From a virus: a stretch of DNA of 40,809 bases. The translations under genes and the position numbers were made by a program. The DNA lies in the IMG/VR virus record IMGVR_UViG_3300025325_000064, positions 1 through 40,809 of that record; one strand, given 5' to 3'. The notes below the pieces were generated by a model. It had not been told where the DNA came from and did not search any database. It saw nothing but the letters and a program-made list of their open reading frames with translations. Positions 1 to 40,809 of the stretch are shown one piece after another (within the stretch, counting starts at the first letter, position 1; each line of letters begins with the position of its first letter).

Positions 1-53
1 GGCCTACCGATCCTGACGAGATGCCAGAGATGAACGACGGACGAGTGTTCTAG
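1..53 (+). CDS. C-terminal end of a plus-strand gene entering from the left edge (partial)
   Basis: The frame ending in TAG at 51-53 is open back to the window edge and reads PTDPDEMPEMNDGRVF at its end, an ordinary acidic protein tail. Its stop and the stop of the convergent minus-strand gene share one CTAG (50-53), which is typical of two real genes meeting tail to tail. If the window is circular, the frame continues without interruption from 40743-40809. Product unknown. Confidence 0.4.
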   Translation, partial: PTDPDEMPEMNDGRVF

Positions 54-397
54 TCCTCCGGGTCCACGACTGGCGTACCCTTGTACCAGAGGACCATATA
101 GCCGTCACCCGTCGTCATTGAATCCGGCTCAGAGCGCGGCACGCCTTCCACAAGCACGTAGAGAGTCTTGTCTCCGTAGACGAGCACGACGACAGGAACA
201 GCCGAGATACCGAACGTGCCGCCTGTAAGGACAGTCGCATAGATTGAATCAGGTTGCGCGCCGGCCGGAGCCGGTTCGCTCACGACGTTCGGCGCGTCCC
301 CTAGGGGTTGCGGCGGCCTGACCGCTAGGCGCGTCGCGCACGAATACCAGACGCCTAGCCCAACAAGAATGACCGCCGCGATGATACCGCGCCTCAC
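50..397 (-). CDS. Small membrane-anchored protein of the lysis block
   Basis: The 115-residue product starts MRRG followed by a hydrophobic segment (about residues 4-20) and then a Pro/Ala-rich, probably periplasmic stretch and a globular tail. This is a signal-anchor layout. The Cys at about residue 20 follows WYS, a poor lipobox, so lipid attachment is doubtful. It overlaps the preceding gene by an ATGA and is the last gene of the leftward late operon. Its position after the endolysin suggests a lysis or envelope role such as a spanin component, but no family was recognised. Confidence 0.7.
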   Translation of the reverse strand: MRRGIIAAVILVGLGVWYSCATRLAVRPPQPLGDAPNVVSEPAPAGAQPDSIYATVLTGGTFGISAVPVVVLVYGDKTLYVLVEGVPRSEPDSMTTGDGYMVLWYKGTPVVDPED

Positions 398-624
398 GAC
401 TGCCCCTTCGTGACGAACGGGAGCGCGATCTCGCCCTTGATGATCTTCCCGAGGAAGCCGCCGCCGATCATCGCGTAGGACAGATTATCGTAGGATGCTG
501 CCCCGCCCTCGTCGAGTCCGGTAACGCCCTTGATAACCGGGCCGGCGACGAATAGCCCCAAGCCGAGTCCAGTCCTCCATCCCGACCCCGTAAAGAACGT
601 CCCAAGAAACTTGAGCGGATTCAT
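394..624 (-). CDS. Small hydrophobic protein, possible holin-like or lysis accessory
   Basis: The 76-residue product has two hydrophobic stretches (about residues 14-30 around GLGLGLFVAG, and about 50-62 around AMIGGGFLGK) and no charged N-terminal domain. An AGGAGG ribosome site lies 6 nt before the ATG. It sits between a tiny transmembrane gene and the terminal membrane protein in the lysis block. Size and hydrophobicity fit a holin or a virion-associated accessory protein; the sequence alone does not decide. Confidence 0.7.
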   Translation of the reverse strand: MNPLKFLGTFFTGSGWRTGLGLGLFVAGPVIKGVTGLDEGGAASYDNLSYAMIGGGFLGKIIKGEIALPFVTKGQS

Positions 625-633
625 TTGAGCCTC

Positions 634-747
634 CTATCTGACCGCGTTGAGCGCGACCATAAGTTTGTAGAGTGCGAATCCTGCGACCGCCACTATGATA
701 GCGAACAGCGTGGCGAAGATGATGCGATTGGGGCGAGACTCCACCAC
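634..747 (-). CDS. 37-residue single-span membrane protein (holin/antiholin candidate)
   Basis: A GTG start at 747 is preceded by AAAGGGGG with 5 nt spacing. The product begins VVESRPNR, then has one hydrophobic helix (about residues 9-24), ends KLMVALNAVR, and stops with TAG at 634-636. The next gene's AGGAGG begins at that stop, as expected of tightly packed phage genes. N-out charged segment, one span and basic tail resemble very small phage holins. The 120 nt between it and the endolysin (748-870) hold nothing convincing. Confidence 0.55.
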   Translation of the reverse strand: MVESRPNRIIFATLFAIIVAVAGFALYKLMVALNAVR

Positions 748-870
748 ATAGACCCCCTTTCTGTCGGACCGGCGCTCCGTGTCGCAAGATCGGCGGAAGC
801 CGAGGAGCGATGCTGCGGCGAGATGCCGAGCGGATCGCCCGGTAACGCAACGATCACGAGAGCGCCAGTC

Positions 871-1383
871 CTAGACCCTGAAAGTATCAAGGAACTCCGT
901 AGCGCGATTGAGCCAGCCCTGAGCGAAAACGGCTTGGCTATGGTCGTTAGAGATGATCTGCCCATAGAATCGAATCCGCTCCGCGCAGAAGCGCAGATAG
1001 ACGGCCTTCGAACCTAGCGCCAGAATCGCACCGATCGTTTTCGGTCCGATGATGCCGTCTTGGTCCGCGCCGACAGCGGCCTGTAGCATCTTGACGGCGC
1101 GCCCTGCTCCGTGATTCACGGCTGCATCAACTACGAGGCCGCGCAGCGTTCCGTCGATGATCCGATTGAGTTTCGGTGCGATTATGTATCGCTCTTCATA
1201 GATCGCCCGCGCCTCGCCTTCCGTGAGTGCCTTCAATTCGTCCACATTACAGGAGCGAGCGCGATGCGTTGAGAGAGTAGAGAGCGTGATGCCGAACTTG
1301 GTCGGGCCGCCACGGTCGGCGGGATGATCCGTGTAGCCCCCCTCGCGCTTCAAAATGTCGGTGATGATGTCCTGGTCCGTCAT
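871..1383 (-). CDS. Endolysin, GH108-type lysozyme with C-terminal peptidoglycan-binding domain
   Basis: The 170-residue protein opens with the GH108 signature REGGYTDHPADRGGPTKFGI; the Glu of EGGY (residue 14) is the expected catalytic acid. The second half, with DAAVNHG, QAAVGADQDGIIGPKT and a final RFYG/GWLNR segment, matches the family's C-terminal predicted peptidoglycan domain. Length is normal for the family. It has no signal peptide, so it should need a holin to reach the cell wall glycan it cuts. It overlaps the upstream glycosidase-like gene by 4 nt. Confidence 0.93.
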   Translation of the reverse strand: MTDQDIITDILKREGGYTDHPADRGGPTKFGITLSTLSTHRARSCNVDELKALTEGEARAIYEERYIIAPKLNRIIDGTLRGLVVDAAVNHGAGRAVKMLQAAVGADQDGIIGPKTIGAILALGSKAVYLRFCAERIRFYGQIISNDHSQAVFAQGWLNRATEFLDTFRV

Positions 1384-2228
1384 GCTCGATTGCTCCCTGG
1401 CACGATCTCCATACCGTTACCATACTGACCTATCAGGACGCGCTCTTTCAAGTCCGAACTAATCCCGAGAACAGCCCGCGCGCTTGCGAGTTCGATCGGA
1501 TTCTCGCACCAGGCGATCCCGAACGTAGGACTGTGGGCAAAATCAAATGAGGCTCTATACTTCGCGGCCGCGAAGGCGGACTCTAGCGAGATGCCGTTGA
1601 GCGCATGGTCTATCCTACCGACGCCAGAGTTTCCGATGATGATGGCTTCCGGCCACGCCTTTCGGATCGCCCATGAGAGAACAGGATTCGCGTCGGTGTA
1701 GAATGCCGCGATCTCGTGGGCCGTATCAGCCACTCCATCCCCGTTCGCGTCGATCCCGCCCCACGCTTCGATCTGCCTGATTCGGAATGGCGGTAGATAT
1801 GACGATAAATCATCGACGTAGACACCGCTTGCTCCGCCCGAGCGAATCCTCTCGACCGAGCGCTCCACTTGCCAGCGGATTGCCTCCGGCGTGAGTGAGT
1901 AATGGGAGGTCGTCGCGCGGCCGTCCGGCCCAGTATAGAAACTGACGCCATAGCCATTCAATTTCTTCCAAAGCGCGCGCGCCGGAAATGTTTCCTTCAC
2001 TTCCTTCGCGTACTCCCACTCTGGCTCTCGGTCAGGCGGGAAATTGATCTCGCCGGCATTGATATAGCCGAGGAGGATGGAGAACGGCAGTCGCCTCCGC
2101 ACATCGATCATCCTCTCTGGCGGGATGCTCGTGTTGTATACGATCACCGAGAACGCAGACAGCCTCGCCTCAAGGCTCTCGTCGATGTCGCGCTCTTGCA
2201 ACGTAAAATATGCGTATCGCTCACTCAT
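1380..2228 (-). CDS. Putative TIM-barrel glycoside hydrolase-like protein
   Basis: The 282-residue product has strands and acidic motifs of a TIM-barrel glycosidase-like fold: SILLGYINAGEI, ASGVYVDDLSSYLPP (Asp pair at a strand end) and AIIIGNSGV. A short Ca-binding-like loop GIDANGDGVADTAHE lies near the middle. I chose ATG at 2228, 9 nt after GGAG; an in-frame TTG at 2237 directly abuts the Shine-Dalgarno and is unlikely. It precedes and overlaps the endolysin, so it may attack cell wall, capsule or another glycan. Exact family and substrate are not established. Confidence 0.72.
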   Translation of the reverse strand: MSERYAYFTLQERDIDESLEARLSAFSVIVYNTSIPPERMIDVRRRLPFSILLGYINAGEINFPPDREPEWEYAKEVKETFPARALWKKLNGYGVSFYTGPDGRATTSHYSLTPEAIRWQVERSVERIRSGGASGVYVDDLSSYLPPFRIRQIEAWGGIDANGDGVADTAHEIAAFYTDANPVLSWAIRKAWPEAIIIGNSGVGRIDHALNGISLESAFAAAKYRASFDFAHSPTFGIAWCENPIELASARAVLGISSDLKERVLIGQYGNGMEIVPGSNRA

Positions 2229-2243
2229 CTCTACCAACTCCTT

Positions 2244-2321
2244 TCATAGCGGCATCTCCGCGTGCATCACTGTCACGTTGTCGTAGTAATCGACTATCGC
2301 GATAGTGATATTGGTAGACGA
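2244..2321 (-). other. 25-codon in-frame extension behind the TAG of the lipoprotein gene
   Basis: After the TAG at 2322-2324 the same frame stays open for 25 codons and ends with TGA at 2244-2246, directly followed by the AAAGGAG of the next gene. The extension contains NITIAIVDYYDNVTVMHAEM, which echoes the last residues before the stop (DVTITVSDPYENWTVTTANN). It is either an amber read-through tail or the stranded end of a gene cut by a nonsense change. Confidence 0.5.
2293..2306. repeat. 14-bp perfect palindrome ACTATCGCGATAGT
   Basis: The palindrome lies in the apparent 93-nt gap between the lipoprotein gene and the glycosidase-like gene, inside the in-frame extension. With no spacer it is a poor hairpin as RNA and has no T-run, so it is not a standard terminator. 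It may be a protein-binding site or simply coding sequence of the extension. Confidence 0.5.
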
Positions 2322-3098
2322 CTAGAACGCCCAGTTGTTGGCCGTCGTCACCGTCCAATTCTCATATGGGTCAGAGACCGTAATCGTCACGTCATATACC
2401 CGATCCCACAACGAGATTGGATAGGACCAGACGACCTCGCGCTGTCGGGCTGAAAACCAAGCAGCCATGATCTGTCCGGGACTCAGGTCGTAGGTTCTCA
2501 GAATGTCTCCGTTCTCCGCGTGGACCGCGAACGCAATCCACCGAACCTCGGTATCGTCAGACACATAAAGACGCATCCATCTATTAGATCGGACTGGATC
2601 GCCCATGTCTGGGCTGATCCGCTCTAAAGATTCGGTCGGCATGTCAACGTACGAATCCGTGATCCAAACCCGATTGCTACGCATGTCGAACCCCTCAAGC
2701 AGAATCCTACTCCTCGTCCCAGTGTACATGCCTTCGATTCGTACATCCCACGGCTCTGAGGCATAACCAGATGCTGATGTAGAGGCAAGTCTTATCCAGG
2801 GCTCGCGTGAGCCAACTTTGCTCTGTGTCACGATCCACCAACGCGCGGCGGCAATGCCTGGAATCTCCTCTACCACGGCACGGATACGATATGGACTTTC
2901 GATAGTAACCGTGGCTACTTGACTCATGGCAAGCGTCGGAACCGGACGCGCCAAAAGATAATCGCTCAGTCCAATTCCGCTATGTGGCGAGGCCACGTAC
3001 AGCGTCGAGTCCTCGCCGTAGATTGGGTCGATGTGCTTCGAGGTGTCGGGATCGGCAACGCAGCCGGCAAGTAATATGAGAAGCGGGACTATTCTCAT
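2322..3098 (-). CDS. Phage-encoded lipoprotein
   Basis: The N-terminus MRIVPLLILLAGC is a textbook lipoprotein signal with lipobox LAGC, so the mature 246-residue protein should be lipid-anchored outside the inner membrane. The remainder is rich in beta-strand-like segments with many Trp and Tyr and no recognised family. ATG at 3098 forms a TGATG junction with the preceding gene; an in-frame GTG lies 3 nt upstream. The gene ends in TAG with an open, related-looking frame behind it. Roles such as outer-membrane attachment, superinfection exclusion or lysis are possible. Confidence 0.75.
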   Translation of the reverse strand: MRIVPLLILLAGCVADPDTSKHIDPIYGEDSTLYVASPHSGIGLSDYLLARPVPTLAMSQVATVTIESPYRIRAVVEEIPGIAAARWWIVTQSKVGSREPWIRLASTSASGYASEPWDVRIEGMYTGTRSRILLEGFDMRSNRVWITDSYVDMPTESLERISPDMGDPVRSNRWMRLYVSDDTEVRWIAFAVHAENGDILRTYDLSPGQIMAAWFSARQREVVWSYPISLWDRVYDVTITVSDPYENWTVTTANNWAF

Positions 3099-3298
3099 CA
3101 CGTCGAATCCCGTGGTCCGTGTCCTCGCGCGGAGTCGGGCTTGTCGTGCCCGTGTCCATGTCTCGGCAAATCCGGTATGTCGATCAGACTATCCGGCAGC
3201 GCCGAGAAAATCAGCCGAGTAACCGTATCTCCGCAGCCCCACATCAACGCGGCCAGTAGAACGAATGTCGCCAGAAGTGCCGACCTTAGAATCCTCAT
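3098..3298 (-). CDS. Short membrane-anchored or lipoprotein-like protein, o-spanin candidate
   Basis: The 66-residue product has a basic start (MRILR), a hydrophobic segment to about residue 20 ending in LMWGC, and a polar tail with Pro, His and Gly (LPRHGHGHDKPDS). A Cys at the end of a signal-like helix plus a short Pro-containing tail recalls outer-membrane spanins, but MWGC is not a canonical lipobox. It overlaps both neighbours within a run of five small envelope genes. Confidence 0.6.
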   Translation of the reverse strand: MRILRSALLATFVLLAALMWGCGDTVTRLIFSALPDSLIDIPDLPRHGHGHDKPDSARGHGPRDST

Positions 3299-3657
3299 GT
3301 GCTGCCACCTCTCATCTTGTTGAACGTCTCAAGCACCTTGACTATGGCGAGCAGGATGCCAGTAATGGCCGTTCCAGCACTCACAAGCCCATCCATCGCC
3401 CCCCTGGCTTTGTCCTTGACAGCCTCGTAAGTGATAGACGTTGCTGGAAGGGCCGGGCCAGGAACTCCGAACTCTAGCGCATCGCCAGCCTTCGGCAAGC
3501 CAATGACTCCTCGCGCCGTCTCCGCCGCTCGGTCGAACCAGACATAGGCGCAGAGCATCCCGAACGGAACGAGGAACCACGGAGACTTCATTCCAGCGAG
3601 CCGTGACTGGACGGCTACGGAACGACGAGTCCTCCGTCTAATTTTGCTGCGTCTCAT
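3295..3657 (-). CDS. Small membrane protein, function unknown
   Basis: The 120-residue product begins with a very basic stretch (MRRSKIRRRTRRS), then a transmembrane segment around SPWFLVPFGMLCAYVWF (about 25-41), a polar middle, and a second hydrophobic helix around AGTAITGILLAIVKV (about 94-108). Its start overlaps the upstream stop as ATGA. Two spans and a place in the lysis block make a holin role possible, but the basic start is unusual for one. Confidence 0.65.
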   Translation of the reverse strand: MRRSKIRRRTRRSVAVQSRLAGMKSPWFLVPFGMLCAYVWFDRAAETARGVIGLPKAGDALEFGVPGPALPATSITYEAVKDKARGAMDGLVSAGTAITGILLAIVKVLETFNKMRGGST

Positions 3658-3839
3658 TTGAGGAACACCGCTCGGATCACTTCCGGTATTACGCCACTCC
3701 CTATCGCGCCACCGCAGACACCTGAAAGGAACGCGACCGTCACGATGCGCGTTGTTATGACCTGCTTGACCACGGCCAATTCAGTCTCCAGAGCATGCAC
3801 GCGCTCCATCAATTCATCATCTTTCTTCGTCGACGCCAT
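3654..3839 (-). CDS. Coiled-coil plus C-terminal membrane segment, XhlA-like arrangement
   Basis: The 61-residue product has a heptad-like N-terminal half (MERVHALETELAVVKQVI) and a hydrophobic C-terminal helix (VTVAFLSGVCGGAIGSGV). Small phage lysis accessory proteins of the XhlA type show this coiled-coil-then-membrane order. GGAGCAGCG precedes the ATG. It overlaps the upstream gene by 23 nt and the downstream gene by 4 nt. Function is inferred from layout only. Confidence 0.65.
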   Translation of the reverse strand: MASTKKDDELMERVHALETELAVVKQVITTRIVTVAFLSGVCGGAIGSGVIPEVIRAVFLK

Positions 3840-4074
3840 CGCTGCTCCGTTGGGCGCTGAGGGCTCGTAACTCTACCAAGATACTGTCCTGCCTGGCCGT
3901 AATCTTCTCGACTGCGTTGCGTCCGAACTTGCTGTATTCACTGATCGCAGTCTCCGCAGCGGTTGCGGCTGTTTTTGTCGATGTCTGTCGGCGTAGCACG
4001 GCTGTCGCGATGACTGATAGCGCCGATAGAATCACTAGCATCAAGATCGTGAGGCGTCCGTTGATCGGCTTCAT
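3817..4074 (-). CDS. N-terminal membrane anchor with coiled coil, i-spanin-like
   Basis: The product (about 85 residues) has one transmembrane helix near the start (LTILMLVILSALSVIATAVL) followed by a long hydrophilic, probably helical tail (SKFGRNAVEKITARQDSILV). Inner-membrane spanins have this topology, although most are longer. ATG at 4074 makes a TGATG junction with the preceding gene. A short lipoprotein-like gene downstream could be its partner. Confidence 0.62.
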   Translation of the reverse strand: MKPINGRLTILMLVILSALSVIATAVLRRQTSTKTAATAAETAISEYSKFGRNAVEKITARQDSILVELRALSAQRSSDGVDEER

Positions 4075-4640
4075 CACGCTATCTCAACGAAGTAATCATG
4101 CATGACGACGCTATGCGATGCGTCTGCCGCAGACCACTGCCACGTCACGACAAGATCCTTATTTGCGGTCGTATCCAGAGCAAAACCAGGCGTTGGCACA
4201 TTCACATAAACCTGTGCAATGGAAACTCCAGTTGCGCTACGACTCGTCGTGTAACCATGTGCCATAGCGGTTCCAGATGCTCCAGCCGTCCTAATTCCTA
4301 GCAACCCATCGACTCGCCATTGTCGATCAGTCTGCGAGATGGTAATCGTGACGGCGGGAAAGTCAAGAACGATGACGCCTGCGATGCCACCATATCTCAC
4401 TCTGGCCGTCCACGTTGCGGCCGTGATGCCTGTCGAGAACAGACCAGCGGCAGAAAAACGCGCATGGCTTCCGGCAACAAGGCTATCAGCGATGATGGTC
4501 GGAAACTTGTCGAAGGCTGTCTCTGTCGCAGTATTGGCGATTGCGGACGAGGCGGCAACCTGTCGATATATAACTCCGACTGCCCCATCGGCCTCTTCTT
4601 TTGCGATACGCGCCGACCTGATTCGTCTCTGAACAGCCAC
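4074..4640 (-). CDS. Virion structural protein, probable tail fibre or tip domain
   Basis: The 188-residue product contains a beta-sandwich-like stretch found in many phage tail or capsid accessory proteins: ATETAFDKFPTIIADSL, an AGSHARFSAAG strand, RVRYGGIAGVIVLD, then WRVDGLLGIRTAGASGT and a closing VVTWQWSAADASHSV. No signal peptide. GTG start with GGGGAG upstream. It lies between tail-tip genes and the lysis block, where fibre or receptor-binding genes often sit. The family is recognised by pattern only. Confidence 0.65.
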   Translation of the reverse strand: MAVQRRIRSARIAKEEADGAVGVIYRQVAASSAIANTATETAFDKFPTIIADSLVAGSHARFSAAGLFSTGITAATWTARVRYGGIAGVIVLDFPAVTITISQTDRQWRVDGLLGIRTAGASGTAMAHGYTTSRSATGVSIAQVYVNVPTPGFALDTTANKDLVVTWQWSAADASHSVVMHDYFVEIA

Positions 4641-4643
4641 TCT

Positions 4644-5027
4644 CTACGGCTCCCCTATCGTCACCGTGATCTTGCCGGTCGCGAACACCGGAATCTCTCC
4701 GGTAGTAACGGTGTTGGCTTCAGTGACTTGAACATCATCTAATGTAAGTTCGTCCTGCACGCTATCGATATCTGAAATCATGTTTTCGTGAGCCGTCTCT
4801 GGATCAGCATGGTCGGCTGATAGCGTAATCTTTCTCTTCGTGCCATCACTAGGATCGACCACTGTCGCGTCAACCGTGGCTATAGCAGTAAGACGCGCGA
4901 TTCTTTCCCATTCCGCCTTGAATCTCGTTGCCTCGTCTGGCGTCATCGACGCAGAAGCCTTCACTCGATAAGCTGTGGTCCCTCCGATCGAGTATTCCTT
5001 CATCGTCCAACTCTGTGCGAATGCCAT
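4644..5027 (-). CDS. Hypothetical tail-associated protein
   Basis: The 127-residue acidic product shows alternating polar/hydrophobic segments with a helical part (MTPDEATRFKAEWERIARL) and a strand-rich C-terminus ending FATGKITVTIGEP. GGAGG lies just before the ATG at 5027. It sits 9 nt behind the large tail protein and 3 nt before the fibre-like gene, so a virion role is likely. No family was recognised. Confidence 0.65.
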   Translation of the reverse strand: MAFAQSWTMKEYSIGGTTAYRVKASASMTPDEATRFKAEWERIARLTAIATVDATVVDPSDGTKRKITLSADHADPETAHENMISDIDSVQDELTLDDVQVTEANTVTTGEIPVFATGKITVTIGEP

Positions 5028-5036
5028 GTCAACCTC

Positions 5037-8000
5037 CTAGTCGTGTACCGCGCCTATCGCTTCGATAACGCTTCGCGCCCGCGCTATGTCGTGAGTGATC
5101 GCCCGGACTGTCACCGTCTCGACGTGCGGATCAGTCGGAACAAGGTCGGGACTGTAGACTTCCACGCGATCCCATAGGGATACGTAGGGCGCTAGCGCCG
5201 TATCGATGCTCCATATCCATCGCGGCTGCTTGTTCTGTGTGAGACGTGACTGTCCGATGTAGAGCGCCTTGCGCGCTAGCAGGTTGCCGCGCTGCGTGGA
5301 GAATACGCGCTTCCCGTACTTGCGGATCGCGTCGGCATCGAACGCCGTCACCTTCGCGTTGTCGTTAGCGACAACCTCTATGCCAGGAATCTTGATCGTG
5401 ATGCGGTCGCCCTCGTGCCAGGACGACTCATTATAGTTGATGTCATAGCCATCGTCCGGCGGCTCGCTGAATCGAATCAGGATGCCGCTCCGCCAGTCCT
5501 TGCCAGCGCCCAATTCTTGCCACTCGAACGACGAAACAAGCACGTCCTTTCCGTCACCGGCCGCAGCCGAAGTCGATCCCGCATAGGAGCGATCAACCTC
5601 AAGATCAATCTCGACCGGGCTTCCGGCGTAGACCGTAGAGGCTGGCGTCCAGTTAGAAGAGAGAGATAGAGTCAGGAATCCGGTTGATGCACCGCTTATG
5701 TTCGTGATAGTGCGCTCCGTACCGTCTGGAAGCCTGATGACCGAGTTCTTTGGAATCTGTAGTTCTCTTTGAAGGTCGCCACTCGCATCAAGTTCGTTAT
5801 GTGGACCACCGAGACTTTTCCCGCCGCCCGAGACGAACACGACCCCCGTGGCGACCCCGCCAGCGTAGGTATTAGAGAGCCAGCCCTTCAGCGTTCCGCC
5901 CTGTAAGTAGTACGAGAAGCGCGCTGTCCCGACGCGCCCGCCCTGTATGCACTTGAGCGAGACGAGTTTCTCCTTCGGGTCTGGCGCTTGAACCTCTAGC
6001 AATTCCGGCGATGCCTTGAGCGTGCTTTCGGAGGTCAGGTCTATATCGGCCGTGATGGTGCCGGACCGGAACGTGTACGGTGTGATCTCTACTTGATTCT
6101 CGACTTCCTCATAGCCGCGTCGCTTCGATAGGCGCGTTGACAGATCGGTTCCACCGCCGAACCGCACGATTCCAGCGCCAGTCTTGATCCGATCATCGAA
6201 CAGGAAGTTGCCGCGCCCATCATTATCGAAGCCCCATACGGCCGCTCCGGCGAATGCGAGGTCGCCCATCGCCTCTTCCAGCGTCTTGTCCTTGAAGTAG
6301 GCGAGTTCCGTGTTGTCCATCAAGTCGGAGTCGTACTTCCAGGCGATATACATTCCATCGTGGACATCCCCACGAATGTCGTCGCCGAACGGCCATGTAG
6401 GACTGCTAATCCCGTAGACCTTGTTCGCCGTGAGCGCCGCCAATTCGAGCGTCGCGCTCCAATGCTCGCCGTCCACGGGCGCGAATCCACGGTCTAAGAC
6501 CTGTGTTGCCGTCGTGTCGATCTTACCGTCCGAATCCTTGACCTCAAACTTCATCAAGCGCCCCGCCGAGTCGAGCGCGAATGCCTGTCTGGTCTGTCCA
6601 GGTACGGCAGTGAATGCGTGAGGGATTGACGCAATCGCCACGTCCATCGTGATACCGGAGTAGAGCGTATCCGCGAGGAAGCCCCTCATGTGGAACATGT
6701 CGGATAGGCCGACGTTGTTCCTTGAGAAGAACGTCGTTATCAGGGTCCGCTTTGTTGATCCTGTTCCTGCAAGCAACTTCATCCAAATCGGCGTCAGGTA
6801 CGAACCCACGTCTGTACCATCCCAGACTGAGATAATCGCGCCCATCGTGAACGATTCGATGAAAGATTGACTATCGCCAGTCTCGCTCCATCGTATGAAT
6901 CCATAGGCACCAACTGGACCAGTGGCCCAGGCCCCATCATTTCCGCACATGGAAATAGGTTGATCGCCGGCAGTGAGCGTTTGCAATGTCGAACCCGTTC
7001 CGTCCATTACGTTCCAGGTCTTGATCGTTGGGACTCCGTTCGTCGTGTTCAAATCGCAGTAAACGATAGCCCCACCAGTTGCCCAGGCCGTGATTCCAAG
7101 CGGATCGCCGACGTAGGCCGCAGCGCCCATCTGCCCGAGCGCGTATTTTACGTTGTGGCCGCCCTCGGCGGAAACGGTATTCGCGAACGCGATGGCCCAG
7201 TAACTCTTGTTCAGTGCGGCCGGAGTCCCGCGCTCGGAATCCGTAACGGCCTCATAGACTATCCCTATATCGTAAGGCTCCTGAGAGCCGCCCGATTGAT
7301 CGCGCAGTCGAAATCCGTTCGATCCCGGCTCGCCCGCCGGCGGCGCCGACTTGAGATACTGGCGGATTCCTCCGACTAGATAGGTTGTGCCGAGCCCTGA
7401 GCCAGTCGGCCACCCGAGTTTCTGCGGGAACGGAAGCGCGATATTTTCACCTTGAGCCGCATCGTCCACGGTGTTTCCGCCGAGACCAGTGGCGTCGCCC
7501 TTCCGCATCACGTGCGTACCTGGCCAAAGCGTGTTGACGACCTGAGAGCGGTCGAGGATTCCGCTCGCGCCGTTCCAACGGAATAGAGTCGCGCCGACTG
7601 ACCTAGCGGACCATGTGTTATTTGACAAGACGAGCGGATAATCCGACCATGCTAGCCCACAAATCTTCGGCTTTCCGGCTGTCGTCGTATCGAGAGCGTT
7701 ATACCAGAGACGGCGGATTCGCTGTCCTCCCGTAGCGTTGAAGAATCTAAGTGTTGATTCGAGAGTGATCGGATCGAACTCGTAGATGCTTGATCCGATC
7801 CCGAGGAAGAGACGACCTGCGCGCGCCGTGTCTCCCGTGAACACATTCCCGACCCCGACGACCTGCGGGTCGTAAACCATTGCCGATGGATAGTTGCCAG
7901 CCACGCCGCTACTGAGAGTAGACAGGTTGCGGTCTAGCCACGGATGCGCGAAGCCGCCGTTTTGCTTGATAAATGCCGCTGGCTTCCCGAAGTGAGAGAC

Positions 8001-16193: not shown

Positions 16194-17375
16194 CTAGCGC
16201 AGCCTCGTGTTAGTAGACCCGTCGTTCCGGTGAGTCCGCATGGACGCTTTTCTTATCGGATCGGTTACGCCTGGGATAAACTGAGTGACAAGGGATATGA
16301 TCGATCCTCCGACAGCCGATATCGACCTAAAGAACGTCGTGGACAGTCCGATGATTACGGACGATCCAGCGGACGCGATGATCGTGAGAGCGTGCGTTGT
16401 CGCTAGCGCGATGCTGGCGGTCGATCCAGCCACGGCCGCGATAGTCGCGCTGAAGACATTGACCGTTGAGATAGTGGCCACGGATGACGCCGTCATCGCG
16501 ATCGATCGCCCGAACGTCGCCACGCGAGCAAGAGAGGCCAGAGACAAGGCTGTTGCCGATATCGAGCGAACGAAGGTCGCAACGGACGAGACGATCACGG
16601 ACGATCCGGCCGAGACGGCGATCGAACGCGAGAACGTGGATATTCTCGATAGCGACGCGATCGCCGTTGAGGCCGCCGAGATGGAAATGGCGTGGATCGT
16701 ACTCATAGCGAGAGTGGCCACGCCGGCGGAGGTGGCGGCTATCGACTGCGTGAACGTCGTAGTGAAGATGTCCATGCTGAACTCGATCCAGCCAACGCCA
16801 GCGCTCGTCTGCGTCTCATCCTCTGGAAAATCCGAGTCCTCCGTAGGATCGCCGAACTGGCATGACGCCTCAGGGGTTGTTCCTGATGCGTCCGAATGGC
16901 CCACGGCCACGACGATCCTGTCTCCATCAAGGGCGGCCACGGAAGTCAAGGTGTCGCCATCAGCGAACGTCTTGTTTCGGTGCGTTATGTTATTGATATA
17001 CTCTGTAGCAGGGCCGTATTGACCTATTGCTAGAAGCGTTCCCCTGACAGTCGAGCCGTTGTTAGACACGACGTAGATTTCCAGCCTTGAGGTCGAGTTG
17101 TCCTGCGCCGCGTACTCGCGGGCCTTCAACTGCATTTTCACCGTGCCGGAGATCGTCTTACCGCCCGAGATAGGATCGGAGACGTAGCGCCGGTCGAGAG
17201 CGTTTTGCCCGGCCGTCCACGGCCCGATTCGAGTGCCGATCTCAATCGCCGTATTCGATTTCGTCTGCTTGACGAGTTTCCGGTTGAGCGCCTCGGAGGT
17301 ATAATCCCACGCCCCATTGGCGGCCGGCGTAACATCCGCCGCCGTTGTCGAAGGAAAGTAGAGGCGCGTAGCCAA
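16194..17375 (-). CDS. Virion protein with eight tandem 20-residue repeats
   Basis: The N-terminal half (residues 1-208) is strand-rich with NSTSRLEIYVVSNNGSTVR and DGDRIVVAVGH, like a globular fibre or decoration domain. Residues 209-368 are eight repeats of exactly 20 residues with the pattern xRSIxxxAxSxAxLxxxxTF, rich in Ala, Ser, Thr and Ile, which should stack as a beta-solenoid or fibrous rod. The last 25 residues are basic. TTG start at 17375 has GGAG about 12 nt upstream and follows the upstream stop by 1 nt. Probably a fibre or spike; no family recognised. Confidence 0.72.
   Translation of the reverse strand: MATRLYFPSTTAADVTPAANGAWDYTSEALNRKLVKQTKSNTAIEIGTRIGPWTAGQNALDRRYVSDPISGGKTISGTVKMQLKAREYAAQDNSTSRLEIYVVSNNGSTVRGTLLAIGQYGPATEYINNITHRNKTFADGDTLTSVAALDGDRIVVAVGHSDASGTTPEASCQFGDPTEDSDFPEDETQTSAGVGWIEFSMDIFTTTFTQSIAATSAGVATLAMSTIHAISISAASTAIASLSRISTFSRSIAVSAGSSVIVSSVATFVRSISATALSLASLARVATFGRSIAMTASSVATISTVNVFSATIAAVAGSTASIALATTHALTIIASAGSSVIIGLSTTFFRSISAVGGSIISLVTQFIPGVTDPIRKASMRTHRNDGSTNTRLR
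16272..16751 (-). repeat. Eight 60-bp coding repeats (20-residue protein repeats)
   Basis: Repeat units begin at residues 209, 229, 249, 269, 289, 309, 329 and 349 with no insertion or deletion; examples are SRSIAVSAGSSVIVSSVATF and VRSISATALSLASLARVATF. The DNA units have diverged and are only loosely similar. The period also keeps a long antisense frame open, which is a by-product. Confidence 0.85.
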
Positions 17376-17376
17376 C

Positions 17377-17757
17377 CTACGTGATCTCCAATTCGACCGT
17401 GAACTCGATCTTGTCGCCTAGAGCCAATACAACTCCCGTGAAGTCGCCTTTGACGATCAGAGGAGTGCCGCCAGTCGGCGGGCTACCGCTGCCGGCTCCG
17501 TTGAATACGCCCGCGTTCGTGATTGTCTTGGCCCCGTCCGCCGTGAGCGTGGCGACCCAGCGCACCTTGTCCGCTACTGGCTGGCTCCTGGTTGCCGATA
17601 CTCGCGCCTCCGTCGCAGGCGTGAAGAGGTCCGTGTCGCCCTTCGCCGCAGTCCCCGCCCCAGTGCCCCATCCGATATGGTCCGCGTCGTTCGATGCGGC
17701 CCCGTCGAGTAGATCAACGATGAACTCCTCGCCAACTTGCGTCAGAACACTCGCCAT
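17377..17757 (-). CDS. Conserved phage virion protein
   Basis: The 126-residue product reads like a common virion accessory family: GEEFIVDLLDGAA, IGWGTGAGTAAKGDTDLFTP, EARVSATRSQPVADKVRWVA, GAKTITNAGVFNGAG and a final GDKIEFTVELEIT. This family is found in many tailed phages among head and tail genes and is thought structural. It overlaps a tiny upstream gene by 16 nt. The name of the family is not assigned here. Confidence 0.72.
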   Translation of the reverse strand: MASVLTQVGEEFIVDLLDGAASNDADHIGWGTGAGTAAKGDTDLFTPATEARVSATRSQPVADKVRWVATLTADGAKTITNAGVFNGAGSGSPPTGGTPLIVKGDFTGVVLALGDKIEFTVELEIT

Positions 17758-17903
17758 TTACCCACCTCTTTCAAGTCGTCCCATTTTCCGGTCGCAGCCC
17801 TATAGACGCGCATCTTGATCGTCGCCTTTCCGCGTTCCTTCGCCACGATTCGACCAGGAGCCGCCGTGAACAGTCGGCGGATTGCCTTCAGTAACACCCT
17901 CAT
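17742..17903 (-). CDS. 53-residue basic protein
   Basis: ATG at 17903 shares a TGATG with the upstream stop and has GGAG 8 nt before it. The product is short and basic (MRVLLKAIRRLFTAAPGRIV; KERGKATIKMRVYRAATGKW) and stops with TGA at 17742, overlapping the next gene. The middle could form two strands (ATIKMRVYRA). It fills a gap that would otherwise be the only long one in this stretch. Function unknown. Confidence 0.6.
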   Translation of the reverse strand: MRVLLKAIRRLFTAAPGRIVAKERGKATIKMRVYRAATGKWDDLKEVGKWRVF

Positions 17904-18907
17904 CACAATATCTCCGTGAACGCATCGCGCGCGATTATCGAGCCGCCGCTAGACGCCGCTATAACTTCTCCAGACGGTAATTGCGCGATTGGGTCCAGAT
18001 GCGGCTCCACGGCCTCTGTGTTCTCTGGCCCACCAGTCGCGACAATCAGCCCAGATTGGCTTACGTCGAAGTCGATCTCAAGGCTAGGCGGGTGCGGGTC
18101 CCAGGCCGCGATCTCGCGCGAGATGTTCACGATGTCGCCCGGTATCGTGTTGTCCTCAGCCTTGACGCGGAACGCGAAGTCGATATACGCATCGCCGAGC
18201 GTCGAGATCGTCTTTAGGAATGAGGCAACGGCGCTCGCCGAGAGCGTGAGCGTCTTGTTGCTACGGTTCGGAGTCGCCCAGTCAGCCCAAGAGATAGTTG
18301 ATTCAAGCGTGAGCAACGAGATATTGTCGTAGGTCCGACGGAGTTGCCCAAGATCGAACGATGATAGAGATAGATGTTTCGCCCATCCAAACGGCGCTTC
18401 GCGGTCGGTATGGTCGCCCGTATCGCCCTGCGTCGTGTAGAGTCCGCGCCCAACGTAGATTTCAAGGTCACTCGTCGTGATGTTCGCAGGCGTTGCGTCG
18501 GCGTCCAGCGGTCCAGGGTCGCCATTGAACCACTTGAGACGCGCGGCGGTAACAAACGGCCACCATGAGAGCGACGGCGGTGGACCTGATACAACGGTCG
18601 AGCGGTCCACGCTCACGTCCCTCAGTACGAATCGGAACATCGTCCGATAGCGACGATTCACTACGGCATCCTTGAACGCTACAGCGGCTAGCGTCACGTC
18701 TGGCGCGCCAGTGTACCACGTCTGATAGCCAGGATCACCGCCGCCGTCAGATCCAGCCGGATGCGCCACATTCGAGAAGAACGTCGCCGGTATCGCTGGC
18801 ATCTTCTCGCGCTCAACTCCGCCGCAACGCGCGATGCTCGGCTGCCCGGCCCATGTCACGAATCCATCCCGGTCGTTCGGCCCGAAGATCGTAGTTATCG
18901 TGCTCAC
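17903..18907 (-). CDS. Hypothetical virion protein
   Basis: I choose GTG 18907, which shares a base with the upstream TAG, giving 334 residues starting MSTITTIFGPNDRDGFVTWA; a longer frame would run through the preceding gene. The protein is strand-rich with many Trp and Asp and includes TTSDLEIYVGRGLYTTQGD, SLLTLESTISWADWATP and FDVSQSGLIVATGG. Composition resembles fibre or head-decoration proteins. It lies between capsid accessory genes and the repeat protein. No family recognised. Confidence 0.65.
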   Translation of the reverse strand: MSTITTIFGPNDRDGFVTWAGQPSIARCGGVEREKMPAIPATFFSNVAHPAGSDGGGDPGYQTWYTGAPDVTLAAVAFKDAVVNRRYRTMFRFVLRDVSVDRSTVVSGPPPSLSWWPFVTAARLKWFNGDPGPLDADATPANITTSDLEIYVGRGLYTTQGDTGDHTDREAPFGWAKHLSLSSFDLGQLRRTYDNISLLTLESTISWADWATPNRSNKTLTLSASAVASFLKTISTLGDAYIDFAFRVKAEDNTIPGDIVNISREIAAWDPHPPSLEIDFDVSQSGLIVATGGPENTEAVEPHLDPIAQLPSGEVIAASSGGSIIARDAFTEIL

Positions 18908-19317
18908 TAGAGTTCCAGCGTCACCATCGCAAAGGAAATCTTCGCCGTAGCAACCTGCGTGGCGTGTGTGTTCTTGACGGCGAATGCCTTGTTGTCTCCG
19001 AAACGAACGAACGGAGATTCCGTAAGCATGGTCGCTCCTGTTTGGGATAGTTCTATGAACGACCACAAAGTGACGCCGGTTAGGCCGTCTATGACTTCAA
19101 TCAACCCGGCTCCGGTGGCTCCCGTAGCGCGCATAACCTTGAAGGTACAAAGCAGAAGAGCCTTCCCAACTCCAGGGGCCGCGACGATGCTCTGTTCTCC
19201 GTTGGCGGCCGCCGCCGTCAATGTAACCGTCTGCCATTGATCCGCTGGCGGGGCGTTGGCAAGCAACGCCAGCATGGAAGTCTTTAGGCTTAGTGCGTTG
19301 ATGCTGAAGGAAGCCAT
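18907..19317 (-). CDS. Small hypothetical virion protein next to the capsid gene
   Basis: The 136-residue product has a short helical start (LKTSMLALLANAPPADQW) and then a beta-sandwich pattern (QTVTLTAAAANGEQSIVAAP; KALLLCTFKVMRATGATG; LTGVTLWSFIELS; AFAVKNTHATQVATAKISF). Alternating strands and the position just downstream of the major capsid gene suggest a capsid or fibre accessory protein. AAAGGAAGG precedes the ATG. Confidence 0.65.
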   Translation of the reverse strand: MASFSINALSLKTSMLALLANAPPADQWQTVTLTAAAANGEQSIVAAPGVGKALLLCTFKVMRATGATGAGLIEVIDGLTGVTLWSFIELSQTGATMLTESPFVRFGDNKAFAVKNTHATQVATAKISFAMVTLEL

Positions 19318-19350
19318 CTTAGGTCAACCTTCCTTTCCGTTCCGCGTTCA

Positions 19351-19396
19351 GGGCGCGAGTCCTCTCACGTTTCCCCGATTCCATTTACTCGCGCCC
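19351..19396 (-). terminator. Long hairpin behind the capsid gene
   Basis: GGGCGCGAGT and ACTCGCGCCC form a perfect 10-bp stem with a 26-nt loop in the 104-nt gap downstream of the major capsid gene. No T-run follows, so it is more likely an mRNA-stabilising, processing or partial attenuation element than a full terminator. Confidence 0.5.
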
Positions 19397-19421
19397 ATCC
19401 CGCGTTGATCTAGGCCACAGC

Positions 19422-20399
19422 CTAGATGTTGCCGTTAATTGCGTACTGCCAGTAGCCGCCACCGAGCGCATACCGCGCCCGCATGACGAAGTGAACCTCA
19501 TCGTTCAGGATCGCCACGTCTCCGCTCCGCTGCGTAATCGCCAGCGTCGGCTCCTGACGCATTTGCATTAGGAGCGCCTTGAACGGCTTCGACGAGTCGA
19601 AGAGATACCATTCCGCCGCGCCGAGCGAGAATGGCACGGCCATGACGGTGATGTTATACGCCTGAATCGGATTCAGAACTGGAGACGATCCGCTTGTGTT
19701 GATCGCCCATTCCGCCCCAGATGCGCGGAATGACGATGAAACGATCTCGACGGCCTTGAAGCGATTGGCCTTCTCGACTACGAGCAGGTCTGGAATCCCA
19801 TACGACGGCTCGACACCGCTCGATTCCTTGAAGCCTTCCATCTTGGTGAACGCGCTCTTGAACTTCGCTTCATCAAGATCAGCGTTCTCGGTATCGAGGT
19901 TATCGGCCGTCGTCGCCCCGACCGGGTGGGCATCGGAGAACACGCCCTTGCCGTCGTAGCACGTCGGCCCCTTATCGGAGCCGTTCGCCTTTCGCATCTC
20001 GTCGAATGTGAACTTGTCCATGTGGAACTTGAAGTTGAGCGCGAGTTGCTCGCCCAACTTGGACATGTCCCCGGTCTGGTCGTCGTCCATTGTGCGGAGC
20101 CGCACGCTGAACGAGTCGATCCAGTCACGGTTGGTCACATCGAACGAGAACTCCTTAGCCGTACCGCCCTGGGCCGTCCCTAAATCTTCCGTGACCGGCG
20201 GCACCTTGCCGAAGAGGGTATGGGTTTCCTTCCACTTGTTGCTGTCAACGCGCGTAGCGATCAATTCCCACAAGGAATTGGCCGATGCGCCTTTGACCAT
20301 GTACTGCTTGGCGTAATTCGGATAGGACGCGAGTCCTCGCTGAATGCCCGTCAAGACACCTGCGGTTAGGTGCTTGAGAGCCTGTCCACGATCTAGCAT
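19422..20399 (-). CDS. Major capsid protein (Mu gpT-like)
   Basis: The 325-residue product matches Mu gpT-type major head subunits: GLASYPNYAKQYM near the start, KWKETHTLFGKVPPV, YGIPDLLVVEKANRFKAVEI, then AVPFSLGAAEWYLFDSSKPF and the C-terminal VHFVMRARYALGGGYWQYA. Length is close to Mu gpT (about 305). It would fold as an HK97-like capsomer and be trimmed or scaffolded by the upstream protease. GGGAGGG lies before the ATG, and a hairpin follows the gene. Confidence 0.92.
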   Translation of the reverse strand: MLDRGQALKHLTAGVLTGIQRGLASYPNYAKQYMVKGASANSLWELIATRVDSNKWKETHTLFGKVPPVTEDLGTAQGGTAKEFSFDVTNRDWIDSFSVRLRTMDDDQTGDMSKLGEQLALNFKFHMDKFTFDEMRKANGSDKGPTCYDGKGVFSDAHPVGATTADNLDTENADLDEAKFKSAFTKMEGFKESSGVEPSYGIPDLLVVEKANRFKAVEIVSSSFRASGAEWAINTSGSSPVLNPIQAYNITVMAVPFSLGAAEWYLFDSSKPFKALLMQMRQEPTLAITQRSGDVAILNDEVHFVMRARYALGGGYWQYAINGNI

Positions 20400-20417
20400 C
20401 TCAGTTCACCCTCCCGC

Positions 20418-20912
20418 TTACTGTTCGACGACCAGGTTAGTTGTGCCGACGAATCCCATCCAATGCGTATCGACGGTCACGGTATCGTCAGCGTCGGAGT
20501 AGTCCACGATCTTTCCGACGGTTCCCAAAAGGTTCGTGCCGATAGTGATCTCGACGTGCTGCGGCGTACCAGACGCCCCGTTATCGAGATAGCAGACCTT
20601 CCCTAGAATCGTGTCGTCGAGCGTATCCGTGATGTCTTTCATCACGACGACAGCACCTGGAAGGATGATGCGAAGCCGATCTCCGGCCGCCGGATTCGAC
20701 GGCGCACTCGATACCGTATCCGCCGCGATACCCAAGAGCGTCACTGTCGCCGCGTCTTCTGCGTATCGAAGCGTGCCAGTCCCGATTGCGACGCCGCAGA
20801 GCGAGCCGGCATAGATAAGCCCGGTCGCCCCGGCTGTCAGCGGTAGATCACGGTAGCGGAGAAATCCCGCTGGCCGACAATCCCACGCTGCGGTTGCGTT
20901 TCCCCAAGCCAC
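20418..20912 (-). CDS. Capsid decoration-like protein
   Basis: The 164-residue product is Gly/Thr/Val-rich and strand-rich (GATGLIYAGSLCGVAIGTGT; ATVTLLGIAADTVSSAPSN; GDRLRIILPGAVVVMKDI), like small capsid-stabilising proteins encoded between protease and major capsid genes. GTG start is preceded by AGGGGG. It probably binds the outside of the head. The match is by pattern and position only. Confidence 0.68.
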   Translation of the reverse strand: MAWGNATAAWDCRPAGFLRYRDLPLTAGATGLIYAGSLCGVAIGTGTLRYAEDAATVTLLGIAADTVSSAPSNPAAGDRLRIILPGAVVVMKDITDTLDDTILGKVCYLDNGASGTPQHVEITIGTNLLGTVGKIVDYSDADDTVTVDTHWMGFVGTTNLVVEQ

Positions 20913-20922
20913 TTATTTCCCC

Positions 20923-22449
20923 CTATTCCTTGACGATGGCCGCGATCGTGGGATCGATCCCGAATCCGGCCGTGCCGTCGTCGATGGCCTTCAACGTCTT
21001 CTCGACGCTCTGTGCGTCGGTCCCTACGTTCTTGAGCAATCCACCGTCATACGCTTGGCCTACCGGCGTGCGCGGCGACGGGGCGCTCTCTCCAAACTTG
21101 TACGCCTTCGGACGCTTGAGGATCGCCTGCTTGAATGCCTCATAGCGACTGATGGTCTTCATTTCTCCGCCCTCACCGAATTGGAGCGTTGTCGAGTTGC
21201 CGTCCTCTGCTAGCGACATGGCGATATTCTCAACGATCGGCCTTTCGGCGGGCGTGACGCGCCCATCTCTGACCATCTCGTCAATGAACTCTGCGGCCAC
21301 ATCACGGGCAGCCCGCTTATCGCGTGCGTCTCGATCCTTCTTCATCTCGGCAAGTTCGCGGCGCAGTTCCTCGTTGATCTGCGCCTGCTTATCCTTTTCA
21401 GCACGCATCTCACGCACGAGCGCAAGAGGGTCGATCTTCTCCATGTTCTCGGCTTCCGCCTTCACCTTTGCAGCGCCCGCCGCCTCTTCGTCTGCCTTCT
21501 TCTTCGCCGCTTCTGCGGCCGATGCCAGGTCCGGCATTTGTTCTCCTTCGCCCTCGTCCGGCAGCGCTACCACGCTCACGGTGAGCGGCTCATTGCCTTC
21601 CGCAGCCGCGAGCCGCCAGCCGTCCTGGCGGTACAGTTGCGGGAGGTCTTCCATCGTGTCGATGATCGGTTTCGTGCCGCCGAGGAAGGCCGCACGTTTG
21701 ATGACGCCTGGATACTTCTTTCCTGATTCGGCGTCCTGATAGCCGAGCGCGAGGTCTACAGACAAGCGCCGGTATCCTCCGTGTTCGATTGTCTCGGCGA
21801 GCGCGGCCGGGATGCCGGTGATCGTTTTAGCGCGCAGGCTTTTGTTCTTGTCCACGTAGAGGTCGCCGATCCATCCGCCGGCGGGCGCGTTGCGCGTCTC
21901 GTCATCCTCTAAGTGCCCAAGCGTAATCATCGGCTTGATCTTGTCGTGGAGCGCGTTCGTCGCAGCCGCGATCGCGCGCAGGTCACTATCCGAGAATGGA
22001 ATCCCGCGCCATGTGCCAGGCTGCATCAATTCCACGTCTCGCATGAAATAGAGCGGGACATTGCCGTCCTCTTCCATCTTCTCGGCGAAGGTTTGCTCGC
22101 GCGGCTCGGTTTTCTTCCAGGATTGCCCGATCTGCCGCCAGCCTGCGTTATGGACCGCCATCATCGCCTGACGTTGGCAGAACTGCTTTTCGCTACCGCC
22201 GAGCATGCACGCCTGCATTGAAGTCTCGACAATCGAGCGCATCGCCTCCGGCGAGTCCTTGCCTATCAGATCATCCGAGAACTTGCGCGACATCGTTTCC
22301 GTCCCTTCCGCGTATCGCACGGATCGCTTCGGCTTCCTCTTCTTCCTCTTTCGCTTTCCCTTCATCGCCGCGTTGCAGACAGCCCAAGCGTTATCAACGC
22401 CGCCCTTCGCCTTCACAGAGGCAACGCATCTTTCAAGTGACTCAGGCAC
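20923..22449 (-). CDS. Head maturation protease fused to scaffold (Mu gpI-like)
   Basis: The 508-residue protein has three parts. Residues 1-45 hold a small Cys motif, CVASVKAKGGVDNAWAVC, seen at the start of phage head proteins, and a basic KGKRKRKKRKPKR linker. Residues about 125-300 match Mu gpI proteases: WRGIPFSDSDLRAIAAATNA, KPMITLGHLEDDE, PAGGWIGDLYVD, GGYRRLSVDLAL and FLGGTKPIIDTMEDLPQLY. Residues about 305-410 are a charged coiled coil as expected for scaffolding. It should assemble the prohead and then cut itself and the capsid. GTG start overlaps the upstream stop behind GGAGG. Confidence 0.86.
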   Translation of the reverse strand: MPESLERCVASVKAKGGVDNAWAVCNAAMKGKRKRKKRKPKRSVRYAEGTETMSRKFSDDLIGKDSPEAMRSIVETSMQACMLGGSEKQFCQRQAMMAVHNAGWRQIGQSWKKTEPREQTFAEKMEEDGNVPLYFMRDVELMQPGTWRGIPFSDSDLRAIAAATNALHDKIKPMITLGHLEDDETRNAPAGGWIGDLYVDKNKSLRAKTITGIPAALAETIEHGGYRRLSVDLALGYQDAESGKKYPGVIKRAAFLGGTKPIIDTMEDLPQLYRQDGWRLAAAEGNEPLTVSVVALPDEGEGEQMPDLASAAEAAKKKADEEAAGAAKVKAEAENMEKIDPLALVREMRAEKDKQAQINEELRRELAEMKKDRDARDKRAARDVAAEFIDEMVRDGRVTPAERPIVENIAMSLAEDGNSTTLQFGEGGEMKTISRYEAFKQAILKRPKAYKFGESAPSPRTPVGQAYDGGLLKNVGTDAQSVEKTLKAIDDGTAGFGIDPTIAAIVKE

Positions 22450-22852
22450 GCGCGTAAGCCTCCGGCGGCATCACGGTCCGCAGGTTGTATCGGCGCGTCG
22501 CGTACTTGAGGAAATCAGGATCAAGCCCGAGTTTGTCGGCGGACGGGAACTCGTAAACAGCGGGCATCCGACCACGATCATCGTAAAGCCCGAGCGCTGA
22601 TCGCACGCCGGGATCGCGCATCGCCACCTTCACGTAGTCGCGGATCGTCTCGTCGCCCCACTGCGTCGTGAGGATGTTGTACGTCTTGAGGATGTTCTTG
22701 TCGGCTACGTAGTATTCGGTCCACCAGATCACCGCTAGCGCCTCTGGGGCGGTTAGGCGAGGCCGATCCATGAGCCGCTTGACTAGGATGCGTCGTATAG
22801 CCGACGCTCGACTCTCTCTCGTCCGTCCGAACTTCGTGACCGCTCGCTCCAT
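22442..22852 (-). CDS. Hypothetical protein in the head gene cluster
   Basis: The 136-residue basic product is probably all-helical (TAPEALAVIWWTEYYVADKN; DETIRDYVKVAMRDPGVRS) with a Pro-rich end. TTGGAGG precedes ATG 22852. It overlaps the protease gene by 8 nt. No family was recognised. The 91 nt before it contain only a short CGGTCGGTCGGT repeat and a 5-bp hairpin of CCGAT and ATCGG. Confidence 0.68.
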   Translation of the reverse strand: MERAVTKFGRTRESRASAIRRILVKRLMDRPRLTAPEALAVIWWTEYYVADKNILKTYNILTTQWGDETIRDYVKVAMRDPGVRSALGLYDDRGRMPAVYEFPSADKLGLDPDFLKYATRRYNLRTVMPPEAYARA

Positions 22853-22943
22853 GCGTCCTCCAAACGAAAACGGACCGACCGACCGAGCATTCGCCCGATC
22901 AATCGGCCCGTCTTGGTGCGGCTCTCGCCGCCCGACTAGTGCC

Positions 22944-23165
22944 TTAGCGCCTGTGTTGCTGTTCCGTGATCGCGTTGAATCCTATAACGATCCCCTCGTT
23001 GATGTCAAGCCTCAAGGCTACCGATCCGTGAAACTCCATATTGAGCGCGAGCCGGGTGATACTGTCGAGCGTGTCGTGCGCGTGCGCGAGCATCTTGACG
23101 TTGCGAGGATGCGCCTCACGCGATCCGTCCGCGCCGACAATACCACCGATCATCGCCTCGGTCAC
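22944..23165 (-). CDS. 73-residue hypothetical protein
   Basis: GTG at 23165 overlaps the upstream TGA as GTGA. The product has a Gly-rich start (MTEAMIGGIVGADGSREAH) and a helical/strand body (TLDSITRLALNMEFHGSVAL). It is the last of three small, translationally linked genes behind groES. Function unknown. Confidence 0.55.
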   Translation of the reverse strand: MTEAMIGGIVGADGSREAHPRNVKMLAHAHDTLDSITRLALNMEFHGSVALRLDINEGIVIGFNAITEQQHRR

Positions 23166-23329
23166 GCTCGCCTCGAATCCGATGCCTTGATCCGGCGGTG
23201 GACTTGCGAGAGTACGCGCAAAGCGCGCCTCCTAGCGCCATCATCGGGAGTACGCGAAGCACTCACCGGAGCCGCGAACCGGACCGGCTCTAGCGGCTGC
23301 CACCGCCGGGACAGGACATCGTTTCTCAT
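23162..23329 (-). CDS. 55-residue very basic protein
   Basis: ATG at 23329 overlaps the upstream TGA as ATGA, and the stop at 23162 overlaps the next GTG. The product is Arg-rich (MRNDVLSRRWQPLEPVRFAA; GARRRALRVLSQVHRRIKAS), so it may bind nucleic acid or the capsid interior. Both junctions support translation. No family recognised. Confidence 0.55.
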   Translation of the reverse strand: MRNDVLSRRWQPLEPVRFAAPVSASRTPDDGARRRALRVLSQVHRRIKASDSRRA

Positions 23330-23556
23330 TCCGGTATGATCCTCACGAGGCAGCCATCGTCTACCTCTTGGAGCATGGCCAACTTCTCGCGCGGCACGAC
23401 GAACACGGTGCCAGGATAGACCTCGATCTCAACGCCTCCGATGCTGACGGCCATCGTCGTCCACTGCCGCTCGACTACCGCGCGCCCGGTCTCGTGCAAC
23501 TCCCGCAACGTCTCAGCGCTGTGAACTGGGCATTGCGCGGCGGTTAGAGTTTTCAT
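23326..23556 (-). CDS. 76-residue hypothetical protein
   Basis: ATG at 23556 lies inside the end of groES, with GGAGGAGG provided by the groES codons just upstream. The product has a helical start with one Cys (TAAQCPVHSAETLRELHE) and a strand-rich end (VEIEVYPGTVFVVPREKLAM). The 44-nt overlap makes its translation dependent on groES. Function unknown. Confidence 0.6.
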   Translation of the reverse strand: MKTLTAAQCPVHSAETLRELHETGRAVVERQWTTMAVSIGGVEIEVYPGTVFVVPREKLAMLQEVDDGCLVRIIPE

Positions 23557-23863
23557 CGTCCTCCTCCACGACTCCCATTACGTCGCCCGCTCGCATGATA
23601 AGGTGCGGCTCGCCGTCTAAGATAACCTCGTGGCCTGTGTAGTGGCCGAAGCAGACACGGTCACCACACTTCACACCTGGCTTCCAGAGTTTCCCGACCG
23701 CATCCTCGCGCCCAGGCCCGACCTCTATCACGATGCCCTCTAGCGGCGTTTTCTGGGCCGTATCGGGAATGAATACCCCGCCTTTCGACTTCTCCTCTGC
23801 GTCCACGCGACGAACGAGAATCCTATCCTCAAGCGGGCGGATCGTCTTGGTAGCAGTCTTCAC
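23513..23863 (-). CDS. groES: Phage GroES co-chaperonin (Cpn10)
   Basis: The 116-residue protein is a clear Cpn10: IRPLEDRILVRRVDAEEKSK, the mobile loop GGVFIPDTAQKTPLEGIVIE, VGPGRED, GDRVCFGHYTGHEVILDGE and HLIMRAGDVMGVVE. GroES caps GroEL; here it should work with the host GroEL to fold phage head proteins, as T4 gp31 does for its capsid protein. The last 15 residues (DDENSNRRAMPSSQR) exceed a normal GroES and overlap the next gene. No groEL is present. It sits between minor head and protease genes, fitting a capsid role. Confidence 0.93.
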   Translation of the reverse strand: MKTATKTIRPLEDRILVRRVDAEEKSKGGVFIPDTAQKTPLEGIVIEVGPGREDAVGKLWKPGVKCGDRVCFGHYTGHEVILDGEPHLIMRAGDVMGVVEEDDENSNRRAMPSSQR

Positions 23864-24087
23864 GCGACTCTCCGAATCTCGCCCGATAGCTGCATCTCAT
23901 ACAGGCGTCCGGTACTTGCCTTAACGCGCTTATGATAGCCTGGCCACGATGTAATCAGCGCGCCAGTCTTCTGATCGTACTCGAATCGACAGAGCCAATC
24001 GGATTTCGAGCGCAAGTGAAGCAACTTGTATCCGTTGCCCTTGATACTCTTGTCTCCTACTATTCTCCGTCGCCTGGCCTCTCCCAC
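23860..24087 (-). CDS. 75-residue hypothetical protein between minor head gene and groES
   Basis: I choose GTG 24087, which overlaps the upstream TAG and follows GGAGGGAGGG, giving a small basic protein with strand-rich KGNGYKLLHLRSKSDWLCRF and GALITSWPGYHKRVK. A longer frame starting at 24204 would run inside the minor head gene. The stop overlaps the groES start. No family recognised. Confidence 0.62.
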   Translation of the reverse strand: MGEARRRRIVGDKSIKGNGYKLLHLRSKSDWLCRFEYDQKTGALITSWPGYHKRVKASTGRLYEMQLSGEIRRVA

Positions 24088-24872
24088 TATGCCCTCCCTC
24101 CGAATCCAGCCATCGGCTGCTGCTCCGGCTTCCTGGGCCACTGCGAGCGCGGCGTTATGGGCATGTCGTCGTAGATCGTTACCGGGACGAGCATCGACCG
24201 GCACTGATAGTGCAACGGTGGCGTCTTTGATGCGATGCTCGCAGCATCATCCTTGTCGAATACGATACCGTCCCATGCTTGGCATATCTCCGTCGTCCTG
24301 TGATCCATGATCGCCGAGAACTGGACGCCGGTTATCACGTCCACGTCGGGATCGAACATAACCGCGTTCCGCCCGGTATTGTACGCCTTAGAGAACTCTG
24401 TGCGCGAAATGTTTTCGAGGCGGGACGATGCGCGGAAGTCCGGCGACGCCCCGGAAGCCGGGACAGGCGCGACGCCCGCCTCGATGTATCGCTCGAATAG
24501 ACCATCCAACTCTCGGATCATCTCGTCGCGCGGCGCGCCGTTCGCGATGAGTTGCTGCAAGAGGCGCGTGCCCTCGTCGCGTAGGTCATCAGCAATCATG
24601 CCCGAGAGGTTGAAAGCCATCTCGGAGTACGGCTCCAACACGTTCTGCGGGATTGTGGCGGCGGCGATCTGCGCCGCGCCGGAGGAGGGAAATCCCGGTG
24701 GTCGCTCCGCGAAAGACGCCTGCACGCCACGATCCGACAGCGCATCGACTCCGCGCTCCGCCGCGCCGATTTCGTCCACGAGGTTCCGATGTGCGAGCGT
24801 GAACGCCGACACGTAGAGCGTTGCCACGGCCATTCTGAGCGCCTTCAAGACCTTTGGCTTTGGTCGCATCAT
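24087..24872 (-). CDS. Minor head protein (Mu gpF / SPP1 gp7-like)
   Basis: The 261-residue product carries the gpF-like C-terminal signature: ISRTEFSKAYNTGRNAVMF, VITGVQFSAIMDHRTTEICQ, AWDGIVFDKDD, and TPPLHYQCRSMLVPVTIYDD. The Cys/His residues in DHRTTEIC and HYQC are typical of the family. The N-terminal half is helical and probably contacts the portal. It overlaps the portal gene as ATGA. A few copies per virion are expected, possibly ejected with DNA. Confidence 0.88.
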   Translation of the reverse strand: MMRPKPKVLKALRMAVATLYVSAFTLAHRNLVDEIGAAERGVDALSDRGVQASFAERPPGFPSSGAAQIAAATIPQNVLEPYSEMAFNLSGMIADDLRDEGTRLLQQLIANGAPRDEMIRELDGLFERYIEAGVAPVPASGASPDFRASSRLENISRTEFSKAYNTGRNAVMFDPDVDVITGVQFSAIMDHRTTEICQAWDGIVFDKDDAASIASKTPPLHYQCRSMLVPVTIYDDMPITPRSQWPRKPEQQPMAGFGGRA

Positions 24873-26386
24873 GTCTGCGATCTCGTCGAGGCTAAAGGGC
24901 GCTCGGCTTCGCCCGCCTCCAAGCGTAGAGATGCCAGTTTCGCCTTGCGGTCAAGGTCTACTGCGCGAGCCATTTCTAACGCAGCGCGTCCAACCGCTTC
25001 TTTCGATGCTGAGCGCATCTCAGATAGGTTCAACCGCCTCTCGCCAGCCGTGCGCGGTTCGCGTTGCGGTCGGTAGAACGCCTCTGGATCGCCCTCCGAG
25101 AACCGCTTATCGCCTGGACGCGGCATGCCGTCCTCGGGCTTGCCATCTGTCGGTTGACCTCCGAACGGCTGCGGTACAGGCTTCTCTTCCAACTCGTTTG
25201 GATCGATCCCCATGTCGCGCGCCACGACCTCCGGGGCTGGCTTCACGCCGGCCGCTGCGAGCGCCTGATAGCGTTTCACGAACGAATCCAGACCGCCAGC
25301 CTCTACCGGCTTCATCCGGTGGCGCGGTACAGGTCCGGGTCCGAAGTTGAAGTCGCAGAGACGACGGAAGATTTGATCGGTGATAACGTCGTCCACGACT
25401 GCCTGCTCACGTCGCCAGCCCACCATCGCGGCGTCGAGGTCCGATGCGCTCCTCGCATACGAGCCAGTCTGATTGTTCGAGAACATCATCACGGGGATAG
25501 TGAGGCCGACGCTGATTTCGTTGTCGTCACGATCGAGCCAGTCCTTGGCGAAGCGCAGTCCCTCCGCGTTGAACGGCATCAACTCCTGCTCGTCGCCTTC
25601 CTCAAGCACATACTCGCACGAGCCGTGCATTTTCTTGAGATCGTTCAGGAGCGCTGTTTTATCCGCCGCGCTCGTACCCTTGGGCACCTTGACGACGATA
25701 ACGCCGAGTGCGGACTTCTCGATCGAGACGGCGATCTGACGCGGCAACACCTGTCGCCTGAAGTACGCCTCATAGATCGGCTGCAAGAGCGGGCGACCGT
25801 AAAGATTCCCGAACACGGAATCGTGCGAGTAGATGACGAACTTCGACGTATCGTGCCGAATCTCGTTCGCCATCTGCCAGAACTGTACGAGGCCGTCCGG
25901 CTTGAGATTTCCGAAGTCGTCTTGGTCGAAGTGGAAGAAACGCGGATGCTTGTCCTTGAAGTCCTTGAGGTAGACGAGGCCGGCGTAGTCCTCGCCTTCC
26001 TCGACCCGCGCGAAGATCATCTCGTTGATGCTCATGCCGTTTTCTAGCGCGGCCATGATTTGGCGCGGCACCTTGCTCCACGCGCCGTTGATGTGTTCCA
26101 TGTTCCAACGGCAGAACTCGGCGCGCTTCTCAGTCTCCGCGTCCTCGTCCTCTGCTACCGCTTCCTGCCCGCCTGCGAGCATGAAGTCCTTGAGGAAGCC
26201 TAGGCCCCGCGCGATGCGAGGATCGCGCCGCTGCATCTCGTCGTAGATGTCCCACGACTTCGCGCCAACGATCGCGTCCGGCTTGAAGAGTCCGCCGTCA
26301 ACGGCGAACGTGAGGCGCTGAATCGTGTCAACGATCGGCGCGCGGTCTTTCGTCTCGACCTTCTGCTGTTCGGTGTCAGTCGGCAT
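24869..26386 (-). CDS. Portal protein (DUF935, Mu gp29-like)
   Basis: The 505-residue protein matches DUF935 portals: ALENGMSINEMIFARVEEGE, KDFKDKHPRFFHFDQDDFGN, KFVIYSHDSVFGNLYGRPLL, IEKSALGVIVVKVPKGTSAA, LTIPVMMFSNNQTGSYARSA and ITDQIFRRLCDFNFGPGPVP. It forms the ring at the special vertex through which DNA enters. The last 100 residues are charged and Pro-rich. TAATG junction with the large terminase gene. Confidence 0.92.
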   Translation of the reverse strand: MPTDTEQQKVETKDRAPIVDTIQRLTFAVDGGLFKPDAIVGAKSWDIYDEMQRRDPRIARGLGFLKDFMLAGGQEAVAEDEDAETEKRAEFCRWNMEHINGAWSKVPRQIMAALENGMSINEMIFARVEEGEDYAGLVYLKDFKDKHPRFFHFDQDDFGNLKPDGLVQFWQMANEIRHDTSKFVIYSHDSVFGNLYGRPLLQPIYEAYFRRQVLPRQIAVSIEKSALGVIVVKVPKGTSAADKTALLNDLKKMHGSCEYVLEEGDEQELMPFNAEGLRFAKDWLDRDDNEISVGLTIPVMMFSNNQTGSYARSASDLDAAMVGWRREQAVVDDVITDQIFRRLCDFNFGPGPVPRHRMKPVEAGGLDSFVKRYQALAAAGVKPAPEVVARDMGIDPNELEEKPVPQPFGGQPTDGKPEDGMPRPGDKRFSEGDPEAFYRPQREPRTAGERRLNLSEMRSASKEAVGRAALEMARAVDLDRKAKLASLRLEAGEAERPLASTRSQT

Positions 26387-27807
26387 TACCAGCCCCTAAA
26401 GTGATGCGTCTCGACACGAACACCCGCGTATGGATCATCGGTCAAGAACAGGGAAGCGCGCCCCGCCATAAGCGGCAAGCCACCCTGATTCGCGCGCTCG
26501 TATCCTTGCCGCTCGATGTGCTCGCTCGTGACGGCGTAGCGGAGCGCGTCGGTGCAATCGTTCTCCTTGTCCACTGGCACGTCGAGAACTTCACCGCCGC
26601 GCGTCACATGCCACGACAGATTGCGCAGCTCGTTGATGAGGTTCTTGCAGCGCGGATGGATCAAGAGGCGGTCGTGCGCGAGAAGCATCTTGATGAGGTT
26701 CACGCCTGCGCGCTCGTCTTTCTTCTCGGCGTTCTCGACGCGCGAGATGCGCGGTGCGTGCCGCTTGAGCGTCAGTTGATCCGCCGGCGCGTGATCGCAC
26801 CATGCTGTCGTGAATAAGCAGTCGGGCCAGCGGATATTTATTTCCTTCCCCCACTCGTCGGTTGTACGTGAACCGCCGTCCGCGCGCCCGCCGACAACCT
26901 CGTCGAACACGTACCACTTCTCGCCATAGCGCCAGATGAATAGCGCGCAGAACTTGTGATTGAATCCGAAGTCCACGCCGAAGAGGACGCGCGTACCGCT
27001 GTGCGGATCGATATCGGACTTGACGTGCCGCCTCTCATCGAACTCGGAGAACACCGCGCCCTCGCTCTGAACCCACTTGTTGAGCAGGTAGCGGTCACGG
27101 AACGCGCCGATGAGTTCGTGCTTGGCCAGAACATAGTCGCGCGGGAGATTCGCATCATTCTCGCCAGGCTCTGCGCGTATGAGCGTGAGGCGGCCTTCCT
27201 GCGCGCGGCGCAATACCCAATGCGTCGGGCCGCCGGCGTTCGTCGCGCCGCAGATTTGATGCACAAGCGCCTTCGGATGACGGATACGGAGTTTCAGTTG
27301 CTCCCAATCGTCCTCTGACACGCCGCGCCCACCTGCGAGCCCTGGCACGATCTCATCGACCGCAATCAATCCGAACTCGTCGCTCATGTACGTCGTAGGG
27401 TCGTCGAGCCCACCGAAGATCACAGTGGAGCCAGTTCTGACGCCGTGCTCGTCCTGATAGTCGAGCCGATGATCGGATGCGTTGAAATACCTATCGAAAA
27501 GCGCGAGTCCGAGAATCTCGCGCCTGTAAATATCCATCGTCGTTTGATGGCATGACTTCATCGTCGCGCGCACGACGAGATTCTTGGAGCCTCGATAGCG
27601 TTCCGCCCATACATGCGCCTTCGCGCAGAGGGCGAATGTCTTGCCGTCCCCTACGGCGGAGTTGAACACGACTTCTCGATCGGCACAGGAAAGAAAGCGG
27701 TGTTGTGCTGGTCCGCTTGGCCGAATGATGCGGATATTCTTCGGCTTCTCGTCTTGCGGCTTGCTTGCGCGCTTACGCTGTGGCCCTGTCGCCGTCGCCG
27801 TTCCCAT
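26386..27807 (-). CDS. Terminase large subunit
   Basis: The 473-residue protein has both activities of the packaging motor. ATPase: Walker A-like NSAVGDGKT (about 49-57) and Walker B LIAVDE (147-152). Nuclease (RNase H fold): GVDFGFNH (Asp about 279), a second acidic site in WCDHA, and ENDCTDALRYA near the C-terminus. It should pump DNA into the prohead through the portal and cut it. The start lies 35 nt inside the small subunit gene, behind GGTGGAG. Confidence 0.93.
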   Translation of the reverse strand: MGTATATGPQRKRASKPQDEKPKNIRIIRPSGPAQHRFLSCADREVVFNSAVGDGKTFALCAKAHVWAERYRGSKNLVVRATMKSCHQTTMDIYRREILGLALFDRYFNASDHRLDYQDEHGVRTGSTVIFGGLDDPTTYMSDEFGLIAVDEIVPGLAGGRGVSEDDWEQLKLRIRHPKALVHQICGATNAGGPTHWVLRRAQEGRLTLIRAEPGENDANLPRDYVLAKHELIGAFRDRYLLNKWVQSEGAVFSEFDERRHVKSDIDPHSGTRVLFGVDFGFNHKFCALFIWRYGEKWYVFDEVVGGRADGGSRTTDEWGKEINIRWPDCLFTTAWCDHAPADQLTLKRHAPRISRVENAEKKDERAGVNLIKMLLAHDRLLIHPRCKNLINELRNLSWHVTRGGEVLDVPVDKENDCTDALRYAVTSEHIERQGYERANQGGLPLMAGRASLFLTDDPYAGVRVETHHFRGW

Positions 27808-28246
27808 CGATCTCCACCATCACCGCGTCCACGGCTTCGTCTTTCGCTTGCTCGATTGCGTGCCCGCGCTCTAGCGCCGCGATCGCGCGGAGGTCGAGTT
27901 GCACTACCGGTCGGACCGTCACCGTACCGGACATCTCGATCTCGGTCCGCTGTCCCCACGCGGAGCGGGACTGCGTTTCAAGGAAGAAGCGCGCTGCGTC
28001 CATCTGCCTCGGGTGCTTATCGTTGAGCATGATCTTAGCGACGACGCCCTCGGCGAGCCCGATACGCTTGAGTTTTGCTTGCTCTATCGCATCACGAACG
28101 TTGGGGCTGCGCTCGATTTCCTGGTACAGCGTTCCCTTATGGATTCCCGCGTAGGCTGCGGCGACGGGTACCGAATATCTCTTTTTTTCGATGCCGTTAA
28201 CGATCTTCGGGAGGACGGTTTTCCAATCGGTCCTGCGGCGGCCCAT
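27773..28246 (-). CDS. Terminase small subunit
   Basis: The 157-residue product has an N-terminal helix-turn-helix-like segment (YSVPVAAAYAGIHKGTLYQE), a helical middle, and an acidic Ala/Asp-rich tail. This is the usual DNA-recognition subunit layout, and the gene precedes and overlaps the large subunit. The ATG has no ribosome site and lies 9 nt after the -10 box of a strong promoter, so its message should be leaderless. Confidence 0.85.
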   Translation of the reverse strand: MGRRRTDWKTVLPKIVNGIEKKRYSVPVAAAYAGIHKGTLYQEIERSPNVRDAIEQAKLKRIGLAEGVVAKIMLNDKHPRQMDAARFFLETQSRSAWGQRTEIEMSGTVTVRPVVQLDLRAIAALERGHAIEQAKDEAVDAVMVEIDGNGDGDRATA

Positions 28247-28255
28247 GTCGCGGAG

Positions 28256-28284
28256 TTTCTAGCACATAGCGAGCGCGGTGTCAA
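28256..28284 (-). promoter_or_regulatory. Strong sigma70-type late promoter
   Basis: On the minus strand TTGACA (28279-28284), a 17-nt spacer ending TGC (an extended -10 element) and TAGAAA (28256-28261) stand directly upstream of the terminase genes. The -10 box ends 9 nt before the ATG at 28246. It is placed in the only gap at the head of the structural operon. Confidence 0.7.
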
Positions 28285-28293
28285 GGGATTTCG

Positions 28294-29220
28294 TCAGGAA
28301 GTCTCGGCTATCCCGAACTCCTTTCGGTAACGGGCTGCGGCATCGTGCCACCCGGCGTCCCGGCTATCGTAAAATGTTTTGCCGTAAGTCTTTTCACACC
28401 ATTCATTCCAGTCTTGTTTCGGCTGTTCTTGTGTGTTTCCATTCTTCGTCCAGGGCGCGTCCGCTAGTCCCTCATAGACGGCCTGCGGACGGTCCCCCAT
28501 GAGCATCTGCTTGGGGTCTACGCCGAAGTCGCGTTCTGTTATGGCTATATGCTTGGCCACTGCGACGAGAATCGGACCATTCCTGCCGTCTGCAGCAATG
28601 AGCGGCGTGAGGACCTGAGCGAATCCAACGCCGAGAGTGCGCTCGGCTAGTCCGAGTGCAAGGCGCTCGGCTTTCAGCGCCGCGATGAGTGTCCAGGCGT
28701 CCTCGGACGTGCCTTCCGGTGGCTTTCGCTTTTTCTCCGTCCTGACGGATTTGGGTGCTTTGATGCCGAGCGGGAGCGAAGGCGTTAGTATATCTTTCTC
28801 TTTCTCTACATCTTTCTCTACTTCTACACCGTTACGTAACGCGTTACTAGCGCCGTTACGTAACGCTCGGTATCTCCTTTGTCTGACTGCATTTGAAGGA
28901 TCGGATGGCGCTTGCCACTCCTCCCAGTGATTGATCTCAATATCGCCGTTCGTGCGCACTTTGATAAGCCCGGCGTTACGTAACGTGTTACGTAACGACT
29001 CAAGATCAAACGCAACATTGCCGCCCTCGCCTGGCTCTATCGCAGCGATATGGACCAGGTGGCCCCATGACGGATTTCTGATAACCCCGCGCTCAGTTGA
29101 TTCCGAGGCCAGGCACCAAAGCGTCACGAGGAACCGAAACTCGGCATTATCTAACTCAACGATCTTAGGATCATGTATCGCCCGCGTCCAGAACTTGAAC
29201 CAGCCAAGATGGCTTGCCAC
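28294..29220 (-). CDS. Putative replication initiator / replisome organizer
   Basis: The 308-residue product begins HLGWFKFWTRAIHDPKIVEL and continues with LDNAEFRFLVTLWCLASES, the pattern of the N-terminal winged-helix domain of phage replisome organizers. A charged linker follows (about 130-170, VEVEKDVEKEKD), then a helical C-terminal domain that may recruit helicase or a loader. Four GTTACGTAAC palindromes lie within codons about 75-130 of its own gene. This mirrors lambda O, whose gene contains the origin it binds. GTG start sits behind AGGGGGAGG. Confidence 0.7.
   Translation of the reverse strand: MASHLGWFKFWTRAIHDPKIVELDNAEFRFLVTLWCLASESTERGVIRNPSWGHLVHIAAIEPGEGGNVAFDLESLRNTLRNAGLIKVRTNGDIEINHWEEWQAPSDPSNAVRQRRYRALRNGASNALRNGVEVEKDVEKEKDILTPSLPLGIKAPKSVRTEKKRKPPEGTSEDAWTLIAALKAERLALGLAERTLGVGFAQVLTPLIAADGRNGPILVAVAKHIAITERDFGVDPKQMLMGDRPQAVYEGLADAPWTKNGNTQEQPKQDWNEWCEKTYGKTFYDSRDAGWHDAAARYRKEFGIAETS
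28791..28830. other. AT-rich, pyrimidine-biased tract beside the iterons (possible unwinding element)
   Basis: Of 40 bases, 26 are A or T and 34 are pyrimidines on the plus strand. It directly abuts the first palindrome at 28831. In lambda an AT-rich, strand-biased tract next to iterons in gene O is where the duplex opens, and the arrangement here is the same. The tract encodes the Glu/Lys linker of the initiator. Confidence 0.45.
28831..28996. repeat. Four GTTACGTAAC palindromes (origin iterons) inside the initiator gene
   Basis: Exact copies lie at 28831-28840, 28855-28864, 28975-28984 and 28987-28996; three of the four extend to CGTTACGTAACG. A half site CGTTAC is at 28842-28847. They form two pairs about 110 bp apart. 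I found no exact copy elsewhere in the window. They encode repeated LRN tripeptides in the initiator. Probable binding sites of the initiator at the replication origin. Confidence 0.65.
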
Positions 29221-29229
29221 GTCCTCCCC

Positions 29230-29403
29230 CTAAAACAGACCGACCCCGCTCGGTGGCGACACATGGATGGAGTCATGTGCCCCCGACAAGCGGGGCCGAG
29301 TCGAGGCCGGCCTGTTCTCCATCTTCTCCCGTACTCCCTTCCGAGCCGTCCCGCTCGCTCGACGGGCGACCCGATCCGATTTGCCCTTGTCCGGCTCGCT
29401 CAA
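29230..29403 (-). CDS. Possible small basic protein in the initiator leader
   Basis: The 227-nt stretch between the methyltransferase and initiator genes keeps one minus frame open from 29421 to a TAG at 29230-29232, just before the initiator's ribosome site. A TTG start gives 57 residues beginning MSEPDKGKSDRVARRASGTA. An ATG at 29322 behind GGGAGAAG gives 30 residues. Composition is basic and low complexity, and it may be only leader. The leader also contains a CCCCG/CGGGG hairpin. Confidence 0.3.
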   Translation of the reverse strand: MSEPDKGKSDRVARRASGTARKGVREKMENRPASTRPRLSGAHDSIHVSPPSGVGLF

Positions 29404-29415
29404 CCGGACGAGGAG

Positions 29416-29444
29416 CGTGTATCACGTATAGGCGAGAATGTCAA
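29416..29444 (-). promoter_or_regulatory. Promoter for the initiator gene with operator-like dyad
   Basis: TTGACA (29439-29444) is followed after 17 nt by TACACG (29416-29421), preceded by TG at the extended -10 position. The dyad CGTG-ATA-CACG (29416-29426) covers the -10 box and could be a repressor site. The promoter begins right behind the methyltransferase stop and would give a leader of about 190 nt before the initiator. Confidence 0.5.
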
Positions 29445-29447
29445 GTC

Positions 29448-30860
29448 CTAAAGTCTCCCGACCGGAGGAAACTCCTTCCTGATCGCCGAAATGTCTCCCC
29501 TGTAGGCCATGATTATCTTCTGCTCTCGCTTGGGAAACTTCCGATAGTTTAGAGTCTTTTTCGCGTGGGCGAGTCTTGTGAATTCACATTCGAGGTAGAC
29601 GATCTTGTTATAGACGGAGAGTCCGCGATCCTTGAAAAACAACTCCGTCTCTGCTTCTGAGCAATAGTACGCACCGCTCTTGTCTCGGCTGTCTCCAGTC
29701 ATCACAACGAAGAATCGGTTATTGTTTAGATGCGCAATAGCACGTTCGTAGCCGGAGAAAAGCAGCGCCCGAAATTCATCATACGTTCCAGTGCTGTTCA
29801 GTTCGCCATCAGGAGGCTTCCCATCGTAGTCAACATACCTTTCCACCTTATAGTATGGTGGGCAAGTAAAAATGAGGTCGAACATGCCATCAGGATCATA
29901 GATAGAACTGTCGCTTTTGATCCATTGTACAGCATTGAATCGAGCGCATAGTTTGTTATTAGCGTCGCACTGATTGGCCCGGATTTCACTTGCCACGTAC
30001 TCGTATCCGTAGTGACCTGCCACGAATCCAAACTGTACGCCACCGCCAAACGGATTATATATACGGCCACCAGCGTTCGGCATAAAGAATCGCAGGATCA
30101 CTTCGCATGCAACCGGATCAAGTACCGAGGCGTTGCCATTGTGTGCCTTTGTCGTGGCCTCCACTTTGCCATCAGAGTTTATGAATCGTCTTGTATTGAC
30201 GACGTTCGAGTATCCGTTCTCGCCCTGCCAGCACCCGTCGCGAGTAGCGTAGGTTGGGTTTTCTATTCCAGAAAGCATGCCGGCCTCCTCAATTCGCTCG
30301 TTCCACTCTCTCTTCAATCGAAGCCAGTCGCCCTTGACTGTGTTCCAGACGTTCGTCATGGTGATATGCGCCAGCAACTTCATGCGCACACTATCAATCG
30401 GTCCTCGCACCATGTAGTGAAACCCCGACATCTTGAGATACGTAACGAATCCGAGGTCCTCGAAGAGTCTCGTGGTCTCGAACTTGCTTTTTGGATCCGT
30501 GGTGATAAGCGCAGGATAGCCATCGGTGTTCTGATGAATCACGGCCTCGACCATCTTCCTATACCGGCTGTCGCTATAGTGCTCGGGCCTGATGACCGAC
30601 TGTAGAAGGCAAAACTCGCGGCATTCGTGATTCTTCTGAAACGTCATGAACCCACTAAACTGGCCATCTACTTTTAGGATGATGGCAGAGTGAATCTGCA
30701 TGTTCTTTCGAGCCGCCCGCTTAGCGATTCCGTCTCTCACTGCTAATTCCGCGACAGCGCCTTCATAGCCAGACCCGATGACACTTTCGACGTATTCGTA
30801 CTCAATCGCATCTGGGAACATTTCTTCCTGCGTTGCTTCTCGCGTGACGGGATCAGGCAT
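29448..30860 (-). CDS. GNAT-like domain fused to a DNA modification methyltransferase
   Basis: The 470-residue protein has two parts. Residues about 20-155 look like a GNAT acyltransferase fold: IILKVDGQFSGFMTFQ, SDSRYRKMVEAVIHQ, and the signature TTRLFEDLGFVTY. Residues about 195-470 are a DNA amino-methyltransferase: motif I NPFGGG (269-274), GYEYVASEIR, catalytic FTCPPYY (331-337), then TYDEFRALLFSGYERAI, NNRFFVVMTGDSRDKSGAYY. Order I then IV suggests N6-adenine or N4-cytosine chemistry. The GNAT part recalls Mu Mom, which alters adenines. It should modify phage DNA. Codon use looks more AT-rich than neighbours, suggesting transfer. Confidence 0.82.
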   Translation of the reverse strand: MPDPVTREATQEEMFPDAIEYEYVESVIGSGYEGAVAELAVRDGIAKRAARKNMQIHSAIILKVDGQFSGFMTFQKNHECREFCLLQSVIRPEHYSDSRYRKMVEAVIHQNTDGYPALITTDPKSKFETTRLFEDLGFVTYLKMSGFHYMVRGPIDSVRMKLLAHITMTNVWNTVKGDWLRLKREWNERIEEAGMLSGIENPTYATRDGCWQGENGYSNVVNTRRFINSDGKVEATTKAHNGNASVLDPVACEVILRFFMPNAGGRIYNPFGGGVQFGFVAGHYGYEYVASEIRANQCDANNKLCARFNAVQWIKSDSSIYDPDGMFDLIFTCPPYYKVERYVDYDGKPPDGELNSTGTYDEFRALLFSGYERAIAHLNNNRFFVVMTGDSRDKSGAYYCSEAETELFFKDRGLSVYNKIVYLECEFTRLAHAKKTLNYRKFPKREQKIIMAYRGDISAIRKEFPPVGRL

Positions 30861-30873
30861 ACGCCAGGCGCAT
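30853..30873 (-). other. Six-codon leader ORF overlapping the methyltransferase start
   Basis: TTGGAGG at 30885-30891 lies 11 nt before an ATG whose frame reads MRLAYA and stops at 30853-30855, just past the methyltransferase ATG at 30860. The ribosome site is 24 nt from that ATG, too far for direct use. Termination and re-initiation at the overlapping start could set enzyme level. Confidence 0.4.
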
Positions 30874-30905
30874 CTGTCGAGTGTCCTCCAATAGACTGAT
30901 TTGCC

Positions 30906-31190
30906 TCAACTCGGCTTCCCGCCCGGGAACTGGAGGATACCGCGCACGGGCGAGACGTGCTGATTTTGAAGCCAGTTTAGATAGCCCTGGATCGCCTGCG
31001 ACTGCTCCATCATCCGCTGCGCGACGAGCATGTCGGCGCAGATACCGGATTGCGTCGTCTCCTTCGTGACGGTATTCGTAATCGTCATGGGGACGAAGAG
31101 CGTGCAGTCTGGCCCGAGGCACTTGTGGCTGAAATCGCGGTGGCAGGCCTTCTCTCTCGGGTCCGGCGGCGACTGCGGCTTCTCGCTCAT
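30906..31190 (-). CDS. Cys-rich 94-residue protein in the nuclease/modification operon
   Basis: The product has Cys at about 16, 24, 29 and 51 (ACHRDFSHKCLGPDCTLF; SGICADMLVA), a possible metal site of a kind seen in small phage proteins, then a helical Gln/Met-rich part (AQRMMEQSQAIQGYLNWLQ). ATG overlaps the nuclease stop as ATGA with AAAGGAG upstream. Its role is unknown; sharing an operon with the nuclease and modification enzyme suggests an accessory function. Confidence 0.7.
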   Translation of the reverse strand: MSEKPQSPPDPREKACHRDFSHKCLGPDCTLFVPMTITNTVTKETTQSGICADMLVAQRMMEQSQAIQGYLNWLQNQHVSPVRGILQFPGGKPS

Positions 31191-31753
31191 GCGGCTCCTT
31201 TTATGAACGATTCAAGATCGCGTAAAGCGCCCCACGGCATTGCATGTCTGGGCTTCCCGCGCCACCCGGTTCCGTCGCCCTCACTTCGTAAGGGATGGAT
31301 AAGGGATTCGCGCCCGATTGCCCATCCGACAAAATAGATAATCCAATCAGAGCCGTCTTTCGGATACGTAAGCCTTGAGGTTAAGAGTAGGAAGCGAGCA
31401 TCAATCCTTTCGTCTGGTTTGATATAGAGTATCGGACACCGAGTCGGCCAATTGTATCGCACTTCGGTCCCATCTATCAGATCGCCATCGCGCATCGGTC
31501 CGATAGTCGCGCGCGCTGGAATGCCAGTCCATCGTGCGGCGGCCTGTTCGGTTATACGACCGACGATGCATGCTTCAGGTCCAGAATGTTTTCTGTCGCC
31601 TAGTCCATCGCGATAGCCGTTTCTCCGATCGTATTCGTCTCGCCGCCTACCCTCGTCTATCCATCGGGTCACGTCCCGACCGGGCAGCAAAAGAGTGCCC
31701 GTTGGGATCGGGAGCCAAGTATCCTCAATCTTCGAGAAATCAACGCGGACCAT
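31187..31753 (-). CDS. Predicted PD-(D/E)XK nuclease-like phage protein
   Basis: The 188-residue product matches a pattern I associate with a restriction-endonuclease-like fold in phages: CIVGRITEQAAARWTG (Glu 69), DGTEVRY (Asp 94, Glu 97, Arg 99 in place of Lys), CPILYIKPDERIDARFLLLT, WIIYFVGWAIGRES and GWRGKPRHAMPWGALRDLE. The D-x2-E-x-R arrangement fits an active site with Arg for Lys. The ATG lies 9 nt after a TATAAT box with no ribosome site; a GTG 6 nt upstream is an alternative. It is first in an operon ending with the modification enzyme. Confidence 0.65.
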   Translation of the reverse strand: MVRVDFSKIEDTWLPIPTGTLLLPGRDVTRWIDEGRRRDEYDRRNGYRDGLGDRKHSGPEACIVGRITEQAAARWTGIPARATIGPMRDGDLIDGTEVRYNWPTRCPILYIKPDERIDARFLLLTSRLTYPKDGSDWIIYFVGWAIGRESLIHPLRSEGDGTGWRGKPRHAMPWGALRDLESFIKGAA

Positions 31754-31762
31754 TAACACGGA

Positions 31763-31790
31763 ATTATAGCAGGGTCGGAAATCAAGTCAA
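31763..31790 (-). promoter_or_regulatory. Strong leftward promoter for the nuclease/modification operon
   Basis: On the minus strand TTGACT (31785-31790), a 16-nt spacer ending TGC, and a perfect TATAAT (31763-31768). The start ATG (31753) follows after 9 nt, so the transcript should begin at or within a few bases of the start codon. Confidence 0.75.
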
Positions 31791-31798
31791 GAGATTTC
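31778..31798. promoter_or_regulatory. Operator-like dyad between divergent promoters
   Basis: GAAATC (31778-31783) and GATTTC (31793-31798) are inverted copies with 9 bp between. The dyad covers the leftward -35 box and ends 2 bp before the rightward -35 box, so one bound protein could control both directions. No binding protein is identified. Confidence 0.35.
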
Positions 31799-31800
31799 GC

Positions 31801-31829
31801 TTGCCGCTCTGTAGGCGTAGTGCTATGCT
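31801..31829 (+). promoter_or_regulatory. Rightward early promoter with extended -10
   Basis: TTGCCG (31801-31806), a 17-nt spacer ending TGC, and TATGCT (31824-31829). Transcription would start near 31836, just before the AAAGGGG ribosome site of the first early gene. Its -35 is 10 bp from the leftward -35. Confidence 0.6.
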
Positions 31830-31851
31830 CTCCGTGAAAGGGGTAAATCAC

Positions 31852-32052
31852 ATGGGCAAGAGGACGACAGCGGCCGCGCGTATCATCGGAAGTCTCGGCG
31901 GAAAGGCGCGCGCGAAGATACTCAGCAAGAGGCGCAAGACTCAAATCGCGCGCATGGGCGGCGCGGCCTTCGCCGCTAAGTGCAAGCGGCTAGAGAAGTT
32001 AGAAAAAAGATTGAACGGCGCGAAGAAAAGGCTTGCAACTAAGCAGGCTTAG
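31852..32052 (+). CDS. Small highly basic protein, first early gene
   Basis: ATG at 31852 follows AAAGGGG by 8 nt. The 66-residue product is almost entirely Lys, Arg, Ala and Gly (IIGSLGGKARAKILSKRRKT; MGGAAFAAKCKRLEK) with a GG-K-A-R-A-K pattern recalling small basic DNA-associated proteins of phages and bacteria. The C-terminal half can form an amphipathic helix. It probably binds nucleic acid. As first gene behind the early promoter it could act on the host early, but this is inference. Confidence 0.68.
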   Translation: MGKRTTAAARIIGSLGGKARAKILSKRRKTQIARMGGAAFAAKCKRLEKLEKRLNGAKKRLATKQA

Positions 32053-32062
32053 ATGCTATTCT
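32033..32062 (+). promoter_or_regulatory. Second rightward promoter
   Basis: TTGCAA (32033-32038), an 18-nt spacer ending TGC and TATTCT (32057-32062) repeat the layout of the promoter at 31801 (TTGC..., TGC, TAT.CT). It lies at the end of the first early gene and would give a leader of about 80 nt before the next start. Confidence 0.4.
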
Positions 32063-32148
32063 CCTCTCATCGTAAACACGGAACGTGCCGATACCCATGT
32101 GGAAGCGCTAGCGGCCGGTCTGAGACGCCTGCGGGAGGAGACGGAGAC

Positions 32149-32406
32149 ATGGAGACGAAGCAGACAGACGATGAAAGCCTTGCTGATGTTGTGGCACGGC
32201 TTCACGTACCAGCACGCGAGAGGCTCGCCGCGATTTTGGCGCACCTAGCGGCCGGTGGGCGTGTGATGGTCGCGACGTACACGCGCGCGACGATTTACGA
32301 TCAGAGGCATGCCGACATGTTCACGGCCACGGACCGAGATCTATGGGTCCAAAGTGGTCGTCGGAGGGTTTGCCTCAACTTCACTCCGACTCTCTTCGTG
32401 GAGTAG
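32149..32406 (+). CDS. 85-residue hypothetical early protein
   Basis: ATG at 32149 follows GGGAGGAG by 8 nt. An in-frame ATG at 32053 would place the start inside a promoter-like region and adds a low-quality Cys/Ser/Gly segment. The product has a helical start (SLADVVARLHVPARERLAAI), Gly-rich turn and strands (GRVMVATYTRATIYDQ; DLWVQSGRRRVCLNF). Function unknown. Confidence 0.6.
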   Translation: METKQTDDESLADVVARLHVPARERLAAILAHLAAGGRVMVATYTRATIYDQRHADMFTATDRDLWVQSGRRRVCLNFTPTLFVE

Positions 32407-32421
32407 GTGGGTTGCAACGCT

Positions 32422-32832
32422 ATGCCGATCGTGTCGCTAGACTGGGCGGAAGTCATTGGGTATCACGTCAGGACAGACGGAACGCAGGTGCTCTCGGTCA
32501 GGCTGGAATGGACGACAATGGAGGGAGACGCAATGGAGATTCAGAGGCAATCCCAGCCCGCGCGCGCCGGGCAGACGCCGGGGCAGGTTCAGGTTGAGCG
32601 ACTAGCGTGCGGCTGTGTCATTCTCTGGACCGAGACAAAAGACTACCCCGGACGTGTCGGGCACACCGGAAACGAGTCGGTCCGTTTTTGCCCTCTCCAC
32701 GCCTCGGCTCCGGCGCTGAGTGAGGCGCTGGCGGATCTGCTCAAGGCGGCGGAGAACTCTAACTGCGACTCGGCGGCATGCGAGGTGGCCCGCGCCGCGC
32801 TCCGGGCGAGCGAGCCGAAAGTGGGCGAGTAG
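32422..32832 (+). CDS. Early protein with possible zinc-binding Cys/His cluster
   Basis: The frame opens right behind the preceding stop. ATG 32422 gives 136 residues. ATG 32533, behind GGAGGGAG, gives a shorter 99-residue form that still holds the motif ERLACGCVILW...VRFCPLH (C-x-C ... C-x2-H). The N-terminal extension (PIVSLDWAEVIGYHVRTDG) looks like real protein, so both starts may be used. The C-terminus is helical (LSEALADLLKAAENS). Function unknown. Confidence 0.6.
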   Translation: MPIVSLDWAEVIGYHVRTDGTQVLSVRLEWTTMEGDAMEIQRQSQPARAGQTPGQVQVERLACGCVILWTETKDYPGRVGHTGNESVRFCPLHASAPALSEALADLLKAAENSNCDSAACEVARAALRASEPKVGE

Positions 32833-32834
32833 CG

Positions 32835-33104
32835 ATGACGAACTTCGGCTGGAATCTCCCGCCCGGCTGTCGAGTGAGCGACATTCCTGGCAATCGTCCC
32901 CAAGACGAGCAATGGGAGCGCCTGAGCCAGCGCTTCCTTGAGGACTACTGGAATCCTGACGAGTTGTGGGAATGGGTCGGCGAACGGTACGGCGTGAAAC
33001 TTGGCGCGGCACCGCAGACTGCGATGGACGCGATCCGCGACGCCGTGCTTGAGGCATGGTGCGAATCCGAAATCGACCGAGAGGAGAGGGGCGAGCCAGA
33101 ATGA
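32835..33104 (+). CDS. 89-residue acidic hypothetical protein
   Basis: ATG at 32835 lies 2 nt behind the previous stop. The product is Trp-rich and acidic (WNLPPGCRVSDIPGN; QRFLEDYWNPDELWEWVGE; DAIRDAVLEAWCESEIDREE). The opening is similar to short phage proteins starting with a WxLPPG motif. It begins the chain of overlapping early genes. Function unknown. Confidence 0.62.
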   Translation: MTNFGWNLPPGCRVSDIPGNRPQDEQWERLSQRFLEDYWNPDELWEWVGERYGVKLGAAPQTAMDAIRDAVLEAWCESEIDREERGEPE

Positions 33105-33379
33105 CGACTGCCGAACTCAGAGAATTGAAAGGCAAGACGACGAGCCGGAACGTGAAGCGCGCGATCACGGCGTTGTATCGTGCGGAGGTGGAGGCCGCGC
33201 GCTACTATCGCATCATCGACGAGAACGTGACGCGCCTACACATGGCACAGATGTGGATCGCGCAGTTTGTCGGCGAGCAGAACAACCTCACAGGAGGTCA
33301 AGCGGCCGAATTGAAGCGGATCATCGAAGGCCACCCATTCCCGAACGCCGAGAGGGCGAAGAAGGAAAGCGCGTCGTGA
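33101..33379 (+). CDS. 92-residue helical hypothetical protein
   Basis: ATG overlaps the upstream TGA as ATGA. The product is basic and helical (MTTAELRELKGKTTSRNVKR; AITALYRAEVEAARYYRII). The end is Lys/Glu-rich. No motif was recognised. Confidence 0.6.
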   Translation: MTTAELRELKGKTTSRNVKRAITALYRAEVEAARYYRIIDENVTRLHMAQMWIAQFVGEQNNLTGGQAAELKRIIEGHPFPNAERAKKESAS

Positions 33380-33687
33380 CGAACCGCGTAGACCGCTTCA
33401 CTCGCTCCGGCATAGAGGCCGCCCGCGTTTGGGCGCTCGCGCATCCCGAACTGGCGGCGAGCGCGGCAGAGGCGCAGTCGCGAGCGGCGGTCCCGGCGCT
33501 TCATCTCAACCTTGAGCGCGCCCTGAACGGCCCGCACGCGCACGTAGAGGACAACGGTATCGTCATCCCGCGCGCGGACGCCGCAACGCGCGCAACGCGC
33601 ATCTTCATCGCCATGTGCGAGGACGCCGCGAGAGCGGCGAGTTACGGAGCGGTCTATTACGAACGGAGGGAGCGCAATGCAGACTGA
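33376..33687 (+). CDS. 103-residue Ala/Arg-rich hypothetical protein
   Basis: GTG at 33376 overlaps the upstream TGA as GTGA. The product is helical and Ala-rich (SGIEAARVWALAHPELAASA; RATRIFIAMCEDAARAASYG). A longer frame upstream would overlap two genes. It ends 11 nt inside the annealing-protein gene. Function unknown. Confidence 0.58.
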   Translation: MTNRVDRFTRSGIEAARVWALAHPELAASAAEAQSRAAVPALHLNLERALNGPHAHVEDNGIVIPRADAATRATRIFIAMCEDAARAASYGAVYYERRERNAD

Positions 33688-34498
33688 ACAGGAAGCGATT
33701 GAGTTTGACGATACACGGGAAACGGCTCTCACGCCTTCACCCATCGCCGGCGCTCCGGTCGGAGCCGATCCGATCAAGTGGCTAGAGACGCGCGTCGAGG
33801 TGGCAAATCGCGCCGTGCCGGTGATGATCAAGCGCACGATCCCGAATGATTGGGTGCGCCATAAGTCGGATCGCGGCGAGACGTTCTATCTTCAATCGAC
33901 GGGCGTAGACCGACTCGCGCCGATCGCCGGTCTCAACTTCGGCGTCCCGAAGGTGGAGCGCGTGCAACTTGAGGACGCACACGTCAAGTTCCGTGTGACC
34001 GGGGACGTCGCCTGCAATCTGTACGGGATCGAGTTGCGCGGCATGGAGGGCGCGCGGTCCTCGAAAGACCCGTTCTTCGCGAATCAGAAGGCGGGATGGG
34101 ACGAGGAGGACGTGCGGAAGGCCGCCTATAACAACTGGCGCGCGCGTGGGGCGTCGATGATCCTCGGGCTGCGCGGACTCACGGCGAAGGCGCTGACGGA
34201 CGCCGGATTCAACGTAAGCGAGATTCCTGGCGTGGAATATAAGGGCAAGGATAGCGCGGCCCCATCCGCCGAGAAGTCTGCCGCGAACGGCGACACGATC
34301 TCCGAGCCGCAAGGCAAGCGCCTATGGGCCATCGCCAACGCGCGTTCCGAGAAGATCGGCGGCATTGACCCGAAGAAGATCATCCGCGATTCGATGGACG
34401 AGTGCGGTTATCGCGGAGTGGAGTCCAGCAAGGCGATCAAGCGCGCGGACTACGATACGATCGTGCGCTACGTCGAGCAGTACGAGGCGCTTCCATGA
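33677..34498 (+). CDS. Putative single-strand annealing recombination protein
   Basis: The 273-residue product has IPNDWVRHKSDRGETFYLQS, STGVDRLAPIAGLNFGV, then NNWRARGASMILGLRGLTAK, a pattern I associate with phage recombination proteins. The C-terminus (ISEPQGKRLWAIANARSEKI ... ADYDTIVRYVEQYE) resembles a tail module often attached to RecT/Erf/Sak-type annealing proteins. A Cas4-like nuclease lies one gene downstream, and annealing protein plus exonuclease is a standard phage recombination pair. GGAGGGAG precedes the ATG. The exact family is not assigned. Confidence 0.6.
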   Translation: MQTEQEAIEFDDTRETALTPSPIAGAPVGADPIKWLETRVEVANRAVPVMIKRTIPNDWVRHKSDRGETFYLQSTGVDRLAPIAGLNFGVPKVERVQLEDAHVKFRVTGDVACNLYGIELRGMEGARSSKDPFFANQKAGWDEEDVRKAAYNNWRARGASMILGLRGLTAKALTDAGFNVSEIPGVEYKGKDSAAPSAEKSAANGDTISEPQGKRLWAIANARSEKIGGIDPKKIIRDSMDECGYRGVESSKAIKRADYDTIVRYVEQYEALP

Positions 34499-35004
34499 CC
34501 ATTAAAGATGAGAAGCCCGTTGGACCCGTACATGATACCTCCGTACCATATTGGCTGATTAATCGGCTCTTGAGGGCGGTGGCTGGCCGGGAGTTGTCTT
34601 TAGCCGATGACGCCGAATCATCTAGGGAGTTCGCATTCGGTCAAACGGACGAAGGCAAAAGGCTGAGCCGCGAGATACATCGTCTCGCAGTCGATGAGGT
34701 CAACATAGCGTCCAGACTGTCTATTTCTGGTGAGTATAAATATGAAGTTTGCCTGATTCTGGCGTATATCCTCGGTCAGTATTGTCACCCCCACGACGAG
34801 GCACCGCTAGCGGAGCCCAGCGAGATTCGTATATACGATAGCCTTGGTGTCTCGTACAGGGTGATATCGGATGACGCGGGCGAAATCTACATGCTTGAAC
34901 GATGGGGCCACGGCCAGTGGCATCCTCATACTGTGACGCCTGCGTTCAATTCGGAATCCGAGGCAACCGCATATGCAAAGAAATTAAATGCTGACGATGA
35001 CTAA
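34495..35004 (+). CDS. 169-residue hypothetical protein between recombination genes, AT-richer
   Basis: ATG overlaps the upstream TGA as ATGA. The product has a helical N-terminal half (REIHRLAVDEVNIASRLSIS) and a compact C-terminal part with IRIYDSLGVSYRVISDDAGE and MLERWGHGQWHPHTVTPAFN, which looks like a small beta domain. Its composition differs from its neighbours: 33 of 60 bases from 34501 are A or T, against 24 of 60 from 34321. It may be a recent insertion into the recombination pair. Function unknown. Confidence 0.6.
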   Translation: MTIKDEKPVGPVHDTSVPYWLINRLLRAVAGRELSLADDAESSREFAFGQTDEGKRLSREIHRLAVDEVNIASRLSISGEYKYEVCLILAYILGQYCHPHDEAPLAEPSEIRIYDSLGVSYRVISDDAGEIYMLERWGHGQWHPHTVTPAFNSESEATAYAKKLNADDD

Positions 35005-35968
35005 GCCCACGGACTTCGACGCCGCTGCTGCAATGGCGCACGAGTTTGAGGCGAAGTTCCGGGAAAGGCTGGCCGCGAAAGCGCATGTGTCGCCACGCCA
35101 CACTAACCGGGCTTCCGAACTCGACGATCCCTGCGTGCGGCGGCTCTACTATAAGCGCGTCGCGTGGAATAAGGAGCCGCCGCCGAGCGTTGAACTACAG
35201 GCGATCTTCGAGGAGGGGAACCTGCATGAGCCAGCAGTTATCCGCCTACTCGACGAACTCGGTTGGCGGCTTCTGCACGAGCAGGTGACGATCCACGACC
35301 GAGGACTGAATATCAGCGGTACGCCCGAGGGATACATCGAAGCCTACGGCGTGAGGCTCCTCGCGGACATCAAGACGATCTCTCCGTACAACTTCGACCG
35401 TATCAACTCGGCGGACGATCTTCGGAAATCCACAGGATATTATCGCCGCTGGTACGGGCAGATGCAGACGTATCTTTTCCTTATCCCATTGGAAGCGTGT
35501 GTCATCTTCCTAAAGAACAAGGCGACAGGATGGATAAAGGCTATCCCGATCGCACTCGACTACGACTACGCGGAGGCATTGCTGCAAAAGGCTGAGACCG
35601 TGAACCTGGCGGTTGCTTGTGAGGAGCCCCCGCCTTTCGTCTCGGACCCGCGCGAGTGCCGCCGCTGCGCGTTCCTCGGCTCGGTCTGCGCGCCGCCGCT
35701 CGATTACGGGCCAGGGGCAGCCGTAATCACGGATGACGGACTGATCGAAGCCGAGGGCATCTATCATTCGACCGCCGATGCCGCGCGCCAGCACGAGCAC
35801 GCAAGCAAGGCGCTCAAGGAAGCGGCGAAGGCGACTGGTAGAGAACTCGTCCTTTGCGGCGAGAGCGTGCTGACAGTCAGCAAGTCGGAGCGGAAAGCAT
35901 ACCAAGTGGCCGCCGGAGATGTCGTGAAGGTGAAGATCGAGCGGCCAGGAAAGGATAACGATGACTAG
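34988..35968 (+). CDS. Cas4/RecB-like iron-sulfur exonuclease
   Basis: The 326-residue product has the Cas4/AddB-like plan. Cys 49 in ELDDPCVRRLYYKRV and Cys 224, 227 and 234 in RECRRCAFLGSVC are the four likely ligands of a 4Fe-4S cluster. The nuclease core has EEGNLHEPAV, GTPEGYI (Glu 114), LLADIKT (Asp 127, Lys 129) and QMQTYLFLI (Q-x3-Y motif). It should resect DNA ends for the annealing protein. The start is ATG 34988 or 34997; both overlap the upstream gene and neither has a strong ribosome site. Residues after 240 form an extra helical tail. Confidence 0.82.
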   Translation: MLTMTKPTDFDAAAAMAHEFEAKFRERLAAKAHVSPRHTNRASELDDPCVRRLYYKRVAWNKEPPPSVELQAIFEEGNLHEPAVIRLLDELGWRLLHEQVTIHDRGLNISGTPEGYIEAYGVRLLADIKTISPYNFDRINSADDLRKSTGYYRRWYGQMQTYLFLIPLEACVIFLKNKATGWIKAIPIALDYDYAEALLQKAETVNLAVACEEPPPFVSDPRECRRCAFLGSVCAPPLDYGPGAAVITDDGLIEAEGIYHSTADAARQHEHASKALKEAAKATGRELVLCGESVLTVSKSERKAYQVAAGDVVKVKIERPGKDNDD

Positions 35969-36134
35969 GCTCCATTGGACCGCCGACGATGGGCGCGTGC
36001 TGAGGAGGTTTCAGACTGAGATGGAGCGGGAGGCGAGGAGGCGAGAGCGCGAGGATTGGCGGATATTCCTGCTCGTCTTGCTCGGCTTTGTTTCGCTTCT
36101 AGTGACGTGGACGATCCTTTCGCACGGAGGATGA
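35961..36134 (+). CDS. 57-residue single-span membrane protein
   Basis: ATG overlaps the nuclease stop by 8 nt with AGGAAAGG upstream. A very basic/acidic helix (MEREARRREREDW) precedes one hydrophobic segment (RIFLLVLLGFVSLLVTWTIL), giving an N-in tail-anchored topology. Early membrane proteins of phages often act in exclusion or host takeover. Function unknown. Confidence 0.62.
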   Translation: MTRLHWTADDGRVLRRFQTEMEREARRREREDWRIFLLVLLGFVSLLVTWTILSHGG

Positions 36135-36136
36135 CG

Positions 36137-36520
36137 ATGCCACGCCTGACCGACGAGGAGATCGCCCGAATGAAAGAACTGGACGGGAAGGCGACGGCCG
36201 GACCGTGGTATCCAGGTCACCTATCTGACCCGTCAATCAAGTGTGATTGCCCATACGTATTCGATGAGAATCACATGGGATCAGTCTGCGAAGTGAGTGT
36301 CGAGAACGAGCGCGGTGAAGGCTGGAACGACTCGCCAAAGCGCGAGGAGGCCGAAGCGAATCAGTTGTTCATCGCCTTCGCTCGTTCGTTTGTTCCTCGC
36401 GCGCTCGCGGACCTGGAGGAGTTGAGGAACGGAATGGATCGTATCGACGCGCTCGCTCAGAGCAGCGTGAAGCACGACGAGACGCTCCGGGCCATCATTC
36501 GGATTCTCCGTGATGCCTGA
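36137..36520 (+). CDS. Ea22-like phage protein
   Basis: ATG at 36137 lies 6 nt behind GGAGG; an ATG 6 nt earlier overlaps that site. The 127-residue product has the pattern TDEEIARMKELDGKATAGPW at the start and NQLFIAFARSFVPRALADLE later, as in the widespread Ea22-like early phage family (A-T-x-G-P-W, then N-A-x-F-I-A). The central region has C-x-C and Cys (KCDCPYVF, GSVCEVSV). Role of the family is unknown. Confidence 0.7.
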   Translation: MPRLTDEEIARMKELDGKATAGPWYPGHLSDPSIKCDCPYVFDENHMGSVCEVSVENERGEGWNDSPKREEAEANQLFIAFARSFVPRALADLEELRNGMDRIDALAQSSVKHDETLRAIIRILRDA

Positions 36521-36779
36521 CCGCAGCGCCGAGCGCGCAGAAGCAATGGCTCGTGTGATTATGACGCGGGCAATGATCGGTATCTGCCACATGCAGGTCT
36601 GCGCCGTTGCCGACGCGACCGACGATGAGATTCTGGCTGTGTGTAACCGGGAGAATCCGTCGGGCACAACTCATGGATGGAGTGAGGTCTGTCGATCAAA
36701 CAGCAAGTCCTGGGGCGAGACAGCCCCGGCTATCTGCGAGAAGTATCCAGGTCGCCGACACTTCCTGGTGTCGTGTTGA
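36513..36779 (+). CDS. 88-residue hypothetical protein with many Cys
   Basis: ATG overlaps the upstream gene by 8 nt. The product has a helical start (RSAERAEAMARVIMTRAMIG) and Cys at spaced positions (ICHMQVCAVAD; AVCNREN; EVCRSNS; ICEKYPG), perhaps metal-binding or disulfide. The end RRHFLVSC is compact. No family recognised. Confidence 0.6.
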   Translation: MPDRSAERAEAMARVIMTRAMIGICHMQVCAVADATDDEILAVCNRENPSGTTHGWSEVCRSNSKSWGETAPAICEKYPGRRHFLVSC

Positions 36780-36952
36780 CTCCCGCCGAGCGCGCCGTGC
36801 AGGAGGCGGCGGTGAAGTGGTACGGACAGCATGGGTGGTTTACTGATGACAAGAGCAGGCGCACCACATTCGCTTGCGCGTGTTCTTCTATTGGGCCGCT
36901 CGCCCGTGCCGTCGCCCGTCTCCTGCGGCAGCGGAAGGAGAGGAAGAGATGA
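36776..36952 (+). CDS. 58-residue basic hypothetical protein
   Basis: TTG at 36776 overlaps the upstream TGA as TTGA, and the stop overlaps the next ATG as ATGA. The product reads TPAERAVQEAAVKWYGQHGW and ends with a basic helix (ARAVARLLRQRKERKR). It fills an otherwise empty 170-nt space in a gene chain without gaps. The weak start codon lowers confidence. Confidence 0.5.
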   Translation: MTPAERAVQEAAVKWYGQHGWFTDDKSRRTTFACACSSIGPLARAVARLLRQRKERKR

Positions 36953-37140
36953 TCGTTGCCATACCCAACTACGTCCACGACGAGATCAATGCGATGCTCG
37001 ATCGTGAGTTAGACAGGGTGCCGGAGGCGGCATTCGACAGACCGTGGATATACAGCGCGCTCCTGCGGTCGGTTTTCGAGACAGGCAAGATGCCGACATT
37101 TCGGATTGAGCGGAAGTTGCTGCTTGAGGACTTGCGATGA
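36949..37140 (+). CDS. 63-residue hypothetical protein
   Basis: ATG overlaps the preceding TGA, with AAGGAGAGG upstream. The product is IVAIPNYVHDEINAMLDREL followed by RPWIYSALLRSVFETGKMPT, helical and acidic with a basic end. No motif recognised. Confidence 0.58.
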   Translation: MIVAIPNYVHDEINAMLDRELDRVPEAAFDRPWIYSALLRSVFETGKMPTFRIERKLLLEDLR

Positions 37141-37409
37141 CCCCCAAGCCGCGCAGGGCAAGCCGGGAAGAGATCGGGATTGCGACGCGATGGCTAGAAG
37201 TGCTGGCGACCGACCCAGTCGGGCCAGGCGAATACGTCAAAGCACTCCTCGCTCACATCGCCTATCTCGAAGCGCGGGAGGCGAGGCTGGTAGAAGCATT
37301 GGAAGTGTTGCGGCCGTGGATAGATGCGGCCGACATTGACCCGATGCTAAAACATCTGGACGAGGCGCTCGCCTTCGACCCGGCGGCAGAGGAGGAGAAG
37401 CGTGTCTGA
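37137..37409 (+). CDS. 90-residue helical hypothetical protein
   Basis: ATG overlaps the upstream TGA as ATGA. A long coiled-coil-like helix (ALLAHIAYLEAREARLVEAL) dominates, followed by LRPWIDAADIDPMLKHLDEA. Acidic C-terminus. Function unknown. Confidence 0.6.
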   Translation: MTPKPRRASREEIGIATRWLEVLATDPVGPGEYVKALLAHIAYLEAREARLVEALEVLRPWIDAADIDPMLKHLDEALAFDPAAEEEKRV

Positions 37410-37665
37410 TCCCCTCGATTACGTCGGCGAGTGTCCAGAATGCGGCTCGCTCATCCTGTGGGTTCATTGGACACTTGATCAACGCGAAATCGCAAAAGAG
37501 ATCGGCAGGGCTATCCGAAGCGGCTACCAAGTCGTTCGCAAGACGACGGAGGATTCTAAGGCTATGAAGTTTGGTCACGTCTATGGTTGCAAAATAGATG
37601 CGCCGAAGAGACGCAAATCGACAAACAGGCAGATCGCGTTGCAGGAGCCTCCCGATGCCGGATGA
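37402..37665 (+). CDS. 87-residue zinc-ribbon-like protein
   Basis: GTG start behind GGAG. An early C-x2-C (GECPECGSLILWVHW) and a later single Cys in GHVYGCKI suggest a metal knuckle. The middle is helical (QREIAKEIGRAIRSGYQVV), and the tail is basic. Possibly nucleic-acid binding. No family recognised. Confidence 0.6.
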   Translation: MSDPLDYVGECPECGSLILWVHWTLDQREIAKEIGRAIRSGYQVVRKTTEDSKAMKFGHVYGCKIDAPKRRKSTNRQIALQEPPDAG

Positions 37666-37951
37666 CTTGAGAGAGAAGGCTGAGACCGCCTATCTGTGGG
37701 CCAGAGGTAACTGCGGAGACTCCGACCATCCTCCATGCAAAGAATGCATGGTGGACACGCTCCTCGCCTTCGCCTCCTCGGTCGCGGCGGAGGCGAAACT
37801 TGAGGGCGCGTGTCAGGTGTGGGACGCGGTTCTGTCACTGTGCCGATCCGGTACGCCAGCGGACGGCATTCAGTCGATCGCCATTCAGAACCTATCAGCG
37901 CTACGTGGCCTAATCGTAGCGCGCCGCTCCCGGCCGGAGGAGCCCAAGTGA
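37655..37951 (+). CDS. 98-residue Cys-containing helical protein
   Basis: ATG at 37655 lies 7 nt behind GCAGGAG and overlaps the upstream gene by 11 nt. The product has GNCGDSDHPPCKECMVDTLL with three Cys in a short span, then helices (AFASSVAAEAKLEGACQVWD). Function unknown. Confidence 0.6.
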   Translation: MPDDLREKAETAYLWARGNCGDSDHPPCKECMVDTLLAFASSVAAEAKLEGACQVWDAVLSLCRSGTPADGIQSIAIQNLSALRGLIVARRSRPEEPK

Positions 37952-37989
37952 GCGAGGCAGCGATACGGGCGCTGGAGGAGGAGACGTGA
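37948..37989 (+). CDS. 13-codon mini-ORF bridging two genes
   Basis: GTG overlaps the upstream TGA and its TGA overlaps the next GTG. The peptide is [13 protein letters not shown]. Its GAG codons also form the GGAGGAGGAG ribosome site of the next gene, so it may be only a coupling device rather than a functional peptide. Confidence 0.3.
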   Translation: MSEAAIRALEEET

Positions 37990-38213
37990 AAGAAACGCAA
38001 ACGACCAAGTGCTGCACGCAAGACTGTGGAAAGCGAGCCACGATATATGGTGGTCATGTTCACAAGACAGACGAGCCCGTTCTGGATAGCATCACTGCTG
38101 GATGGTGCGAGAAACACGTGAAAGGCCCCACAAAGTCCACAGGAGAGCGTTGCGGTCCTGGGTGCTACGGCCGGTGGCTCGACTGGATGGGCGTAGAAGA
38201 TGTCGATGCCTAG
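37986..38213 (+). CDS. 75-residue Cys-rich zinc-finger-like protein
   Basis: GTG start with GGAGGAGGAG directly upstream. The product contains [27 protein letters not shown] and ERCGPGCYG: six Cys plus several His in three clusters, well suited to bind one or two zinc ions. It overlaps the HNH gene by 14 nt. Function unknown. Confidence 0.62.
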
Positions 38214-38649
38214 CCTCCTCGAACGATTCGAGGCCAAGGTCTATCCAGAGCCGATGAGCGGGTGTTGGCTTTGGGTTGGCACAGTTGGCAGCAATGGCTA
38301 CGGTACTCTCTGGCTGAATGGACACTTAATGCGGGCTCACCGTGTTGCGTGGATTCTCTATCGCGGGCCAATCACAGAGGAGTACGTTTGCCACCATTGC
38401 GACAATCGACTGTGTGTCAACCCATGCCATCTGTTTCTTGGGAGCCCATCCGACAACACCATAGATTCTATCCGCAAGGGCAGAAATCACCACCTTAACC
38501 TCATGGCCTGTCCTCTCGGCCACCCGTATTCTGGAACAAACCTGCATGTTACTACTAAAGGCTACAGGGAGTGTCTAGCCTGTAAACGAGCATGGACGCA
38601 GAAGTGGCGTGCGGAAATTATGGCGCAGCGAAGCGGCGCGGTATCGTGA
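38200..38649 (+). CDS. HNH homing-type endonuclease
   Basis: The 149-residue product carries the HNH_3-type core: [55 protein letters not shown] and [15 protein letters not shown], with the catalytic His in HHC and Asn/His in CVNPCH. A second Cys pair ([17 protein letters not shown]) follows, like the zinc-binding tails of such enzymes. Freestanding HNH genes are mobile in phages. ATG 38206 is an alternative start. Confidence 0.85.
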
Positions 38650-38891
38650 TTCTCTCTCTCCTCCGCAGGTGGATGCCGCACAGGATGATAGCGCCGTGCC
38701 CGAAGTGCAACCAGCTGCCGCTTATAGAACTGAAACTTGATCCGGTGCGGCATCGCATCATCTGCTGCGGATTCAACGGCGCAGAGTATCCGACAATGCG
38801 AGCACTTATTAAGTCGTGGGGCTACTACACCATCTGGCCCTGGACCCGCGCCGCCCGCAACGGGGCGACGGAGAAGAGGAGGGCTCCGTGA
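38646..38891 (+). CDS. Lar-like zinc protein
   Basis: GTG overlaps the HNH stop as GTGA. The 81-residue product has [32 protein letters not shown] and [12 protein letters not shown], recalling Lar-type restriction-alleviation-like proteins (C-x2-C, strand, C/CG, then helix and a W near the end). It is a small zinc-binding protein; a role against host restriction is only a possibility. The end is basic. Confidence 0.55.
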
Positions 38892-39037
38892 CGAGAGACG
38901 AACTCTTGATCTTGGCCGCTAGACACAAGCGGACGGACGGACCATCCTGGGACATCAACGATCCATTCGACTGTATGCTTCTCGAATCGCTCGCGATGGT
39001 CGAGGCGAGCCTTGAGAGCGACGATGCCGAAGCCTAG
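38888..39037 (+). CDS. 49-residue acidic hypothetical protein
   Basis: GTG overlaps the upstream TGA as GTGA. The product is [20 protein letters not shown] followed by an acidic helix (CMLLESLAMVEASLESDDAE). Short, with no motif. The overlap chain is the main support. Confidence 0.52.
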   Translation: MTRDELLILAARHKRTDGPSWDINDPFDCMLLESLAMVEASLESDDAEA

Positions 39038-39233
39038 CCCGAAGCCGATGGCATGGCGAGTTGCAAGGGAACGCGCCCAATCGATCCTCTGGCAGATGTC
39101 GCTTCTCTGCATCCACGACCATCATCGCTACGCTGTGCGCGAGAAAGACGGTTACAGATACCGACAGGACGCGCCCAACTGCTCGTCGTGCGTGCGCCAA
39201 CTGGCAGGACTGCTAAGAGAGGAGTGTCAATGA
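39024..39233 (+). CDS. 69-residue basic hypothetical protein with Cys pair
   Basis: ATG at 39024 lies within the previous gene's end (14-nt overlap). The product is basic with PMAWRVARERAQSILWQMSL, CIHDHHRYAV and PNCSSCVRQLAGLL. The C-x2-C with an earlier Cys and His residues could bind zinc. Function unknown. Confidence 0.55.
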   Translation: MPKPSPKPMAWRVARERAQSILWQMSLLCIHDHHRYAVREKDGYRYRQDAPNCSSCVRQLAGLLREECQ

Positions 39234-39409
39234 AGTCCAGCCCGAAGCCGAAGACGCAGGTGCGGTGGCTGTGGTGGGATTATGAGTCGAAGTCTTATCA
39301 GGGATGGCCGACGAAAAATAGAGATGGGTTCTGTAATTGGATCAACGGTCGTCCGGTCCGTCTCCGCCTCGTCCCGGTCGAGCGGAAGCCAAAGAGGAGG
39401 AAGAAGTGA
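39230..39409 (+). CDS. 59-residue basic Trp-rich protein
   Basis: ATG overlaps the upstream TGA as ATGA. The product has VRWLWWDYESKSYQGWPTKN, WINGRPVRLRLVPV and a Lys/Arg tail. Aromatic and basic content suggests RNA or DNA binding. No family recognised. Confidence 0.55.
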   Translation: MKSSPKPKTQVRWLWWDYESKSYQGWPTKNRDGFCNWINGRPVRLRLVPVERKPKRRKK

Positions 39410-39684
39410 GCGAGATACTGGAGTGGGCTAAGAGAGAGCGAGAGCGTGCGATGGCTTACGTGAATCCGCCTGGCCAGCATATTCCGGTGATCTCGATGCA
39501 GGAGAAGCAATGGTTCGCCATCCTCGACGCCCTGATCGCCCGCGAGGAGGCGCTGCTGGCGGTGAAGCAATTCGACGATGAACTTGGGCTATTTACGAGT
39601 CCAGGTGGAGACCCGCTTGCACTAGATGCCATTCTAGAGCAGGTTGGCCTAGCCCTCGCCGTCGATCCGAGGCCGAAGACATGA
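39406..39684 (+). CDS. 92-residue helical hypothetical protein
   Basis: GTG overlaps the upstream TGA as GTGA, with AGGAGGAAGAA before it. The product starts with a charged helix (SEILEWAKRERERAMAYV), then MQEKQWFAILDALIAREEAL, and ends with FTSPGGDPLALDAILEQVGL. Function unknown. Confidence 0.58.
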   Translation: MSEILEWAKRERERAMAYVNPPGQHIPVISMQEKQWFAILDALIAREEALLAVKQFDDELGLFTSPGGDPLALDAILEQVGLALAVDPRPKT

Positions 39685-40013
39685 GCCACGACCCAGACGG
39701 TTTCGAGCGCATCGCCAACTTGCTACCGCCGGAATGCCGAGAGGCCAGGTGTTTCAAGACGCCTACTGGCTGCAAGGTGTTCGTCTCGCTAGATGATGGT
39801 CGCTGGCATATGTCCATTTCGCATCCTGGCCGCTATCCATTGTGGGCCGAGATCAAGAGGGCCCGCTACGCCCTCCTGCCGCCAGAGTTCACGATGGTAA
39901 TGATCCTGCCGCCACCGGATCAGTACGTGAACCATCATCCCAATTGCTTTCACTTGTGGCAATGCGAGGAGATCGCAGACCTGTCACCAATGAATGCTAG
40001 GCTTCGGCCATGA
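39681..40013 (+). CDS. DUF7694-like phage protein
   Basis: ATG overlaps the upstream TGA. The 110-residue product resembles a small phage domain family: DGRWHMSISHPGRYPLWAEI, then MVMILPPPDQYVNHHPNCFH ending in LWQCEEI (surface strand, then P-P-x2-x-Y-V-N-x-H-P and F-H-L-W). The family has no known function but is common in early gene blocks. The name is assigned by pattern memory only. Confidence 0.65.
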   Translation: MSHDPDGFERIANLLPPECREARCFKTPTGCKVFVSLDDGRWHMSISHPGRYPLWAEIKRARYALLPPEFTMVMILPPPDQYVNHHPNCFHLWQCEEIADLSPMNARLRP

Positions 40014-40246
40014 CCCGCCGCCAGCGCGCGGAGGAAGTGGCGGAGGCCGCATGGGATGACCTTGCTGACGATCGCGATCGTGACCAACCGCGCATTGTCG
40101 CCGCCATCCTCGCCTTCGTCGACGAGGAAAATAAGGCTTGTGAGGACTTGGCCCGTGAGTTCTTCAATGAGGCCGAACGCAATGGTCGAATCTCTGGCAA
40201 GAAGATCGCCGACGCCATCGCCGCAAGGAGAGAGCAGAAAACATGA
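40010..40246 (+). CDS. 78-residue acidic helical protein
   Basis: ATG overlaps the upstream TGA as ATGA. Charged helices dominate (RAEEVAEAAWDDLADDRDRD; FVDEENKACEDLAREFFNEA), followed by a basic end. No motif recognised. Confidence 0.58.
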   Translation: MTRRQRAEEVAEAAWDDLADDRDRDQPRIVAAILAFVDEENKACEDLAREFFNEAERNGRISGKKIADAIAARREQKT

Positions 40247-40506
40247 AGATCGGAGCGCGCGTGGTTCATGCTGATGGTGGGGTCGGATATGTTGAGGCGG
40301 TTGATAACGACAACGGATATGCTACGGTAGACGTTCGATGGCTCACTCCCAACAATGTGCCATCATGCGTCGTGTCAACTTGCTCGCCAGGGTCCATACG
40401 AGTCGTTAGCGACAGCGTTGTTCCTATGCCACGATCCGCTGAGTGGTGGGAGCAATCTAGGGCGTTCTGCGCGGCCATCGAAGCCGCACTGAAGGAGACC
40501 CCATGA
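40243..40506 (+). CDS. 87-residue small beta-barrel-like protein
   Basis: ATG overlaps the upstream TGA. The start MKIGARVVHADGGVGYVEAV followed by YATVDVRWLTPNNVPSCVVS has the strand pattern of small SH3/KOW-like barrels. A short helix ends the protein (WWEQSRAFCAAIEAALKE). Function unknown. Confidence 0.58.
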   Translation: MKIGARVVHADGGVGYVEAVDNDNGYATVDVRWLTPNNVPSCVVSTCSPGSIRVVSDSVVPMPRSAEWWEQSRAFCAAIEAALKETP

Positions 40507-40646
40507 AGCACACCCGTCTGTACCTCGTAATCGCACTCATTGTCGGAGTCATTCTCCTGCTTGCCACGGCCGCCGCCGCCGACTGGTGGGACCTCGGCGG
40601 ATGGTGGAAGCAGTCGATCCATTGGATGTGCCCGGGAGGATGCTGA
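40503..40646 (+). CDS. 47-residue membrane or secreted peptide
   Basis: ATG overlaps the upstream TGA as ATGA. A hydrophobic segment (LYLVIALIVGVILLLATAAA) is followed by a Trp-rich tail (DWWDLGGWWKQSIHWMCPGG). AAAA before DWW could be a signal peptidase site, giving a short amphipathic Trp peptide, or it may remain membrane-bound. Last complete gene of the rightward series. Confidence 0.6.
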   Translation: MKHTRLYLVIALIVGVILLLATAAAADWWDLGGWWKQSIHWMCPGGC

Positions 40647-40742
40647 GATAGGAATGCGGTGCGCGCATCGTGGAAGGACATGACGCCATTGACTGTGAAC
40701 CACCGGACTGATCTTCCGACCCACAGCGAGGGCGAGTGCTGA

Positions 40743-40809
40743 CGAGCGAGCCGGAATCGAGTCCGGCCGCGCACCTTTGACTTGAAGCGAGGCTCGGCGT
40801 GCAGCGTGG
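40743..40809 (+). CDS. Open frame running off the right edge, possibly continuing at position 1
   Basis: After a TGA at 40740-40742 the frame is open to the edge and joins the frame of 1-53 exactly if the ends are linked, giving a product ending KRGSACSVGPTDPDEMPEM and NDGRVF. Candidate starts are TTG 40782 and GTG 40806, neither with a ribosome site. Confidence 0.3.
40750..40767 (+). terminator. Short hairpin near the end of the rightward operon
   Basis: GCCGGA and TCCGGC form a 6-bp stem around a 6-nt loop. Only TTT follows some nucleotides later, so a rho-independent terminator is doubtful. It lies between the last complete early gene and the convergence point. Confidence 0.3.

Follow-up and report, generated by a model that had tools for sequence, protein, structure and literature searches.

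A GNAT-methyltransferase fusion from an uncultured tailed phage belongs to a family persistently linked to a probable radical-SAM partner, with a proposed role in DNA-base hypermodification

The locus described here raises the question of whether three adjacent genes of a viral contig act together as one system that cuts and modifies DNA, or whether one of them is the conserved part of a different system. A sequence-only reading of the window, the whole 40.8-kb stretch of DNA that was analysed, proposed a compact operon in which a PD-(D/E)XK-like nuclease (P0003), a Cys-rich partner (P0002), and a fusion of a GNAT-like domain to a DNA methyltransferase (P0001) sit alone behind a near-consensus promoter. 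Much of the described layout is correct, as the three ORFs are adjacent on the minus strand, P0003 and P0002 overlapping by 4 nt and P0002 and P0001 being separated by 45 nt, the second gene encodes the four Cys attributed to it, and the promoter is the sole 11/12 match on both strands of the window. The end of the -10 box lies 9 nt from the P0003 ATG, which suggests that the P0003 transcript is almost leaderless. The genes do not sit alone, because the same strand runs on after 227 nt to a replisome organizer and, past it, to the small terminase, large terminase, and portal genes. P0003 to P0001 thus stand first in the block of leftward genes of a tailed phage.

Features of the gene block (29448-31790, minus strand) and of other regions of the window
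Feature	Position	Strand	Description or basis
P0003	31187-31753	-	188 aa, ATG start; orphan ORF
P0002	30906-31190	-	94 aa; Cys at 16, 24, 29, and 51
P0001	29448-30860	-	470 aa; GNAT-MTase fusion, conserved core
Sigma-70-like promoter, extended -10	31763-31790	-	TTGACT-16-TATAAT, TG ahead of -10, 11/12
GNAT-fold domain of P0001, about aa 19-152	30405-30806	-	AlphaFold2 model and PDB matches
Amino-methyltransferase-type domain of P0001, aa 208-466	29463-30239	-	PHROG profiles
Motif I-like NPFGGG, aa 269-274	30039-30056	-	Near-invariant in family alignment
Motif IV-like TCPPYY, aa 332-337	29850-29867	-	CPPYY invariant, TCPPYY near-invariant
GGAGG and six-codon mini-ORF	30853-30889	-	MRLAYA, ATG at 30873
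Replisome organizer	28294-29220	-	227 nt beyond P0001
Cas4-domain/RecE-like exonuclease	34988-35965	+	PHROG 1990, E 2.4e-26
HNH endonuclease	38200-38646	+	PF13392, E 5.6e-10
DUF7694	39681-40010		E 3.5e-20

A structure model and PHROG profiles confirm that the third gene joins a GNAT domain to a DNA-methyltransferase-type (MTase) domain. The AlphaFold2 model of the N-terminal domain (pLDDT 83.9, from an alignment of 72 sequences) has the element order b1-a1-a2-b2-b3-b4-a3-b5-a4-b6-b7, that of the GNAT superfamily fold, and every one of the 50 PDB matches listed for it is a GNAT or a GNAT-fold acyltransferase (best E 7.6e-6, probability 1.00). The Q/RxxGxG/A loop that binds the acyl-CoA pyrophosphate is missing after b4 (past EFCLLQSVI) in the family alignment, and because this usual loop is absent, acyl transfer by the GNAT domain is putative. 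The C-terminal domain matches PHROG 498, annotated as DNA methyltransferase (E 1.2e-35), and PHROG 12517 (2.3e-39), with Pfam PF01555 matched only below the family cut-off, and it carries the marks of amino-methyltransferases (N6/N4), namely a Gly-rich motif I and a PP[YFW] motif IV. The joining of a GNAT to a domain of this type makes it likely that P0001 acts in nucleic-acid modification.

The nearest described relatives of the MTase half are the ParB_N-DNA-MTase fusions of PHROG 498, such as gp77 of Listeria phage B054 and gp36 of Enterococcus phage phiFL3A, whose MTase halves are homologous to that of P0001 (33% identity over aa 244-465/470) and share TCPPY with it. P0001 itself has no match to ParB_N in Pfam or PHROGs; the P0001 family differs from the ParB fusions in having a GNAT domain in place of ParB_N, usually with a radical-SAM domain ahead of it.

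A first scan of viral sequences found 49 relatives of P0001, and a search of IMG/VR with the GNAT alignment yielded at least 231 matching stretches, overlapping these 49. The family is widespread in environmental viral contigs, yet single-sequence tblastn searches of 50,697 phage records found neither the GNAT domain nor the radical-SAM partner. Bacterial and archaeal species genomes contributed only 6 relatives from 84,980, mostly on contigs of metagenome-assembled genomes, labelled Spirochaetes, Massilibacteroides, Desulfobacula, Desulfobacterales, and Smithella. The phages that carry the unit are mostly uncultured and their hosts, where named, are often anaerobic.

Most relatives are longer than P0001, at ~730-790 aa (the three-domain proteins are ~750 aa), or are flanked upstream or downstream by a separate gene of ~260-300 aa. 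Among 97 distinct contigs, gathered with GNAT or P0001 queries and not with radical-SAM queries, a radical-SAM partner is fused to or directly beside the GNAT-MTase in 92. The partner is a divergent domain of ~280 aa in 85 of these 92 contigs, being fused N-terminally in 54, encoded just upstream in 19, and just downstream in 12, and in the remaining 7 it is replaced by a canonical PF04055-type radical-SAM enzyme, encoded just downstream. Of the 5 contigs lacking a partner, 3 have a GNAT-MTase that begins no more than 140 nt from the contig end, so that whatever lies upstream is out of view, L051 is a fragment, and the last contig represents the window lineage, which is the sole assessable exception to the linkage. 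Other families of flanking genes occur in no more than 7 of the 49 loci, the commonest being, by look, a YqaJ-type exonuclease (7/49).

In a 74-sequence tree, the fused state requires 14 changes, at least 9 of them forced by starred branches, and the canonical replacement requires 3-5. Repeated fusion, separation, and replacement, with a partner kept throughout, indicate that the unit consists of radical SAM, GNAT, and MTase, and the physical link among the three is, by computation, a persistent feature of these uncultured viruses. The literature and databases searched, which did not extend to Iyer et al. (2013, NAR), hold no earlier description of this set and no name for it. Members of the main radical-SAM family and of the GNAT domain that were tested match no Pfam or PHROG model, so annotation pipelines probably miss the unit.

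Assignment of the divergent partner to the radical-SAM superfamily draws on structure, on residue conservation, and on comparison with the canonical replacements. Its structure model (pLDDT 89.3, pTM 0.86) is a partial (b/a) barrel of the radical-SAM type, and its seven best PDB matches are radical-SAM enzymes without exception, with the PFL-activating enzyme first (E 1.1e-3, probability 1.00) and EpeE, biotin synthase, AprD4, SkfB, and CysS among further matches; the TM-scores to these structures, at about 0.3-0.5, are modest. An alignment of 87 sequences shows six near-invariant Cys. In radical-SAM enzymes, the Cys that bind the cluster follow the first strand with the textbook spacing CxxxCxxC. 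Three of the six partner Cys (in KGC, GGC, and xxCYA) occupy the loop after b1, spaced C-x11-C-x3-C, and the other three lie near the C-terminus in GxCxxCPDxCG, where they could hold a second cluster.

The seven replacements (L044, L046, L145-148, and L154) are akin to spore-photoproduct-lyase-like enzymes, in that they match PF04055 or the profile of sequences that match it; of the two scanned directly, L044 scores above the PF04055 cut-off (E 2.4e-10) and one falls just below. The divergent and PF04055-type partners have G-x-x-x-D and TK motifs in common, whereas the main family differs in its C-x11-C-x3-C spacing, its C-terminal CxxCxxxC, and its failure to match any Pfam model. Profiles of the two types are co-linear over 205 columns (P 8e-4), an alignment that places the KGC/GGC/CYA Cys in the canonical Cys region; the first HHalign comparison was weak (P 0.008) and reached P 8e-4 once sequences were added. 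A profile search of the PDB with the partner alignment returned repeat-protein noise only. Taken as a whole, the divergent partner is likely, but not proven, to be a radical-SAM enzyme.

With a probability of roughly 0.6, P0001 supplies the GNAT and MTase domains of a radical-SAM unit for post-replicative, sequence-targeted hypermodification of DNA bases that protects the phage. The MTase-type domain would bind DNA, flip a base out, and methylate or otherwise alkylate it, after which the radical-SAM domain would activate the base or the new methyl group by means of a 5'-deoxyadenosyl radical. The GNAT-fold domain would then add or position an acyl-type group, and the modified bases would protect phage DNA from host nucleases. 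We infer that DNA is the substrate, and likewise infer the succession of steps, the product, and the protection; the kinship of the MTase domain and the gene setting make DNA the likely target.

Part of that setting is a family of DNA-decorating glycosyltransferases, the TAGTs (PMC13390438). In two short records, L174 and L180, whose genomes may encode a GNAT-MTase elsewhere, the partner directly follows a TAGT (PF20691, E 7.7e-42 and 6.8e-52, respectively) and is not accompanied by a GNAT-MTase, and in L044 the GNAT-MTase and the canonical radical-SAM gene are immediately preceded by two tandem TAGTs (4218-5916). Of 50 whole records no more than three contain a TAGT, a count to be taken as a lead rather than as a statistic. 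At positions 943-3776 of L174, a ParB_N gene, an FkbM-type methyltransferase, the TAGT, and the radical-SAM partner stand in a row, the partner ORF being broken. A divergent partner in the absence of a GNAT-MTase is also seen in L186, L187 (about 3995-7224), and L224 (about 951-4747), where its neighbours are a gene of ParB_N-like type and another radical-SAM gene, which in L186 matches PF04055.

The association with TAGTs invites comparison with the TET/JBP and TAGT systems of phage, which may follow the same logic of methylating a base, activating the methyl group, and decorating it, with the difference that a radical-SAM enzyme stands in the place of TET. The scheme of methylation, radical activation, and decoration is proposed by analogy with TET/TAGT systems. 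A Tet_JBP dioxygenase had no match in 42 records, in a search that gave no positive-control signal. A more specific and quite tentative version holds that the single polypeptide carries out a counterpart of the TET pathway that does not depend on oxygen, in which the MTase would methylate, the radical-SAM domain would activate the methyl C-H, and the GNAT or a neighbouring TAGT would decorate the product to give an undescribed base.

In phages such as ViI, M6, and PaMx11, thymidine hypermodification is post-replicative, involves multiple enzymes, and uses radical-SAM and acyltransferase steps. The radical-SAM, GNAT, and MTase unit would resemble these pathways in such steps, whereas they begin from 5-hydroxymethyl-dU with kinases and transferases, enzymes not noticed among the neighbours of the unit. 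The set would count among the hypermodification systems of phage DNA, and its chemistry may be new. This is of some consequence, as hypermodified phage DNA is a main source both of novel nucleic-acid chemistry and of the means to resist restriction and CRISPR. If the proposal is true, radical-SAM chemistry on a methylated base joins the known DNA-modification toolkit.

For the window lineage there is a simpler reading, in which its P0001 is an ordinary DNA methyltransferase, the GNAT domain serves as an appendage for structure or DNA binding, and the radical-SAM step is lost. No radical-SAM gene was found in the window with either partner profile or with PF04055, the record being linear and possibly incomplete. 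A tblastn match of the L007 partner at 38118-38351 (27%, E 0.004) was rejected, since profiles did not confirm it and it falls in the HNH-endonuclease region. On the tree, the window P0001 groups with L004 and L007, with weak support (83), and in both of these relatives a separate gene encodes the partner, an arrangement from which it is easily lost, so partner loss is the simplest reading for this lineage. A search for relatives of the window terminase, intended as a comparison set for the frequency of TAGTs, found only the twin contig. The MTase motifs of P0001 are intact, in keeping with an ordinary methyltransferase, but its GNAT residues are conserved as in partnered copies, the whole protein deviating at 2 near-invariant columns against a family median of 1, which suggests that GNAT function is still selected. 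With two deviating columns only, the window P0001 is probably still functional. The reading of P0001 as an ordinary methyltransferase is judged unlikely, if a serious contender, and the absence of the radical-SAM part from the record may mean either a simpler modification or a step supplied by an unsequenced part of the genome or by the host.

Somewhat less probable still is a unit that acts on RNA, for example host tRNA, or on protein instead of DNA. Many GNATs and radical-SAM enzymes act on RNA or protein, and the top PDB matches of the partner include protein- and peptide-modifying enzymes. However, the MTase domain groups with the phage ParB-DNA-MTases, and TAGT DNA glycosyltransferases and ParB_N genes are found next to the partner, both of which argue for DNA.

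A third reading, which is very improbable, places P0001 in the Mom family, as a GNAT that attaches a carbamoylmethyl group to adenine N6, and casts P0002 as the counterpart of Mu Com. Mu Mom and the P0001 family do have points in common, including a GNAT fold in which the usual acyl-CoA loop (RxxGxG) is seen by eye in neither, a small Cys protein ahead of the gene, and a proposed role in DNA modification. Mom, however, acts alone with Com and has no MTase or radical-SAM part, and HHalign gave a probability of 0.2% for kinship between the P0001 GNAT and relatives of Mu Mom; no sequence relation is detectable, and kinship was rejected. P0002 as a Com-like protein found no support either, as it matches no family and its gene is not kept alongside P0001.

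Least probable of all is the restriction-modification-like operon of the sequence-only reading, with P0003 as nuclease, P0002 as Cys-rich partner, and P0001 as modification enzyme, for which the adjacency of three genes behind one plausible promoter and a DGTEVR motif in P0003 speak, and against which stand the absence of P0002 and P0003 beside any P0001 relative examined, their want of homologues, and a motif that occurs at chance level. The D-x2-E-x-R arrangement noted in P0003 is real (DGTEVR, aa 94-99), but D..E.[KR] arises in 13.6% of composition-matched shuffles. Searches of Pfam, PHROGs, and NCBIfam place P0003 and P0002 in no family, the 50,697 phage records yield no homologue of either at a threshold as loose as E<=10, and P0003 has no match in the PDB; in IMG/VR both match nothing but a twin contig (L003) of 100% identity. 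P0003 may yet be a nuclease, but profile and homologue searches give that reading no support. Among the 49 loci, the MTase likewise has no conserved nuclease neighbour of the kind expected of restriction-modification. Since P0002 and P0003 do not accompany the P0001 relatives examined, the three genes are not a conserved system, and the P0001 fusion in the window should not be taken for part of a restriction-like operon.

The window does encode a Cas4-domain/RecE-like exonuclease, a nuclease supported by profile, unlike P0003, and also the HNH endonuclease and DUF7694 listed in the table. Within the gene block, a GGAGG precedes a six-codon mini-ORF whose stop overlaps the start of P0001, an arrangement in which translational coupling is possible.
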